Part shown: positions 1 to 64,000 of the stretch, piece after piece | Position numbering within the stretch: position 1 is the stretch's first letter | Layout: each line of letters begins with the position of its first letter | Assembly: GCA_013314775.1 (NCBI GenBank) | Contig: JABUFB010000008.1 | Location: 1 to 64,000 of the forward strand | Direction of reading: 5' to 3' | DNA from: Armatimonadota bacterium | GTDB taxonomy: Bacteria; Armatimonadota; Zipacnadia; Zipacnadales; JABUFB01 | DNA: 64,000 nt | The notes under the pieces: model-generated | Told to the model about the DNA's origin: nothing | What the model saw: only the letters and a program-made list of their open reading frames with translations | Database searches by the model: none | Position numbers and translations under genes: made by a program

Positions 1-160
1 GACCGCAACAGAATGGCCTTCAGAGCGCCTGTAAACGGCTCACGTTGAGAGAAAAGGGCCCGGGCCTTCAAAAAAGACGGCCAGAGCGACGCGTAACACC
101 CCGCCAATGGGGTTGTTCAGCGATTAGATCATCGCGATCCTCGCAGCAATACTGTTCCCT

Positions 161-676
161 GTGTTCGCAAGGGCACGGGAGAAGGCGCGCCAGTCCAGCT
201 GCTTGTCCAATTGCAAGCAGTTGGCTCTCGCCGCCTTGATGTACGCCCAGGACTACGACGAAAAGCTCCCCTTCGCTTCCTGCGGGGGGCAATACTGGAC
301 TTCTGTCATACAGCCGTACGTCAAGAACGTACAGATGTTCTACTGCCCGTCAGATCCCGGTGTCTTCCCGGGTTACGGCTGGAACTACTCGGGTTGCGGA
401 TACGCTCCGGGCACGCAGTGGAGCCCGGCACGCACCGGCGCCATCTACGAGGGCTGCTCGCTGGCCATCTACAACAGCCCGGGACCGTCCGAAACCTTTA
501 TGCTCGGTGACAGTGGAGCACCCACTGCTTCCTGGCAGCGGTACTATCTCTACCAATCTGCCACCTATCATCCCCGCCGCCACAATGACGGCGACAACTA
601 TGCCTTCGTCGACGGCCACTGCAAGTGGATGAAGGACGACGCCGTGAACGTCACCGACATGTGGGACGCTGACTAA
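161..676 (+). CDS. H-X9-DG (DUF1559-type) pseudopilin-like protein with damaged N-terminus
   Basis: The readable part is 171 residues from a GTG at 161. It begins with the segment that normally follows the hydrophobic helix of type IV pilin-like leaders (VFARAREKARQ), then QLALAALMYAQDYDEKLP, and ends with the family signature (FVDGHCKWM near the C-terminus). Proteins of this family are membrane-anchored pseudopilins, often in many copies in Armatimonadota and Planctomycetota; their exact role is unknown. Upstream in the same frame, 128-160 encodes IIAILAAILFP, clearly the end of the pilin helix, but a TAG stop at 125-127 separates it from any leader, and no prepilin cleavage motif is readable in frame. 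GTG 161 is therefore probably not the ancestral start. Either the gene is a 5'-decayed pseudogene or the sequence near the window edge contains errors. A hairpin terminator follows at 716-748. Confidence 0.7.
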   Translation: MFARAREKARQSSCLSNCKQLALAALMYAQDYDEKLPFASCGGQYWTSVIQPYVKNVQMFYCPSDPGVFPGYGWNYSGCGYAPGTQWSPARTGAIYEGCSLAIYNSPGPSETFMLGDSGAPTASWQRYYLYQSATYHPRRHNDGDNYAFVDGHCKWMKDDAVNVTDMWDAD

Positions 677-715
677 GCCCACGCTGGCTGTGATCGCCAG
701 GGACTTGTGTAGCAG

Positions 716-748
716 GGCCGCCGGGGCCACGGCTTCGGCGGCCTTTTT
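716..748 (+). terminator. rho-independent terminator after the pseudopilin gene
   Basis: An 8-bp GC-rich stem (716-723 GGCCGCCG pairs with 736-743 CGGCGGCC) encloses a 12-nt loop and is followed directly by TTTTT at 744-748. It lies 40 nt after the pseudopilin stop and before the next + strand gene, so it separates the two transcription units. Confidence 0.8.
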
Positions 749-847
749 CGTGCCGGGGAGGGACAGGCGCCACGTCTGGCGAATAGCCTTTCGCTCTTGC
801 ATCCACGGAATACTCCCTGCCGCGCGAGGAAAGCCTTGAGCGAACCC

Positions 848-2812
848 ATGATGGTTCCGCAAGATGCCCCCGGCCCTGATGCGAGACCCCGCCCGTCTTC
901 CTTCTCGGCACGGGCGGCGGTGGTGGGCGCCATTGCCTGTCTCCTGGTGGGGTTCGGCGCCCCGTACTCCACGCTGGTGCTCAAGGGCTCCTCGATGGAT
1001 TACGACTTCTCCACTGCGGCCGCCCTGTTCCTGCTGTTCATTCTCACGGCTTTCGCGAACAATGCCGTCGCCCGCGTGCGCCGAAGCTGGGCGTTGACAC
1101 CCGGCGAATGCACCACCGTCTACATCATGATGATCGTGGCCTGCGCTGTGCAAACCATGGGGCTAAGCGGGCAGCTCATGTCGATCATCACCGCCCCGTA
1201 CTATTACGCCACGCCGGAGAACGACTGGGACAAGCTGCTTCAACCTCACCTGAACCCCTGGCTCGCGCCGGAATCTGAAGAGGCCATTCGGTTCTTCTAC
1301 GAAGGCCTGCCTGCCGGGCGTCTCGCGCCCTGGTCGGCCTGGATCCGCCCTCTGTCCGCCTGGGGACCGTTCCTGATGGTTCTCTACTTCGTGATGATCT
1401 GCACAATGGTGATCCTGCGCCGGCAGTGGGTGGAACGCGAACGGCTCATCTACCCGCTCACCGTCCTGCCTCTGGAGATGGTAGCTGAGGGTGAGGGAAC
1501 GCGCACGGCGCCGCTGTACCGTAACCCCGTCATGTGGCTGGGCTTCGCGGTGCCACTGGCCTTTGCGACCCTCCAGGGATTGCACCATTACTATCCCACC
1601 GTGCCCTCGCCCACGACCCACTGGCAGATCTCCATGTTCCGTCAGACCCAGACCATGCACTTTCGCGTCAGCTTTCCGATGGTTGGCTTCTTCTACCTCG
1701 TGGAACAGCAGACCGCTTTCAGCCTGTGGTTCTTCAATGTACTCTTTTTCATCATCCGCGGTATTCTGAACGTCCTGAAGGTCGGGATGACCGAGAACCT
1801 GGGCGTCTACGGCGCCCCGTCACCTGTCTTCGCACACCTGGGCATGGGCGCGTTCCTGGTCCTTGTCTTCGGGGGCCTGCGTACAGCGCGGGGGCACCTG
1901 TCAGAAGTTGTCGCCGGCGCGATTGGCCGCGGTGAGCCCGGAGCGGATCGCGGAGAGATTCTCTCCTACCGCGCGGCGTTCTGGGGACTACTGGTCGGGC
2001 TTGTCTTCATGACTGTGTGGCTGAACTGGTCCGGCATGCCGCTTTACGTGGCGGTGATATTTCTTATTACCGCGATGGTGTTGTTCGTGGGCCTCACGCG
2101 GATCGTTGCCGAGAGCGGGATGGCCGAAGCCGTTGCGCCGACAATCGCGCCGGGCGTGATCGTCTCGGCTCTTGGGGCCCCTGCGGTGGGGGAGAAGGGC
2201 CTGATGTCCCTGGCCATGAGCTACGTCTGGTGTTCCGACATGCGTACCTTCGTCATGGCCTCCGCCGCGAACGGGCTGAAGCTGGCCGAGAACACCACGG
2301 GCAACCGAAAGAGGCTTTTCTGGCTGATGATCCTGGCCCTGCTTGCCAGCGCGCCGATCAGCATCTACCTGACCATGCGCTGGGCGTACCAGACCGGCGG
2401 CGTGACCATGAACAGCTGGTTTTTCGCGGGCGGGCCCCTCGCGCCGCTGAAGTGGGTGCAGGTTCATTTCATGAGCCCGAAGGGGCCAAACATCCCCGGA
2501 CTTGTTCTGACTGCCGGCGGAGCGGCGCTCATGGCATTCCTCGCAGGAATGCGCCAGCGGTTTCTCTGGTGGCCCTTCCACCCCCTGGGATTTGCTCTGG
2601 CCCCGGTCTGGATCATGGATCAGCAGTGGATGACGATTCTCCTCAGCTGGACCCTCAAGACCACCATCATGCGCTATGGCGGTGTGAAGATGTACCGTCG
2701 CGCCCGCGCCTTTTTTCTGGGCCTGATCCTGGGCCAGTTCTGCGCCAACGGCTTCTGGCTCATTATCGATCAGTTCGCCGGTGGAACCGGCAACATGATC
2801 TTCTGGATATGA
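848..2812 (+). CDS. DUF6785/DUF6784-like polytopic membrane protein
   Basis: A 654-residue protein with about a dozen hydrophobic segments, the first near residues 20-45. It resembles large membrane proteins annotated DUF6785/DUF6784, distantly like oligopeptide (OPT) transporters and common in Armatimonadota and Planctomycetota. Substrate and direction of transport are unknown. The C-terminal part has an HPLGFALAPVWIMD stretch and a GGVKMYR motif, which recur (HPLGY, GGVRLYR) in the paralogue at 20395-22365. ATG 848 is chosen; it is followed by a second ATG at 851, and GAGGA at 826-830 is rather distant. An in-frame TTG at 797 would add 17 hydrophilic residues and cannot be excluded. The glycosyltransferase gene follows closely and is probably cotranscribed. 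Confidence 0.75.
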   Translation: MMVPQDAPGPDARPRPSSFSARAAVVGAIACLLVGFGAPYSTLVLKGSSMDYDFSTAAALFLLFILTAFANNAVARVRRSWALTPGECTTVYIMMIVACAVQTMGLSGQLMSIITAPYYYATPENDWDKLLQPHLNPWLAPESEEAIRFFYEGLPAGRLAPWSAWIRPLSAWGPFLMVLYFVMICTMVILRRQWVERERLIYPLTVLPLEMVAEGEGTRTAPLYRNPVMWLGFAVPLAFATLQGLHHYYPTVPSPTTHWQISMFRQTQTMHFRVSFPMVGFFYLVEQQTAFSLWFFNVLFFIIRGILNVLKVGMTENLGVYGAPSPVFAHLGMGAFLVLVFGGLRTARGHLSEVVAGAIGRGEPGADRGEILSYRAAFWGLLVGLVFMTVWLNWSGMPLYVAVIFLITAMVLFVGLTRIVAESGMAEAVAPTIAPGVIVSALGAPAVGEKGLMSLAMSYVWCSDMRTFVMASAANGLKLAENTTGNRKRLFWLMILALLASAPISIYLTMRWAYQTGGVTMNSWFFAGGPLAPLKWVQVHFMSPKGPNIPGLVLTAGGAALMAFLAGMRQRFLWWPFHPLGFALAPVWIMDQQWMTILLSWTLKTTIMRYGGVKMYRRARAFFLGLILGQFCANGFWLIIDQFAGGTGNMIFWI

Positions 2813-2844
2813 CGCGGCCATGCGCCGCCCGAGGAGAGACTGCC

Positions 2845-3711
2845 GTGCACGCGCCCGTCTGTGCCATTATCGTGAACTACAACAAGCTCCCATACTCGCG
2901 CCTGTGCCTGGAGAGCATCCTGCAATCCGACCCTCTGCCCGCGCAGATCGTCTGCATTGACAACGGATCAGCAGACGGCACACGAGAGTATCTGTCCGAA
3001 GAGCTCCCCGGGCTTGCACAGGGCGCCGGGGTGGACTACGCCCTCATCACCAACGAATGCAACGCGGGCGCGATCACTGCCCGCAATCAGGGGCTTGAAC
3101 TGGCCACCCAGCCGCTCATTGCCTTCTGCGACAACGATCTGGCAGTCCGCAGCCGCAACTGGCTTGCGGTCCTGCAGGAAGCTCTGGAGGCCGCCCCACG
3201 GAACGGTTTCGTCGGGCCGAAACTCGTGTATCCCTTCGCGCCTTACAATATCGAGTGCGCGGGGGTCGCGATCTCTCCTCACGGTCGCGTTCAGTACCGA
3301 GGCAGGGGAGAACCCATTGACGCCCCGGAGTTCAACCATCCCTGCGAAGTCCAGTGTCTCATCAGCGCCTGTTGGCTCATGCGTAAGGAGATCACGGATA
3401 CGCTGGGCGGCATGGACGAGGTCTTCAACCCTGCTCAGTTCGAGGATTTCGACCTGTGCTACCGTGCCCGCGAGAAGGGCTGGCGCGTGCTGTATGAACC
3501 GGGCGCCGAGATGTACCATTTCGAGAACGTGACCACCGACGGTTCCGTGGATGTGAAGTTCAAGTACACGACCATGAAAAACTGGCAGGAGTTCAAGTCG
3601 CGTTGGCGACGACTCTACGAACACGAGAACGGGCCGGCGGATGCGGACTGCCAGTGGGCGAAGTTGCCAACCCATCCCATCGAGTACACAGGCATTCCGC
3701 CAATCGTGTAG
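2845..3711 (+). CDS. family 2 glycosyltransferase
   Basis: A 288-residue GT-A fold glycosyltransferase. The N-terminus has the typical strand and loop (CAIIVNYNKLPYSRLCLESI), then VCIDNGSADGT, the NAGAITARNQGLELA segment, and the FCDNDLAV segment in the position of the metal- and nucleotide-binding DxD motif. The acceptor-side ED motif is EDFDLCYRAREKGW. Such enzymes transfer sugars from nucleotide-sugar donors to glycans, lipids or proteins; the substrate cannot be read from sequence. No transmembrane segment is evident, so it is probably cytoplasmic or peripheral. GTG 2845 is preferred because GAGGAGA lies 7 nt upstream and the family fold starts right there. An ATG at 2809 overlapping the stop of the preceding gene would add 12 unlikely residues. 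Confidence 0.85.
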   Translation: MHAPVCAIIVNYNKLPYSRLCLESILQSDPLPAQIVCIDNGSADGTREYLSEELPGLAQGAGVDYALITNECNAGAITARNQGLELATQPLIAFCDNDLAVRSRNWLAVLQEALEAAPRNGFVGPKLVYPFAPYNIECAGVAISPHGRVQYRGRGEPIDAPEFNHPCEVQCLISACWLMRKEITDTLGGMDEVFNPAQFEDFDLCYRAREKGWRVLYEPGAEMYHFENVTTDGSVDVKFKYTTMKNWQEFKSRWRRLYEHENGPADADCQWAKLPTHPIEYTGIPPIV

Positions 3712-3763
3712 GAAAAGCACGGCCGGATCCCCGACTGGGGCAAGGCAGGCCCCGGAGCAACCC

Positions 3764-4828
3764 ATGAGCCCAATACCAACAGTCCTGGTGATCTCCCTCA
3801 TGTGTGTCGCCGCTTTCGCTGACGGTTCCGCGCCCACCCGCGAAGAGAAGTTTGACTGCATGTCATGGTGGGATGCCCAAGGTAACCGGCGCCCGGTCGC
3901 AGGCGCTGAAGACGCAGAGAAGCGGCGAGAGATCGCTCTCGCGCGCATGCAGCAGGTGATGGGGCCTTTTCCCGGTCCGGATTCGACCCCTCCGAGTTTC
4001 ATCGTGGATGAGCGCGAAGACCTGCCCGGGGTCACACGACTGAAGATTCGATACGACACCCGGGATGGCGACCGTGTTCCCGCATACCTGTTCATCCCCG
4101 TGGACCAGCGCCCGGACATGCCCGCGGCGCTTTGTCTGCACCAGACGATACCCATCGGCAAAGGTGAGCCGGCGGGGCTTGGCGGAAGCGAGAACCTGCA
4201 GTACGCGCTTGAACTGGCCCGGCGCGGATTCATAACCCTCGCGCCTGATTACCCGCGGTTCGGCGAGAACCAGACAGATGCGTACGCGCTGGGATATGTC
4301 AGCGCCACCATGAAAGGTATCGTCAACCATATGCGCGGGGTGGATGTGCTCCAGTCGCTGCCCACTGTAGACCCGGAGCGCATCGCCTGCATCGGGCACT
4401 CCCTGGGCGGTCACAACACTCTATTCGTCACGGCCTTTGATCTGCGCATCAAGGTAGCGGTGACCAGTTGCGGGTTCTGCTCGTTCTACCGGTACATGAA
4501 GGGAGACCTCACGGGCTGGTCGCATGCGGGATACATGCCGCGAATTAGGGAGCTCTACGGCGCCAGTCCAGAGCGGATGCCCTTCGACTTCAGCGATGTG
4601 CTGGCCGCTATCGCTCCCCGGGTGGTGTTCACGAACTCGCCCACCGGGGACAGCAACTTCGACCTTCAGGGCGTGCGAGACTGCATCGAAGCGGCCGCAC
4701 CCCTGTTTGGACTACTGGGAGTTCCGGGCAACCTTCGGGCCGCGCATCCGGTGTGCGGACACGACTTCCCGCCCGAGGTGCGGGAAGAAGCGTATTCCTT
4801 CATCGAGCAGGTCCTGGCGACCCGGTGA
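3764..4828 (+). CDS. secreted alpha/beta-hydrolase (acetyl-xylan-esterase/dienelactone-hydrolase type)
   Basis: A 354-residue protein with a signal peptide (MSPIPTVLVISLMCVAAFA) and an alpha/beta-hydrolase fold. The nucleophile elbow is GHSLGGHN with Ser213; a C-terminal CGHDFP supplies the likely catalytic His. LALAPDYPRFGEN-like text (FITLAPDYPRFGEN) and the large lid are typical of esterases acting on acylated carbohydrates in the AXE1/dienelactone-hydrolase superfamily. It probably removes acyl groups outside the cytoplasm, but the substrate is not proven. ATG 3764 has GGAG at 3754-3757 and starts the signal peptide; the open frame extends further upstream without a leader. It sits 52 nt after the glycosyltransferase gene and 28 nt before the SDR gene, consistent with one operon. 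Confidence 0.8.
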   Translation: MSPIPTVLVISLMCVAAFADGSAPTREEKFDCMSWWDAQGNRRPVAGAEDAEKRREIALARMQQVMGPFPGPDSTPPSFIVDEREDLPGVTRLKIRYDTRDGDRVPAYLFIPVDQRPDMPAALCLHQTIPIGKGEPAGLGGSENLQYALELARRGFITLAPDYPRFGENQTDAYALGYVSATMKGIVNHMRGVDVLQSLPTVDPERIACIGHSLGGHNTLFVTAFDLRIKVAVTSCGFCSFYRYMKGDLTGWSHAGYMPRIRELYGASPERMPFDFSDVLAAIAPRVVFTNSPTGDSNFDLQGVRDCIEAAAPLFGLLGVPGNLRAAHPVCGHDFPPEVREEAYSFIEQVLATR

Positions 4829-4856
4829 CTCGATCTGAGAGAGTGGAGGGTCTGCC

Positions 4857-5570
4857 ATGCTTCTCGACGGGAAACGAGCGGTAGTCACGGGTGCGGCAGG
4901 AGCCCTGGGCAGCGCTGTCCTGCGCGCGTTTCTGGACCACGGAGCGCAGGTGGTAGCCGTGGGCCACAGCGAGCACGCACTTCAAGAGATCGTGGGGACC
5001 GCCGGTAACGAAGCGAATCGCTGCCATCCCGTCCAGGCAGACCTGACGATTGCGGACGACGTAGAGCGGCTCAGAGGGGAGACCCTGGGGTTCATGGGCG
5101 GCGTGGACGCACTCGCCAACATCGTCGGCGGGTTTGCGTACGGTCCCAAGCTCTGGGAGATCGAGCCGGACGAGTGGCGCAGGTTGATGGACCTGAACCT
5201 GACCACCACGTTTCTCAGCTGCCGGGCTTTCATCCCAGTCATGCTTGAGGCCGGGTATGGGCGGGTGGTGAATATCGCCTCGCGCGGCGCCTTCACGGTG
5301 AAGGCCGGGACCGGAAGCTACGCGGTCTCTAAAGCCGCTGTGGCGAAGTTCACAGAGGTCCTGCGCGAGGAACTGCGTGGCACCGGAGTCACGGCAGTGG
5401 CGATCGCCCCGGGCACCATTGACACGCCGGCCAACCGCGAAGGCATGCCAAAGTCGGACCCATCAAAGTGGGTGACGCCCCATGCTCTGGCAGAAGCCAT
5501 CGTTTGGCTGTGCTCGGAACAGGGCGGCATATTCAGCGGAGGAATCCTGCCGGCTTACGGAGACCTGTGA
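4857..5570 (+). CDS. short-chain dehydrogenase/reductase (SDR)
   Basis: A 237-residue classical SDR. The dinucleotide-binding motif is TGAAGALG (residues 11-18), the structural NNAG-like position reads NIVGG, and the catalytic residues are Ser142, Tyr155 and Lys159 (SYAVSK), at the standard spacing. The enzyme should catalyse NAD(P)-dependent oxidation or reduction of an alcohol/ketone in the cytoplasm; the substrate is unknown. ATG 4857 has a GGAGGG ribosome-binding site just upstream. It is the last gene of the + strand group 848-5570 and is followed by a bidirectional hairpin, so the group likely ends here. Confidence 0.9.
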   Translation: MLLDGKRAVVTGAAGALGSAVLRAFLDHGAQVVAVGHSEHALQEIVGTAGNEANRCHPVQADLTIADDVERLRGETLGFMGGVDALANIVGGFAYGPKLWEIEPDEWRRLMDLNLTTTFLSCRAFIPVMLEAGYGRVVNIASRGAFTVKAGTGSYAVSKAAVAKFTEVLREELRGTGVTAVAIAPGTIDTPANREGMPKSDPSKWVTPHALAEAIVWLCSEQGGIFSGGILPAYGDL

Positions 5571-5593
5571 TTCCGGGTAGGTCTCGGAGACAA

Positions 5594-5626
5594 CTGACGC
5601 CTGCATCTGATCGAGGCAGGCGTCAG
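5594..5626. terminator. bidirectional hairpin between convergent genes
   Basis: A perfect 11-bp inverted repeat (5594-5604 CTGACGCCTGC and 5616-5626 GCAGGCGTCAG) with an 11-nt loop lies between the ends of the SDR gene (+) and the nfnB gene (-). Flanks are only moderately T-rich (CTGTTTGT on +), so termination efficiency is uncertain, but position and symmetry fit a shared terminator. Confidence 0.65.
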
Positions 5627-5654
5627 CTGTTTGTATGGTTGGCATGGCGCAGGA

Positions 5655-7055
5655 TCACTTGTTCCTGAGGTACTCGTCAATCGCTGCTGCGGCTCTGCGA
5701 CCGGCCCCCATGGCTTCGATAACCGTGGCCGCACCGGTGACGATGTCCCCGCCCGCATAGACCCCCGGAATGCTGGTGGCGCCGGTCTCTTCGTCCGCCA
5801 CGATGTAACCCTTGCGATTGATCTCCAGGTCTGGCGTGGTGCTGCTGATCAGCGGGTTTGCACCCGCGCCGATGGCAATAACCGCAACGTCGATAGCTTC
5901 CTCATACTCCGAACCTTCGACGGGAACAGGCCTTCGCCGGCCACTGTCATCGGGCTCGCCGAGCTCCATTCTCTGCATCCAGGCCGACGTTAGCCTGCCC
6001 TGATCGTCTCCGCGGAACTCCAGCGGTACCGTGAGCAGGTGGAACTCGATGCCCTCCTCCTCGGCGTGATGTATCTCCTCGGCGCGCGCGGGCATCTCAT
6101 CGCGGGAGCGCCGATAGGCCAGGATCACCTTGTCCGCACCCAGGCGTTTCGCGGTCCGAGCGGCATCCATCGCCACATTACCCCCGCCCACCACCATGAC
6201 GCTCTTGCCCCGGGCGATTGGGGTGTCACTCTCCCCGAACTCGTAGGCGCGCATGAGGTTGGATCGAGTCAGAAACTCGTTGGCGGAATATACGCCGATG
6301 AGGTTCTCGCCCTCGATGCCCATGAAAGTGGGCAGGCCCGCGCCGGTACCAACAAACACGGCGTCATAGCCTTCATCATCGAGGAGTTCATGGATCGTGT
6401 CCAGCTTACCCACGACAGCGCTGGTCACGAGTTCAACGCCCAGGTCTCGCAATGCGTCGATCTCCACCTTCAGAATGCGCTTGGGCAGGCGAAACTCGGG
6501 GATTCCGTACACCAGCACGCCACCCATCTCGTGCAGGGCTTCGAAGATCGTCACCTGGTGCCCGCGTTTGGCGAGTTCGGCAGCGCAAGTGAGCCCGGCA
6601 GGGCCGGAGCCCACAATGGCCACCCGCTTGCCGGTGTCAGGTTGGCGATCAGGCCGCTCCATCAGGTTGTTCTCGCGTTCGTAATCGGCCACGAAACGCT
6701 CCAAGCGGCCGATGGCAACCGGCTCCCCTTTGATCCCCAGAACGCAGAGCTTCTCGCACTGGTCCTCTTGCGGGCAGACCCGTCCGCAGACGGCCGGGAG
6801 GACGTTGGTTTCCTTTATCTTTCGCGCAGCTTCGGCGAACTTCCCCTCGCGTACGAGGGCGATGAACCCGGGGATGTCCACCTCAACCGGACACCCCGAA
6901 ACGCACGGGGACTTCTTGCATTGCAGGCAACGACTGGCCTCGGCAATCGCCTGTTCCGCGGTGTAGCCCAGAGGAACTTCATCGAAGTTGTATATCCGCT
7001 GCTGTGGAGGCTGTTCGGCCATCGGCTGACGCGGCAGTTTGGATGCACTTGCCAT
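5655..7055 (-). CDS. nfnB: NADPH-binding large subunit of NfnAB-type transhydrogenase (GltD-like)
   Basis: A 466-residue GltD-like flavoprotein. The N-terminal ferredoxin-like domain has Cys43, Cys46, Cys51, Cys55 and Cys90, Cys94, Cys100, Cys104 for two [4Fe-4S] clusters. An FAD-binding motif (AIVGSGPAGLTCAAELA) and an NADPH-binding motif (MVVGGGNVAMDAARTA) follow. Taken alone it would be annotated as NADPH-dependent glutamate synthase small chain (gltA). No glutamate synthase large subunit is nearby. Instead the gene follows, after 42 nt, an FAD/[2Fe-2S] subunit, which is the gene pair of NADH-dependent ferredoxin:NADP+ oxidoreductase (Nfn). That cytoplasmic complex couples NADPH oxidation to reduction of NAD+ and ferredoxin by flavin-based electron bifurcation, or runs in reverse. 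Start ATG 7055 has GGAGG upstream. Confidence 0.88.
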   Translation of the reverse strand: MASASKLPRQPMAEQPPQQRIYNFDEVPLGYTAEQAIAEASRCLQCKKSPCVSGCPVEVDIPGFIALVREGKFAEAARKIKETNVLPAVCGRVCPQEDQCEKLCVLGIKGEPVAIGRLERFVADYERENNLMERPDRQPDTGKRVAIVGSGPAGLTCAAELAKRGHQVTIFEALHEMGGVLVYGIPEFRLPKRILKVEIDALRDLGVELVTSAVVGKLDTIHELLDDEGYDAVFVGTGAGLPTFMGIEGENLIGVYSANEFLTRSNLMRAYEFGESDTPIARGKSVMVVGGGNVAMDAARTAKRLGADKVILAYRRSRDEMPARAEEIHHAEEEGIEFHLLTVPLEFRGDDQGRLTSAWMQRMELGEPDDSGRRRPVPVEGSEYEEAIDVAVIAIGAGANPLISSTTPDLEINRKGYIVADEETGATSIPGVYAGGDIVTGAATVIEAMGAGRRAAAAIDEYLRNK

Positions 7056-7097
7056 GAGGAGACATTCCTCCAGGTGAAAGGTCGCTCAATACAGACG

Positions 7098-7946
7098 CTA
7101 CTTGGATTCGGGCAGGTCAAGCTTGCAGTGGGCGCCCCAGTCTCGCGCTTCGGCTTCCTGCTCCTTGTATGTGGCCTGCCGCTTCATCAGCAGGTCGAAA
7201 TTGACCTGGTGCGCGTCGAATTCCGGGCCGTCAACGCAGGCGAATTTGGTCTCGCCGCCGACCTCAACACGGCACCCTCCACACATCCCCGTTCCGTCGA
7301 TCATGAGTGGATTGAGGCTGACCATTGTCGGGATGCCGCGCTCTCGGGTCAGGTTGGCCACCGCGCGCATCATCGGGGTCGGGCCGACTGCCAGCACGAA
7401 GTTGATCTCTCGGCCCTCGTCGAGGATCTCCTTGAGCACATCGGTGACGAAGCCCTTGTGTCCGTAGCTGCCGTCATCGGTGGCCACGTACAATGATGGG
7501 CAGATCTCGCCGAGCTCTTTCTCCAGGATCACCAGGTCCTGGGTTCGGGCGCCGATGATTCCGATCATGTCATTGCCGACATCCTTGAGTGCCTGGGCGA
7601 TGGGAAGAACCGGCGCGGTTCCGTAGCCGCCGCCGATGACGCAGGCGGTGCCGTAGTTCTCAATGTGCGTCGGCTGGCCGAGGGGACCGGCAACGTCCAG
7701 GAGACTGTCGCCTTCCTCGAGAAGCGCCAGTTCCCTGGTGGAATGCCCGACGGCCTGGAAGATGAGGGTAATTGAGCCCTCATCTAGGTCGGAGCCCACC
7801 AGCGTGAGGGGCACGCGCTCGCCGCCCTCATGGGAACGGACGATAACGAACTGCCCCGCCTTGCGCTTACGGGCGATTTTCGGCTGATAGATTCTGTAAC
7901 GAAAAGTGCTCGGCGCGATTTCTTCCTTGCAGAGAATCTCATTCAT
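7098..7946 (-). CDS. nfnA: FAD/NAD- and [2Fe-2S]-binding small subunit of NfnAB-type transhydrogenase
   Basis: A 282-residue ferredoxin-NADP reductase-like protein related to PyrK and sulfide dehydrogenase subunits. The FAD-binding RVPLTLVGSD and the NAD-binding VIGGGYGTAPVLP motifs are clear. The C-terminal cluster motif reads DGTGMCGGCRVEVGG followed by FACVDGPEFD: three Cys and a preceding Asp, matching the unusual Asp/three-Cys ligation reported for NfnA. It is the upstream gene of the pair (transcribed right to left), with GAGGTG 7 nt before ATG 7946. The likely role is the NADH-reactive half of the bifurcating transhydrogenase. Alternative annotations (sulfide dehydrogenase, dihydroorotate dehydrogenase electron-transfer subunit) share the fold; pairing with the GltD-like gene favours Nfn. 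Confidence 0.87.
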   Translation of the reverse strand: MNEILCKEEIAPSTFRYRIYQPKIARKRKAGQFVIVRSHEGGERVPLTLVGSDLDEGSITLIFQAVGHSTRELALLEEGDSLLDVAGPLGQPTHIENYGTACVIGGGYGTAPVLPIAQALKDVGNDMIGIIGARTQDLVILEKELGEICPSLYVATDDGSYGHKGFVTDVLKEILDEGREINFVLAVGPTPMMRAVANLTRERGIPTMVSLNPLMIDGTGMCGGCRVEVGGETKFACVDGPEFDAHQVNFDLLMKRQATYKEQEAEARDWGAHCKLDLPESK

Positions 7947-8021
7947 CAGTGCACCTCAAAGGAGCTCTGGGCCGGCAGCGTGGCACGGTCCCGTGTTACA
8001 GCGTTCCCCCCCTGCAGGGCA

Positions 8022-10718
8022 TCATGGACGCGGGTACTCCAGGCGAAGGATACAGCTCTGCTGCGGTGCCAGTTCACGAGGCAGAGCGTCGAGCTTCCGC
8101 ACCGTGGCGTCGGGTGAGACCAGGATGCCATCGCGTAATTCCGCGCCGGTTGGTCTGAGACCTCCCGGATCAAGAGTGAACCGGGCAGTCCCGGACGTCC
8201 AATTGGTGACCAGGCAGATAAGCTCGCCCCGGGCATTTCGAGCCGCGACTGCTTCCAGGTCGTCTGGATAGGGAGGCTCTGCGCCCGGGTAGGCGATCTG
8301 GACATGGTCGACCACGCTCAGGGACTCGAAGTTCTCCCGCAACGGGCTGCCCTCGAAGAGCGCCTTGTAGATGCGCAGCAGCAATTCGGAGGCGGCGGGC
8401 CTGAATTTCGGCGGGTAGATGCGCTCGGTCCTCGTCCGCTTCTCATTGCTATAGTCCACGGGCAGCCCCGCGCCAAATTCGCCGGCAAGATAGACGACGG
8501 CGCCGTCCCCGATGGCGCGGTAGGTAATGACCGGGACATCTCCTGCGCTAGCCAGTGCGCGCGCCGACTTGTCCAGGGCAACCGACGCGAACACGCTGAA
8601 CTCCTCCGTCGGACTGAGCCACTCCACGCCGGTACCTGGCTCCACGGTCAGCGGACCCATCTGTTCACCAGAGGGTGCGCGCGCAAGGCCGAGAAGCTCA
8701 AGCAGCGCTGGTCGGTCCCTGAGCTTACCATCCTCATCCAGCGTTCCGACTTCGGAAATGACCACGAGTCGGCCGCCCGAGGCCGCATACTGACGCAGGA
8801 CTTCCGCTTGCCGATCGGAGATCGCGAAGGCGAAGGGAACGACCGCTATCGGATAGTCCGAGAGCTGCTCGGCGGTGACGGATTCCAGGTAATACAGGTC
8901 CACAGGCACCGCCGACCGAAGGAGGTGCATCAGCGGCTCCACTTGTGCCCGGGATGCGTAGCGCGCATCCTTGCCGGAGTGGGTCAGAACCGGCTGTGGC
9001 TCGGGTTCGGTGTTGAACCGCCACCAGTCTTCCGAAGCGCGGCTGTGTAGAAGGGCGATGCGCTTGATTGGGGTCAAACCCTCGAACCACGGATCGGCCT
9101 CTTTGAGCGCCTGATAGGCAGCCTTTACCGTGGCGTATGTGAAAGCTGGGTCCGACGCGGTGGCCGTCTGGCCTGTAATGTGTGAGTGGTGCCACCAGGC
9201 AAGCTCTCTCGCGCCGTGAAACACCGAGCTAAACGCGGCGCCGTAGACTTCCACCGGCTCGAGCTCGCGATGCTCGGGACGCAGCCGCGAAGCCTCCAGA
9301 ACCGACCCGCACTGGCGCAGGGGATGTGCGCCGGATAGCCGCTCGCAAGTCTCGGTGACATACCAGTGGGTAGAGTCCCCCAGGTAATTGTGCAGCAGGA
9401 TGTAGGGGTCTGTCGTAAGGAAGTCGATCTTGGTGCCGTACCCCACCTGGTCCCACGCCACGCCCACGGTCCACCAGCGATCGGAGCAGACCGGGGTCAC
9501 ACACAGCAGTGAATCCGCACGGCAGTCCGGGTTCGCCTGCTTCACAGCTTCGGCGCTCTTGCGCAGCCATTCGGTGGTGGTCTGATAACGGAAGCGAATG
9601 TAGTCGCGCCAGGCGTTGGTCTGCTGGACCGTGGACAGATCAGGCATGTCGGTCCCGAATCTCGCCCGGTAAATGGCGCGACAACCGGGACCGTCGCAGT
9701 ATGGCGGCATCCGCTCATAATACGCGCGCACCGCGTCGTCCCGGTGATTGGCGAAGTCCCGTTTGAGGCCGCGGTTGTCGTAATTGTACTCATCGGGCAC
9801 AAGACTGATGCCCGCAATGTCCTGGCGCGCTATGTCGCCCATGACTGCGACCCAGTTCTCGCCCCACTTCTCGTTCGGACAGTAGTAGGCCGGAAAGCGC
9901 GGATCATCCACGCCGTCGAAGGGTTGTGGCAGGGAGCCCATGGTCACCCAGACGCCGATACCTCGCTGCTTGAGGAACTCCAGGAACTCGGCCAGCGGAC
10001 TGGGGCCGTCATAGTGCCTGCCGAGAAGATCCGACTCCCAGCATGGAGCGCTCGGAGACAGGTAAATGTGCATGGCATTCGCGTTCAGGTCCAGGTACTC
10101 TGCGACCAGTTTGTCTCGAGCTTCCGTATCCACGCGGTCGTCGGGCTCGAAGCCGGGATTACGCAGGAGATTCCCGCCGTCAACTTCGCCCAGGAACAGG
10201 TCGTCGAACCAGACCTTGCCGGACTTCTCGCGGATGAAGGCGTGGAAACTGGCACTCTTCACGGGCTTCTCCGGCGTCACGACTGACTCCGCATACTCCC
10301 AGTCGTGGGTGCCCGGCCGGAACGCCGCGATTTGCATATGCCAGGGGGTGCCGTCAGCCAGCACCATGTCCACATACAGCGAGTATTCGTAACCGGTTCC
10401 CGGGGCCACGTCCTGGGCCTTGCTCCAGCCCGCGATCTTGATGGGCTTCGGCTCGGCCTGGTTCAGGGAGACGGTCTGGCGCACTCCGGATCCGGAGCCG
10501 CGACCGCCGCCGGTGTTGTCGCACAGCAGCGCACCGGCGCCGCTGAACTTCACGTCGGTCACATACTGCGGAGCACCGCGGAATTGCGCCCAGACCGCAG
10601 TAGCGATTGCAGCGGACGGATTGCAGTAGATGCCTCGGGTGACATTGCTCCGTGGCTGATAGCCCCACGTGTGCGAAGCCACAAGGGCGACGAGAACCAG
10701 CGAACTTGCCCAGCGCAT
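8022..10718 (-). CDS. secreted GH42-like glycoside-hydrolase-family protein
   Basis: An 898-residue protein with signal peptide MRWASSLVLVALVASHTWG. After a beta-sandwich-like region (about 25-180) comes a TIM-barrel-like region (about 190-580) with a Glu in LVPDEYNYD at the position expected for a GH-A acid/base. The region about 600-760 (VTAEQLSDYPIAVVPF, ASGGRLVVISE) resembles the glutamine-amidotransferase-like trimerisation domain of GH42 beta-galactosidases, followed by a small beta domain. It should act on glycans outside the cytoplasm; specificity is unknown and catalysis unproven. ATG 10718 has GGGAGG upstream and begins the signal peptide; the frame is open further upstream without coding character. 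It follows the esterase gene by 37 nt on the same strand. Confidence 0.75.
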   Translation of the reverse strand: MRWASSLVLVALVASHTWGYQPRSNVTRGIYCNPSAAIATAVWAQFRGAPQYVTDVKFSGAGALLCDNTGGGRGSGSGVRQTVSLNQAEPKPIKIAGWSKAQDVAPGTGYEYSLYVDMVLADGTPWHMQIAAFRPGTHDWEYAESVVTPEKPVKSASFHAFIREKSGKVWFDDLFLGEVDGGNLLRNPGFEPDDRVDTEARDKLVAEYLDLNANAMHIYLSPSAPCWESDLLGRHYDGPSPLAEFLEFLKQRGIGVWVTMGSLPQPFDGVDDPRFPAYYCPNEKWGENWVAVMGDIARQDIAGISLVPDEYNYDNRGLKRDFANHRDDAVRAYYERMPPYCDGPGCRAIYRARFGTDMPDLSTVQQTNAWRDYIRFRYQTTTEWLRKSAEAVKQANPDCRADSLLCVTPVCSDRWWTVGVAWDQVGYGTKIDFLTTDPYILLHNYLGDSTHWYVTETCERLSGAHPLRQCGSVLEASRLRPEHRELEPVEVYGAAFSSVFHGARELAWWHHSHITGQTATASDPAFTYATVKAAYQALKEADPWFEGLTPIKRIALLHSRASEDWWRFNTEPEPQPVLTHSGKDARYASRAQVEPLMHLLRSAVPVDLYYLESVTAEQLSDYPIAVVPFAFAISDRQAEVLRQYAASGGRLVVISEVGTLDEDGKLRDRPALLELLGLARAPSGEQMGPLTVEPGTGVEWLSPTEEFSVFASVALDKSARALASAGDVPVITYRAIGDGAVVYLAGEFGAGLPVDYSNEKRTRTERIYPPKFRPAASELLLRIYKALFEGSPLRENFESLSVVDHVQIAYPGAEPPYPDDLEAVAARNARGELICLVTNWTSGTARFTLDPGGLRPTGAELRDGILVSPDATVRKLDALPRELAPQQSCILRLEYPRP

Positions 10719-10755
10719 CGCGCGGCCTCCCGCATTATTGGGCGACGGAACAAAC

Positions 10756-11568
10756 TCAGAACCCGAGCCCGGCGAGCCACTCACAGCAGAGCTTGGCCCA
10801 GCTCGCGACGTGGGGGTCTTCGGGCGCGAGACCAAGGCCGTGCCGGCCCGATTGGTAGATATGCAGTTCGAAGGGCACCCCGCACTTGCGCAGAGCGCTC
10901 GCGAACAGGATGCTGTTCTCCACCGGCACTCCGGCGTCATCAGCGGTGTGCCACAGGAAAGTCGGAGGGGTGTCTCCGGTCACCTGGGTCTCATTGGATA
11001 GCGAAGAGATCAGCTCTGCCGGCGCGTTCTCGCCCAACAGGTTGCGCAGCGAGCCGAGGTGCCCGAATTGTCCGAAGCTGATGACCGGGTAGCAGAGCAC
11101 AAGCGCATCCGGACGGCAGGAGACCCGGGCAACGGGGTCGGCCGAGTTTGGATCTCCGGCGTCGTAATGCGTCCCCGCGGTGCTTGCCAGGTGCCCACCG
11201 GCCGAGAAGCCCAAAATCCCGATCCTGTCGGGCAGAATGCCCCAGCATTGAGCGTTCACTCGAACCGTACGAATGGCGCGCTGGGCGTCCATGAGCGGGT
11301 ACGGGTGCCGGTACGACGCGACCCGGTAATGGCAAACGAAGGCGTGGATGCCGGCCTGGTTGAGCATGCGTGCGATGGGCTCGCCTTCGTGATCGGCCCG
11401 GCCCGCATAGCCGCCACCTGGGCAGACCACCACAGCGCCTCGCGGTTTCGGGGTGTCGACCAGGAAGGGAACCAGGGTCGGGACGTGACGGGGCTCGCCA
11501 GTGTGGATTCCGGGTACTTCGCCGGGCCAGAGGTTCATCGGTTGTGAGTTCGTGATGGGTGATGTCAT
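10756..11568 (-). CDS. alpha/beta-hydrolase, carbohydrate-esterase-like (BD-FAE/AXE type)
   Basis: A 270-residue alpha/beta-hydrolase with the oxyanion-hole segment CPGGGYAGRADHEG (about residues 49-62), nucleophile Ser122 in GFSAGGH, a probable acid in TADDAGVP and catalytic His in SGRHGLG near the C-terminus. This pattern matches small acetyl- or feruloyl-esterases encoded next to glycoside hydrolases. No signal peptide is seen, so it is likely cytoplasmic and may deacetylate imported oligosaccharides. ATG 11568 has GAGG 6 nt upstream. It lies between the solute-binding lipoprotein and the GH42-like gene, all on the - strand. Confidence 0.85.
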   Translation of the reverse strand: MTSPITNSQPMNLWPGEVPGIHTGEPRHVPTLVPFLVDTPKPRGAVVVCPGGGYAGRADHEGEPIARMLNQAGIHAFVCHYRVASYRHPYPLMDAQRAIRTVRVNAQCWGILPDRIGILGFSAGGHLASTAGTHYDAGDPNSADPVARVSCRPDALVLCYPVISFGQFGHLGSLRNLLGENAPAELISSLSNETQVTGDTPPTFLWHTADDAGVPVENSILFASALRKCGVPFELHIYQSGRHGLGLAPEDPHVASWAKLCCEWLAGLGF

Positions 11569-11682
11569 GGGGTCCTCTGCATGGTGTCTTGGTAATCAGA
11601 AAGATGGTAGACGACGCTGCATGGTACGAACCCGCGCTCCGCGCGGTAGTGGACGGCGCAGGCGGACGGCCAACGAAGCCCC

Positions 11683-12993
11683 TCAGTCAAACCGCTCCGC
11701 GCGTGACAACTCCCAGTCCAGCCGCTTCTGCATGCGCACGCGCACCTCACTCAGAGCCTGTTTCGGCGTCTTCCGGCAGAGCCAGATTTCGTCAAAGGCG
11801 TTGGCCATTTCGCCCGTGAATTCGCGGGAGATAGACAGATGCGGGCTGCTCACAGCGTTTGGGCTGCCGGCGAGGTCGGTGAAAACCTCGATCTCCGGGT
11901 TCGGGTGCTGTCGGAAGAACTCGGGGGTGGGATTCAGCAGCGGCGTGAACTTGCGTTGGCCGAGATTGAGCAACTCCGAACCCTTGTGGGTGGCAAGGAA
12001 GGCAAGGAACTCGAATGCCTCGTCCGGGTGTTTCGCTCCGCGAGGGATGATGACCACATCCTCCTCGGCCACTGTAGTGTTCGCCAGGTCGGGGCGGTCC
12101 TTCGGGTGCGGGAAGGGCGCTGCGCCCCATTCGACCCCAGGTGCGTACTTGTCCAGGAAGTTATACATCCACACGCCCTGCATTTCCATGGCCACCTTGC
12201 CGGCCATGAAGGCGTTCTGCGGGGATGAGAAGTTCCCGAAGCCGCTCTGGAAGGTCTGTAGCGCCTCGACGCCATACTCCCGCGCGTACTTCTGCACCCA
12301 TTCGAATGCCTGGACGTTCTCGGGTGAGTCGCAGGTGATCTTCGACTCGCCATCCCACAGCTGACCGCCGAAGAAGTAGCCCCACGCCCAGTTCCACCAG
12401 CCGGGCTCGGCCGGGATGAACCCCATCTGAATGATCTTGCCATTCTCGCGTTTCGTGAGCCGCGCCGCCATCTCGTCCAGTTCCTCGATGGTGCGAGGGG
12501 GCCTGTCAGGGTCGAGCCCGGCCTCGCGGAAAAGTCCCTTGTTCCAGTGCAAGGCCGTGGTCGCGGGCGTTGTCGGGATGGCATACAGACTGCCGCGGTA
12601 GACGCACATGTCCCAGAACTGGGGAATGAACAAGCTCCTTGTGATCCCATGCTTCTCGCAGTATTTGTCCAGGGGCAGGGCTGCACGCTTCTGGGCGTAC
12701 GAAACTACATCATTGGACCACAGGCCCGCAATGTCCGGCGGGATGCCACCTGCGGCGGCCATGAGGGTCTTCTGATCGATCTGGCTGACCGTGAGAAGCT
12801 CCACGAAAATGCGGTCCTGGGAGGCGTTGAAGGCGTCCACGGTATCGCGCATGGCGTCGCCCTCAAACCCGGTCCATTTCTCCCAATAGGTGACGTGGAC
12901 TTTCCCGTCGTCAGGCTCCCTCTCCCTCGTGCATCCGGGCAAGAGAGCCATCGCGAGGGCCGCCCCCAACGCGAAAATGTGTGCGCGGTTCAT
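11683..12993 (-). CDS. sugar ABC-type extracellular solute-binding lipoprotein
   Basis: A 436-residue family 1 solute-binding protein. The lipoprotein signal peptide MNRAHIFALGAALAMALLPGC ends in an LPGC lipobox (Cys21). The mature part starts with VTYWEKWTGFEGDAM and contains typical cluster motifs (ALHWNKGLFREAGLDPDRPP; NAFMAGKVAMEMQG). Such lipoproteins capture oligosaccharides for ABC import. No permease or ATPase gene lies within this window, so its partners must be elsewhere or it is an orphan. ATG 12993 starts the signal peptide and has GGTGA upstream; the frame is open for another 40 codons without leader character. The esterase gene follows downstream after 114 nt. Confidence 0.9.
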   Translation of the reverse strand: MNRAHIFALGAALAMALLPGCTREREPDDGKVHVTYWEKWTGFEGDAMRDTVDAFNASQDRIFVELLTVSQIDQKTLMAAAGGIPPDIAGLWSNDVVSYAQKRAALPLDKYCEKHGITRSLFIPQFWDMCVYRGSLYAIPTTPATTALHWNKGLFREAGLDPDRPPRTIEELDEMAARLTKRENGKIIQMGFIPAEPGWWNWAWGYFFGGQLWDGESKITCDSPENVQAFEWVQKYAREYGVEALQTFQSGFGNFSSPQNAFMAGKVAMEMQGVWMYNFLDKYAPGVEWGAAPFPHPKDRPDLANTTVAEEDVVIIPRGAKHPDEAFEFLAFLATHKGSELLNLGQRKFTPLLNPTPEFFRQHPNPEIEVFTDLAGSPNAVSSPHLSISREFTGEMANAFDEIWLCRKTPKQALSEVRVRMQKRLDWELSRAERFD

Positions 12994-13149
12994 GAAGGTC
13001 ACCCGCGGGCAGTTCGACAACATGGGGCCGTCTCCCTGCGTGCCATTGCGGGACTTCACCGGCATGCGGGGGTCCTGTACAATCAGGCGGAGCTCTTCAG
13101 TTGCCGCTCTCACTGGCGGATACCGTCCGCTCTTCCGGAGGTTGCTATA

Positions 13150-13797
13150 ATGAAAATCGTTGACATCAGCGGCCCGATCTACTCAGGCATGTGGACCTAC
13201 GGCGGCACTTACGGTGAAGTTCAGATCGCTGAAGTGCCCCAGCTCGAGGCTGTGGAGCACGTGACTTACTCCTGGCGAATGGCCATGAGTGTGCAGTCTG
13301 GGACCTATCTTGAGACCTCGCTGCACGTGGACCGCAATGGCCCGGCGCTCATTGACATTGCCCTCGAAGACCTCTGGATGGTGGACTGTGCGGTGCTGCG
13401 GGTCCCGAAGGAGCCGGACGGGATGATCACCGCGCGGGACCTCATAGACTGCAATGTCCCTGTGCAGCGAGGCGACGCCGTGATCGTGGCCACCGGATGG
13501 GACGCCCACTGGCGCGAGCCGGATTTCGTCACCAACTGCCCATGGTTCAGCGCGGAAGCGATGCACTGGATTCTGGACCACGAACCGGTGATCCTCTGCG
13601 GCGACGTGCCGCGATTTGACTCCTGGGCGGATCCCCAGGGCTTCTGGGATCGGTTCTTCGGGCAAGGCACGCTGCTTCTTGCTCCTGCGGTCAACCTGAT
13701 GAACATCGGCGCGGACCGCGTGAAACTGTGCGCACTGCCCATGAAGCTCGAAGAGTCATGCGCCGCGCCCTGCCGGGCGGTGGTGGTCGAAGAGTAG
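13150..13797 (+). CDS. cyclase-family (kynurenine-formamidase-like) protein with altered metal-binding motif
   Basis: A 215-residue protein of the cyclase superfamily, which includes bacterial metal-dependent arylformamidases. The overall frame (opening IVDISGPIYSG, a metal motif near residue 50, GDAVIVATGWDAHW, LLAPAVNLMNIG) is typical. However, the signature HxGTHxExxxH reads QSGTYLETSLH here: Gln49 and Tyr53 replace two ligand histidines, while Glu55 and His59 remain. The second cyclase gene in this window (40487-41131) keeps the canonical motif. Activity is therefore doubtful or uses a different metal site. ATG 13150 has GGAGG at 13136-13140. The gene diverges from the solute-binding lipoprotein gene and converges with the GH123-like gene. 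Confidence 0.8.
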   Translation: MKIVDISGPIYSGMWTYGGTYGEVQIAEVPQLEAVEHVTYSWRMAMSVQSGTYLETSLHVDRNGPALIDIALEDLWMVDCAVLRVPKEPDGMITARDLIDCNVPVQRGDAVIVATGWDAHWREPDFVTNCPWFSAEAMHWILDHEPVILCGDVPRFDSWADPQGFWDRFFGQGTLLLAPAVNLMNIGADRVKLCALPMKLEESCAAPCRAVVVEE

Positions 13798-13817
13798 CGG
13801 TGCGGTACCCCAGCATC

Positions 13818-16800
13818 TCAGTTCCATGGGCCGGCGTTGATCCACAGAGGCACCCGCGCCTGATCCAGCTGCTTGCCCTCGGCCGTCAGCCTCACCCCAA
13901 GCTCGTACCTCCCGGGCTTTAGCGAAGCAGTCCCCAGGTGCAGATAGGTGCGTCCGGTCGGCCCCGGTTCCAATGTGGTTCGCTCATTGCACTCGGGGCC
14001 GGTGAAGATCACATTCAGCACCGAGCGCCGAAGCAGGCCGCGGTCCAGATTGCGATCAGCGGTTATGTCAATTCCCGGCTGGCCTGCCAGGAGCATGGTG
14101 CGTTGCGGAGTGATCGTCAGGGGTTGGTCCAGCCAGCGCGCCGAGACCACGGTCAGCGCCGTGCTCCGCGTTGGTCGGACCTGAGAGGGCGCCAGGTCCC
14201 GGGCCAGACGCAGGCGCGCTCGTTCATCCAGCGGTCCCTGCGGCGCGTCCGAGGGCTTCGCCCACATGCTAATGGGCTGAAGCTGAATCGCCACTGTGTT
14301 CAGGTCGCGCGCATTCAGTTCGAAGGGCACTGTGAGCCGGTCCGCGCCGGGTAGGAGCACGGTCCGGATGCGCTCGGGCGGAGCACCGGAAATCGTAACA
14401 GTGAGGTCCACTTCTGCCAGTCCGTCAGGGTTCGAGATGTCCAGTGTGATCCGGTTTGCCCCCCACAAAGCGGGCGAGCACTGCACACTGTCTATCGACA
14501 GCGCGCCGGTATGCATGATCAGCCGGCCGAATCGGGCCGGGCTGTGGTAGCCGCCGAAGGTCGGCGACCAGCAGGCGTATTCGGAGCCCCCGGGAACGCG
14601 GCGGGTGCGGGTGAAGTTTGCGTAGAGCGAGCGGGCCCCGTCCCATCCCAGTGCCACAAGCGGGATCGACATCTCCACGCACCATCCGCCGGGACACGCG
14701 GCGGCGCTCACAGTCCAGTCCGCGTTCCAGGATGCGTCTGAACGGATTGCAGAGCCCCTGGGAGCCTGATTGCCCAATGCGCCCTGAACGCGTACCCGCG
14801 CGTCGTAGCGCGTCCCCCGGCTGTTGGCGACGAAATGGCAGTAGTTGCGCGGGTCGGGCGATGCGCCGAGGAACACCTCCACGGAATCGTCCGACCACAC
14901 TGGTCCGTCGTCCTCTGTCACATCCGCGCGCACAAGGTCCATCTGGTCCTCCTCGCATTGGAACGCCACGTAGAGCCGCGATCGGTCGCGCATTGCGAAG
15001 ACCTTCGTTGAGCGCGGCGCGGAATGCCCGTGTTCATCGGTGAGCACCGCGACCTCGTAGACGGGGGACCAGTCGCCGAGGTCGCCGTCAAGCACGGGGG
15101 GAGTAGAGACGAGGGGAGCACAGGCCGCTGGGACCGCCGGCTCGAACTCCGGCCGGATGTCCGGCAGCGCTCCGGACTCGAAAACCGGCTTGCCTTGCCG
15201 TTTCTCACCTGGAGCGTTCGGGCGAGCGAGTGCGCCACCCAGCGCCTGGGCGCAGTCGAAGAGCAGTTCGCAGACCCGCCAGCGCAGAACCTGGGCCGAG
15301 TCCGAGGGCAACTGCCCGTCGTCCAGCCACGGCACGTCATTGAGGATCCGGGCCAGCTCTGCCCTCGTTGACCGGGCCACGACGGCGGCAGCGGGTGATT
15401 CAGACGCATCGAGTTCCGACAGAGCCCGGTCGAGTAAGTCCAAATAGCGCACGTCGTCGACAGCCTCGCGAATTCCCTCCCACTGAAGCGTCGGGATGTT
15501 CGCGGATCCCCCGGATCGGCCCGGGTAGGTGATGCAGGCGTCCTTCGCTTCGGCCCCTGTTCCGTCGAAGTCGTTGAAAGGGTCGCCGTTGGGGCGCTGG
15601 AATGTCCATGCCCAGCACGCCTGGGCGCCGGTTTTGTGGAACAGGAACCCGCCGAGATGCCGGTTCACCGCGACGGAACCCTCCTGCCCGGTGTAGCAGC
15701 CGATCCCATACCACCAGTAGTCGTCACCGGCAGCCTCGCACTCATCTTTCCGGGCCTGCGCCTGCTCGGCGTTCCCTGCACAAAAGCCGACACCATAGCA
15801 GCGCACATCGAGGTACGGGTCCAGCACATTGTTGGCAAAGTCAATGTCGGCAGTGGTGAAAGTCCGGTAGCCCGCATCGTGCAGAATCCGCAGGGTCTCC
15901 AGGGCCTCCTGCCGCACCGCAGGGTGCCCTCCGGGTTCGTCAACGGTGTGGTAGACGAACCTGGGCCAGGCCTTGCGCACCCGCAGGTCTTCCACAGCAC
16001 CCGCGATCTGCAGTAGCGTCTCGGCGAACTGCGGACCGTAATCGTCCGCTTGCAGCCCCCGCAGTCGGCGAACGAGACTGGCAATTCCCTGCAGGCTGAT
16101 GACGATCGGCTCGGAGAGGTTGGCGTCCAGATACAGGTCCACGTGGCGCTGGAACTCGGTCAGATCGGCTTTGACGCGCCCATCTTCCCACGTGAAAGCT
16201 CCATGTGTCAGCGGGTACAGAATGCAGCGGGTCACGCCATTGATGCGCCAGTCCACCATCTCGTCCAGGATGCGGTCGTCCGACCGGCCTCGCCAACGCC
16301 CGGTGTCCGGCCAGAGCCCCCAGAAGCGGTTCTTGGGCTCCTTGAGCACAAAAGGCACAACGCGCAAACTGATGGGGACGACCGCCGTGCGCAGACCCTC
16401 CGCGACCCGCACATAGCCCTGATACAGATCGGGCTGGGTGCCCGGCGGTACATAGACGCTGACCCAGAACTGCTGGACTTTCCCGGCTGACACCGACAGG
16501 CGCTTGGCGCTTTCCAGAAGCTCGGGGATGACGTAGTAGGAAGAACTGCGCCACGAGGTGCGCTGAGGCCATACCGTGACCGCCCTGACGTCGACGCGGT
16601 ACTCCTTGAGTGTCCTTCCGTGAGTGCTGATCAGTGGGCCCGATGTGATGTCCAGCGGCCCTGTGTCGCGCAGAGCGTATACCGCGAAGGTGGCGGGTTC
16701 GAACTCTCCCGGCGCGCTGAAGACCTGCATCGGCGCGCCGATCTCGGCCCTCACCGGTCGGTAATCCGGTCCGATCCCGTCGGTGATGGAGGGCACAAAA

Positions 16801-17009
16801 GCGATCCAGCCGCGCTCCTTGTCTTCAACAGACGGCGTCGGAAATGGCCGCTCAATGCCCCAGGGCTCCCGGGTGTACTCCACTCCGCCGAAATTGGCGG
16901 TCTCGCAGTGCGCAATGGATACGGCAAGAGCGCAGCAGCAGTAGAGCACCTTCGGCAGAAGACGCGCACTTGCGAGGCCGGGGCGATCAGGGTTGGTCAG
17001 ACGATGCAT
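13818..17009 (-). CDS. secreted GH123/DUF4091-like protein with CBM9-like domain
   Basis: A 1063-residue secreted protein (hydrophobic signal about residues 18-35). The central part (about 180-540) matches the DUF4091/glycoside hydrolase 123-like pattern: FWGLWPDTGRWRG, a FVYHTVDEPGGHP motif near residue 355 whose adjacent Asp-Glu pair fits GH123-type catalysis, and the closing WEGIREAVDDVRYLDLL helix. A CBM9-like/DOMON-type beta-sandwich follows (about 640-830; PVLDGDLGDW, SDDSVEVFLGA, WCVEMSIPLVALG), then a C-terminal beta-rich region. GH123 proper acts on N-acetylgalactosaminides, but DUF4091 members are diverse, so specificity is open. ATG 17009 has GGAGG 7 nt upstream. It is the last gene of a - strand series with the symporter and two TSUP genes. 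Confidence 0.78.
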   Translation of the reverse strand: MHRLTNPDRPGLASARLLPKVLYCCCALAVSIAHCETANFGGVEYTREPWGIERPFPTPSVEDKERGWIAFVPSITDGIGPDYRPVRAEIGAPMQVFSAPGEFEPATFAVYALRDTGPLDITSGPLISTHGRTLKEYRVDVRAVTVWPQRTSWRSSSYYVIPELLESAKRLSVSAGKVQQFWVSVYVPPGTQPDLYQGYVRVAEGLRTAVVPISLRVVPFVLKEPKNRFWGLWPDTGRWRGRSDDRILDEMVDWRINGVTRCILYPLTHGAFTWEDGRVKADLTEFQRHVDLYLDANLSEPIVISLQGIASLVRRLRGLQADDYGPQFAETLLQIAGAVEDLRVRKAWPRFVYHTVDEPGGHPAVRQEALETLRILHDAGYRTFTTADIDFANNVLDPYLDVRCYGVGFCAGNAEQAQARKDECEAAGDDYWWYGIGCYTGQEGSVAVNRHLGGFLFHKTGAQACWAWTFQRPNGDPFNDFDGTGAEAKDACITYPGRSGGSANIPTLQWEGIREAVDDVRYLDLLDRALSELDASESPAAAVVARSTRAELARILNDVPWLDDGQLPSDSAQVLRWRVCELLFDCAQALGGALARPNAPGEKRQGKPVFESGALPDIRPEFEPAVPAACAPLVSTPPVLDGDLGDWSPVYEVAVLTDEHGHSAPRSTKVFAMRDRSRLYVAFQCEEDQMDLVRADVTEDDGPVWSDDSVEVFLGASPDPRNYCHFVANSRGTRYDARVRVQGALGNQAPRGSAIRSDASWNADWTVSAAACPGGWCVEMSIPLVALGWDGARSLYANFTRTRRVPGGSEYACWSPTFGGYHSPARFGRLIMHTGALSIDSVQCSPALWGANRITLDISNPDGLAEVDLTVTISGAPPERIRTVLLPGADRLTVPFELNARDLNTVAIQLQPISMWAKPSDAPQGPLDERARLRLARDLAPSQVRPTRSTALTVVSARWLDQPLTITPQRTMLLAGQPGIDITADRNLDRGLLRRSVLNVIFTGPECNERTTLEPGPTGRTYLHLGTASLKPGRYELGVRLTAEGKQLDQARVPLWINAGPWN

Positions 17010-17056
17010 TCGTGGCCTCCGGGAAGGGCTGCCAGATGGATCTTCACGGCACCGGT

Positions 17057-18574
17057 CTATTCGCCGGCGGGGGAAGCGAAGCCTTCCACCCAGGCATTGG
17101 ACCGCTTCTCGAGGGTTTCTACCACAGCGCTTCCCACGGCGTCTCCCCAGACATTGATCGTAGTGCGGAAGCGGTCGAGGAGCCAGTCGATGGTGAGCAA
17201 CAGCGCCACTCCCTCGTGAGGCAGGCCGACCGCGGTAAGAACCATCAGCATGGTGACGAGACCGGCTTCGGGGATCCCCGCTGCGCCGATGGAAGCAAGG
17301 GTGGCGGTGAGGAAGACGATGACCATGGCTGCCGCGTGAAGTTCGATTCCGTACGCCTGCGCGATGAAGATCGCCGCCACGGCCTCATACAGCGCGGTGC
17401 CGTCCATATTGATGGTGGCTCCCAGGGGAACCACGAACCCGGCGACTCTTGGCGACACTCCATTTCGCTCCTCCGTGCCCTGCAGGGTGAGGGGGATCGT
17501 CGCCGAACTCGACGCAGTGCAGAAGGCATTGAGCAGCGCCGTCGCCATGTTTGCAGCAAAACGGAAAGGATTGCGCCTGCCCACCGCCCACAGGATGAAA
17601 GGCAGTACCACTATGCCGTGCAGCGACAGGCCCGCAACCACCGTGACGAAATACCGTGCAAGACCCACGAGTTCGGGGACAAAGCCCTCGAAGCCGCCCG
17701 CCTGGGCGATGCGTCCGGCAACAAGACCGAAAATCCCGATCGGCGCCGCGCGCATGACCAGATGCACGATGCCCATGACCGCGGCGTTCAGGGAATCGAA
17801 GAGCGCGATAGCAGGGCGGCCCCGGTCGCCAAGGGTGGTCAGCACGCCCCCCAGGAGCAGGGAGAAGACGATGAGCGGCAGTACCTGGTTATCCGCCATC
17901 GCCGCGAACAGGTTCCGAGGAAGCAATCCCCGCAGGACCTCTTCTGTGGTCTCGCGCACTGTCTTTGGTTTGCCCTTGATCTTCTCGGCGATGGGCAGCC
18001 CGATCTCGATGCCCTTCCCGGAGGCTCGCGGCTCTGCGGGATTCCCCTCGGCATCCGTCCAGGGCCCGGTTTGGATCCAGCCGGTCCCCACCTCTTCGAT
18101 GGGCGCGGTCAGACCCTGATCGACTAGAGTGACCACGAAACGGCTGTCGTAGTCTGCGCGCTGCAGGCCATCGGAGAAGGTCACTCGGGGGCCGGTCAGG
18201 GAATACTCGGCTCCCGGAATGCTCTCGCCGTGGCTGATCCCCGCGCCGGGGCGCACCACATTGACCAGCAGGATTCCCCACAGGACGGCGAGGCCGGTGG
18301 TGAACAGGTAGTACAGGATCGTGTGCCGGCCGAGGGACCCAAGCGTGCGGATGTCGCCCATGCCTGTGACCCCGGTGATCATCGAGAGCATGACCAGCGG
18401 CGCGACGATCATCAGCAGCGCATTCAGGAACAGGTCGCCAAGGACCGAGACTGCAAGGCCCGCTTCGGGGGAGAAGCCTCCCAGCAGCGCTCCCGCGAGC
18501 ATGCCGGCGACTACTGCGGGGAGCAGCCAAGGCGGGGTCGAACCCGAGGAATGCCGCGATGAAGGGGTGTCCAT
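17057..18574 (-). CDS. dicarboxylate/amino acid:cation symporter (DAACS, GltP/DctA type)
   Basis: A 505-residue membrane transporter of the glutamate/dicarboxylate:cation symporter family. Hallmarks are the hairpin motif TASSSATIPLT, NMDGTALYEAVAAIF and TLASIGAAGIPEAGLV. It imports acidic amino acids or C4-dicarboxylates with Na+ or H+. Between the PGAG element and the LLPRNLFAAMADNQVL segment lie about 90 mostly polar residues, compared with roughly 30 in archaeal GltPh as I recall it, so an extra extracytoplasmic domain is inserted between TM4 and TM5. ATG 18574 has TGAGG upstream; a GTG at 18586 is an alternative. Neighbours on the same strand are two TSUP permeases upstream and the GH123-like gene downstream. 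Confidence 0.92.
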   Translation of the reverse strand: MDTPSSRHSSGSTPPWLLPAVVAGMLAGALLGGFSPEAGLAVSVLGDLFLNALLMIVAPLVMLSMITGVTGMGDIRTLGSLGRHTILYYLFTTGLAVLWGILLVNVVRPGAGISHGESIPGAEYSLTGPRVTFSDGLQRADYDSRFVVTLVDQGLTAPIEEVGTGWIQTGPWTDAEGNPAEPRASGKGIEIGLPIAEKIKGKPKTVRETTEEVLRGLLPRNLFAAMADNQVLPLIVFSLLLGGVLTTLGDRGRPAIALFDSLNAAVMGIVHLVMRAAPIGIFGLVAGRIAQAGGFEGFVPELVGLARYFVTVVAGLSLHGIVVLPFILWAVGRRNPFRFAANMATALLNAFCTASSSATIPLTLQGTEERNGVSPRVAGFVVPLGATINMDGTALYEAVAAIFIAQAYGIELHAAAMVIVFLTATLASIGAAGIPEAGLVTMLMVLTAVGLPHEGVALLLTIDWLLDRFRTTINVWGDAVGSAVVETLEKRSNAWVEGFASPAGE

Positions 18575-18616
18575 GGATCGCCTCACAGGATTGGAGATTT
18601 GCGCAGAGCGCCGGCT

Positions 18617-19375
18617 TCAACCGCTGATGAAGAGGCGCACGGCAATGACCACCAGGAACACCGACACGAACAACTCCAGACCCCGCGCCGGGATGCGTTT
18701 GAAGGCCGCGTAGCCCACGAGCATGCCGATCAGGGAGCCGGGCATGCACCAGGCGGCGGTGGTGAGTAGTTCGGCCGTGTACAGCCCCCGTGCCGCGAAC
18801 ATCACCATGCCAAGCACCACGCTCGCGGTGAAGCAGGCCTGCAGCGTAGCAGTCCGCTGCTCCTTGGACCAGGGCATCGAGTAGACGTAGGCGATTAGCG
18901 GCGGGCCACTGGTGCCGAACGCTCCGCCGAGAGCACCCGACGCGACCCCGGCGAGTAGCGCCAGAGCGGTGCCGTGGCGCGGTTCGTGATGCGGAGCCCC
19001 GTCACTGGGACCGTTTCGCAGGCCCGCGCGCCCAGCACGGACAGCGGCGATGACGAGCACCACCGCAAGCCCCCGCAAGAGCACCTCCCGAGGCCAGTTC
19101 ACCAGCACGTGCACCCCGAAGGGCGTCCCGATTGCCACTCCGCTCACAAGTGGAAGCACGCGGCGCGCGGATACGTGCCGCCGCAGACGGAGAAGTACAT
19201 ACCCGGTCACCGGCGCGTTCAACAGGGCAATCAGCGGGGTCACGCTGGTCAGTTCGGTCATCAGCGAGAGCGGGCCGACAGCGGTCAGTGCGAACCCGAA
19301 GCCCGATGCGCCCTGCACTGCAGCGGCGGCAAAGACAACGAGCAGCGCTTTGATGATCTGCGGTCCGGGGCTCAA
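18617..19375 (-). CDS. TauE/SafE-type (TSUP) permease, copy 2
   Basis: A 252-residue protein with about eight hydrophobic segments and the family motif QGASGFGFALTAVGPLSL near the N-terminus, repeated in divergent form in the second half (SGALGGAFGTSGPPLIAYV). TSUP proteins export or import small anions such as sulfite, sulfoacetate or other organosulfur compounds; the substrate here is unknown. The likely start is TTG 19375 with AGGA 9 nt upstream; no in-frame ATG lies early enough. It starts 12 nt after its paralogue (19388-20191) ends, indicating tandem duplication and cotranscription. Confidence 0.85.
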   Translation of the reverse strand: MSPGPQIIKALLVVFAAAAVQGASGFGFALTAVGPLSLMTELTSVTPLIALLNAPVTGYVLLRLRRHVSARRVLPLVSGVAIGTPFGVHVLVNWPREVLLRGLAVVLVIAAVRAGRAGLRNGPSDGAPHHEPRHGTALALLAGVASGALGGAFGTSGPPLIAYVYSMPWSKEQRTATLQACFTASVVLGMVMFAARGLYTAELLTTAAWCMPGSLIGMLVGYAAFKRIPARGLELFVSVFLVVIAVRLFISG

Positions 19376-19387
19376 CGAGGCATCATC

Positions 19388-20191
19388 CTAGATCGCTCCC
19401 GGCCAGATGAAGAGCTTGATCGCGACCAGTAGCAGGAAGACCGCAACGAACAGTTCCATTGCTCGGGGTGGAAATCGCCGGAAGATCGCTTGTCCCAGCA
19501 CCATCCCCAGCGCGCCGGCGGGGATACAGAGAAGCGACACCAGCACAATCGTCATGTCGTAAAGACCTGACGCGCCGTACGTCACGATTCTCGTTGCCAG
19601 GCTGATCGCGAAGATCGCCTGAAGCGTCGCGGTCCGTTCCTCTTTGGTCCATGGGCGGCAGTACACGTAAGCAATCACCGGCGGACCACCTGCACCGTAT
19701 GCCCCCGCGAGGGCGCCGGTGACCAGTCCGATAATCCCGGTATTCGCCCGGTGGCGCGTCCCGGAGCAGGTTTCTTCCGCGGGAGGGTCGGTGCTGTCGT
19801 TTGCGTTCCCATTGCCATTCCGGGCCCGGAACGAGCGCACCGAGGCTAACACGAGCACGACCGCCAGCACCCGCAGGAGGATTTCCTGGGGGCACTTGAT
19901 CAGGAAATACGCGCCCAGAGGCACCCCCAGCACCATCGTGACTGCGATGGGCCAAACGTGGTCCCATTTCACGTGTCGGCGCAGGACCCAGAGTACGTAG
20001 ACAACCACCGGTGTGTTCAGCAGGGCCAGGAGTGGACTGGAGACGGTGAGCTGGAGAAAGAGTGAAAGGGCCGCCACGGCGAACAGCCCGAATCCGAACC
20101 CGCTGGCTCCCTGGATGATGGAGCCAACGAATACGATTCCCAGGAGAGTGGGGAGTGTGGTGGCGTACTGCTCCAGCATGACTGGTACCAT
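19388..20191 (-). CDS. TauE/SafE-type (TSUP) permease, copy 1
   Basis: A membrane protein of about 267 residues from ATG 20191, with QGASGFGFGLFAVAALSLF near the N-terminus and GALAGAYGAGGPPVIAYV in the second half, as in the adjacent copy. About eight transmembrane segments are visible. It is predicted to move small anions, often sulfite or sulfonates in this family. The start is uncertain: ATG 20191 or 20179 give a normal family length but lack a strong ribosome-binding site, and upstream in-frame starts (20254, 20281) would add an unsupported polar extension. A linker around residues 115-150 is polar and less conserved than the neighbour's. Confidence 0.8.
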   Translation of the reverse strand: MVPVMLEQYATTLPTLLGIVFVGSIIQGASGFGFGLFAVAALSLFLQLTVSSPLLALLNTPVVVYVLWVLRRHVKWDHVWPIAVTMVLGVPLGAYFLIKCPQEILLRVLAVVLVLASVRSFRARNGNGNANDSTDPPAEETCSGTRHRANTGIIGLVTGALAGAYGAGGPPVIAYVYCRPWTKEERTATLQAIFAISLATRIVTYGASGLYDMTIVLVSLLCIPAGALGMVLGQAIFRRFPPRAMELFVAVFLLLVAIKLFIWPGAI

Positions 20192-20394
20192 GGCAGGGCG
20201 GAGATAACCGGGCAACGGACAGCCAGGCTCGCGCCGGAGCCTGGCAGGAGCCATATTGCCATATTCTGGGTGTGGAGGCAAGGCACGCGGCCGGTCGAAG
20301 GGCCTCCTTGCCGAGCCCGTCCCCGTTGGTTAAGATAGTGCGAGCCGCGTGGGGTGAGTCTCAGCCCCAATTGCCCGCACGGGAAACAGGACAG

Positions 20395-22365
20395 ATGAGC
20401 GAACAGCCGAGGCCATTCGAACGCGGCCTGACTCTCCGGTCGATGCTGGTCTTCGCCGCGATCCTCGCCCTCAGCAATCTGTGGGTTCTGCGCACGGAGC
20501 TTCTCACCGGGAGCTACGCCACTGGAGGCACTCCGCCTGCCATTGCTGTTGGGTGGCTGCTCCTGCTGCTGGGGATCGCCGTCACTTTCGGGCGGCTGTG
20601 GAGGCCCCTGCGCCTGTCGCGCCCCGAGCTTCTGGTCATCTACGCCTGCCTGGCCCTGGCCGTGCCCATGTCCAGCTACGGTATCATGCGGGCCTTCCTG
20701 CCCCATCTCACCGTCCTGTCCTACTTCGCCGAACCCACCAATGAGTTTGCCAAGATGTGGTCGATGCTCCCGGACTGGCAGGTCGTGCGAGACGAGGAGA
20801 TTATCCGGCAGTGTTTCGAGGCCTCGCCCAATGAACGTGTGCCGTGGGCCTTCTGGATGCCGGTTCTTGGCCGCTGGTTCCTGCTCTTCGCGGCCATCTT
20901 CCTGTGCGTCAGCGGCATGCTCAGCTTCTTTCGCCGCCGCTGGGTGGATGGGGACCGGTTGCAGTTCCCGATCCTCTACCTCCCCACCCAGATACTGCCG
21001 GCGACGGGCGAGGGTCTGAGCCTGTTTTCAAACCCCATATTCTACATCGGGTTCATTGCCGCATTCGTGGTGAACCTGGGCAATGTCCTGCGTGCCTTCA
21101 ACCCCGGGTTCCCGGCCATGGGCACGGTCACCGAACTTGGGAACATCTTCACCGAATCGCCCTGGGATGCGGTGCGGCCCTTCCGCTGGCATCATTTCCC
21201 CCAGGTTTTTGGCCTGGGCTACCTGGTGAATCTTGAAGTCCTCCAGTCTGTATGGTTCTTCTTCCTGCTCAACAAAGGTCTGGCCGTAGGCGCCCGGGCC
21301 TTCGGTTACGACAATCCGGCGATGCCCTTCATGGCCGAGCAGTGTTCCGGCGGCTATCCGGTAATGGCGCTGATCCTCGCCTTCCTCGCGCGGAAGGAGA
21401 TCGCAGATGTGTTCCGGCGGGCCTTCGTGGCTGTGCGGGGCAATGAGCAGCACAATGAACCGCTGCCTGCGTGGGGTGCCGTGCTGGCTTTCCTGGGCGG
21501 GCTTGCTTTTGCCGTCATCTGGTGCAATCTCACCGGGATGAGCGTGGTACTGGCGCTCATTTTCTTCGGGGTCGTGCTGTCATATTCGCTGGTCTATGCT
21601 CGCATCCGCGCCGAAGCAGGGATCCCGTACAGTCAGGTCTATCCCACGGATTTCCCTCTGCTGAATATGCAGATATTCCTGGGTTCGAGGGGGCTGAAGG
21701 CGCTCGGACCTGACAGCAGCATGGTGGCGCTGGGCAGCCTGGGGTGGCTGTCGTATCACTACTACTCGCATTTCATGGCCGCCTACCAGCTCGACGGCTT
21801 CCGTCTGGCTGATGACGCTCATATTCGCCGCGGCGAAATGACCGGCGCGCTTTTCATCGCCATGGCGCTCGGCTTCGCTGGTGCGGCCTGGGCGCATCTG
21901 AGCGCCTACTACCAGTACGGGCAGAATATCGTGGACGGCGCCACCGGTCTGGGCGATCACCGGGCAAAGGTGGCGGTGAACACTTTCACCAGCATGGAGC
22001 AGTTGATGGCGGGGCGCGTGATGCCCGACGTGACCCGCATGGGCTTCGCCATCGGCGGCGGAGCGGTGACCCTGGCCCTCGCCTCCCTGCGCTTCCTGTT
22101 CCTGCGCTTCCCGCTACACCCGCTGGGCTATCTGATCGCCACCTCGTACCAGAACGAGTGCCCGATCTGGGGCGACATCTTCTTGATCTGGCTGGTGAAA
22201 TCCCTGATTCTGCGGCTTGGTGGGGTGCGCCTGTATCGGCAGCTGATTCCGTGTTTCGTGGGAATTGCCCTGGGACAGTTCTTCTGGGGTGGAATTGTCT
22301 GGGGGAACATCACGCCGTTGGTTCCGCTGGAGATCGCGAAGCGCTACTGGCTGCCGCGGGTCTAG
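20395..22365 (+). CDS. DUF6785/DUF6784-like polytopic membrane protein (second copy)
   Basis: A 656-residue membrane protein with about a dozen hydrophobic segments, paralogous to 848-2812: similar length, a WVDGDRLQFPILYLP element (WVERERLIYPLTVLP in the other copy), a RIRAEAGIPYSQV segment (RIVAESGMAEAV) and the HPLGY and GGVRLYRQ signatures near the C-terminus. It is distantly OPT-transporter-like and of unknown substrate. ATG 20395 begins the first membrane-proximal segment; AGGA lies only 3 nt upstream, so the ribosome-binding site is tight. The gene stands alone on the + strand, divergent from the TSUP pair and convergent with the FAD oxidoreductase gene. Confidence 0.75.
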   Translation: MSEQPRPFERGLTLRSMLVFAAILALSNLWVLRTELLTGSYATGGTPPAIAVGWLLLLLGIAVTFGRLWRPLRLSRPELLVIYACLALAVPMSSYGIMRAFLPHLTVLSYFAEPTNEFAKMWSMLPDWQVVRDEEIIRQCFEASPNERVPWAFWMPVLGRWFLLFAAIFLCVSGMLSFFRRRWVDGDRLQFPILYLPTQILPATGEGLSLFSNPIFYIGFIAAFVVNLGNVLRAFNPGFPAMGTVTELGNIFTESPWDAVRPFRWHHFPQVFGLGYLVNLEVLQSVWFFFLLNKGLAVGARAFGYDNPAMPFMAEQCSGGYPVMALILAFLARKEIADVFRRAFVAVRGNEQHNEPLPAWGAVLAFLGGLAFAVIWCNLTGMSVVLALIFFGVVLSYSLVYARIRAEAGIPYSQVYPTDFPLLNMQIFLGSRGLKALGPDSSMVALGSLGWLSYHYYSHFMAAYQLDGFRLADDAHIRRGEMTGALFIAMALGFAGAAWAHLSAYYQYGQNIVDGATGLGDHRAKVAVNTFTSMEQLMAGRVMPDVTRMGFAIGGGAVTLALASLRFLFLRFPLHPLGYLIATSYQNECPIWGDIFLIWLVKSLILRLGGVRLYRQLIPCFVGIALGQFFWGGIVWGNITPLVPLEIAKRYWLPRV

Positions 22366-22475
22366 CGGCTATCGCCGTTTTCGCCCCTCATCCCGAAACC
22401 CACCGACCGGCTGCATGCTCCGCGGGGGAGAGACCAGACGCGCGCGGGCACGACGCGCCGGGATGAGGCTATCCC

Positions 22476-23738
22476 CTACGGTACGATTGCCCCATGCTCC
22501 CGCAATACCGCCACAAGCTCGCTGTGCGGCACCTGCAGCGGCGTCACTGCGGCCCGGCAAGCCAGGGCAGCGCAGGCACCGGCCGCCTGCCCGATGGCCA
22601 TGCAGGTTGCCTGGACACGCAGCGCCGAGTTGGCCAGGCGATCGCTGCTCACCGACCTCCCCGCCACCAGTAAGTTTTCGCTGCCTTTCGGCACAAGCGC
22701 TCGCAGGGGAACAGTGGGGACCGTCCCCGGGCTGAGGGGTTGAGGCGTTACGCCGTGTTCGTCATGCACGTCGATGGGGTAGAAGGCATTGCACACAGCG
22801 TCTTCGAACGTGCGCCCCGACATGTAGTCCTCGACGGTGATCGTCGTTTCGCCCACAATTCGGTAGGTCTCGCGCACCCCGACTTCCGCCTGACACTGGA
22901 TGACCCGGGCATCTTCGCAGCCGGGAAGCGAGCGGATGAAGCGCAGTAGGCGCAGCATCGACGCGCGCCCTGCGATGTTGGTGTTCGTGTAGGCGACCGA
23001 GGTGGAGGAGTCGGCGTCCGGGATGTGGTTGGCATTGATGCCCCGGCCCTTCAGGAAGTGGATGAACTGCCCGTCGGGGCTGGAGAAATCGCTGCGCCGC
23101 AGTGCGCCGGACTCCAGGGCAGCGCGGTAGCGGGATTGGATCAGTTCCGGGTCCAGGGCGTCGGGATCATACCCCCCGAGCACCATGATCAGCGTTCCTG
23201 GCTGGATCACCTCGTCGCGACGGCGCTCAAAGCCCAGCATGCCCACGATGTCCGCGCCGCCGGTGCAGTCGATGACCTGCCGGCAGGTCACAGCCCGGCG
23301 CACTCCTCGCCCCGCAGTCTCGACGCGCCAACCGGGGTTCTCCGGTTCCGCGTCGATTGCGGTCTCGTAGTAGTGCAGGACGACCCCGGCGTCCAGGCAG
23401 GTCTCCTCGGCGAGCGCCGCGTAGACCGGCCCATTGATCCTGACGTGATGCTGCGAGTGGCGCGGAGGCACGACGCTGAAGTCCGGCAGGGTCCCGGAAT
23501 CCAGGTCCACCGCCTTCAGGACAAGCTCCCAGCCGATGCCCGCGATGACCTGCCTGCCCCAGGCGTGGAACAGTCCCGGGAACGAGACGCCGCCGGTGGT
23601 CATGGTGCCACCCAGTTGCGGTCCGGCCTCGATGATCGCCGTGCGCGCTCCGAGCTTCGCCGCCTGAATGGCAGCGATATGCCCGGCAGTCCCGCCGCCG
23701 ATAATCAGGACATCCGCATTGTCCGTGATGTAGTCCAT
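22476..23738 (-). CDS. FAD-dependent oxidoreductase (FAD_oxidored family)
   Basis: A 420-residue flavoprotein with an N-terminal Rossmann motif (VLIIGGGTAGHIAA, Gly14/Gly16/Gly19) and IEAGPQLGGTMTTGG, then the C-terminal FAD-contact region (ENLLVAGRSVSSDRLANSALR). This FAD_oxidored (PF12831-like) group is common in polysaccharide-degrading bacteria, but few members have defined substrates. No signal peptide is seen. It starts 22 nt after the end of the Gfo/Idh/MocA gene and is probably cotranscribed with it; the pair could oxidise a released sugar or polyol in two steps, which is inference only. Confidence 0.85.
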   Translation of the reverse strand: MDYITDNADVLIIGGGTAGHIAAIQAAKLGARTAIIEAGPQLGGTMTTGGVSFPGLFHAWGRQVIAGIGWELVLKAVDLDSGTLPDFSVVPPRHSQHHVRINGPVYAALAEETCLDAGVVLHYYETAIDAEPENPGWRVETAGRGVRRAVTCRQVIDCTGGADIVGMLGFERRRDEVIQPGTLIMVLGGYDPDALDPELIQSRYRAALESGALRRSDFSSPDGQFIHFLKGRGINANHIPDADSSTSVAYTNTNIAGRASMLRLLRFIRSLPGCEDARVIQCQAEVGVRETYRIVGETTITVEDYMSGRTFEDAVCNAFYPIDVHDEHGVTPQPLSPGTVPTVPLRALVPKGSENLLVAGRSVSSDRLANSALRVQATCMAIGQAAGACAALACRAAVTPLQVPHSELVAVLREHGAIVP

Positions 23739-23760
23739 GTGGGCTCCCGCCGATCACGGC

Positions 23761-25032
23761 TCAGACTACCGGCTTTGTATAGATGCGCTTCTTCCCCGCA
23801 TGTCCGTCGTAGATGGTGATCCCGTCCGGGCCGAAGCCCGCGCTCACCACCGGCGGCTTGCCCTGGTCGAAGTAAGCGCTGTTGCGCTGCATGACCTCTC
23901 GGGCCGCGTGGATAATCGCCACCGGAATGCGCTGGGATGCAGCATCCGGGTAGCTCCCCTCGAGTTCGGACGCTGTTGCGCGCCCGGTGAGGCAGCGGAC
24001 GATGCGCTCCATACAGTCGATCAGGCTGTCCTTGCCGTAGCCCGTGCAGCCGAAAGAGCCGTCGGGTCGGGGCACCCAGCGGAAGAAGTGGGTATTGCTC
24101 GTGCGCGAACCCTTCCGCTCGATCCAGTAGCGCAGGCCGCGATATTGTGAGTCGGATTCGATCTTCCCGTTGCCGCCGATGAAATGGCTCTCCTGATTGA
24201 CCGGACCCTCGAAATCTTTCGGGGTGAGCCACGTATTCTCGTAGCTGATGGCCATGCCGTTGGTGTGGGTCACGAAGACCTGAACGGCGTCGAAGGCGTC
24301 CTTGCCGAATTCACTGCGCAGGCGCTGCTTCTCGCCGAACGCGAAGAGACTCATGGGCACGAGTTTGAGATAGTGGCAGAAGAGGTCGACCCAGTGGATG
24401 CCCACATAGGTGAAGGGGTCGCTGTCTTCGGCCCACTTGAAGATAGAAGTGGAGACCTCAAGGGGCTCTTCCAGGACCCCGCGTGCGTGGATCGGCAGGC
24501 CCATCTGCGGCGCAAGTTCCCGGAAGATCTTCAGGTGGTCCGGGTCGTAACGCTTGTGCATGTCCACACCGACGATCAGGTTCTTCGCGCGGGCGCTCTC
24601 GATTATCCGGTCGGCCTCGTCCAGGCTCAGGCACAGGGGCTTTTCGGCGATGACGTGTACCCCGGCCTCAAGCGCGCACAGAATCGGCTCAGTGTGCAGG
24701 TGGTCCGGGGTGGCGACGATGAGCACGTCCAGGTCCGGGTGGTCGGCGATGATCTGCTCCCAGGGCGCGTCACCGTGGTAAGCCATCGGCTTGATGCCCG
24801 CGTTCCTGCGGTTGAGTGCGCAGCCCTTGCGGGCCGACTTCTCGGACCGGGTACCAATGGCGACCATCTCGAAGCGCAGGTCCCGGTAGTCGGCGGCGCG
24901 GTCGTCAAGCCCAATGCGGTCGAGATACGGCGAGATGCCGTTGCGTTGCAGGTCCCACATGGAACCGGCCACCACGTCGCTGCCGAACATCCCGTAGCCC
25001 ACCTGGGCGATCTTCACGGTATTGCCTGTCAT
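23761..25032 (-). CDS. Gfo/Idh/MocA-family oxidoreductase
   Basis: A 423-residue NAD(P)-dependent dehydrogenase. The N-terminal nucleotide-binding motif VGYGMFG (residues 11-17) and the catalytic EKP motif (Glu130-Lys131-Pro132, in HVIAEKPLCL) are intact, as is GVDMHKRYDPDH. Family members oxidise, reduce or isomerise sugars, inositols and sugar derivatives. No Tat or Sec signal is visible, so the enzyme is likely cytoplasmic. It lies between the DUF5107-TPR gene (50 nt upstream) and the FAD oxidoreductase gene (22 nt downstream), forming a three-gene unit. Confidence 0.9.
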   Translation of the reverse strand: MTGNTVKIAQVGYGMFGSDVVAGSMWDLQRNGISPYLDRIGLDDRAADYRDLRFEMVAIGTRSEKSARKGCALNRRNAGIKPMAYHGDAPWEQIIADHPDLDVLIVATPDHLHTEPILCALEAGVHVIAEKPLCLSLDEADRIIESARAKNLIVGVDMHKRYDPDHLKIFRELAPQMGLPIHARGVLEEPLEVSTSIFKWAEDSDPFTYVGIHWVDLFCHYLKLVPMSLFAFGEKQRLRSEFGKDAFDAVQVFVTHTNGMAISYENTWLTPKDFEGPVNQESHFIGGNGKIESDSQYRGLRYWIERKGSRTSNTHFFRWVPRPDGSFGCTGYGKDSLIDCMERIVRCLTGRATASELEGSYPDAASQRIPVAIIHAAREVMQRNSAYFDQGKPPVVSAGFGPDGITIYDGHAGKKRIYTKPVV

Positions 25033-25082
25033 AGTCGCGGCCTCCGGTCTTCAACTTCGCAATGCATCATTCTGACGTCTGA

Positions 25083-28031
25083 TTATTCCGCCAAACGGTC
25101 CAGAATCGTTCGTGCAGTCGCGCCCGCGCGCGGGTGATCGCGATGTTCCTCGGCCCAGGCCCGTAGTTCGGCCTCAAGCGCGGAGGCCTCGTCAGTGCGG
25201 CCGAGCTCCCGCAGAGCCAGAAGCTGCCACCAGTCGGCGTCGCGGTTGTGTCCGTGGGGCTCGGCCGCCGCTGCCTCCAGCAGTTGAGAGCGGCGCCCTG
25301 CATCCCCGACGGCCCCTGCCTGCTCCGCAGCAAGCCAGTAGAGAAGGGCGTCAGAGTCTCGGGAACGCTTGCCCACGCCGAGATTGCGGGGGTAGGTCAG
25401 GGCAAGCTCGAGATCGGCGAGGGCAGCTCTGTGGTCGCCGGATTCCGCGTGCTTCCGGGCGCGGCCAGAGAGACAGTCAGTCCAAAGGCCCCGCATGTGA
25501 TGGGCGCCTTCCCACGGGAAGTAGCGGTGGGAGGTGAGCAGCGCGAGAGCCTCATCGAACCGTTCCAGGCGGACGAGAAGTTCGGCCTCACGCCCGGCTA
25601 TCTGCCATTTGCTCCTGACCTCAGGGGGACTGCTCGCAAGCACTTGCCACAGTTCATCATCACTGGCCCCAAGCTTGTCGCCCATGACCTGGATCAGGCT
25701 CAGGTAGTAGCGGTAGTCCTGGGGATTGCGGGCGATGGCGTTCCGGTAATGGGTCGCCGATGCCTCCGCATTGTCCTCCCAGGCCAGACTGCCGTAGGCC
25801 AGGTTGCGATGCAACACGGCGAAAGAGTCATCAATCTCCAGCGCTGCGCGCCACTGTGCCATGGCATCCTCGCCACGGTCGAGGGAAGCAAGAAGGTTGC
25901 CGTAGAGGTACCGGGCTTTCCAGTCGGAAGGATTAGCCTCGATCGCGCGAGCGAGGACCGGCACCTCTTCCAGGCGGCTGGGGAAGCAGAAATCCACGGG
26001 GCAGGCCGCCGCGCGCTCGAAGGCCCGGTCTGCCCGATCCTTTTCCCCCAGCTTCTCGTAAAACCAGGCGAGGACATACTGGGTCATGGGGTAGTTGGAA
26101 GCGCCGGGACAGTGTTCGAGGGCGAGCTCCATGACTCTCACTGCAACACGGGGCTCTTGGCGGACCGCGTACTCAAGCCATCGTTCGACATCGCCGCGAC
26201 AACGTTTGATGAACCCTCGCAGCCCCTGTTCCGGCGTGATTCCAGGCGGTGGGAGGAACAGGTCGCCAGTGAGCAAGGCGTGTCCCGACGCAATCCCATA
26301 CGGCAGAACGCCGGGATCCAGCATCTCCCCGGGCCCTTCCTGATCTCTGATGGTGGCCATTAGCTCGGGGAATGAGTATACGTGGCCTTCCATGGTTCGC
26401 ATGCTGCGGGCCAGGGCGTCCTCGGCTCCGAGTAGATCTCCCGCCCGTCGGCGCGCCACGCCAAGGAGATGCCAACCCTCGGCGCAATCGGGGTTGCGGA
26501 AGGTAGCCTCCTCGAGGTGGGCGATTGCGTCTTCGTACTTTGCGGAGCGGATATCGAGAAGGCCCAGGCCGATATGCGCCTGTGAGAACCCGGGGTCGAT
26601 GCTCAGGACACGGGTGAAAAGATCGCGCGCCCGAGAGTGCTCCAAACGCTTGAGGGCGGAGTTGGCGAGAACGCACAGCTCTTCGCAGTTCGCGTGCTCC
26701 TCTGACGGCGGCTGCCGGGGTTTGTCTTCGCCGGTCTCCGCAACTTTCGGCTGACACATGTGCCAAGGTGGGTGCTTGTAGGCGATGATCGGGCCGTCGA
26801 TCTCGTGGTGGGTAAGCTCCAGCCTGTATCGGCTGTCCGGACCGGCCCCCTCGGGAAGCGGGATGGTCGCGGCAAAGGGCGCTCTGGGCCCGACCAACAA
26901 CTCAGCTGACCAGACGGTGACGTCGTTGTGCGTGAGCGCCAGTACAGCGCCCTCGAACTCCGTGGTCGTTAGCGCGCCGACACGAATCTGGTCCCCAATG
27001 AGCTGGAAATTGAGAATTCCGCCCTCGTCGGCGCAGACCCAGCCACCCATGCCGTGTTCGGGCATCCACACACTGTCAAGTCGCACCGTCTCGTTCGGCT
27101 GGATGAACTCCCAAATGCTCTGGGTTTCGTAACGGCCGGACTGGATTTCGACGTATTGCCCATCCTCGTCCGTGAGCAGATCCACCCAGATCATGCCATC
27201 ATCGCCGGTGCCCCAGGTGAAGTACTTCTTCCCCTGCATCTCGTGACGGTCGGCCACGTGCACCATGCCGAAGTCGATGTCATCATAGTGACAGCCGAAG
27301 TAATCTTCACGAACGTCCAGGGTGAAGATGTCATCGGCATGATCATGAGCAGTGTAGCGGGAAATGTCGGTTCCGTCGGCCTTGACGGGGTAGTCAACAA
27401 TGCCGCCGGAGACCCTGGCCTTGCGTGCCGGATACACGAGCCGCAGGTCATCCCTGGCCGGCACAGCGGAATTGTTCCAGAACCAGTACCGCTGTTTGTA
27501 GGGCATGGGATTGGTCAGCGTCACCTGCTCGTGCAGGGCGCGTTCGCCTTCATACAGGAGAAGGTCAACCACCCATTCCATTCGGCTCACTCGGCACGTA
27601 TTTTCGATACTGATTTGCGCGCTGTCTTTCCACTGTTCCAAGCTCCAACTCACCGCGTCGACGGTGGTATACGTGTGCCCCATGGGAAAGTTGAACTCGA
27701 TCCCTCCGGAGATCCAGGCACCGCGGGTAGCGACGAGACCGTATTTGATCACATTGTTGCGGTAGAAAACCTCTCTCTTGCAGACTTTGTCGTACAACGA
27801 GTACAGATGCCCGCCCAGTTCGGGAAGAACAATGCAATGGAGGAAGTCATTCTCAAGGTGCAGCGCCACCCACTTACGCACTGATGGCGGCCCTTCCAGC
27901 ACATCATCCTGGAGCGGGTACGGGTAGACCGCCCACGAGCTATTCTGCCGCTGAAATGGCGGATTGGGGTCTTCGGGGCCAAGGGGGTAGGTGGGGATGC
28001 CGATCTTGTTCTGCCAGGCGCGAACAGACAT
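25083..28031 (-). CDS. DUF5107 domain protein with TPR repeats
   Basis: A 982-residue protein. Residues about 25-330 form the DUF5107 domain (VLPELGGHLYSLYDK; GGIEFNFPMGHTYTT; YFTWGTGDDGM; WMPEHGMGG), a galactose-mutarotase-like beta fold found in putative sugar-processing proteins. From about 450 to the end there are many tetratricopeptide repeats (SALKRLEHSRARDLFTRVL, AHIGLGLLDIRSAKYEDAI), usually protein-binding. No signal peptide is visible, so it may act in the cytoplasm, perhaps on oligosaccharides imported from the secreted hydrolases. ATG 28031 has GAGGTG upstream; the frame is open upstream without coding character. It is first in an apparent operon with the Gfo/Idh/MocA and FAD oxidoreductases. 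Confidence 0.8.
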   Translation of the reverse strand: MSVRAWQNKIGIPTYPLGPEDPNPPFQRQNSSWAVYPYPLQDDVLEGPPSVRKWVALHLENDFLHCIVLPELGGHLYSLYDKVCKREVFYRNNVIKYGLVATRGAWISGGIEFNFPMGHTYTTVDAVSWSLEQWKDSAQISIENTCRVSRMEWVVDLLLYEGERALHEQVTLTNPMPYKQRYWFWNNSAVPARDDLRLVYPARKARVSGGIVDYPVKADGTDISRYTAHDHADDIFTLDVREDYFGCHYDDIDFGMVHVADRHEMQGKKYFTWGTGDDGMIWVDLLTDEDGQYVEIQSGRYETQSIWEFIQPNETVRLDSVWMPEHGMGGWVCADEGGILNFQLIGDQIRVGALTTTEFEGAVLALTHNDVTVWSAELLVGPRAPFAATIPLPEGAGPDSRYRLELTHHEIDGPIIAYKHPPWHMCQPKVAETGEDKPRQPPSEEHANCEELCVLANSALKRLEHSRARDLFTRVLSIDPGFSQAHIGLGLLDIRSAKYEDAIAHLEEATFRNPDCAEGWHLLGVARRRAGDLLGAEDALARSMRTMEGHVYSFPELMATIRDQEGPGEMLDPGVLPYGIASGHALLTGDLFLPPPGITPEQGLRGFIKRCRGDVERWLEYAVRQEPRVAVRVMELALEHCPGASNYPMTQYVLAWFYEKLGEKDRADRAFERAAACPVDFCFPSRLEEVPVLARAIEANPSDWKARYLYGNLLASLDRGEDAMAQWRAALEIDDSFAVLHRNLAYGSLAWEDNAEASATHYRNAIARNPQDYRYYLSLIQVMGDKLGASDDELWQVLASSPPEVRSKWQIAGREAELLVRLERFDEALALLTSHRYFPWEGAHHMRGLWTDCLSGRARKHAESGDHRAALADLELALTYPRNLGVGKRSRDSDALLYWLAAEQAGAVGDAGRRSQLLEAAAAEPHGHNRDADWWQLLALRELGRTDEASALEAELRAWAEEHRDHPRAGATARTILDRLAE

Positions 28032-28160
28032 GGTGCACCTCGAATGCTGTTGGGTAGGGCAGCCAACGGAGCGCAGACGCTGCGTTCCGTGGGAGCCGGA
28101 TGGCTTTCGACGGGGAAAGTTGGAATTCCTCCGCAAACAACCGGGACGGTTGAGTTGCGA

Positions 28161-29822
28161 TCAGTTCAGACCGGAGACCGTGACCAGCGTTGCTCCGGCG
28201 GCCGAATACACCAGGATGCGCCGGGCATCCGGACCAGCGGAGGGAGGGGATGCGTAGTACGTCCCCTTGAAAGCACACGCTGGGCGTGGTAGAGAGCCAT
28301 CAACCGGCGTGGCGTAGACGTCGTAGGTCTTGCGGGCATTGCGCATGAGGAACAGGATCGACTTGCCGTCGGGCATGAAGCTGGGGTAGTAGATGATCTC
28401 CGGGTCCTCCACGAGCACGTTGGTCTTGTCGGGTTTGTCGGCGGGATGGAAAGAGAGCCGCCAAAGGCGCTCGGGAGTGTATGTGACAGAGAGCGTCACG
28501 AAGCCGGTCCCCGTCGGACTCCATGTGATATGCTGGAAGCTGTAACCGGGTGGAGGAGAGACCAGCACCTCCTGCGGCGCGTTCACCGCGTCCTGGGCGA
28601 TTAGAATGCCGCGACCCCTGCGGGGCACGTATCCGTCGAAGCACAGGCGCTTTCCGTCAGGGTGCCAGCATGGGATGCCAACAGACTGCCCCGAGTGTAC
28701 GAGCCGCACGTCGGTGCCGTCTGCGTTGACGGTGCGAAGCTCGTATTCCCAGGTCTTTTTTCCATCCTTCTCTACCTCGTGGTACGACCGCAATGCCAGA
28801 CGCGTCCCGTCCGGTGACCAGCCGATGCCCGAAGGGTAGCCGTCCACGGTGAGGAGCGGCCTGGCATCCTGGGGTGCCGCGGCCGAGCAGACCAGGAGCT
28901 GTCTATTGGCGGTGGCACCGGCACCTGTGTACGCGATCTGTGTTCCGTCGGGGGAGAACAGGAAATAGTTCCCGCGAATCTCCAGGGAGCTTTCGTAAAG
29001 CGGGTAGAGGTTGTTGCGCAGGACCCACGTCTCGGGCCGGCAGGGCTCCAGGCGGGTGAAGGCCAGCCAGTGCTCCCGGGCCTGCGCTGTCTGGCCCCGT
29101 TGCGCCAGGATTTTCCCGGCCAACAATCGAGCGCGGGCAGCATCCGGGTGACGTGCGATCACATCCAGAAGGCGCTGCAGGGCTCCTGATGTGTCATACT
29201 CCGCAAGATCCACTTCCGCTCTGGCGGTCAGCGCGTCGGCCATCTCGGGCGCTGCGGCGAGAGCAAAATCTACCGAAAGGCGTGCCTCGAAGCGACGCTC
29301 GGGGTCATCCAGTAGAATGCGTCCGATGCCCACGTGGGCAGCGACGTTGGCGCGGTCCATGGCAAGAGCGTCCTGGTAGATGGACAGGGCTTCATCCGCC
29401 CGACCGATCTCGTGAAGTGCCGATGCGAGACGAACGCTGACGTCCGGGTCGGGCTGGAGGAACAGGAGAGCTTCGTAGCAGTCCGCAGCGGTTGAAAATG
29501 CACCACAGCGCATGGCAAGACGTCCGCAGGCCTGGAGGGCGTGTCGGTTGTCTGGCTCATTCTCCATCCATTTGCGGGCAGCCTGGAAGGCCGATTCGAT
29601 CTCACCTGCGTCTTCCAGGCGGGACACTTCGGCCCCGTAGTCGTCTATTGCGAAGGTGACTGACGGAAGGACCAGAGAAGAAAGCACGAACGTCAAGAGG
29701 GGGATGGCGGCGGTCAAGAACACCACTCCAAAGCATTCGCAAGAGCGGCCGGGATCAGGCTGATGCTCCGGGCCGGATGCCACTTGGAGGCCTTTCGCCC
29801 TCCATCCACTCTCTACCTGCAT
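28161..29822 (-). CDS. TPR protein with C-terminal TolB/WD40-like beta-propeller
   Basis: About 553 residues. A hydrophobic segment (VVFLTAAIPLLTFVLSSLVL) near residues 33-52 acts as signal or anchor. Then come several TPRs (about 60-270; AADCYEALLFLQPDPDV, ADEALSIYQDALAMDRANV) and from about 290 a six-bladed PD40/TolB-like propeller with repeated FSPDGTQIAY, WSPDGTRLAL and FMPDGKSILF strands. Such proteins probably bind partners or ligands in the cell envelope; no enzyme motif is visible. The start is uncertain: ATG 29822 gives an unusual hydrophilic leader, and a GTG closer to the hydrophobic segment may be the true start. It lies 129 nt upstream of the DUF5107 gene on the same strand. Confidence 0.72.
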   Translation of the reverse strand: MQVESGWRAKGLQVASGPEHQPDPGRSCECFGVVFLTAAIPLLTFVLSSLVLPSVTFAIDDYGAEVSRLEDAGEIESAFQAARKWMENEPDNRHALQACGRLAMRCGAFSTAADCYEALLFLQPDPDVSVRLASALHEIGRADEALSIYQDALAMDRANVAAHVGIGRILLDDPERRFEARLSVDFALAAAPEMADALTARAEVDLAEYDTSGALQRLLDVIARHPDAARARLLAGKILAQRGQTAQAREHWLAFTRLEPCRPETWVLRNNLYPLYESSLEIRGNYFLFSPDGTQIAYTGAGATANRQLLVCSAAAPQDARPLLTVDGYPSGIGWSPDGTRLALRSYHEVEKDGKKTWEYELRTVNADGTDVRLVHSGQSVGIPCWHPDGKRLCFDGYVPRRGRGILIAQDAVNAPQEVLVSPPPGYSFQHITWSPTGTGFVTLSVTYTPERLWRLSFHPADKPDKTNVLVEDPEIIYYPSFMPDGKSILFLMRNARKTYDVYATPVDGSLPRPACAFKGTYYASPPSAGPDARRILVYSAAGATLVTVSGLN

Positions 29823-29845
29823 GGATACCCAGGGCCCAGAACTGA

Positions 29846-29872
29846 ACTGGCTCCGCTTGGGGCGGAGCCAGT
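29846..29872. repeat. 11-bp inverted repeat (hairpin)
   Basis: 29846-29856 ACTGGCTCCGC pairs perfectly with 29862-29872 GCGGAGCCAGT across a 5-nt loop. It sits just upstream of the TPR-propeller gene and downstream of the large surface-protein gene on the same strand. There is no clear T-run on either side, so it may be an attenuator, a weak terminator or an mRNA-stabilising hairpin. Confidence 0.55.
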
Positions 29873-29974
29873 CAGGTGCGCAGATGTTCAAGGCGGCCGG
29901 CGTTCAGCGAGTTCGTAAGCGAGTCCTGCCGTTCGACCTCACTTCGCGCAATTCGGTCCCAGGCCCCCCCCCGG

Positions 29975-30029
29975 GGGCTCCCTCAGAGGAAGGACCGTTC
30001 GACCGCCTTGAAAGCGGTGAAGGGAGCCC
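29975..30029. repeat. nested inverted repeat downstream of the surface-protein gene
   Basis: The outer arms GGGCTCCCT (29975-29983) and AGGGAGCCC (30021-30029) enclose a second hairpin (ACCGCC..GGCGGT type around 30002-30018). A run of C/G precedes it at 29964-29977. On the - strand it follows the stop of the surface-protein gene (30050) and may act as a terminator or 3' stability element. Confidence 0.45.
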
Positions 30030-30049
30030 GGGAACAAGGCGGGCGACCA

Positions 30050-33000
30050 TTAGCACCCCCAGCGATGCCGGTCGCGAGTCCGCTTGGAGCTCTTCTGGCG
30101 GTACACATCCACCTTGACAGTGTTGCTCTTGGTAACCTCGCCGTCGATCCCGACGTAAGCGGTGTTGGACAGAGTGCAGACCTTCTCTTTTCCGCAATTG
30201 TACCCACCGCTGCCGCAGGTGAAGTCAATGCGGGCTTCGCTGTCAGCCTCGACGGAGCATTGCCGGCTCTCGCGCCAGTCCTCCACCTTGACCTTGATCA
30301 GGAAGTAATGGTCGCCGGTCTCCAATGTAACGTCCTTCCAGACCACCGTGCGCTTGGAGCTGATGTACTGTGCACTCGGTGTCGCGCCGACCAGCTTCAG
30401 TCCGGTCGGGAGCTTGTCCCAGATTGTAACCGTTGCGGGCCCGTTTTCCACAGTCACCTTCAGAGCGTAGATGATGGTGTCGCCCACCACGACCTCATCA
30501 TCGGACACGGCCTTGGTGATCGTCACCACTGGGTCGGGAGTGGCGCCGGAGTTGTCCGGGGTGGGGTTGCCCGGGTTCTCGGGATTCGCTGGCGGCGTCA
30601 CTTCGTCACCGAGCTTCGCGTAGGCGATGTTGGTCAGTTTGATGGTGCCGGGATGGCAGGCGAAGGATATGGAGCCCATACTGCTGCCAGTCCAGGATGC
30701 CGGAACGAGCTGGAAGTTGGGAACAGACGCGCTAAGCTGGTCCCAGACCTCGAACTCCACCTCGTTGCTTACAACCCATTCGGTGCCGCTCGGAGCCCCG
30801 GCATCGCCGGCCGGGAGCTTGGTGATCTTCGCGACGAGCACCAGGTTGGTGACGCTTGGGCCGGCTGGCAGCGGAACGGTCCACTTGACATAGCCACCGG
30901 CCGACACGAACTGCCCGCCGGCGCTGGCGGTCACGAAGCTCAGGCAGCTGTCCAGGTAGTCGCGCACTTCAACCTGCCGGGCAGCGCTGAGTTCTGCGCG
31001 CACCGTGATGGTGAAGGCCATGTAGCTGCCAATTACCGGGGTAGGATCGCTGCTGGCGTTGCCCAGATTGTTGATGGTATCCGCGAGGTTGTGGATAGTC
31101 TCGAGATCGGCCCCTGGAGTGTTCAGGGCTTCTTCGGCCATCCGCAGGAAGGCAGAGTGTGCCGCGCCGTCGGCCATTGCGAAGACGCCGGACACGTAGT
31201 TGAGCTCGCAGGCCAGCAGCTGCTTCAGGGTCTTGGAGGTCCAGTCATTGCTGTTGCTGGACATAATGTTGAATGCCGCGGTCAGAGCAGCGTCTTCAGA
31301 TGCCTTGTCGCCAGGGATGGCTGCCGGGATCAGGTTCTTGTAGGGGTTGTCCAGGTAGAAATCCCGCACCAGGTTCAGCCACGTGATGTACTGCGTCCGG
31401 GTAACCTGCGTGCCGCTCTTGCAGTCTCGGATCTTCTGAGCGTTGTTCTTCCAGAAGCCAATGGTGTGGCACTCGCCCACCATCTTGCCGCCGGTCTTCT
31501 CGATCGTGATCTCGTCCTCATCTTCGCGAACCAGGCCGGCGTCCCAGGTAAGATCCGTGATACCGGGGAACAGGATGGTGCCGACCGTGGTCCCGTCAGA
31601 CGCCGCATCTGAATCTGCCGCGTTGTCACCGGCGTCCTGGGTGGTGAAGCTGTAGCCGGATGGCAGCTCAAAGCTCACCGAGTATGCTCCCGGCTCCAGT
31701 TCGTCGAACAGGTAGAACCCATCCTCATCGGTCAGCATGCTGTCTACTTCGGCGCCATTGCCGTCAAGCAGCTTGACCAGCACCCCGGACACGCCATCTT
31801 CATCATCGTCCTGGATGCCGTTCTCGTTGGCATCGAGCCAGACATAGTCACCGATAGCCGCCGGAAGGACAACCAGCCCGGCATCCCAGGTGAGGTCGGT
31901 CTCGCCGGGGTCGAGCGTGGTCGACACGGTCTTCCCGTCCACGTTGGCATCGGAGTCGATCGCGTCGTCACCAGCGTTCTGCTTCGTGAACCCGAAGGAA
32001 GCGTTGGGATTGACAAAGGTGATGGAGTAATCGCCAGGCTCCAGGCCGTCGAAGAGATAAAGGCCGTTCTCATCAGTGGTTTCAGTCGGCCCCAGCGGGT
32101 CGCCGTTCCCGTCGCACAGGAGCACCGTGATACCGGGTACGGGAAGCTCGCTGGAGTCCTGAAGGCCGTCGCGGTCCAGATCGAACCAGACCCGGTCGCC
32201 GATGGCCGCAGGGAGCTGGTAGAGACCGCAGTCCCAGGTCAGGTCCTGCTCACTGGGTGCGAGATCGGTTGCCACAGTGCGGCGGACACTCGGGCTGCTG
32301 AGTTCCTGATCCGCGTCGGAGTCGAGTGCCCGATCTCCACCGGCGTTCGGGGTAACGAAGCCATAGCCGGCAGGCGGCTGGAATGAGACATAGTAGCTGC
32401 CGGGCTTCAGGCCCTGGAACAGGTACTTGCCATCAGAGCCGGTGGTCTGCGTGGCGATAACCTCATCATTGTCGTCGTAGAGGGTGACGATTGCCCCGGC
32501 CACCCCCGGCTCGCCCGGGTCCTGAACGTTGTCCCTGTTCTTGTCCAGCCAGACGAAGTCACCAATGGACGCAGGCGGAAGGTCAGGCGTGTCGATGGTA
32601 TAGCCGAAGTCCACATGCTTGCGATGGTCACCCTTGAAGCCGGCGATATCGTTGGCAACCTGGGAATACTCGGTCAGCTCGCCGGTTGACCAATCATACG
32701 GCGGCTCCGGCCATACGGCGTTGTTCTTGGTCATGAAGCCGCGGTAACCAGGGAACGTGCCTGTCGGCCAGTTGAAGACTTGTCCGGGCACTTGCGGATA
32801 GGCCAGAACGATATTGCCGTACGATGCCTTCAGGGCATTAGTTTCATGCTTGCTGAGGATCTCGCCAGCCGGATCGTCGTGACCGGTCGTGCAGGTAAGG
32901 GCTGAGAACGGACCATAGGCCGCCTCAGGCCATTCGTTGACCTTGATATACACTTCGTAACGTGCTTCATTGCGCCCAAGGGCCGCCCACTGGGCTGCCG

Positions 33001-33319
33001 TGTTCAGAGCATTGAACTCATAGTAGCCGTTGGCGTCCGTCGTGGTGCTTTTCAGCTCTAAGACGGAAGGCGTGTTGCCGTTGGGCCCGTTCAGGAAATG
33101 TAGCCGCAAGCCCACGGCGACCCCCTGAAACCCCTGCTCGCCCGCATCCCACATGCCATTCGTGAGGCCGTAGGCGCCTGGTCCTGTCCCGTCGGTGAAC
33201 ACGTATCCGCTGATCTTGCTGGCGGACTTGGTGCCCAGCGACCAGCTGGTCGCACACAGTCCGGTTAGCAGCACCACCACTAGTGCGGCGGGAAAACCCG
33301 TTCCGGACTTGCTCAACAT
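30050..33319 (-). CDS. secreted SdrD-B-repeat surface protein (adhesin/matrix-like)
   Basis: A 1089-residue secreted protein with signal peptide (GTGFPAALVVVLLTGLCATSW). After an N-terminal beta region come three consecutive SdrD-B/Cna-B-like repeats (starting near residues 250, 370 and 485; IGDFVWLDKNRDNVQD, IGDRVWFDLDRDGLQD, IGDYVWLDANENGIQD), each with Asp-rich putative Ca2+ loops and ending near DLTWDAGL or DLTWDCGL. A Cys-containing GECHTIGFWKNN segment follows, then two DUF11-like beta domains towards the C-terminus. No sortase LPxTG, PEP-CTERM or other anchor motif is seen, and the end is basic with a terminal Cys. A role in adhesion or extracellular matrix is inferred. ATG 33319 has AGGAGG 8 nt upstream. 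Confidence 0.82.
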   Translation of the reverse strand: MLSKSGTGFPAALVVVLLTGLCATSWSLGTKSASKISGYVFTDGTGPGAYGLTNGMWDAGEQGFQGVAVGLRLHFLNGPNGNTPSVLELKSTTTDANGYYEFNALNTAAQWAALGRNEARYEVYIKVNEWPEAAYGPFSALTCTTGHDDPAGEILSKHETNALKASYGNIVLAYPQVPGQVFNWPTGTFPGYRGFMTKNNAVWPEPPYDWSTGELTEYSQVANDIAGFKGDHRKHVDFGYTIDTPDLPPASIGDFVWLDKNRDNVQDPGEPGVAGAIVTLYDDNDEVIATQTTGSDGKYLFQGLKPGSYYVSFQPPAGYGFVTPNAGGDRALDSDADQELSSPSVRRTVATDLAPSEQDLTWDCGLYQLPAAIGDRVWFDLDRDGLQDSSELPVPGITVLLCDGNGDPLGPTETTDENGLYLFDGLEPGDYSITFVNPNASFGFTKQNAGDDAIDSDANVDGKTVSTTLDPGETDLTWDAGLVVLPAAIGDYVWLDANENGIQDDDEDGVSGVLVKLLDGNGAEVDSMLTDEDGFYLFDELEPGAYSVSFELPSGYSFTTQDAGDNAADSDAASDGTTVGTILFPGITDLTWDAGLVREDEDEITIEKTGGKMVGECHTIGFWKNNAQKIRDCKSGTQVTRTQYITWLNLVRDFYLDNPYKNLIPAAIPGDKASEDAALTAAFNIMSSNSNDWTSKTLKQLLACELNYVSGVFAMADGAAHSAFLRMAEEALNTPGADLETIHNLADTINNLGNASSDPTPVIGSYMAFTITVRAELSAARQVEVRDYLDSCLSFVTASAGGQFVSAGGYVKWTVPLPAGPSVTNLVLVAKITKLPAGDAGAPSGTEWVVSNEVEFEVWDQLSASVPNFQLVPASWTGSSMGSISFACHPGTIKLTNIAYAKLGDEVTPPANPENPGNPTPDNSGATPDPVVTITKAVSDDEVVVGDTIIYALKVTVENGPATVTIWDKLPTGLKLVGATPSAQYISSKRTVVWKDVTLETGDHYFLIKVKVEDWRESRQCSVEADSEARIDFTCGSGGYNCGKEKVCTLSNTAYVGIDGEVTKSNTVKVDVYRQKSSKRTRDRHRWGC

Positions 33320-33859
33320 GCTTCTTCCTCCTAATGGCATTCTGGAAGCAGATGCCTTATGATGCCCCCCTGGCATCCGCATGGAGCGAGATGACCAAGG
33401 TATATACGTCTCGTGAGCTTTGGAATAGATATCTGGAGGAAATCCGAATGAGGACCCAAGAGCAGGAACGCTTGACGACCTGCTCTGCCGTGGGTGCCCT
33501 TGGTTTCAACACCTGGCCGGGGGGGGCCTTAGTCGGAGCCACCAGAGTTGGACTTTGGGCTGTGTCTGATATTCAGTTATCGCGCTGCTGGCACAAGGTC
33601 TTCATGTCTGAGGGTTCATGTATCCCTTGGTGCACAAGTATAGTATCCAAAAGCCTATCATGAATCAATCCTTGGTCGCGCAAATAACAATCAAAAGTTG
33701 CTCAAGGTATGTTCTGACGTTGACCGCGCGCTCCATACGCGCCCAAGCCAACAGAAGCCGCCTCAAAAAGCCCTCGATTCTGCTCTGCAAACGCACGGAA
33801 GGTGTCAGGCTATAGGGTGTCGAAAGGCGCTTGGTGAGGAAAAACCCAGGAGGTCCCTA
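33320..33859. other. 540-bp gene-free region upstream of two divergent genes
   Basis: This is the longest gene-free stretch, between the surface-protein gene (-) and the M42 peptidase gene (+). It is more AT-rich than its surroundings, particularly 33640-33720. An 8-bp hairpin (33459-33466 AGAGCAGG with 33479-33486 CCTGCTCT) and a G-run at 33519-33526 lie in the leader of the surface-protein mRNA. I could not match it to a known riboswitch class or a confident promoter. A short + strand open frame here has no recognisable family and was not called. Confidence 0.5.
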
Positions 33860-34921
33860 ATGAAGAAAGCCTCTCTTGCGTTTCTCGAACAGTTGGTGGG
33901 CACGCCGTCCCCATCTGGCTTCGAACAACCTGTACAAAAGATTGTGCGAGACGAAGCAGCGAAGCTCGCCGATGAAGTGCGCACCGATGTGCACGGTAAT
34001 GTGATCGCGGTCAAGAATCCGTCGGGAACCCCGCGTGTGATGCTGGCAGGGCATTGCGACCAGATCGGCTTGATGGTCCAGCATATTACGGACGAGGGGT
34101 ATCTCAAGTTCGCCCAGATCGGCGGCGTTGATCCCACGGTGCTCGCCGGACAGCGAGTCATCGTCCACAGTGAACATGGTCCGGTGCCCGGAATCATCGG
34201 GCGCAAGCCGGTCCACGTCATGAAGCCCGAGGAGCGCGGGGGGAAGATCGAGCTGACCGACCTGTACATTGATATTGGCGTGTGCGGAAAAAAGGCGGCG
34301 GGGAAGCTCGTCCAGGTGGGGGATCCGGTCACCTTCGAGCTGGGCATGAAAAGCCTGGCTGGTGACTTGAGATTCGCGGCTGGTTTCGACGATAAGGCCG
34401 GCGTGTTCGTAGCGATGGAAGTCCTGCGCCTTCTGCAGAAAGAGGAAATTGCCTGCGCAGTGTATGCTGTCTCTACGGTGCAGGAAGAGCTTGGTCTACG
34501 CGGCGCGCAGACCAGCGCTTTCGGGATCGAGCCTTTGGTGGGTATTGCGATAGACGTCACCCACGCAAGCGACTGCGCCGGCGTGGATCCAGGTCAGTGC
34601 GGGGACATCAAGATCGGAGGTGGCCCGGCGATCGGCCGGGGACCCAACATAAACCCGGTGGTTGGGAGAATGCTCATCGACACGGCACGGAAGGAGAAGA
34701 TCCCGTACCAGGTTGAGCCTTGCCCGCGCAGCACAGGCACAGACGCCAATGCTATCCAGGTCAGCCGGGCCGGTGTCGCCGCCGGGCTCATCAGCATTCC
34801 AAACCGCTATATGCACACCCCTGTGGAGATGATCTCTCTGGTCGACCTCGAGAACGCCATCAAGCTGATCGCGGCTATGCTCAGGAAGATCGATGCGACC
34901 ACCGATTTCACGCCTGTCTAG
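33860..34921 (+). CDS. M42-family metallo-aminopeptidase
   Basis: A 353-residue M42 peptidase (tetrahedral aminopeptidase, also labelled endoglucanase M in old annotations). Dinuclear metal ligands and catalytic residues are visible: GHCDQIG (His65, Asp67), AGFDDKAG, TVQEELGLRG with the Glu pair, IDVTHA and the C-terminal MHTPVEM His. It trims amino acids from short peptides in the cytoplasm. ATG 33860 is supported by AGGAGG 6 nt upstream. The sensor gene at 34996 follows after 74 nt and may be cotranscribed. Confidence 0.93.
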   Translation: MKKASLAFLEQLVGTPSPSGFEQPVQKIVRDEAAKLADEVRTDVHGNVIAVKNPSGTPRVMLAGHCDQIGLMVQHITDEGYLKFAQIGGVDPTVLAGQRVIVHSEHGPVPGIIGRKPVHVMKPEERGGKIELTDLYIDIGVCGKKAAGKLVQVGDPVTFELGMKSLAGDLRFAAGFDDKAGVFVAMEVLRLLQKEEIACAVYAVSTVQEELGLRGAQTSAFGIEPLVGIAIDVTHASDCAGVDPGQCGDIKIGGGPAIGRGPNINPVVGRMLIDTARKEKIPYQVEPCPRSTGTDANAIQVSRAGVAAGLISIPNRYMHTPVEMISLVDLENAIKLIAAMLRKIDATTDFTPV

Positions 34922-34995
34922 TCGCGTTGCAGCCGGGGGAGGGGACAGACGCCTTTGGAGGGAAGGAAAACGCAGGGGGGACTGGAGGGACCGGC

Positions 34996-35748
34996 GTGGA
35001 CAACAGGCTGGCGGAGATTTTGCGCAGTCGCAAGAGTGAGATCGCGGCAGACTGGGCCCGAAGGGTGCATGCTTCGAGCCCTCACTACCAGAGCCGATCG
35101 ATCGAGGAGATCCAGGCCCGTTCCGAGGCCTTGCTGGACGGCCTGATCGCCGCGGTCATTGAGGACGAGTTCGAGAAGCTGGAGGCTGCCCTCAAGGCCA
35201 TCGCCGGTCTGCGCGCTGCCCAGGGTTTCGCCGCGGGAGAGATTCAGCATGCACTCCTGATGGGTTGCGACGTGGTCTGCCCGGTGATTGAGGCCGAGTT
35301 CCGGGACGACGCGCGTCTCCTGGTTTGGTCGGTTTCCCGGGTCGAACGCGCTATCAACCGCGCCGTGGAGCTTTTCGGGCAAGCTTTCCGTGAAGCCCAG
35401 GGCGAGCCGCAACGTCCGGCGTGTCCCGAAGCGCTGGGACTGTCTGAGAAGCGCCTGGCTGCCCTGGTCACAGCGCTGGACTACCGTTGCGCCGCGGTGG
35501 ACTTACAGCGGCGAGTGACCTGGTGCGGTAACGGCAACGGTGCTTCGATGCCGGAGTGCATGAGGTGTGGCGCGTTATTCTCATGCACCGACACGCAGAA
35601 ATGCCCCGTTGCGCGGGCTTTCGAAAGTGGCCGGCCGGAGCGAGGAGAGGGGTGCGAGGACTGCGGCGTGATGCTCGCAGTGCCGGTGCGCGACGACTGT
35701 GGGGCAGTGGTTGAGGTCTTGGCACTGGCGCCGGTTTCAGCTCAGTAG
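34996..35748 (+). CDS. RsbRD-N-like sensor protein with Cys-rich PAS-like C-terminus
   Basis: A 250-residue soluble protein. Residues 1-130 match the RsbRD N-terminal-type helical sensor domain (IAADWARRVHASSPHY, RSEALLDGLIAAV, QGFAAGEIQHALL). The C-terminal part has cysteines in CMRCGALFSC, KCPVARAFESG and GCEDCGV, followed by MLAVPVRDDCGAVVEVLALAP, which resembles the Cys-rich end of some PAS domains. No kinase, GGDEF or DNA-binding output is present. It may sense redox state, metal or a small molecule and signal to a partner protein. GTG 34996 has GGAGGGA just upstream. The following intergenic hairpin separates it from the convergent GH99-like gene. Confidence 0.75.
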   Translation: MDNRLAEILRSRKSEIAADWARRVHASSPHYQSRSIEEIQARSEALLDGLIAAVIEDEFEKLEAALKAIAGLRAAQGFAAGEIQHALLMGCDVVCPVIEAEFRDDARLLVWSVSRVERAINRAVELFGQAFREAQGEPQRPACPEALGLSEKRLAALVTALDYRCAAVDLQRRVTWCGNGNGASMPECMRCGALFSCTDTQKCPVARAFESGRPERGEGCEDCGVMLAVPVRDDCGAVVEVLALAPVSAQ

Positions 35749-35776
35749 CTTCCGGCGGTCCGGTGACGATTGCAGG

Positions 35777-35831
35777 AGCGGGGACCGACACAAGCACCGG
35801 GACAGCCCCGGGGCGTGAACCGGTCCCCGCT
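35777..35831. terminator. bidirectional hairpin between convergent genes
   Basis: An 11-bp perfect inverted repeat (35777-35787 AGCGGGGACCG, 35821-35831 CGGTCCCCGCT) encloses a smaller GC-rich hairpin. It lies between the sensor gene (+) and the GH99-like gene (-). No long T-tract is present, so it is a probable rather than certain terminator. Confidence 0.55.
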
Positions 35832-35853
35832 TCTATGCCCGGTCAGCCCATGC

Positions 35854-38800
35854 CTACTTCTGAGGAAGCTCTGCGTGTTCAGCAATCTCCTCGGCGCTGA
35901 GCGGACGGTCCCAGATCGTGACCTCGTCCAGGATGCCCTCGAAGTACGCGCGGGGATGTCCCGGTGTGTAGCTGCCCACGTTCAAGTTCGCGGTGCTCGG
36001 CGTGATCTTCCCTCCGCGAGCCAGTTCCCCCACGAGCTTGCCGTCAATGTACAGGCGCATCACGCGATTGTCGTACGTTGCGGCCACGTGGGTCCATTTC
36101 CCCAGCGGCGCGGGCTCGGGCGAAGTCAGGTTGTGGCTCCAGGAGGTTACCGGCATTTGGAAGACGATATGCCCGGCACCCATGCCCAGGCGATACCCGG
36201 TGGTGGACTGACCTATCGTATTGATCATCCACTGGTCGGTCTGGTCCGGTACGTCCGTCTTGTACCACAGTTCGATGGTCAGACCCGACGGCGACCAGAA
36301 CTCGGGGCTGGCAGCGTGTGAGATCGTCCCGCCTTTGCACAGGAAGCCTTTGCCAATCACGCCTGGCGCGGATTCGAAGCCTTGCTTCATGGCATGGAAA
36401 GCGCAGGCCGAAGAGTCGTAGGCGAGGGTTTCGTCATCTTCCTCGAAGCTCCAGCGTGCCACCAGGTGGTCCACCACCACGTGGTCCTTCTTCACGGCCT
36501 CCGGGCCCACGATCTCCCTGTACAGCTTGTAGACGCGCTCCGGCGGCTCAAGGCCAAGATCCTCGGGAATCACGTGGTTGCATGGCTGGCCCGGGTCGCA
36601 GAAGACGTCTTTGATAGCATCCAGAAAGCCGAAGCCCTCGCCCGTGCAGGGCTCGATGTAGTGGCCCTCGCCAAACTCGTTCCAGTTGTCGAAGACCACC
36701 AGACGCTTGTCGAGACCGTTCCCGGGGGTGTTCTCCACGATCTCGCGGGCGTTGAGGCAGGCCTGCTTGAAGGCGTCTACCGAGAGGTTACCCACGTACG
36801 AAGTCGTGTGTTCGCGGTGCCAGGGCCGGGGGTCCCAGCCGCACATGACATCCACGATGTCAGGCACTCCACCCGCGTCCTTCTTCCCCTGGAGCACCTG
36901 CGCCTGGCTGGTCACCCATTCGGTGTGGTCCACGTAAGGGATGCCCTCGATGTCATTGACGGGCCGGCTGGTGGGCTTGCCCGAAAGGCCATACGCCGAG
37001 CTGTAATCCCAGGTCTCTTCCTTCATGCGGCGAAGGAGGTTGGTCTCCACGCCGCCGACGCAGCCGATGATATACAAGCCGTCAAAGCCTTTCTTACGGC
37101 ACTCGGCGCGCATGAGTTCGAACATGCGGGCCACGTTTTCCGAGCCGCCGACCTCGCCAGCGACCCGCTCTGGCCGCCAGACGAAAAGCACGGGTTTGTT
37201 GTCAATGATGAGGTATGAGGGGTGGGTGAAGTAGTTCTCCATCCAGTAGGGCATGAGATTGTCCATCATGTCCTCGACCGACTGGACGCCTTTGGCACAC
37301 CCGTTTTCCCACATGATGCAGAACTTGAAGCGGTCGACATAACGAGACTTGAGCAGACCGTCGTGAATGGCGTGGCCGAGGGTGTGCTTGACATCCGGCC
37401 CCCAGTTCTCGCGGTACCAGCAGTAGATGAAAGCCTGAATACCATGCTCGAGGGCGTACTTGATATGCCAGTCGGCGACTTCGGGAGTCCCTTCATCATA
37501 CCAGCCGATCGCAGGCCGGCGGTTGGGCCAGTCTTCAATGCGGTTCCAGCCGTAGTGGGTGCCGAATTTCCACAGCGGGCAGTAATGCATGAGCATGGTG
37601 TACTTCGAAGTTGCCGGGACAGGTTCGGGTACGTAATCACTGGGCGGGAAATTGGCAGGAGGATCGAACCGCACGCCAATCTCCTCGCTGAAGGCGGCCA
37701 TTTCCGGGGCGCTGACGGTGGCTTTCACGCGTCCCGAGACCGGCTCGTCCGCGCGCACAGTCCAGCGCACGATCCGTGTTGCCCCGAAGGGCACGAGCCC
37801 GAGGTCTTTGGTGGCCTCGCCGATGATCTCAACCCCCTTTGGCACCTCAAGAGCGACTGAGACACTCTCCACGTCTCGGGCAAGACCGCGTACGGTAGTG
37901 AGAATCTCTTCGGTCCGGCCCGCTCGCAAGACCGCCCTGCCCGGAGCCAGACTGCGCAAGTAGACCAGTGGCTTTCCCGCGGGCTTCTCCGAGATGTACA
38001 GATGCTCGAGGGTGAGCTGGTGAGCGTCGCCGTCCGCGAAGGTGATGCCCAGGGCCTTGAGCCTCCCGGTCCACATCGGACTGGGGCCAAGATCGAAAAT
38101 GGTGGTGCGGTTAAGATCATGCAGAGGGACGGTGACGCTGCCTTCGCCCACGTCGGTCAAGAAATGGACATGCACCGACTTCGCCGTATCGCTCCCCGCA
38201 TCAAGGCAGAGGTACCTCTTTTGTGTGATATCCAAGTCCAGGTTCGCGTTGAAAAACATGGAGGTAGCTTCCGGGCAACTGAGTCGGGTTGTGCCCGCCC
38301 GGCTGGTAGTTGTGGCGCCCCAGCCCGCCTGCCAGCCCTCCCAGCCATCGGCGCCGCCGAAATGCGCCTGGCTCGACTTGTCCGTTGCGGCCGCCGTGGC
38401 GTCGGCCAGGCGCCTGCGGCTGATGAGACCCGGATTACCGATTCGCAGTTCGTCGATCTGCGCGCTGGTGGGGCCGATCTCGATGGGCTTGTCCGTAGGA
38501 ACAGGCACGCCCTGGCGGATGCCCGTGAAGTCCTCACCGTCGACGGTCAGCACAATCTCGCTGCCCGTCCAGCGGGCGACGATGTGCTGCCACTTGCCCA
38601 CCAGCGGCTCGGGCCCGCGCACACGGGGCTCCCAGCCGCCCATGAACACGAAGAACGCATAGCAGCCACCTTCGGAACTGGCGTCGATGCGCAGGTAGTA
38701 TTCGCCGTCCTTGCGCACGATCTGTTCGTATGCTTTGGGTTGGCTCTCGAACCGCACCCAGACGTCGATGACGATCCCGGGTGATATCTGGAGCTCTGGC

Positions 38801-39018
38801 TTGCTGGGTACGGTGAGTGTCTGACCAGCCAGACTCAGCGCGCGCCCCGTGTGGCCCGGCACGTACTTCAGTTCGGGGCCGGTTGCGTGATTGCCCGAGC
38901 CACTGGAGTCCTCAAGGTTGCCCTCGAAGGCCCAATGGGCGACGTCGCCTGAGACCTGTGCAAAGGCTCCACTGAGGCTGAGTAGAATGGACAGCATGGG
39001 CAGGATGCCTCGGGACAT
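35854..39018 (-). CDS. secreted GH99-like (WbsX-type) protein with two LamG domains
   Basis: A 1054-residue protein with a signal peptide (MLSILLSLSGAFA near residues 8-20). An N-terminal LamG/concanavalin-like domain spans about 25-195 (DVAHWAFEGNLEDSSGSGNH). A beta-rich region is followed by a GH99-like/WbsX-type TIM barrel at about 480-820 (EVADWHIKYALEHGIQAFIY, KPVLFVWRPERV, FDNWNEFGEGHYIEP). A second LamG domain occupies about 850-1050 (HLVARWSFEEDDETLAYDSS). Together this suggests binding and hydrolysis of an extracellular glycan, perhaps mannan- or alginate-like; specificity is unknown. ATG 39018 has GGAG 9 nt upstream and starts the signal peptide. Confidence 0.78.
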   Translation of the reverse strand: MSRGILPMLSILLSLSGAFAQVSGDVAHWAFEGNLEDSSGSGNHATGPELKYVPGHTGRALSLAGQTLTVPSKPELQISPGIVIDVWVRFESQPKAYEQIVRKDGEYYLRIDASSEGGCYAFFVFMGGWEPRVRGPEPLVGKWQHIVARWTGSEIVLTVDGEDFTGIRQGVPVPTDKPIEIGPTSAQIDELRIGNPGLISRRRLADATAAATDKSSQAHFGGADGWEGWQAGWGATTTSRAGTTRLSCPEATSMFFNANLDLDITQKRYLCLDAGSDTAKSVHVHFLTDVGEGSVTVPLHDLNRTTIFDLGPSPMWTGRLKALGITFADGDAHQLTLEHLYISEKPAGKPLVYLRSLAPGRAVLRAGRTEEILTTVRGLARDVESVSVALEVPKGVEIIGEATKDLGLVPFGATRIVRWTVRADEPVSGRVKATVSAPEMAAFSEEIGVRFDPPANFPPSDYVPEPVPATSKYTMLMHYCPLWKFGTHYGWNRIEDWPNRRPAIGWYDEGTPEVADWHIKYALEHGIQAFIYCWYRENWGPDVKHTLGHAIHDGLLKSRYVDRFKFCIMWENGCAKGVQSVEDMMDNLMPYWMENYFTHPSYLIIDNKPVLFVWRPERVAGEVGGSENVARMFELMRAECRKKGFDGLYIIGCVGGVETNLLRRMKEETWDYSSAYGLSGKPTSRPVNDIEGIPYVDHTEWVTSQAQVLQGKKDAGGVPDIVDVMCGWDPRPWHREHTTSYVGNLSVDAFKQACLNAREIVENTPGNGLDKRLVVFDNWNEFGEGHYIEPCTGEGFGFLDAIKDVFCDPGQPCNHVIPEDLGLEPPERVYKLYREIVGPEAVKKDHVVVDHLVARWSFEEDDETLAYDSSACAFHAMKQGFESAPGVIGKGFLCKGGTISHAASPEFWSPSGLTIELWYKTDVPDQTDQWMINTIGQSTTGYRLGMGAGHIVFQMPVTSWSHNLTSPEPAPLGKWTHVAATYDNRVMRLYIDGKLVGELARGGKITPSTANLNVGSYTPGHPRAYFEGILDEVTIWDRPLSAEEIAEHAELPQK

Positions 39019-39229
39019 GAGGGCTTCTCCATGGAGTGATTGCGCCGGGATGTTCGCCGGTAACTGACGGAATACGCTTTCCGCGATTGTCCGGCACATA
39101 CCTGCACAGAACGCCTGCCACGGACCCCTGGTTCAGTTTGAGTTACCCGGGAACCCAGCCGGGAGGCGACCGCGCACTCGCGGCGAATATGGTCGCGCTG
39201 AACTCCGCGTTGAAAGGCAGGCTCCCACG

Positions 39230-40333
39230 ATGATCCACGGACACAGGGACTGGAACTGCGACGAGCCCTTCCCCCTCTGGGACCCGGATGTGCCCTTTCC
39301 CGACCCAGAGGAGATGCAGGACCTGGACATCGTCACACATGTGACCGTTGAAGAGGCCGTTCCTGGCGGATACCACTACTTGCACGAATCGTCGATCGCG
39401 TTCCACCGCGGCGCCCTGTGGCTGTGTTGGGCTAATCACCGGACCGCTGAAGTGAACGTGCGCGACGAACTGATCCGGGGGACAGTCAGTACGGACGGCG
39501 GGTTCACCTGGCGCGACGCTGAGACGTGGGTGGAGGCATCCGAGGGACACGGTGAATCCTTCAACCACCCTGTACTACACGAGGACAACGGGACTTTGCT
39601 GGGTTACTTCACTCGCTGGGATGAGGGCCGGCCGGGTGTGGAGATTTTCACATTGGACGACGACTCTGGCCGGTGGGAGAGCACCGGCGCGCGCATACCC
39701 GGATTCCTGCCTTTCCGGCCGCCGCTGAAGATGCGCGACGGCAACTGGATCATGGGCGGGGAGCTTTTCTGGTACGAGGCGGCGGTCGCCATCAGCGAGG
39801 GCGATAACCTGACCTCGTGGGAGACCGTGCAGCTTCCGCGCCCGGAGGAACTCAAGCTGGTGTTCCCAGAGACCGCGTTGATGGACCTCGGCGACCGCAT
39901 GATCGCCATCTGTCGGCCCCATGAAGCGTCCCGGGCGCCGGTGTCAATGAGCTGTGACTGTGGCCGCACGTGGGCCGCGCTCAAGTACAGCAACTATCCG
40001 CTCTGCGCCAGCCAGCCATACTGTGGCAGATTGAGCACGGGCCAGCATTACCTGATCACGTGTGACGCGAAGGACGGCCGGGCGCTGATATCCATCGCGG
40101 TCACCGACCCCGGGGGCGACAGGTTCCGGCGCGTCTGGAAGATCAGGCACCAGCAGTACCCGCGCAGGCGGCTGTTCGGGGGCTGGGGAGACGGGAGCAT
40201 GGTCGGACAGACCACGGAGTGGTCGTACCCGGCGGCCATCGAGCACGACGGAAACCTGTACGTGAGCATGACCCGGGGCAAGGAAGACTGCGTGCTATCA
40301 ATCATCCCGGTGCGGGTCATTGGGGTGGGGTAG
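39230..40333 (+). CDS. sialidase-like (BNR-repeat) protein
   Basis: A 367-residue protein of the six-bladed sialidase fold. A clear Asp-box, STDGGFTW (residues 87-94), and a degenerate one, SCDCGRTW, are present, with RPPLKMRDG and EWSYPAAIEHDGNLYVS as in exo-alpha-sialidase-like proteins. No signal peptide is apparent, so it may be cytoplasmic. Whether it cleaves sialic acid or another acidic sugar cannot be told; the arginine triad is not obvious by eye. ATG 39230 follows an AAAGGCAGG-type ribosome-binding site. It diverges from the GH99-like gene and converges on the second cyclase gene. Confidence 0.75.
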   Translation: MIHGHRDWNCDEPFPLWDPDVPFPDPEEMQDLDIVTHVTVEEAVPGGYHYLHESSIAFHRGALWLCWANHRTAEVNVRDELIRGTVSTDGGFTWRDAETWVEASEGHGESFNHPVLHEDNGTLLGYFTRWDEGRPGVEIFTLDDDSGRWESTGARIPGFLPFRPPLKMRDGNWIMGGELFWYEAAVAISEGDNLTSWETVQLPRPEELKLVFPETALMDLGDRMIAICRPHEASRAPVSMSCDCGRTWAALKYSNYPLCASQPYCGRLSTGQHYLITCDAKDGRALISIAVTDPGGDRFRRVWKIRHQQYPRRRLFGGWGDGSMVGQTTEWSYPAAIEHDGNLYVSMTRGKEDCVLSIIPVRVIGVG

Positions 40334-40486
40334 GGGAGAGCGTCCCTGCCCGGGTCGCAATGGAGCCCTCCAGACAGCAGGTCGAGGGGCAGCGCAGTGG
40401 GTGCGAGCAGCTATTTCGGGTACGGTCCGAGCTCGGATGCCGGCGCCAACGCGAATGTCCGACCCACCGCAGGTGTGACTCGCGCC

Positions 40487-41131
40487 CTATCGCTCTTCAA
40501 GAGCAAATGCCCGAGCGAAGCCGCTGTCCAGCGCGAATGCGACCGGAAGGCACATGAAGAAGCAATCGGGGCGCCTCAGATCGTCCAGGACCACCACTTC
40601 GACGATGCACATGCCCCGGCTCATGAGGATGTCATGCAGTTCCCGGGTCTCCGGGATGTCTCGACCCAGGCCGAACCAGCGGTCGATGACCAATAGTTTG
40701 GCCTGGTTATCCACCATCCACCTGGCGGCGTCCGGGGTAAGATTCGGAATGCCCTGTATGGACTCGCGGGTGTCGCGCAGACCATTGCGGCAGAGGAGAA
40801 TGCTGCCGGGTTTCCAGACGCCGGACAGGTGACGGTCCAGGACTTCGCCGGTCACATCCTTGTCCGCCGGGTCATCGATGGACAGGAGCACTGCGGGGCC
40901 GAAAAACTCGGTGAGAGGGTATTCGGTGACAACCTTGCCGCCCTCATAGTAGTGGGCCGGGGCCTCGACGTGGGTGCCCACGTGGGTATGGAGGCGGTGG
41001 ATATCATTGCGGTATGTGTCATCGGCGAGGCGGCCGATGGAAACCTCCAGGGGTCGTTCATCAGTTCCTGGCGGGGCGATGATTGGCGACAGGTCCACCA
41101 TCCGGTAACGAGACAGGTCGATCTCGAACAT
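40487..41131 (-). CDS. cyclase-family (kynurenine-formamidase-like) metal hydrolase
   Basis: A 214-residue cyclase-superfamily protein with the complete metal motif HVGTHVEAPAH (His50, His54, Glu56, His60). YEGGKVVTEYPLTEFFGPAVLL and the GSILLCRNG and VIDRWFGL segments are as expected. Characterised relatives hydrolyse N-formylkynurenine or act on lactone-type substrates; many family members have other roles. Cytoplasmic. ATG 41131 has GGAG 8 nt upstream. It is divergent from the sulfatase gene and is a useful intact comparator for the altered homologue at 13150-13797. Confidence 0.88.
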   Translation of the reverse strand: MFEIDLSRYRMVDLSPIIAPPGTDERPLEVSIGRLADDTYRNDIHRLHTHVGTHVEAPAHYYEGGKVVTEYPLTEFFGPAVLLSIDDPADKDVTGEVLDRHLSGVWKPGSILLCRNGLRDTRESIQGIPNLTPDAARWMVDNQAKLLVIDRWFGLGRDIPETRELHDILMSRGMCIVEVVVLDDLRRPDCFFMCLPVAFALDSGFARAFALEER

Positions 41132-41251
41132 GCGCGTTGGCTCCTTGTCAACAGCACGCCGAGTGTCGAATCAGTACGAAAGTCCCCGTGATCGTCAGTC
41201 ACGATAGACCGAACCATTAGGTTGCGCAATACCCGGAATGCAGGTGACAGC

Positions 41252-42733
41252 ATGGCCTCCCCTAACATCATCGTGATCCTCATCGACGACATGGGCGCCC
41301 GTGACCTCGGATGCACGGGTTCTACCTTCTACGAGACTCCGAACATCGACCGTCTCGCGGTCGAGGGCGTCAACTTTACCTGTGGTTATGCTGCCAGCGC
41401 GCTCTGTTCTCCAGCAAGAGCCGCGGTGATGACCGGGCGCGCGCCGGCACGAGTGGGCATCACCAACTACATCCCCGGTAACGCGATGGGTCGGATGTTG
41501 GGAGCGCCCTACCACTTCTACCTGCCTCCGAAAAACCGGACGATCGCCACGGCGTTGTCCGAGGCAGGCTATCAAACCTGGCATGTGGGCAAGTGGCACC
41601 TGGGCGGCGCGGCTGAGAAGAGCCTGCCTACGGACCACGGTTTCGAGGTGAATATCGGCGGCGACCACCACGGCGGCCTGTACCACATTCCGGGGGTCTA
41701 CTACGCCCCTTACGTTGGTCGCGATGGTTCGGTACTGCCCGGCCTGGAGCAGAGCCGCGAGGGCGAGTACCTCACCGACCGCCTGACTGACGAGGCCATC
41801 GGGCTGATCCGCAGGCGGGATCGTGACCGCCCGTTCTTCCTGCACCTGTCTCACTACGCGGTGCACATGCCCATCGTGTCGCCGCCGCCTCTTGTGGACC
41901 GGTTCGAAGCGAAAGCGCGCCGGCTCGGGTTAGACCGGGTGGATCCGCTGCTTCCGGGCGAACCCCACCCCGCGCTGCACTACCCGGGGCAGGTGATCCA
42001 GCGCCGCACAGTGCAGTCCGACCCGGGCTATGCGGCGATGATCGCGAACCTTGACTGGAATGTGGGCCGGATCATGCAGACGCTCACTGACGAGGGTATC
42101 GATGGGGACACCATGGTGGTCTTCCTGTCCGATAACGGCGGGCTTTCCGTGGGTGTGGAGGGTTCGATTACCTGCAATCTGCCTTACGCTGAGGGCAAGG
42201 GGTGGTCGGAAGAGGGCGGGCTGCGGGTCCCCATGCTCTGGCGCTGGCCGAAGGGGATACCCGGCGGCCGCGTGGTGTCCGACCCTGTGTGGCAGTGCGA
42301 CCTGTACCCGACCTTCTTGCAGGCCGCCGGTATGCCCCTGGAGATCGAGAGCCACTGCGACGGGGTGAGCATCCTGGATACGCTGACCAGCGGCGCGCCT
42401 CTGCCCGAGAGGCGATTCTGCTGGCACTACCCCCACTACTCGAACCAGGGGAGCCTCCCAAGCGGAGCCATCCGCGACGGCGACTGGAAACTGATTGAGT
42501 GCTACGAGACCGGTCGCACGGCGCTGTACAACCTGGCCGAGGACATTTCGGAGAGTTTCGACCAGAGCACATGGCGGCCCGATGTCACCGAGCGTCTCCA
42601 GGAGGAACTGTCGGACTGGCGCGGTGAGGTCGGCGCGATCATGCCCCGGGACAACCCCTTCTACGAGGACATTCTAGCGGGGAAACTGCCGACGCCGAAT
42701 GGTCAGGGCAGATTCCCCGGCGAGAATGAGTAG
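41252..42733 (+). CDS. arylsulfatase-family sulfatase (Cys-type)
   Basis: A 493-residue sulfatase. The N-terminal metal-binding Asp12-Asp13 (LIDDMG) and the signature CSPARAAVMTGR (Cys52-x-Pro-x-Arg56), in which Cys is converted to formylglycine, are intact. VGKWHLGG, HYAVHMP and the SDNGG metal motif also match. It hydrolyses sulfate esters, probably of a polysaccharide given the neighbours. No signal peptide is seen at ATG 41252, so location is uncertain; an upstream in-frame start would add 10 residues without forming one. A formylglycine-generating enzyme is needed for activity and none is in the window. Confidence 0.92.
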   Translation: MASPNIIVILIDDMGARDLGCTGSTFYETPNIDRLAVEGVNFTCGYAASALCSPARAAVMTGRAPARVGITNYIPGNAMGRMLGAPYHFYLPPKNRTIATALSEAGYQTWHVGKWHLGGAAEKSLPTDHGFEVNIGGDHHGGLYHIPGVYYAPYVGRDGSVLPGLEQSREGEYLTDRLTDEAIGLIRRRDRDRPFFLHLSHYAVHMPIVSPPPLVDRFEAKARRLGLDRVDPLLPGEPHPALHYPGQVIQRRTVQSDPGYAAMIANLDWNVGRIMQTLTDEGIDGDTMVVFLSDNGGLSVGVEGSITCNLPYAEGKGWSEEGGLRVPMLWRWPKGIPGGRVVSDPVWQCDLYPTFLQAAGMPLEIESHCDGVSILDTLTSGAPLPERRFCWHYPHYSNQGSLPSGAIRDGDWKLIECYETGRTALYNLAEDISESFDQSTWRPDVTERLQEELSDWRGEVGAIMPRDNPFYEDILAGKLPTPNGQGRFPGENE

Positions 42734-42801
42734 GGGCGAACACGGGGACTGCGGCGGACCGGGAGGATTTCCTGTTCTGACGGCAGAGCCAGACCGGAAA
42801 C

Positions 42802-44940
42802 CTACGGGTAATCCACCACCAGCACCACATCGTGCACCGAGCCGGTGCCTGTGCGGAGGCGGATGCGCTCCCAGAGCGCCTCGCCCATGGTGCCGCTGGT
42901 GCTGGCGCCGAAGCTGACGGAATTGCGGCCGTTCGCCGCCGGAGCCGTGAGCTTGCCCGGCCCATCGATCACCAGCTCTCCGTCCGCGAAGACCCGGATG
43001 TCCGAACCCTCGATTTCCACGCGGTAGTCGTGGAAATCGGACGCAGCGTCCATCGCGTGCGACAGGCCGGCACGCAGGAGATCGATACGGTCCGAGTAGA
43101 TGTGCAGTTCGTCCTCAGCGACCCCATTGGCGATGATGACGCCACTGTGGCCGGAGATCGCCTTTGCGCGAACTTCCACCGTGGCCTTGATCGCCGGATC
43201 TACGTTCCACGGATAGCTGTAGTACAGGTATGAGCCTCGCTCTGCGCTGCGATCGGCGATGAGCAGCGCGCCGTCCTGCATCTTCGCCTCTGTGCCCGTT
43301 GGGAGGCCGCCGCGGCTCCAGGGCGTGGGCGCTTGCACTTCGCATGTCCAGTCCACGTCCCAGGCGGCAGAGGATTTCAGCTGCTGTTCCCTCGACAGCC
43401 GCACCCGATTCAGTCCGAGTTTCAAGATTCCGGGGTCTACGGGATACGTGAACCAGCCGCCTTCGTCTCGCGCTCCGGAAATCTGTGTTCCGTTGAGGCT
43501 GAGCACCGGAATGTCATCAAAGGTCGCGAAGACGTTGCAGGTTACAGTGGGATTCAGACCGGCGGCTCTGGCTGCCGCGAAGTCCTCCGCAACCGGCAGA
43601 TCAACTTCGAGCGCCTCTCCGGGCGTCAGACGCGCGGGGCTCGCCGGGTGCAGTGTAGGCAGGTTGTCGAACTCATCGCCATCCGGAAGAGCGCGTGATG
43701 AGCGCAGGTAGCCCGAGCGGCCGGTGACATTGACGAAGTAGAACTTGTCCTCGCCCTGCATCTTTTCGGGGTCGCCAATGGCCCACCACACCGGGTGTCG
43801 CGGGTTGAAGAGGTTGAACAGGTACATCCCCGCCGCGCCGGCATGCCAGGCTTCCATCGCCCGGCCGCGGTACGCCTCCACCGAATTGCGGTCGAAACGC
43901 TTGCCGAGATCGTAGCGTACCGAGGGGTCCAGGTCGGCATAGACCGGAATACCGTAGCGTTTCCCGAGGTCTGTGCTGTATTGCCACCGATTTAGCTGGA
44001 AATCCCCTCCCGCCACCAGGAAGTCGATGAGCCCTTCGTCCATCCACCTCTCGATGTCGATGCCCATACCCATGCAGTAGCCCACGGAATCCGGAACCCG
44101 GGCCGTGAGCAGGATCGGCTTGCCCCGACGCATGCCCTCGACTTCCGTCATCTTTCGGACACGGCGCACGCACTCGGTCATCATCTCCCGCTCTTCGTCT
44201 GAAGCGCGCGAACCGTTGGCGACGGTGCGGAAAAGCACCAGATGGCGGAAGAAATCCATCTCCAAGCCGTCCACGTCGTAATTCTGACAGATCTCCTCGA
44301 AGATACTGAAGAGGAAGTCACGCACCTCAGGCTCGGCGAAATCCACCGCTGTCCATGAACCGAACTTCGGTGGATTGGAGGGTGTACCAAACAGGTATTC
44401 CGGGTGATCCTTCTTGAACTGTGAGAAGTAGTAGTGCGGATTGGCAGGCGTATGCGGGGTGTCGTGGGTGTCGTTCATCCGCATGGACCAGATGATCTCC
44501 CGACCATTGCGGCGGCAGTGGTCGATCATCAGGCGCAAGGGATCAGTGCCCTGCGCCAGGAGGTCCGGCACGATGTTTACCCGTCCCGGGCCGAATGCGT
44601 TACGGTCCGTGAGGATTTCGCCGATTTTCGTCTCGTGTAGAAACATGCCGAAGGGGCGCGAGGTGCAATAGACGATGGTGTCCACCTGTGAGCCGTCCAG
44701 GGGCGTGGTGCGCTGCGCGAAGAATGCGTCGATGGACGTATCTCCCGAAAGCAGGTGGTCGTCCCCGTCATTGTTGAAGATGATCCGGCGTGTGCGGTGA
44801 GCGGCCTCAGCCCGTTTGGCGCGATATGCTGCGAGGGAGCCATCGTCGGGGGCGTTCTGGGCGGAGCAGGCGAAAGGCAGCGCTATCGCGGCGCCGCCGA
44901 TGAGAATACCGGCAATCCGAAAGACGGAATCGAAAAGCAT
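42802..44940 (-). CDS. secreted TIM-barrel glycoside-hydrolase-like protein
   Basis: A 712-residue protein with an N-terminal hydrophobic signal (AGILIGGAAIALPFAC; the lipobox is poor). A TIM-barrel-like region at about 40-450 has SFNDTHDTP-like polar loops (MRMNDTHDTP), YDVDGLEMDFFRH, GKPILLTARVPDSVGY and MYLFNLFNPRHP. A C-terminal LamG- or 3-keto-disaccharide-hydrolase-like beta-sandwich (about 590-705; DELHIYSDRIDLLRAG) probably binds carbohydrate. I do not recognise a CAZy family, and the catalytic acids are not certain. ATG 44940 starts the signal region; the open frame extends far upstream without coding features. It is convergent with the sulfatase gene and divergent from the five-gene operon. 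Confidence 0.65.
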   Translation of the reverse strand: MLFDSVFRIAGILIGGAAIALPFACSAQNAPDDGSLAAYRAKRAEAAHRTRRIIFNNDGDDHLLSGDTSIDAFFAQRTTPLDGSQVDTIVYCTSRPFGMFLHETKIGEILTDRNAFGPGRVNIVPDLLAQGTDPLRLMIDHCRRNGREIIWSMRMNDTHDTPHTPANPHYYFSQFKKDHPEYLFGTPSNPPKFGSWTAVDFAEPEVRDFLFSIFEEICQNYDVDGLEMDFFRHLVLFRTVANGSRASDEEREMMTECVRRVRKMTEVEGMRRGKPILLTARVPDSVGYCMGMGIDIERWMDEGLIDFLVAGGDFQLNRWQYSTDLGKRYGIPVYADLDPSVRYDLGKRFDRNSVEAYRGRAMEAWHAGAAGMYLFNLFNPRHPVWWAIGDPEKMQGEDKFYFVNVTGRSGYLRSSRALPDGDEFDNLPTLHPASPARLTPGEALEVDLPVAEDFAAARAAGLNPTVTCNVFATFDDIPVLSLNGTQISGARDEGGWFTYPVDPGILKLGLNRVRLSREQQLKSSAAWDVDWTCEVQAPTPWSRGGLPTGTEAKMQDGALLIADRSAERGSYLYYSYPWNVDPAIKATVEVRAKAISGHSGVIIANGVAEDELHIYSDRIDLLRAGLSHAMDAASDFHDYRVEIEGSDIRVFADGELVIDGPGKLTAPAANGRNSVSFGASTSGTMGEALWERIRLRTGTGSVHDVVLVVDYP

Positions 44941-45050
44941 ATTGAAACTCCGGTGGCAGCGTAGTTGGTTCGGATGGTATTTCCCGGCGAGTAGTGGGAC
45001 GTCCTGCATGACCTGGGAGGTTGGCCGTGAGCGCGTCAGGAAATGCATCC

Positions 45051-45803
45051 ATGCAAGCACCCAACGCGCGAGGGTCAACGCGGATGCACCCGGCAAGAAC
45101 GAGTCATGCGACCCGCCCGAGGGTCTTGATGATCCATGGCTTCGGCTGTGACTCTCGGTTCTGGCAGCCGCAGGCGAAAGCTCTGACTGAGGACGGATGG
45201 CAGGTCTTCGCGCCCGACCTGCCTTACCACGGCACATCGGGCAAAGGGGTGGAGTTGTCACTAGAGGGCCTGGCCCGGTGGGTGACAGACACCCAGCTGG
45301 AACGCCCGGCACTGCTCATCGGGCACTCCCTGGGCGGAATGATGAGCCTTGAGATCGGGCGGAATGCACCTGAGAAGGTATTGGGAATAGCGCTGGTTGA
45401 CGCATTCACCTGCCTGCAGCTCAATAGCCGCCACCTGCCGGGAATGTTTGTAGAAGGGCTGCACACAGATACGAGGAAATGGATCGAAGAGAAACGGCAG
45501 GGCATTATAGATCACATGACGCAGGCCGTGTATGACACGATCTGGCCGAGTATTGCTGCCTTCGACTCGCGGCCATGGCTGCCCGCCATCACCTGCCCGG
45601 TTCTTGGTCTGTATGCCGGGCGCGGCAAGTACGGTCCGGGCGATGCCGCGTTGCTGCACGGAGCGCTTGCGCTGGACAGGATCGGTGGACCTGTTCGTGT
45701 GGAAGTGGTGGCCGACGCCGGGCATTTCCTGAATCTGGAGAAACCTGATGAAGTGAACCGGATACTCCTGGGCTGGCTGAAGGAGCGCTTCGACGCCCAA
45801 TGA
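45051..45803 (+). CDS. alpha/beta-hydrolase
   Basis: A 250-residue alpha/beta-hydrolase with the oxyanion motif VLMIHGFGCDSRFW, nucleophile Ser93 in GHSLGGM, and catalytic His in VVADAGHFLNLE near the C-terminus. It is similar to general esterases and C-C hydrolases; no substrate is assignable. No signal peptide. The start is uncertain: ATG 45051 has AGGAA upstream, while TTG 45021 and ATG 45084 are alternatives; the first 20 residues look non-conserved. It is the first gene of a co-directional block reaching 54403 and the only one without a clear export signal. Confidence 0.82.
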   Translation: MQAPNARGSTRMHPARTSHATRPRVLMIHGFGCDSRFWQPQAKALTEDGWQVFAPDLPYHGTSGKGVELSLEGLARWVTDTQLERPALLIGHSLGGMMSLEIGRNAPEKVLGIALVDAFTCLQLNSRHLPGMFVEGLHTDTRKWIEEKRQGIIDHMTQAVYDTIWPSIAAFDSRPWLPAITCPVLGLYAGRGKYGPGDAALLHGALALDRIGGPVRVEVVADAGHFLNLEKPDEVNRILLGWLKERFDAQ

Positions 45804-45856
45804 CGCGAACCCGTCTTTTCCCACGACAGACTGACGCAGTGAAAGGAAAGCTAACT

Positions 45857-48565
45857 ATGATGATCTTGAGGCAGGCGCTGTTGCTCGCGCTGATACTCGC
45901 TGCTACGGGGGTGTGCCTGGTGTCCTCGTGCGCCGAACCCGTGACCCTGTATGTTGCGCCGGACGGTAACGATGCTTGGTCCGGGAGAACAGCCGAACCG
46001 GCGGGCAATGATGGCCCTTTCGCCACTGCAAACCGCGCACGAGACGAAGTGCGCAAGATGAAGGCCGAGGGCGGACTGCCTCCTGGCGGGGTAATCGTCC
46101 AGTTCCAGGCCGGTGTGTACGAGTTGGCCGACAAGATCGCTCTCGATGCCCAAGACAGCGGGTCACCGGGTGCGCCTGTGGTCTACCGAGCTCAGCCGGG
46201 CACTGAGGTCCGCCTCGTGGGCGGCAGAAAGGTCACGAATTTCGTACCTGTGGAGGACGCCGCGGTACTGGAGCGCCTCATGCCCGAAGCCCGGGGGAAG
46301 GTGCTGCAGGCGGACCTCAAGGCCCTTGGTATCACCGACTTTGGGCACCCGGTTGCGGACGGGCAGCGGCTGGAGCTGTTCTTCCAGGACAGGCCGATGA
46401 AGGTCTCGCGCTGGCCAAATGAGGGCTTCGCGACGATCGTGGATGTCACCGGCGGCGCACCCCACAAGATCCACGGCATCCCCGGTGACAAAATCGGCAA
46501 GTTCACTTACGACGGCGACCGCCCCTCGCGATGGATAGGCGAGAAGGACCCGTGGGTGCACGGCTACTGGTTCTGGGACTGGGCTGATGAGCGCCAGCAG
46601 ATCGAGTCCATCGATCCCGCCACAAGGACGATTACTGTCAAGCCGCCCTACCATGGCTACGGCTATCGCAAAGGCGCCTGGTGGGCCGCATTTAACCTGC
46701 TGGCTGAGCTAGATTCGCCCGAAGAGTATTACCTGGACCGCGAGACCGGGATCCTCTACTTCTGGCCGCCAAGTCCAGTGGCCGAAGGCAATCCAATCGT
46801 TTCGGTGATGGGCGAAGCTATCCGCTGCGATGGTGCCAGTAACGTGGAGTTCCGGGGTTTCATCATTGAGGCCACCCGCGGGACGCCGGTGGTGATCGGG
46901 AATGCCGACCACGTGCGCATCGCGGCATGCGTGATCCGCAATACCGGAGGCGCGGCGGTGAGCATGTCCGGCAGGGACAGTGGCGTCTACGGATGTGACA
47001 TCACCCAGACGGCCAACGGCGGCATCTCCCTCAATGGTGGCGACCGCAGGACCCTCACGCCGGCCAATCTTGTAGCCGAGAACAATCACATCTACGAATA
47101 CGCACGCTGGAAGCGGGTCTACCAGCCGGGTATCAGCTTGTACGGTGTGGGCAATGTGGCCCGGCACAATCTGATCCATGACGCACCGCACATGGCTATG
47201 GGGTTCGGTGGGAACGATCACTTGATCGAGTTCAATGAGATTCATAGCGTGAGCTATGAGTCCAATGACGCCGGGGCGATCTACACCGGCCGCGACTGGA
47301 GCATGCGGGGCACGGTGTTGCGCTACAACTACCTGCACCACATCAACGGCCGCGAGGGTCGCGGCTGCGTGGGCATGTATCTCGACGACCAGTTCAGCGG
47401 CACTACCATGTACGGCAATGTCTTCTACAAAGTGACCCGGGCGGCCATGATCGGCGGCGGGCGCGACTGCACCATCGAGAATAACATCTTCGTGGACTGC
47501 GTCCCGGCAACTCACGTAGACTCGCGTGGCCTCGGCTGGGCAGCAGGCGGGTTCGAGGGGCTCAAGAGCAAGCTGGAGCAGTGGCCTTACAAGGAAGAGC
47601 CCTGGGCCTCCAGGTACCCCGGCCTGCCCAACATCCTCGACGAAGACCCAATGGCGCCGCGAGGCAACTTGATCGCGCGAAACATCTGCGTGGGCGGACG
47701 CTGGGGAGACTTCGACGGCAGGGCGAAGCCGCTGGTAACTTTCGAGGACAACATGCTCGAAGGCGACCCCATGTTCGTGGACCCCGAGAACCTGAACTTC
47801 CAGTTGAGGGACGAATCTCCCGCATTTGATCTCGGCTTCAGGCGGATCCCGATCAAACTCATCGGCCTGATCGACGACGAGAACCGGGCGACGTGGCCGG
47901 TTGTCCATGAGCCGCGGCCCATGGTCTCCCCACCCCCTCCGCCGCCTCGTGCCCAGAGAACCGCACCCGTGGTGTTCAGACTGCCCCGGCTCGCGGGACA
48001 GGTGACGGTGGACGGCTCCCTGACTGCAGACGAGTGGTTCGGTTTGGACACAGGAAAAGGCATTGTCATTGAGCAGGGCGTTGACGGCGCGAAGCAGACG
48101 CCTGCGAGCACCGCGTGGATCGCGTGGGATGATGCCCGGCTCTACGTGGGCATCGACAACCCCGTGAACCCCAAGTTCCCCATCCGGCCGGGGAATGTGT
48201 GGGGGCAGGATGATGCGGTGGAAATCGCATTCCAGGGCCAGGCAAAGGACGCGCCGATCATTGTCCTGCGAGGGTTCCCGTCCGGGCACTTCGAGAGCAC
48301 CGACGAGGCGGGCGCCCCAGAATCCGTGGTGAAGAAGGCCAAAGAGGGCACGCAGTACGCTGCCACCATGGTGGACACCAAGCGCTGGACTGCCGAGTGG
48401 TCGGTGCCCCTTGCCTCGCTCGGCATCGATCCGGAGAAGGACCCGAAGGTGTGGTTCAACCTGAGCGTCCGGAAGACCGCAGATGAGCAGTGGACCATGT
48501 GGCAGGGCACTGGCGCCCATACGTGGGACGTCATGCAGGCGGGGATCATCGAGTTCGCCCGCTAA
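45857..48565 (+). CDS. secreted GH141-like right-handed beta-helix protein with CBM9-like domain
   Basis: A 902-residue exported protein. The leader ends at LVSSC (Cys25), a possible lipobox. The N-terminus matches the GH141/parallel-beta-helix pattern (LYVAPDGNDAWSGR, GPFATANRARDEVRKM, GVIVQFQAGVYEL), followed by many beta-helix coils (AENNHIYEYAR, NEIHSVSYESNDAGAIYTG). A proline-rich linker near residue 695 leads to a CBM9-like domain (about 715-902; QVTVDGSLTADEW, WGQDDAVEIAFQG). GH141 members cleave fucose or xylan linkages in pectic glycans; here only the fold is clear. ATG 45857 has AAAGGA upstream. Gaps of 53 and 20 nt to its neighbours support one operon. Confidence 0.8.
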   Translation: MMILRQALLLALILAATGVCLVSSCAEPVTLYVAPDGNDAWSGRTAEPAGNDGPFATANRARDEVRKMKAEGGLPPGGVIVQFQAGVYELADKIALDAQDSGSPGAPVVYRAQPGTEVRLVGGRKVTNFVPVEDAAVLERLMPEARGKVLQADLKALGITDFGHPVADGQRLELFFQDRPMKVSRWPNEGFATIVDVTGGAPHKIHGIPGDKIGKFTYDGDRPSRWIGEKDPWVHGYWFWDWADERQQIESIDPATRTITVKPPYHGYGYRKGAWWAAFNLLAELDSPEEYYLDRETGILYFWPPSPVAEGNPIVSVMGEAIRCDGASNVEFRGFIIEATRGTPVVIGNADHVRIAACVIRNTGGAAVSMSGRDSGVYGCDITQTANGGISLNGGDRRTLTPANLVAENNHIYEYARWKRVYQPGISLYGVGNVARHNLIHDAPHMAMGFGGNDHLIEFNEIHSVSYESNDAGAIYTGRDWSMRGTVLRYNYLHHINGREGRGCVGMYLDDQFSGTTMYGNVFYKVTRAAMIGGGRDCTIENNIFVDCVPATHVDSRGLGWAAGGFEGLKSKLEQWPYKEEPWASRYPGLPNILDEDPMAPRGNLIARNICVGGRWGDFDGRAKPLVTFEDNMLEGDPMFVDPENLNFQLRDESPAFDLGFRRIPIKLIGLIDDENRATWPVVHEPRPMVSPPPPPPRAQRTAPVVFRLPRLAGQVTVDGSLTADEWFGLDTGKGIVIEQGVDGAKQTPASTAWIAWDDARLYVGIDNPVNPKFPIRPGNVWGQDDAVEIAFQGQAKDAPIIVLRGFPSGHFESTDEAGAPESVVKKAKEGTQYAATMVDTKRWTAEWSVPLASLGIDPEKDPKVWFNLSVRKTADEQWTMWQGTGAHTWDVMQAGIIEFAR

Positions 48566-48585
48566 CTGGATGCGGAGGTATTACG

Positions 48586-49572
48586 ATGCGCATGCTGACG
48601 ATCGCGGGCCTGCTACTCGTATTCGCTTTTCCGGCGATGAGCGACGGGGCGCCGCTCACCTACCCGTGCTTTCGTGTGAGCGCCGCCCCGAGTATAGACG
48701 GAGATGTCCTCAGAGACCCCGTCTGGGCGAACACCCCGGTCGCCACCGGCTTCTCGATCCTCGGCAACGGATACGCCTTCGCCAAGCAGACCTTGGCGCG
48801 TATGTGCTGGGATGACGAGGCGCTGTATGTGGCCGTGGTCTGCGAGGAGCCCGACGTGTCGGTGATGAAGTTCCAGATTGCGGATGGCAGCGAGGCTTGG
48901 CTGGATGACGGCATCGAGCTGTTCTTCCAACCCGGTGGACCTGGAAACACAGTGTACCAGTTGGTGATCACTGCCCGGGGGATGCGCACCTGTGGCGCGG
49001 GTTCCCCCGACTTCACCAAGGTGCAGGTGGGCTCGAAGTTCGGGGTAGACAACTACACCCTGGAGATGCGCATCCCCCATTCCGTGCTTTCCGCTAAGCC
49101 GAGGTCGGGGGACAGGTGGGGGGCTAATGTGTGCCGGAACATCTTCACGCGCAGATCCGGCGGGCACCAATTCACGAGTTGGTCTCCGCTGACGCGGCAG
49201 TTCAATGAGCCCGAGAACTTCGGCGTAATCGTGTTCGCCGGGAACCCGCCCGGTGAGACCGAGCTCGCCGAAATGACCAACCGGATCAATTCGGGATACC
49301 GCCGGCACTTGCTCGGGATGATCCGGGATGCACTTGCCGGCGCGCCGGAGTATGCACCCACACTGCGCGAGGCCGTGCGAGACGATGAGTACGGCAGCAG
49401 GGCGCGAGACGTGCGGCGGCGCTGGCGGCGGCTGGAACGCGCCGCGAGTAAGGCAGACGAGGCTACGACAGAGGAGCTTCGAGCGGTTGCGCTGGACGCC
49501 GATGACCTGATGGAAGCGTCATACGCATGCAAATGGGGATACATGATTCACAAGCTGCTGCGCAATAACTAG
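48586..49572 (+). CDS. secreted CBM9-like (DOMON-type) protein
   Basis: A 328-residue protein with signal peptide (MRMLTIAGLLLVFAFPAMSDG) and a CBM9-like domain at about 30-220 (SAAPSIDGDVLRDPVW, MCWDDEALYVAVVCEEPDV, SEAWLDDGIELFFQPGG). The rest is a helical, charged tail rich in Arg/Glu (VRRRWRRLERAASKADEA), which may mediate binding. It has no visible catalytic motif and probably binds sugar or helps the neighbouring enzymes dock. ATG 48586 has GGAGG 7 nt upstream. It lies 20 nt after the beta-helix gene and 35 nt before the GH42-like gene. Confidence 0.8.
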   Translation: MRMLTIAGLLLVFAFPAMSDGAPLTYPCFRVSAAPSIDGDVLRDPVWANTPVATGFSILGNGYAFAKQTLARMCWDDEALYVAVVCEEPDVSVMKFQIADGSEAWLDDGIELFFQPGGPGNTVYQLVITARGMRTCGAGSPDFTKVQVGSKFGVDNYTLEMRIPHSVLSAKPRSGDRWGANVCRNIFTRRSGGHQFTSWSPLTRQFNEPENFGVIVFAGNPPGETELAEMTNRINSGYRRHLLGMIRDALAGAPEYAPTLREAVRDDEYGSRARDVRRRWRRLERAASKADEATTEELRAVALDADDLMEASYACKWGYMIHKLLRNN

Positions 49573-49607
49573 CCGGCTTTCATGGCAATACAGGGAGGTC
49601 TGACACG

Positions 49608-52600
49608 GTGAAACGCTGGATCGCCGTTATCACCCTTGGGATCGCGCTGATTGCAGGATCGTCTCCCGCTTTCTGCGCCACGAATGCGCAGGAAGTCGAG
49701 GAGGACTGCTCCCTGGCATCCAACCTCGCCACGCCCCATGAGCCGTGGGGCAAAGCCTGGTCGGCAGGTCCCGCGCGGGCCTTGTATTTCGTGTACACCG
49801 GCCCGTACGACGGTACGTGGGAGGACACGGGAACCCGCGTGCGCGAAGCGGTGGAACTGCAGCAGCGCTTCGACCTGCCCGGAGAGGCCGTCCTATTCTG
49901 CGGGAGGGGCGACACCTGGGTCTTTCACGGTCTGCGAGACGGTGAAAGGCGCGCCGAGAAGCTGCTGGAGAACCGGTATGACCTGTACGTCATCGCCGGA
50001 TTCGCCTTCGAACGCCTCCCCGCCAAGATGCAGTATATGATCCTCGAGAAAGTGGCGAAGGGCGCCGGACTATTGTGTTGCGGGGCGCCGGCGAAGGACT
50101 TCATGGTGGCGCGGCGGGAGATCACCCCCACGCCGGGAGTGCTCACCGGCGGTCTGCCTGCATTGGACGGAAAGCCGGCGAGCCAGTATGTGGGTGCCTA
50201 CCAACTCGGCAGGGGTCGCGGCGTCTGGCTGAAATACAGTGCGCATGCGATCACACCCTTCAAAGAGTTCTCCTTCCGAGCGCTGAGCGACTATGAATAC
50301 TGGATGGCCCTCGCAGGGCGCGCGGCTCTCTGGGCGGCGGGCAAGGAAGGCGCGGTTCAGGTGGCGGCGGTCAACGGTGATGAGACGGCAAGCGTCTCCC
50401 GCGACGCGCCCAATCGGGCTGCTGTAGTCTCACTGTCCACCACCGCGGCTCGCGAAATGCCCGTGACTGTGTTCGCGTCCTTGCGGCGCGCCGAAGACGG
50501 GCTGAAGATTCCCCTGGGTCAGCAGAAAGTGGCGCTGCGCCCCGACGACGTGACCCAGGTGCAGGTCCCGCTGCCATCTCTGCGAGCCGGGGAGTATTAC
50601 GTGGACGCGCGGGTGATCGGCGAAGGGGGCACCGTCGCCTTCGGCGCCGGCCTGATCACCGTCACCAGTCCGGCGGGCGTTGAGAAGGTGGAGATGAACC
50701 GAACCTTCATCGAGCGCGGCGAGACCATCACGGCCACGGCGACTCTGCGCGGAACGCCGGCGGAGGGAAGCGTCCTGCGCATGCGCATGCGGGACTCCTA
50801 CGACCGAGTGCTGTTGCAGCGAGATATCCCGGTACAGGCAGGCCAGGTTGAGTACACCTTCGACTACACCGCGGATGAGTTCGCGACGATCCTCATGCGC
50901 TGCGAGGTCGCGTTGCTTGCGGACGGTGCCGAGGTCGAGATGAAGACTGCCGAGTTCACTGTGCCGAAGCGGCGACAGGGACAGTTCAACTTCGTGATGT
51001 GGGACGCCCCAAGGGACACTCTCGCGGCATACGCCTGGCGGCAACTCCAGGAAGCCGGACACAACGTCTGTCTGATGGGAGCATTCGGCAAGTCCAAACA
51101 ACCCGCGGCCCTCAAGGCATGCGATGCATCGATCGTGCCGTACAGCACCCGCATTCTTGATCCCAAGGACGAGAACGGCTACATGCAGCCCGTCTGCTGG
51201 AATGACGATCCGGCGGCGGCGGAGTATGTCCAGAAAATCGTGGACAACCAGATCAACCTCCGTGAGCAAGGGGTGTTTGTCTACTCCCTGGGCGACGAGG
51301 GCGTAACCAAGGGCTGCTGCGTTCACCCCGACTGCATCGCGGCCTATCGCCAGTGGCTACAGGGGCAGTACGGGACGATTGAGGCCCTGAACGAATCATG
51401 GGGAAGCGACTATGCGAGCTTCGACGAGGTGAACCTTCTCGACCCCAAGGACAATATGGAGACCCAGGCGCAGAAGAGTAACTTCCCGCGCTGGTTCGAC
51501 CGGGCCGCCTTCGCCCGCTACAACCTCATGCAGTTCTCGGGCCGGTTCGTAGACGGCTACCGCAAGCTGGACCCGGAGTCCCTGTGCGGTTTCGAAGGAA
51601 CCGGTGGCTTTGGCGACGATTATGACGCAATCACCTCCATCAACACCTTCTACGGACCGTACCCTTCACTGGGCGACGATATTGTCCGCTCGATCTATGA
51701 CCGTGACCGGGTGCGCTCCAACTGGATGGGTTACTCAAAGACCGGTGACGCCCTGTCTGACGCAGCGTGGCGCATGGTCATCAAGGGCATGGACAGCGTC
51801 TGGTATTGGATGTGGTCGGGCATCGGCAGCTGGCGGGGGTATCTGCGGCCCACCCTGGACTTCTGGCCGGCGATCGAGGACGTGAAGGACGAAATGCGGC
51901 CGGTGCGTGAGGGCCTCGGGGATCTGCTGCTCAATTCGGACATGCTCCACAGCGGGATCGCGGTCTTTTACTCGGTCCCGTCGGCACTGTCCGGTTCTCT
52001 GGAAAACAGCGGCGCTTTCGCATCCGCGGAAGGTGCGCACAACGACTTCGTCAATTTGACGTACGAACTCGGGAGGGACGTGAAGTATGTCACCGCCGCG
52101 ACGCTTGCGGACGGCGAACTGGAGCGCGGCAACTACCGTGTTCTGCTGTTGCCCATGGCGCAGGCACTCAGTCCGAAGGAAGCGGCGATCATCCGCCAGT
52201 TCGTGGAGCGCGGAGGCACGGTGATCGCCGACGTGCGCCCCGGCGTGTATGACGGCCACTGCAAGCCGGTCATGCCAGGTCTGCTGGATGACCTTTTCGG
52301 CATTACCCGCAAGGGTCGCGGAACACCCAAAGAGATGTCCGTTGATGTCAGTGGCGCAGTGGGCGGGGTCAGTCTCTCTGCGCGCATCCCTCGGGCGAAA
52401 GTGGACATAGACGTGGCATCTGCGAGCGCCCAAGCCCTTGGCATGTGCGAAGACACGCCGGTGCTATTGGTCAACTCTGTGGGCGCAGGACGGGCGATCC
52501 TGCTCAACTTCCACCCAACCGTGGGGCGAACAACCGACCCCGAAGGCGCCGGCACGCGCGCGATTCTGAAGGCCCTGTACGAGAGCGCCGGAGCCTCGGC

Positions 52601-53186
52601 GGCTGTGCAGATGACTGCGCCGGACGGTGGCCCGCTGCCCGTTACCGAGACGCGGGTCTGGGCCAGTGGAGACACGCTTGTGTTCGGCCTGATGCGCAGG
52701 ATGGAGAACGCCTGGTTTGGCCCGAAGAGCGGGACCACCGCGGGCACTCCGCAGCCGGCTCGCATCGCGCTACCCCAGCCCATGCACGTATACGACCTGC
52801 GCGCGGGCAAGTATCTGGGGCTGGTGAAGCAGGTGGATACGCGGCTGAAGTGGGGACGGGCGTCTTTCTTCCTGGCTTCGCCGAGGCAGATCACGGGGCT
52901 TTCTCTGGCACTCAGCGCGCAGAATCCGCAGCCGGGTGAGCCATTTGAGGCCACGGTCTCACTGGACGTGCCCGAGGGAGCATCGAGCAGGCAGGCTGTC
53001 TGGGTGGAGGTCATCGACCCGCAAGGCAACAGTCCGCTGTGGGGACGTAAGGTGGCCATCCTCGAGGGCGGCAAGGCCACCGTCCCGCTGCTGATCGCGG
53101 CCAATGACCAGCCCGGCACCTGGCGGGTGAGAGTCACGGAGCTGTTCAGCAAGCAGACTGCCGAGGCCAACTGGACTGTTCGCTAG
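49608..53186 (+). CDS. secreted GH42-like multidomain protein
   Basis: A 1192-residue exported protein (MKRWIAVITLGIALIAGSSP). Two beta-rich N-terminal regions are followed by a TIM barrel at about 460-760, with SLGDEGV at the acid/base position, a CCVHPDC cluster recalling the GH42 metal site, and the GH42 pattern YRQWLQGQYGTIEALNESWG. The usual Asn before the acid/base Glu is Asp. An amidotransferase-like domain (about 785-900; YRVLLLPMAQALSPKE, RGGTVIADVRPGVYDGH) and a C-terminal beta domain follow. It likely acts on beta-galactosides or related glycans outside the cytoplasm, but divergence leaves activity open. GTG 49608 has AGGGAGG upstream. Confidence 0.78.
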   Translation: MKRWIAVITLGIALIAGSSPAFCATNAQEVEEDCSLASNLATPHEPWGKAWSAGPARALYFVYTGPYDGTWEDTGTRVREAVELQQRFDLPGEAVLFCGRGDTWVFHGLRDGERRAEKLLENRYDLYVIAGFAFERLPAKMQYMILEKVAKGAGLLCCGAPAKDFMVARREITPTPGVLTGGLPALDGKPASQYVGAYQLGRGRGVWLKYSAHAITPFKEFSFRALSDYEYWMALAGRAALWAAGKEGAVQVAAVNGDETASVSRDAPNRAAVVSLSTTAAREMPVTVFASLRRAEDGLKIPLGQQKVALRPDDVTQVQVPLPSLRAGEYYVDARVIGEGGTVAFGAGLITVTSPAGVEKVEMNRTFIERGETITATATLRGTPAEGSVLRMRMRDSYDRVLLQRDIPVQAGQVEYTFDYTADEFATILMRCEVALLADGAEVEMKTAEFTVPKRRQGQFNFVMWDAPRDTLAAYAWRQLQEAGHNVCLMGAFGKSKQPAALKACDASIVPYSTRILDPKDENGYMQPVCWNDDPAAAEYVQKIVDNQINLREQGVFVYSLGDEGVTKGCCVHPDCIAAYRQWLQGQYGTIEALNESWGSDYASFDEVNLLDPKDNMETQAQKSNFPRWFDRAAFARYNLMQFSGRFVDGYRKLDPESLCGFEGTGGFGDDYDAITSINTFYGPYPSLGDDIVRSIYDRDRVRSNWMGYSKTGDALSDAAWRMVIKGMDSVWYWMWSGIGSWRGYLRPTLDFWPAIEDVKDEMRPVREGLGDLLLNSDMLHSGIAVFYSVPSALSGSLENSGAFASAEGAHNDFVNLTYELGRDVKYVTAATLADGELERGNYRVLLLPMAQALSPKEAAIIRQFVERGGTVIADVRPGVYDGHCKPVMPGLLDDLFGITRKGRGTPKEMSVDVSGAVGGVSLSARIPRAKVDIDVASASAQALGMCEDTPVLLVNSVGAGRAILLNFHPTVGRTTDPEGAGTRAILKALYESAGASAAVQMTAPDGGPLPVTETRVWASGDTLVFGLMRRMENAWFGPKSGTTAGTPQPARIALPQPMHVYDLRAGKYLGLVKQVDTRLKWGRASFFLASPRQITGLSLALSAQNPQPGEPFEATVSLDVPEGASSRQAVWVEVIDPQGNSPLWGRKVAILEGGKATVPLLIAANDQPGTWRVRVTELFSKQTAEANWTVR

Positions 53187-53221
53187 GAACGCTGCCGCGG
53201 TTCGCGAAAGGGGCCGAAAAC

Positions 53222-54403
53222 ATGACAGTGCGCATACTGATCGGGGTGCTCCTGACGCTGTTTGGCCTGGGGATTGCTTGCGGCCCACCTGTGGATTGTG
53301 ACGAGGACGCCGTGGTGGCCAGCGCCCCCGCCGTCAGCTATGGGCCGGCGACCCACGAGTGTACGGCCGGTCACAAGATCGAAAAACGCAGCGTCACTCT
53401 GGACTCGGGAGCGATCCGTTACGGACTGGGCTACTCGGGCTGCGTCGACCCATCCCACGGCATCCAGCGGCCCAGTTCCGAGGGGAACTTCGGCATGCCC
53501 CAGCCGATCTCAGGAAACTGGTACTGGGGCGGCTTCCTGAAGTTCATAATCAACGGGGTGGACGCCACGAACTGCCCTGTGGAGGACTGGCGGGTGCTGG
53601 AGAGCGGCAGCCGCGGCCTGTTCCAGGTGGTCTTCGCACATCCCGATGCAACCGTGATGCTCCGGTTCCTGCTCCTGCCGGGAGCGAATCACCTGCTGTG
53701 CGAAGTGGGCTGGACGCCCCTTGAGGGCAAGGAAGTGAAGACAGCTCAGGCGTCCTTGCGCTGCTACCCCAGCTTCTTCACATCGGCCCGTAAGCGCGTG
53801 GGTGACCGGCACTGCATGACACCGCGGACCGATGAGGGGCAGGGCAAGACGCTGGTGGTCGACCCCCAAGCAGACACGTGGCTCTACTACTACGACACCA
53901 TCTTTGACGTGGCCAAGGGCGAGGGCGATGGCCCATGCGCGGCACTGCTCAACCCCGATGGCCTCACCAGCGGCAGCGTCTCGATTGGCGGCTATGCGGT
54001 GTTGACCACTCTCAACTACGACCCCTCGAAGGGCCGCGCATTGATGGGCTTCTACGACTTCGCAGGGCACACCAACGCCGAAGCCGAAGAGTACCTGAAA
54101 ACACAGGGCGCCGCGGATGCAGCGCGCCTTGCCGAGGCCGACTTCCGGCCGCTGGGCGTACAGAAACTCGACGTGGATCAGCTCCGCGCGGAAGCGATGC
54201 AGTTGCTTGCCGATGCCGGCCCTGACGGCGTGGCTCCCACGAGGCAGGTGGAGGATCTGCTGGCTGGAGTGGACGGCTACCATGCCCGGGCGGCGGCCGG
54301 CGACTGGAAGGCGGAAGCGGAACTGGCTGCACTGGTGGCCAACTCTTCCGACCTCTTCTGGCGCCTGAGAGCCTTCGCAGTGCTCAACAACCCTGACCGG
54401 TAG
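53222..54403 (+). CDS. secreted protein of unknown function
   Basis: A 393-residue protein with a hydrophobic leader (ILIGVLLTLFGLGIAC); the last residues could be a weak lipobox. The central part is beta-rich with conserved-looking aromatics (SGNWYWGGFLKFIING, DTWLYYYDTIFDVAKG), and the C-terminus is a helical, Ala-rich segment. I do not recognise a family or catalytic motif. Its position as the last gene of the operon, 35 nt after the GH42-like gene, suggests an accessory envelope role in glycan processing. ATG 53222 has AAAGGGG about 10 nt upstream. Its 3' end overlaps the convergent gene at 54384 by 20 nt. Confidence 0.7.
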   Translation: MTVRILIGVLLTLFGLGIACGPPVDCDEDAVVASAPAVSYGPATHECTAGHKIEKRSVTLDSGAIRYGLGYSGCVDPSHGIQRPSSEGNFGMPQPISGNWYWGGFLKFIINGVDATNCPVEDWRVLESGSRGLFQVVFAHPDATVMLRFLLLPGANHLLCEVGWTPLEGKEVKTAQASLRCYPSFFTSARKRVGDRHCMTPRTDEGQGKTLVVDPQADTWLYYYDTIFDVAKGEGDGPCAALLNPDGLTSGSVSIGGYAVLTTLNYDPSKGRALMGFYDFAGHTNAEAEEYLKTQGAADAARLAEADFRPLGVQKLDVDQLRAEAMQLLADAGPDGVAPTRQVEDLLAGVDGYHARAAAGDWKAEAELAALVANSSDLFWRLRAFAVLNNPDR

Positions 54404-57050
54404 CGAAATCACCAGTCAGGTAGCAGACGGCCCGCTGGTCGGGGGTATTTGCAGTGAAGCGTACACGAGTGCCCGGCGGCAGGTCTGCGGCCTCCAGAAC
54501 GTGGATCACTTCGGCCCACCCGCTTGCATCTGGTAACACCCTTGCGAGGCGGTTTGGCAAGCTTTCGATGAGCCTTTCGTTGAGTACGTGCGAGGAGCGG
54601 CTTGGATAGACCGCAAGGTAAAGCATGTCCGCTTCGATCAGTTCGTTCAGGAAATGAGTGCCCAGGGATACGTCTGGCGGGGCGTGCTCGCCCATCGCTG
54701 CCACCTCACAGACAACGGTTGCGCCGCTGATGTCCGCGAAAGTGACTGGGACCCCGAGGGATGGCGTTGATGTCCCCCAGCGTCCCGGGCCCGCGAGGAG
54801 CACCCCTCGCCCTTCAGGATTCGTCCCTACTCCCGCCAACGAACCCACGAACCGGGCTACCTGATGCCGCTGATTGAGGGGCAGGCGCGCGTAAGCATCG
54901 GGCCGGATTAGGACGATGCGCTCCAGGTTGAGATCGGTGCTCTGGCCGATGATGGGGCCCGCAGATGCCAGCAAGAGACTGCCGGCCGGGATATCCGCGG
55001 GCATGCTGGTATCCGGCCCGGCTCCTCGCACCTGCAGCGGACGGCACTGTACAAGATTCACGCGGTAGCTGCCGTCCGGCTTCAGATTCGTGGTGAACTC
55101 CACGTCCACCGGGTACTGGTAGGCCTCCTGCAGTGCCCCCAGCATCCTGCGCATATCCTCCGCGAACTCCGTCCGTTCCAGGAGGCCCTCGAAAGTGAGC
55201 ACCCAGGGCGAGACTGGTGTGGAACGTCCCGCGCGTTCCTCGAGATCACGGTCGTATGAGGCGAGCATGGACATGGGCAGGTCCGGCGCGCGGCGGGCCA
55301 GCTCCCCGGGCGCGACGGAGATGAGCCGGTTGGCCTCCAGGTCCAGGCAGTCCACCCGACGCTGGGAGTAGCGGCGGATCTGGTCGAAAGTCGATTCCAG
55401 GCGCCTGCGCGGGGCATTGAGCGCCACCACCCGCGAATAATCATCATCGGTGCGATCTACCGCGCGGGTCCCGAGGCCCATGACGATCCGCAGCACACCC
55501 GCGGAAGGGTCGATGTCGCGGTGCCACACGTACGGGTTGAGGGACAGCCCAACCCCCGCCAAGTCCGGCAGGAACAGACCGTCGCGGAGCTTTCCCGATA
55601 CCCGCTGGATGAGCAGCGCCATCTGCTCGTCTCGCTGCAGAAGGCCGCGCTGGGCTCGGTAAACCAGGGCCTTCTCGCCCATTGCGCTGGCGTAGATCGC
55701 GCGCACGGCGGAGTGGAAATCGCCGATGCGTTGCTGCCCCGGGCCCTGGTTGACGCAGAACTCGCTCTCGTATTTCCCCGCGAAAGCATTTCCGAAATTG
55801 TCCTCAAGCAGGCTGCTGGAGCGCACGATGATGGGCCATTGGCCGAAGTAGTCCAGCATCTGGAGGAACTGCTTCTCGGCATAGTCGGGAAATGTGCCGG
55901 TGAGAAGGTGCTGGCGTGCAGTCTCTGAGCCTTCGAGGAACCCCTCCGGATTGCGCTGCTTTTCGCGCACCCACCAGACGCCGTTGTTCACAAGGTAAGT
56001 GTAGAAGACATCCGAGCCCACGTAGAAGGAGTCGTGGGGCTCGAGGATCGTCTCCCAACGCGGGTCGGAGGCCTTGAGGATTGCGCGTGCGAGCAGCATC
56101 CCCACAGCTTTGCCCCCGATGAGGCCCGTTCCGATCATGCGACGACGTATGGCGACGAGGTCCTCCAGTGTCAGGTACCGGTCGAGAAGGCCCAGCATTC
56201 GTTCGTCGCGAGACACCGCCATGCGTAAGAGGCGGTTCTTCAGGTCCCAGGAACGCGGCCTTGCAGGGGCCGCTTCTCCAGCGGGATCACGTCGAGTATC
56301 CAGTACTGCCTCACCGTACTCGAGGACTTCTTCAGCCTGTCGAAATCCCCGGTGCCACAAGCCGGGACCGCCCCCCATCGACCCGAGGTTCATCCACGGC
56401 GCCGCCTGCTGGATTCGGGCGATGATGTCGCTGTCCACCACGGGGGTACAACTGTCGCCGTGCAGCAGGTGCAGGTTGTGCATGGTGGGGGAGTAGCGCT
56501 GCTGCACCTTGATGGGGTAAAGGTATTCCTCGCCGTCGAATAGGATCACGTCCAACAGGATCTGGGTGGTCTGCCGGATGAGCGCCGTGGCTTCCGGGGA
56601 GTGGCGATTGCGCAGCAGGCCGAAATACGCCACAGTCTCCATGTCCAGCAGATATGGGCAGGTCAACAGGAAGAAGCTGCCCAGCATCTCGTCACTCAGC
56701 CAGACTTCGGCCAGTTCCGACAGGCAGTCGAAGATGTAGTATGCACCGGTGCCCATTCGCTGGATAGTCTCGCGCACCTGGCTAGCGAAACTCTCAAAGC
56801 CCGAACGCGGGTCTAGCTCCAGTACCTGCACGCCACCAGTGGCCTCCACCAACGGGTCGTGGGAAGCAAAGCGGAAATAGATGGTCTCGCGTCCCTGGGC
56901 CACCGCGGCTCTGCAAAAGGGGATCGCGAACTGTCGATAGTGGGCCGGGTCATCCACCTGCCAGACCACATTGTCGCCGGGCAGGAGGCCGCGGATCACG
57001 CGGTCCAGGTCAGGCAGCCCTGTACTCAACTCGCCTCGCGCTATGGGCAT
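54384..57050 (-). CDS. KaiC-like N-domain fused to PPDK/PEP-synthase-type ATP-grasp domain
   Basis: An 888-residue cytoplasmic protein. Residues about 5-190 resemble a KaiC/RadA-type domain (ELSTGLPDLDRVIRGLLPGD), but the P-loop GxxxxGKT is replaced (DNVVWQVDDP); YYIFDCLSELAE resembles a Walker B strand. The middle (about 300-640) is the ATP-binding domain of pyruvate phosphate dikinase/PEP synthase (IGGKAVGMLL, IVRSSSLLEDNFGNAFAGKY, MGLGTRAVDRTDDDY, NLVQCRPLQ). No phosphohistidine swivel motif (GGxxCH) is seen; instead the C-terminus carries GPGRWGTSTPSLGVPV and THFLNELIEADMLYLAV. It is thus not a normal PEP synthase. ATG 57050 has AGGAG 5 nt upstream; a GTG at 57089 is an alternative. It diverges from gdhA. 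Confidence 0.8.
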   Translation of the reverse strand: MPIARGELSTGLPDLDRVIRGLLPGDNVVWQVDDPAHYRQFAIPFCRAAVAQGRETIYFRFASHDPLVEATGGVQVLELDPRSGFESFASQVRETIQRMGTGAYYIFDCLSELAEVWLSDEMLGSFFLLTCPYLLDMETVAYFGLLRNRHSPEATALIRQTTQILLDVILFDGEEYLYPIKVQQRYSPTMHNLHLLHGDSCTPVVDSDIIARIQQAAPWMNLGSMGGGPGLWHRGFRQAEEVLEYGEAVLDTRRDPAGEAAPARPRSWDLKNRLLRMAVSRDERMLGLLDRYLTLEDLVAIRRRMIGTGLIGGKAVGMLLARAILKASDPRWETILEPHDSFYVGSDVFYTYLVNNGVWWVREKQRNPEGFLEGSETARQHLLTGTFPDYAEKQFLQMLDYFGQWPIIVRSSSLLEDNFGNAFAGKYESEFCVNQGPGQQRIGDFHSAVRAIYASAMGEKALVYRAQRGLLQRDEQMALLIQRVSGKLRDGLFLPDLAGVGLSLNPYVWHRDIDPSAGVLRIVMGLGTRAVDRTDDDYSRVVALNAPRRRLESTFDQIRRYSQRRVDCLDLEANRLISVAPGELARRAPDLPMSMLASYDRDLEERAGRSTPVSPWVLTFEGLLERTEFAEDMRRMLGALQEAYQYPVDVEFTTNLKPDGSYRVNLVQCRPLQVRGAGPDTSMPADIPAGSLLLASAGPIIGQSTDLNLERIVLIRPDAYARLPLNQRHQVARFVGSLAGVGTNPEGRGVLLAGPGRWGTSTPSLGVPVTFADISGATVVCEVAAMGEHAPPDVSLGTHFLNELIEADMLYLAVYPSRSSHVLNERLIESLPNRLARVLPDASGWAEVIHVLEAADLPPGTRVRFTANTPDQRAVCYLTGDFATGQGC

Positions 57051-57151
57051 CGGTTCTCCTATGGACTGCGGCAAGGGTGGTTCGTCCACACGTCACAGTC
57101 CTCAGCATCGGTTTCCGCGCACACGAACCCGTAACCTGCAGGAACAGACTA

Positions 57152-57160
57152 TGGTATAAT
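57152..57160 (+). promoter_or_regulatory. extended -10 promoter for gdhA
   Basis: TGGTATAAT is a consensus TATAAT at 57155-57160 preceded by the TGn extension, 63 nt before the gdhA start. No good -35 hexamer is visible at the normal distance, which is common for extended -10 promoters. The region between the two divergent genes is only 172 bp, so regulation of both may be linked. Confidence 0.6.
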
Positions 57161-57222
57161 ATTAAACTATGCGCCCCGTGGCGCTCTGCCTTCCCCACGA
57201 TTCCTGCAAGGAGTACTTGTCC

Positions 57223-58563
57223 ATGTCCTCGCATTTCGTCGATGATATCATGTCCACCGTCGTGTCTCGCAACCCGGGCGAGACCGAGTTCCACCAGGCG
57301 GCCCAGGAAGTTGCCGAGTCCGTGGCCGTTGTGGTCGAGAGACACCCCGAGCTCGCCCGCGCCAAGGTCCTCGAACGCATCCTCGAGCCCGATCGCCAGA
57401 TCATCTTCCGCGTTGCGTGGGTGGACGATGCAGGCGAAGTGCAGATCAACCGCGGCTTCCGCGTACAGTTCAACAGCGCCATTGGGCCGTACAAGGGTGG
57501 CTTGCGATTTCACCCCTCCGTCTACCTGGGAATCATCAAGTTCCTCGGGTTCGAGCAGGTCTTCAAGAACGCTCTGACCACCACCCCCATCGGCGGTGCA
57601 AAGGGTGGCAGCGACTTTGACCCCAAGGGAAAGAGCGACAACGAAGTCATGAAGTTCTGCCAGTCCTTCATGAATGAGCTGTTCCGGCACATCGGTCCGG
57701 ACACCGACGTCCCCGCGGGCGACATCGGTGTGGGCACTCGAGAAATCGGCTATCTCTTCGGCCAGTACCGCAAGCTCGCCAACGAGTTTACAGGCGTGCT
57801 CACCGGCAAGGGTCTCGAATGGGGCGGCTCTTACGTGCGTAAGGAAGCCACCGGCTACGGCCTCGTGTATTTCACCACGCGCATGCTGGAGAGTGTCGGC
57901 AAGGCTTGGGACGGTCTCGACGTGGTCATTTCCGGATCGGGCAATGTGGCAATCTACGCCGCCGAAAAGGCCATGCAGTTGGGGGCGCGGGTTATTGCTA
58001 TGTCCGATAGCAGCGGGTACATCGTGGACACAGAGGGCATCAATCTCGAGACGGTCCGGCGGATCAAGGAAGTGGAGCGCGGGAGAATTCGCGAGTATAC
58101 CGAGTTTCACCCGCGGGCTGAGTACTACGAGGGGTGGCGCGGAATCTGGTCTGTGCCCTGCGCAGTGGCCCTGCCTAGCGCCACGGAAAACGAAATCGAC
58201 GCAGCAGCGGCGAAATTGCTCGTGGAGAACGGCTGCATTGCGGTGGCTGAAGGCGCAAACATGCCCAGCACTCCGGAAGCGATTCACATTCTGCAGGAGA
58301 GCGGAGTCCTGTTCGGACCCGCCAAGGCCGCGAACGCCGGAGGGGTGGCCACCAGTTCGCTCGAGATGGCCCAGAACTCCAGCCGCCTGAACTGGACATT
58401 TGACGAGGTGGACCGGCGTTTGAAGCTGATTATGAACTGCGTCTACGAACAGTGCGTGGATGCCGCCGAAAACTACGGGCGCGGTGGGAATCTCGCGGCA
58501 GGCGCGAATATCGCCGGCTTTCTCAAGGTGGCACGCGCGATGTTGGCGCAGGGAGTGGTGTAG
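57223..58563 (+). CDS. gdhA: NADP-type glutamate dehydrogenase (hexameric, GdhA)
   Basis: A 446-residue glutamate dehydrogenase of the 50-kDa hexameric class. Substrate- and catalysis-linked lysines sit in GPYKGGLRFHP (Lys91) and GGAKGGSDFDPKGKSD (Lys127), matching the numbering of E. coli GdhA closely. The nucleotide-binding motif is VVISGSGNVAIYAAEK. It converts 2-oxoglutarate and ammonium to glutamate, probably with NADPH, in the cytoplasm, and links to NfnAB through the NADPH pool. ATG 57223 has AAGGAG 9 nt upstream. An extended -10 promoter precedes the gene and a strong terminator follows, so it is monocistronic. Confidence 0.97.
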   Translation: MSSHFVDDIMSTVVSRNPGETEFHQAAQEVAESVAVVVERHPELARAKVLERILEPDRQIIFRVAWVDDAGEVQINRGFRVQFNSAIGPYKGGLRFHPSVYLGIIKFLGFEQVFKNALTTTPIGGAKGGSDFDPKGKSDNEVMKFCQSFMNELFRHIGPDTDVPAGDIGVGTREIGYLFGQYRKLANEFTGVLTGKGLEWGGSYVRKEATGYGLVYFTTRMLESVGKAWDGLDVVISGSGNVAIYAAEKAMQLGARVIAMSDSSGYIVDTEGINLETVRRIKEVERGRIREYTEFHPRAEYYEGWRGIWSVPCAVALPSATENEIDAAAAKLLVENGCIAVAEGANMPSTPEAIHILQESGVLFGPAKAANAGGVATSSLEMAQNSSRLNWTFDEVDRRLKLIMNCVYEQCVDAAENYGRGGNLAAGANIAGFLKVARAMLAQGVV

Positions 58564-58586
58564 GCCAGACGATCTGCCCGACTGCA

Positions 58587-58636
58587 AAGGCCGGACGCTA
58601 TCCCCGATGTCGGTTGAGGAAAGCGTCCGGCCTTTT
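58587..58636 (+). terminator. rho-independent terminator of gdhA (bidirectional)
   Basis: A perfect 13-bp stem (58587-58599 AAGGCCGGACGCT, 58622-58634 AGCGTCCGGCCTT) with a 22-nt loop ends in TTTT on the + strand. On the - strand the stem is followed by TTTGC, so it may also serve the convergent beta-helix gene. Confidence 0.85.
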
Positions 58637-58727
58637 CGCGTTTACACCCGCATGCTTTGCTCTGCCGGGACACGGTCCCGGACACACCTGCCGCAGCGTC
58701 CGGTATCGCAATCGCTGCCGGAGCGCT

Positions 58728-60731
58728 TCAGTCTTCGGGCTTCAGCAATGCTTCCGGCGACGTGGACATAACTGACGGAATGCCCAACAGGTCCACGTAG
58801 TGGTCTTCCATGTGAACTCCAGAAGGCTTCGCCATCGCAAGGCACCAGACTTCACCCTTGGAGACCGCCGGGAGGGTGACATCGAACTGGTGTGCACGGG
58901 TGATGTTGTCCTGCTCGCCCACCATTTCCCCCGACGGATTGTAAAGGGTCGCCTTCACGCCTTCCCCAGAGCCCTCGCCGAAGAGCTTCACGCCGAACTC
59001 GGTAACTCCCTCCGGCACATAGAAATACAGCTTCGTGACCGTGGACAGGAACCGGATGGGCGAACCCGCGCCGATGATGCACATCCGATTGGTCGAAGCG
59101 CCCATGGCCACGTAGTTCGCGCCTGCATCGAGCTTGACCGTGTACGCGCCGGTCTCGGGGGCGGCGAACTCAACCTTGCCCTCCCCCTGGAAGGGGATTT
59201 TCACGTCGGCGACAACTGCCCCGGAAGGGCTCGTCACTGTGACAGGCATTGTGGAGCCGCCGTATTTACCCACCTGCCCGTGCTTGACAGCGAAGCTGAC
59301 GTCGTCGCCCTCCTTCGCGAATAAGATGTAAGTGGCTGTGCCACGATTGCGTATCGGAGACAGGTCGCACGCCGCAGCGGCGTCGGGATAAACGGGTACC
59401 AGTGAGCGGTCGCCCATGTCAAACTTCGCATAGCGCTTGAGGAGGGTATACGGCATCCACTTCTTGACGGCGGCCTCGTCGATGAGCACATCTTCGCGTT
59501 GCCCGTCGCGCTCAATAATGAGATTGCCGGTGATGGCTTCCAGTCCCGCTTCGCCGGAGTTGTCGACGTAGGTCATCGGCGCGCGGTCCACTGCGTCGCG
59601 GATCAAGATGTTACGGAACTCGATCTCGCCCACAGGCCGATTTGATCCATCGCGCGCCGCCAGGATGATGGGGGCAGCCGTGACGGAATTGGGCGCCGGG
59701 TCGATGATGCTGCAGTCCACGTAGGACAGGCCCATGCCTCCCACCGGCTTGCCGCCCACATAGATCCCGCCGCCTCCACTGCGTTCAAAGATGCAGTTGG
59801 TGAAGACCACGTTCCCCAAGACCGCAGCCGCCTCCGTGTTTCCGGTGTACATTGCGCATCCCGGGCCTGCGTCATCCACAGAGCGGCAGTTCTCAAACCG
59901 CATGGTGACCGGCGCGGACTCTGCTGTCAGCGAGGGCAGGTAGGCGACGAACCCGCCGCCCTTGTTGCCCTGACTCAGGCAGTTACGCATGACAACGTTC
60001 GCAATCTTCTCGCTGGATTCGTTGGGCTCGAAGTCGATGCCCGCCTGGGGAGGCGTGCCGGCCGTGTCCCTGAGGGTGGTATTTTCGATGAGCAGGTTCT
60101 CGGCGCTGATAACGCTGATTCCCTGGCGGTAGTTTCGGTCGCAGAGGACATCCTTGATGACGATGTCTTGATTGGTGCGGCCGCGGGTGGCCACACCCAG
60201 GTAGATACCGTCGCCGCCACTTTCTGCCAGCGTCAGCCCGAGGACCTTCACATTGGTGCAACTGCGGATGCTCAGGCAATGCCGCCACTCGGCCTTCTCG
60301 TACTCGGGGCCGTCGTAGTCAGACCGATGCATGCGCAGAGTGGCTCCGTATCCGTTGAGGACGATGTTCTCCTTATTCGCCGCAGTCATGAGCGCGTCAT
60401 TGCGGCCCTTGTACTCGCCCTTCTTCGCCAGGATCTCCGCTCCCTTTTCGAAGAAGATCTCCTGGTTGGACGCAAGTTGAATCGGGGTCACGATCCACGG
60501 CTTGCCCATGTTCTCAATGATCAGCTTCTGTGCGCCGGAGTTGATCGCAGCCTGAAGAGCGGCGGTTGAGTCAACTTCGTCGAAGCCCCACCAGGAAGCC
60601 TTGGCGGTGGTCAATCTGCCGGACTTCACATCATCGATCGCCTGCTGGTTCACCGCGGGCTGACAAGCGGCGATGGCGCAGGTCAGAGCAGCTAACAGAA
60701 TTGCAGCAGGGGTCAGGGTGCATCTGCTCAT
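58728..60731 (-). CDS. parallel beta-helix (pectate-lyase-fold) lipoprotein
   Basis: A 667-residue protein with a lipoprotein signal ending IAAC (Cys23). Residues about 45-380 form a right-handed beta-helix (STAALQAAINSGAQKLIIEN, NVKVLGLTLAESGGDGIYLG, IANVVMRNCLSQGN, FTNCIFERSGGGGIYVGG), as in polysaccharide lyases and GH28-type enzymes. The C-terminal third is beta-sandwich-like (FAKEGDDVSFAVKHGQ, GEGKVEFAAPETGAYTVKL). It probably binds or cleaves an acidic polysaccharide at the cell surface; catalytic residues are not identifiable by eye. ATG 60731 starts the leader. It lies 41 nt downstream of the unknown gene at 60773. Confidence 0.78.
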   Translation of the reverse strand: MSRCTLTPAAILLAALTCAIAACQPAVNQQAIDDVKSGRLTTAKASWWGFDEVDSTAALQAAINSGAQKLIIENMGKPWIVTPIQLASNQEIFFEKGAEILAKKGEYKGRNDALMTAANKENIVLNGYGATLRMHRSDYDGPEYEKAEWRHCLSIRSCTNVKVLGLTLAESGGDGIYLGVATRGRTNQDIVIKDVLCDRNYRQGISVISAENLLIENTTLRDTAGTPPQAGIDFEPNESSEKIANVVMRNCLSQGNKGGGFVAYLPSLTAESAPVTMRFENCRSVDDAGPGCAMYTGNTEAAAVLGNVVFTNCIFERSGGGGIYVGGKPVGGMGLSYVDCSIIDPAPNSVTAAPIILAARDGSNRPVGEIEFRNILIRDAVDRAPMTYVDNSGEAGLEAITGNLIIERDGQREDVLIDEAAVKKWMPYTLLKRYAKFDMGDRSLVPVYPDAAAACDLSPIRNRGTATYILFAKEGDDVSFAVKHGQVGKYGGSTMPVTVTSPSGAVVADVKIPFQGEGKVEFAAPETGAYTVKLDAGANYVAMGASTNRMCIIGAGSPIRFLSTVTKLYFYVPEGVTEFGVKLFGEGSGEGVKATLYNPSGEMVGEQDNITRAHQFDVTLPAVSKGEVWCLAMAKPSGVHMEDHYVDLLGIPSVMSTSPEALLKPED

Positions 60732-60772
60732 GGTGGGTCATCTCCATCGGCTTCGTTGGTGAGCGGCGACTA

Positions 60773-61918
60773 TCACCACGGTTGCTTGTCACTGAGGGCG
60801 GTATCGATGTGCGCGACGGCCTTCGCGTCAAGTTCGGCGAGTTCATTGATGATCTCGATGGCATCTCTACGGACACCGGGCTCGGCGAGCAGTTCAGCTT
60901 TCTGGTCGGAGCGTCCGTTGCCACCGACCAGCCCCCACATCTGCCAAACCAGATCATGCTCCCGGTCGTAGCAGTTGGCCGCGGTGGAAAGCTCTTCCGC
61001 CGCCCAGGGCAGGAACTGGGCGGTCTGCTCCAGGTATCGCGCGGCGTACCAGCGCCCTTCAGCAACGGTGGTCGCCGCGTCATCATGGACATCGAACATC
61101 AGGCGCAGGCGGCTCAGATCATCGGTTGCGAACTCGTCGTCATGCCCGAGATGCTCCGCCCAGGCCGCATACGCCGCGAGACCATTGTGGCGGTCGGGGA
61201 ACACCGTGAGCGTGCGCGAGATGGTGAGTGCCCAGTAGAGACTTTGGCGGTGGACTTCGGCACGGTCCGGCGCAGGCAGCCTCTCCCCGATGAAAATCAG
61301 TCCCCTGGTGTCCCCGAGCCAGGCGGTCTTGCGGAACTGGCCGGACGGCAGGCGGCCCACTCCACGGCTGAACTCGTCGCAGTCCTGGAAGAAGCTCCAG
61401 CCGGTGAGGGCTGCTCCAGCCTCCTCGTACCCAGTGATGATACAGCACTCGGGCGGACCCACGACCCCAAACCCGAGCACCGGGACTTCTCTGGCGATGC
61501 TCTCCATGATGCGTTGGGTCAGTGGGGCGGGGTCAGCCTTTCGGTCGATCTCGCAGAGCATCTCGCAACCGTACCCTACCGCCTCGAAACCACGCTGGAA
61601 GGGGCCGGCGGGGTCATTGCAGGCGACGCCAAGGTCCACATTGTCCGGGCTCCATCCGGGTTTCCAGGACAGCCTGAAGGCCGCGCCGGTGGTGCCCATG
61701 AGATACACGTACAGCTCATCCAGTCGCCAGGAACGGCCGTGGGCCTGGATATTCCGAGCCCCATAGTCTTCGCCCAGGAACTCCAGACAAGCGCGCAAGC
61801 AAGACGGAAACGGTGTGAGTTCCGGGCAGCGTGGCAGTTCAGGTTCGAACCCGACCCTCGGGACACCTTCGAGTACAGCGCGGTCCGGCAGGTTGCGGCC
61901 GCAGCAGCTTGCAGTCAC
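60773..61918 (-). CDS. protein of unknown function, possible cysteine-peptidase-like fold
   Basis: A 381-residue soluble protein. The N-terminal half has TPFPSCLRACLEFLGEDYG (Cys40, Cys44) and later VLGFGVVGPPECCIITGYEE, a layout reminiscent of C39- or papain-like Cys proteins, where a Cys-helix and a strand with His or Glu form the site, but no catalytic His is certain. The C-terminal half is helical (LSRLRLMFDVHDDAATT, YLEQTAQFLPWAAEEL). I do not recognise a family. The start is GTG 61918, supported by GGGGAGG upstream. It diverges from the glycyl-radical enzyme gene and precedes the beta-helix lipoprotein gene on the same strand. Confidence 0.65.
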   Translation of the reverse strand: MTASCCGRNLPDRAVLEGVPRVGFEPELPRCPELTPFPSCLRACLEFLGEDYGARNIQAHGRSWRLDELYVYLMGTTGAAFRLSWKPGWSPDNVDLGVACNDPAGPFQRGFEAVGYGCEMLCEIDRKADPAPLTQRIMESIAREVPVLGFGVVGPPECCIITGYEEAGAALTGWSFFQDCDEFSRGVGRLPSGQFRKTAWLGDTRGLIFIGERLPAPDRAEVHRQSLYWALTISRTLTVFPDRHNGLAAYAAWAEHLGHDDEFATDDLSRLRLMFDVHDDAATTVAEGRWYAARYLEQTAQFLPWAAEELSTAANCYDREHDLVWQMWGLVGGNGRSDQKAELLAEPGVRRDAIEIINELAELDAKAVAHIDTALSDKQPW

Positions 61919-62011
61919 AGGCGAGGCCTCCCCGGCAATCTGGCATGCTCAGGAGTAATTCACCGCACCAGGCACTTGTACCTGCGCGGACGCCGGACGT
62001 CTCGCATCTGC

Positions 62012-62040
62012 TTGTGCCCTAAGGATAAATGTGTTATAGA
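62012..62040 (+). promoter_or_regulatory. possible sigma70-type promoter for the glycyl-radical enzyme gene
   Basis: TTGTGC (62012-62017) and TATAGA (62035-62040) are separated by 17 nt and lie 34 nt before the start codon of the glycyl-radical enzyme. The match to consensus is partial, so this is tentative. Confidence 0.3.
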
Positions 62041-62074
62041 CCGGGTGCTGCACAGTACACGGAGGCACGAGAGC

Positions 62075-64000
62075 ATGTCAATGAGCGAGACCCCAACCAC
62101 CACCTCGGCGGGCTGGTCCGGAATTTGGCGTCCCGCAGAGCCGCATCGCCTGCGTGATACGACCCGGGAACTTGCTCGGCGAGCGCAGTCCGGCGAGCAC
62201 GGGCGTACCATGCGCAACGCAGACTTCGCTCTTGATGAAGCGTTAGTCGCGGGGATGTCCCCCGACCTGCGCTATGCTCACGCGGCGATGCTGGTGGCGC
62301 GCGAGGCGCCGCTTCGCATTCTCCCGGGCGAGAAGATCGTGGGGGCGGCGACGCTGCTCGAAGCCGCCGCGCATATGACGCCGGTGGCGGGAGTTCACAG
62401 CACCAGCCACACCACTCTCGGCTTCCATCGGGTGCTGGAGACGGGATACCGTGGCTTGAGGCAGCAGATCGAGGACCGACTGGCGCGAGGCGACTTCGAG
62501 CCGTACTCCCCTGATAATCCTGAAGCGAGCCCAGCGCGTGGCGAGGAGTTCCTGCAGTCGCTTCTGCTGTGCTTGGATGCCGCACACGTCTGGCACCGAC
62601 GGCACATAGCGCTGCTGGATGACCTTGCGGCAAATGCAGAAGGCAATGAGCGCAACGAATACCTGGAGGTCAGGCGCAGCCTGGAGCGGGTGCCTGAGAA
62701 TCCACCAGAGACTTTCCGCGAAGCTGTCCAGTCTCTCTGGTTCATGTACGCCTTCCAGCGGCTCATGGGCAACTGGTCGGGCTTGGGCCGCGTGGATGCC
62801 ATGCTAGGACCGTACCTGCGGCGCGACCTCGAGGCCGGGTTGATCGACCTGGACGAGGCCCGAGAACTGATCGCGCATTTCTGGATCAAGGGCTGCGAGT
62901 GGATCGGCGCCTTCGACAAGCCCGGTTCAGGCGACGCCCAACATTACCAGAATGTGATCCTCGGCGGAGTGGACGAATCCGGCAATGAGGTCACCAACGA
63001 GGTCACTTATCTTGTGCTGGATGTAGTCGAGGAACTGCATATCAGCGACTTTCCCATTGCGGTGCGCGTGAACTCTCGCACCCCGGACCGGCTCCTGCGG
63101 CGCATCGCCGAGGTCCAGCGTCACGGTGGCGGGATCGTGGCAATCTACAATGAGGACAAAGTCCTCGAAGGGCTGGTGAAGTTCGGATATTCCCTCGAGG
63201 AGGCCCGCGGTTACACCAATGATGGCTGCTGGGAAGTCATCATGCCCGGCCGCACCTGCTTCGGCTACGCGCCCTTCGACATGCTGGGAATTCTGCAGGA
63301 CGTGCTGGGCCTGCGAGCTGAGGACGCGCAGACGCCCGAGTTCGAGGATTTCGAGGCCCTCTATGCCGCTTTCCTGGACGCTCTGCGCGCGCATCTCGAT
63401 GCCTTCAATGCGGGTGCGGATCATTGGGGTGCCCACGGTCATCCGGCGCCGCTGGTCTCGCTCATGGTGGAAGACTGCATCGAACGCGCCCGCGGATACT
63501 TCGACCGCGGAGCTCGTTACACTGTTCTCTCGCCACACGCGGGCGGCATGCCTGACACTGCCAACAGTCTCCTGGCGATCCGACGGATTGTGTTCGAGGA
63601 CAAAACGCTGAGCCTGCCCGAACTCGTGGGGATTCTGCGCACCGACTGGGCAGGGCAGGATCATCTCCGGCGGATGGTCACCACTCGCCTGGCATACTAC
63701 GGCAATGATGACCCCGAAGCAGATGCCATGATGCGCCGGGTGTTCGAAGACTACACGGCGCTGGTGTGGGAGGTTCCTGAGCGCAATGGGGTCAAGCGTC
63801 CGGCAGGGATCAGCACCTTCGGGCGGGAGATCGACTGGGCGCCAAGCCGCTCCGCATGCCCCGACGGGCACCGGGCAGGGGCGATACTCGCGACCAACTG
63901 CTCCCCGAGCCCCGGCACTGATCGCGAGGGCCCGACATGTGTGGTCAAGTCCTTCTGCAAGCTGGACTTCACCCGCACCCCAAACGGCGCGACGCTGGAA
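62075..64000 (+). CDS. glycyl-radical enzyme (pyruvate formate-lyase family), 3' end outside window
   Basis: 642 codons are open from ATG 62075 to the last base without a stop. The start has GGAGG at 62061-62065. The sequence matches the pyruvate formate-lyase/diol-dehydratase superfamily: SLWFMYAFQRLMGNWSGLGR, DDFPIAVRVN-type text (SDFPIAVRVNSRTPDRLLRR) and the active-site segment TNDGCWEVIMPGR with Cys385 and Glu387. A single Cys followed by x-Glu is the dehydratase/C-X-lyase pattern rather than the Cys-Cys pair of true pyruvate formate-lyase. The glycyl-radical loop near the C-terminus and the SAM activase gene are expected beyond the edge. The enzyme is cytoplasmic and oxygen-sensitive; its substrate is unknown. 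Confidence 0.88.
   Translation, partial: MSMSETPTTTSAGWSGIWRPAEPHRLRDTTRELARRAQSGEHGRTMRNADFALDEALVAGMSPDLRYAHAAMLVAREAPLRILPGEKIVGAATLLEAAAHMTPVAGVHSTSHTTLGFHRVLETGYRGLRQQIEDRLARGDFEPYSPDNPEASPARGEEFLQSLLLCLDAAHVWHRRHIALLDDLAANAEGNERNEYLEVRRSLERVPENPPETFREAVQSLWFMYAFQRLMGNWSGLGRVDAMLGPYLRRDLEAGLIDLDEARELIAHFWIKGCEWIGAFDKPGSGDAQHYQNVILGGVDESGNEVTNEVTYLVLDVVEELHISDFPIAVRVNSRTPDRLLRRIAEVQRHGGGIVAIYNEDKVLEGLVKFGYSLEEARGYTNDGCWEVIMPGRTCFGYAPFDMLGILQDVLGLRAEDAQTPEFEDFEALYAAFLDALRAHLDAFNAGADHWGAHGHPAPLVSLMVEDCIERARGYFDRGARYTVLSPHAGGMPDTANSLLAIRRIVFEDKTLSLPELVGILRTDWAGQDHLRRMVTTRLAYYGNDDPEADAMMRRVFEDYTALVWEVPERNGVKRPAGISTFGREIDWAPSRSACPDGHRAGAILATNCSPSPGTDREGPTCVVKSFCKLDFTRTPNGATLE

Follow-up and report, generated by a model that had tools for sequence, protein, structure and literature searches.

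Glycyl radical enzymes (GREs) described in the literature surveyed act within cells or within microcompartments. The same literature presents each GRE with a dedicated activase of its own, and two GREs per activase have been called atypical (PMC11528403). The roles of GRE active-site positions, including the site equivalent to His112 of the enzyme presented here, are described in PMC8473560. Sequence and profile searches place diol dehydratase, HypD and glycerol dehydratase (GDH) at the top among solved relatives of this enzyme.

The gene lies at the end of a 64,000-nucleotide stretch of DNA (the window; contig C8:1-64000) from an Armatimonadota genome of 6.12 Mb that is 98.5% complete. The frame opens with an ATG and runs for 642 codons without a stop up to the last base of the window, with Cys385 and Glu387 confirmed by translation and alignment. 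The original prediction, made from the window alone, looked for a glycyl loop past 64000; the extended contig carries it intact (LSVRISGWSARF, containing VRISGW), and the stop comes only at 64264. The protein matches PF02901 with 329.8 bits and PF01228 with 95.1 bits, both above cut-off, the latter match straddling the window end (contig 63890-64198). Its AF2 model (pLDDT 91.1, pTM 0.91) aligns to GRE structures with TM values of 0.77-0.86, and to diol dehydratase, HypD and glycerol dehydratase with 0.82-0.86, identity being 22-26% among the top matches. The PFL-like barrel, the Gly radical domain and the catalytic Cys of the superfamily are all present, and the gene is a complete, genuine GRE with Cys385-Trp386-Glu387 (Table 1). 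Since NDGCWE and VRxxGWxARF are conserved among 77 homologues, this assignment is not a matter of chance.

Table 1 Features of the window and of related loci
Feature	Position	Strand	Basis and remarks
GRE gene, 729 aa	62075..64000	+	Open frame, PF02901, PF01228; continues to contig base 64264, beyond the window
GGAGG, ribosome-binding-like site	62061..62065	+	Sequence reading; 9 bases 5' of the ATG
Glycyl radical domain, first part	63890..64000	+	PF01228 and translation; radical Gly703 at contig 64181-64183, beyond the window
NDGCWE, Asn382-Glu387	63218..63235	+	Family alignment; catalytic Cys385, Trp386, Glu387
His112 codon	62408..62410	+	Invariant in family; aligns with GDH His164, HypD His160, CutC Asp216
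Trp234 codon	62774..62776	+	Family-specific, 27/28
His488 codon	63536..63538	+	Family-specific, invariant
Arg584 codon	63824..63826	+	Family-specific; its strand corresponds to beta-8 (HypD 647)
381-aa ORF, divergent from GRE	60773..61918	-	No Pfam match; L045 alone has a counterpart, 86% identical and equally placed (tblastn, all loci)
Right-handed beta-helix protein, glycan-type context	58728..60731	-	PF13229, 45.6 bits; probably functionally unrelated to GRE
LamG-like insert within GRE	L063:10324-10935; also L062, L072, L074, L076, L077, L083, L086, L095		Hydrogenedentota

A genome-wide scan recovered 80 relatives of the window GRE (42-89% identity) from Armatimonadota, Planctomycetota, Hydrogenedentota, Bacteroidota, Lentisphaerota, Kiritimatiellota, Poribacteria, Chloroflexota and Clostridia. 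One of the six search seeds held DGCWEVIM; among the members listed, this exact string occurs only in the window protein and L045, so the other members were recovered through other seeds. NDGCWE is invariant in the 77 aligned members, as are the Trp after the radical Gly and VRxxGWxARF wherever the region is present, with one stop-codon exception. This is an Oscillospiraceae member in which TGA replaces the Trp codon after the radical Gly (L098:7884-7886), by sequencing error, gene death or recoding.

No NCBIfam family cut-off is reached by the window GRE, whose scores are 391 bits against 678 for TIGR01774, 358 against 1100 for HypD (NF043068), 316 against 1000 for sulfopropanediol dehydratase, 249 against 1050 for choline lyase (TIGR04394) and 101 against 994 for pyruvate formate-lyase. 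In a tree of the relatives with nine reference GREs and the eight other GREs of the window genome, the family forms a single clade (100/100) on a long stem, outside all references. A second NDGCWE subfamily from the same order, also with Trp after the radical Gly and 31-32% identical to the window family, joins it at 100/98, so that NDGCWE marks a deep, uncharacterised GRE lineage. Two members of this second subfamily (L156:1135-3573 and L159:5642-7930) each have their own adjoining activase. By sequence, then, the window family stands outside every characterised family, as had been anticipated, and its lineage is new to the libraries searched; the enzyme class itself, that of the GRE eliminases, is already known.

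The catalytic core is kept in full: His112, Tyr291 (equivalent to GDH Tyr339), Cys385 and Glu387 are invariant in the family. The Cys-x-Glu loop together with the beta-1 substrate-side residue (Cys385, Glu387, His112) bears out the eliminase type assigned in the original prediction, which had also singled out the Trp between Cys and Glu as uncommon; each of the nine references has Val or Ile there. Further family-specific invariants, most of them without exception, are Trp234, Trp276, Asp287, Tyr398, Asp402, His488, Arg584 and Arg592 beside Trp386, and the substrate-side residues are unlike those of every reference. Pocket positions were assigned by alignment to residues of solved enzymes rather than by geometry, and several of these invariants may line the pocket. 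For the other reference residues, number and letter agreed with the sequences, with HypD Tyr450 outside the alignment map.

The comparison with known enzymes shows the same mixture of a shared core and a distinct pocket. The B12-independent glycerol/1,2-propanediol dehydratases (1r8w, 5i2g, 9rco) are alike in fold (TM 0.83-0.85), in Cys-x-Glu and in the equivalents of His164 and Tyr339, but they are only about 30% identical, carry Val in place of the Trp and form a clade that excludes the window enzyme. Because GDH His281, Ser282 and Asp447 are not kept, the window GRE is not a simple glycerol or propanediol dehydratase. HypD likewise agrees in fold and in the equivalents of His160 and Ser334, whereas its Thr645, Asp278 and Arg156 correspond to Phe582, Ser235 and His108. 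The isethionate sulfite-lyases IslA/IseG have the GRE eliminase fold in common, but their sulfonate set Arg189-Gln193-Arg678, mapped through HypD, becomes His108-His112-Gly578. PflD and YbiW, whose crystals hold sugar-type ligands (anhydro-sugar phosphates), share the GRE fold at 27-29% identity and differ in clade and pocket. Archaeoglobus fulgidus PFL2 (2f3o, 30.5% identity) resembles the window enzyme in the DGC that precedes the catalytic site and in the Trp that follows the radical Gly; however, it has Val at position 386 and groups with choline TMA-lyase CutC, which in turn has Asp216 where the window GRE has His. Pyruvate formate-lyase carries Cys-Cys instead of Cys-Trp-Glu.

Gene neighbourhoods vary between relatives, whose genomes are rich in glycan genes, and nothing recurs widely around the 80 related genes beyond an activase (40 of 81 family loci) and an AraC-type regulator (17 loci). 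Individual loci are more suggestive. At L111, a rhamnosidase-type gene, the GRE and an Fe-ADH stand in a row, the Fe-ADH scoring 150 against a cut-off of 523 with the lactaldehyde reductase model. At L080, a class II aldolase, a fucose-isomerase-like protein and an FGGY kinase lie beside the GRE; the isomerase matches the sulfoquinovose isomerase model weakly (76.8 against 700). A single open frame directly after the GRE at L067:12161-15037 fuses a GRE activase to a DUF2961 domain, which we take to be GH172, and GH116 and GH127 genes are found among the neighbours of relatives. Elsewhere in the window, a 901-aa ORF (54384-57089, minus strand) appears by eye to join a KaiC-like start to a PEP-synthase-like part.

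Part of the family carries putative export signals. A rule of our own, which accepts RK as well (three of the Bacteroidota), detected a twin-arginine-type motif ahead of a hydrophobic stretch in 22 of the 68 members with a readable N-terminus, and other Bacteroidales have RA variants. The signal is present in 10/10 Hydrogenedentota, 3/3 Planctomycetota, 4/8 Armatimonadota and 5/10 Bacteroidota, in none of 22 Bacillota or eight Lentisphaerota, and in none of 15 control GREs judged by the same rule. The TIGR01409 cut-off was reached by eight of ten N-termini tested, one exactly at the cut-off, and TatC occurs in all examined genomes of signal bearers and is absent from two Clostridia. The N-termini of the window protein and L045 lack the RRxF motif and hydrophobic stretch. 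In a tree blind to the signal and cleared of insert columns, the members that carry a signal come out as one clade (SH-aLRT 96), with L054 apart, and the signal-less window lineage (L035, L045, L058) is nested within it, giving three changes in total. This nesting suggests that the window GRE descends from GREs with a Tat signal and has probably since lost it.

In addition, nine Hydrogenedentota members contain an extra domain of roughly 200 aa, inserted between the helices near residues 138 and 149 of the window GRE. Laminin_G_3 matches it in all three members tested (44-77 bits), and its model (pLDDT 81) resembles laminin-G and pentraxin folds as well as a putative carbohydrate-binding protein of Bacteroides. 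These relatives are probably exported and targeted to glycans. The Tat system carries folded proteins, so that installation of the radical in the cytoplasm before export is mechanistically possible. If a GRE bears both a Tat signal and a lectin-type domain, its oxygen-sensitive radical chemistry would take place beyond the cytoplasm, which would suggest radical attack on glycans. A literature search covering few subscription journals found no report of exported GREs, of such signals or of a lectin-fold insert, and the predicted signals and insert set the window family apart as a new form of GRE eliminase. Catalytic and pocket residues are essentially equal in signal-bearing, insert-bearing and window members, for which one reaction is therefore expected.

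We propose, with about even confidence, that the window GRE is a cytoplasmic C-O eliminase (dehydratase) of the NDGCWE lineage acting on a carbohydrate-derived polyol. A radical SAM activase, most likely the lone stand-alone one of this genome (contig 869461-870426), would install the radical on Gly703, and its transfer would create a thiyl radical on Cys385. This residue would then abstract hydrogen from an OH-bearing carbon, Glu387 would deprotonate the OH on the radical carbon, and His112 and its neighbours would assist departure of the vicinal OH, yielding an aldehyde or ketone and water. The substrate would most likely be a polyol or sugar from glycan breakdown. The eliminase reading draws on profiles and folds nearest the diol dehydratases and on the invariance of the catalytic Cys, the Glu and the GDH His164 and Tyr339 equivalents; the suggestive neighbours at L111, L080 and L067, the GH116/GH127 genes and the LamG insert favour a carbohydrate-derived substrate. 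Set against this, the window locus itself offers no operon evidence, the neighbours vary among relatives whose genomes abound in glycan genes, and the bulky Trp residues and Arg584 could fit an acidic or aromatic substrate. The original prediction had seen here the strongest candidate for new chemistry in the window; both the fold and the retained catalytic residues instead indicate ordinary GRE elimination, in a pocket unlike every reference.

Another substrate is conceivable, although we regard it as unlikely: a small diol, either 1,2-propanediol or ethylene glycol, with lactaldehyde or glycolaldehyde as its precursor when deoxysugars or pentoses are degraded. The nearest folds and profiles are indeed those of 1,2-propanediol and glycerol dehydratases, and an Fe-ADH (L111) or isomerase, kinase and aldolase genes (L080) adjoin the GRE. 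Yet the GDH pocket residues are missing, the aldolase pathway occurs in one locus only, the L111 Fe-ADH falls far under the lactaldehyde reductase cut-off, and Tat signals and a lectin-like domain in relatives would ill suit a cytoplasmic fermentation intermediate. The deoxysugar-derived diol first suggested for this enzyme is weakly supported by the neighbours at L111 and L080; pathway genes do not recur.

There is a similarly small chance that the enzyme acts on an anionic sugar derivative (a sugar acid, sugar phosphate or sulfosugar) bound by Arg584, Arg592 and His488, with C-O cleavage, or C-S cleavage if it were a sulfonate. Arg584 is invariant, family-specific and on the barrel strand that bears IslA Arg678, anhydro-sugar phosphates are present in the crystal structures of PflD and YbiW, and the L080 isomerase gives its weak sulfoquinovose isomerase match. 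Arg584 is not at the position of Arg678, however, recurring sulfite or phosphosugar genes are lacking, and the absence of the isethionate lyase clamp weakens the sulfonate substrate also put forward in the original prediction. It is improbable that the enzyme is a decarboxylase or that it cleaves a C-C or C-N bond of some unrelated substrate. Sequence by itself does not fix the substrate, and the Trp residues could bind an aromatic ring, but choline lyase Asp216 is His112 here, and with the models for arylacetate decarboxylase and choline lyase the protein falls far short of the cut-offs.

The gene for a GRE activase typically, but not universally, adjoins that of its enzyme. The adjacent SAM activase expected in the original prediction did not materialise in the flanks read; the single GRE activase of the genome (TIGR02494, 346.6 bits) lies about 0.8 Mb from the window GRE, and the PflA model found no match above cut-off over the genome. 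The other radical SAM matches were rejected as GRE activases: two AmmeMemoRadiSam proteins, one NrdG2, which has a partner in the genome's class III ribonucleotide reductase (NrdD), and one short protein that looks like QueE and has no NCBIfam match. The same genome encodes nine PFL-like GREs (pairwise 25-34% identity) with the active sites GCWE, CCYE, TCVE, GCHE, GCVE, GCYE, SCMG, GCNE and GCTE, none of which reaches a cut-off of assigned function.

Across 41 genomes (the window genome and 40 relatives), match rows for GREs and activases co-vary (Spearman 0.83): 29 genomes have both, nine have neither and three are discordant. The totals are 142 GRE rows, an upper count because of split genes, against 47 activase rows. 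In a tree of 73 activases, 18 stand-alone ones form one clade (95/96), and activases adjoining GCWE enzymes elsewhere mostly belong to a different clade. L155, considered as a nineteenth orphan, falls outside the orphan clade and adjoins a GRE that is truncated where its contig stops. In the loci whose genes could be resolved, carB (carbamoyl-phosphate synthase large subunit) is usually the neighbour of the stand-alone activase, an arrangement seen across the order; L036:9461-14419 displays this linkage.

The simplest reading of these trees and gene orders is that the window lineage lost a paired activase and relies on the stand-alone one, which would most likely be shared by the window GRE and the eight others. 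Activase sharing is absent from the reports found in a literature search that took in a minority of subscription journals. With up to nine GREs per genome and a single stand-alone activase that is inherited vertically, activase specificity can be tested directly. Taken together, it is a tentative proposal, which we rate slightly below an even chance, that the family holds the first exported GREs, folded and radicalised in the cytoplasm and carried by Tat, with the Hydrogenedentota insert aiming at extracellular glycans, that the window member has been re-internalised, and that one activase serves nine GREs.

Two further loci of the window genome deserve mention. The SCMG enzyme (L042:9171-11318, contig C24) is a GRE without the catalytic Glu, with its Gly loop intact. 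The NrdD match (G000:C22:14964-16801) is split between two different open frames, perhaps through a frameshift near the C-terminus.
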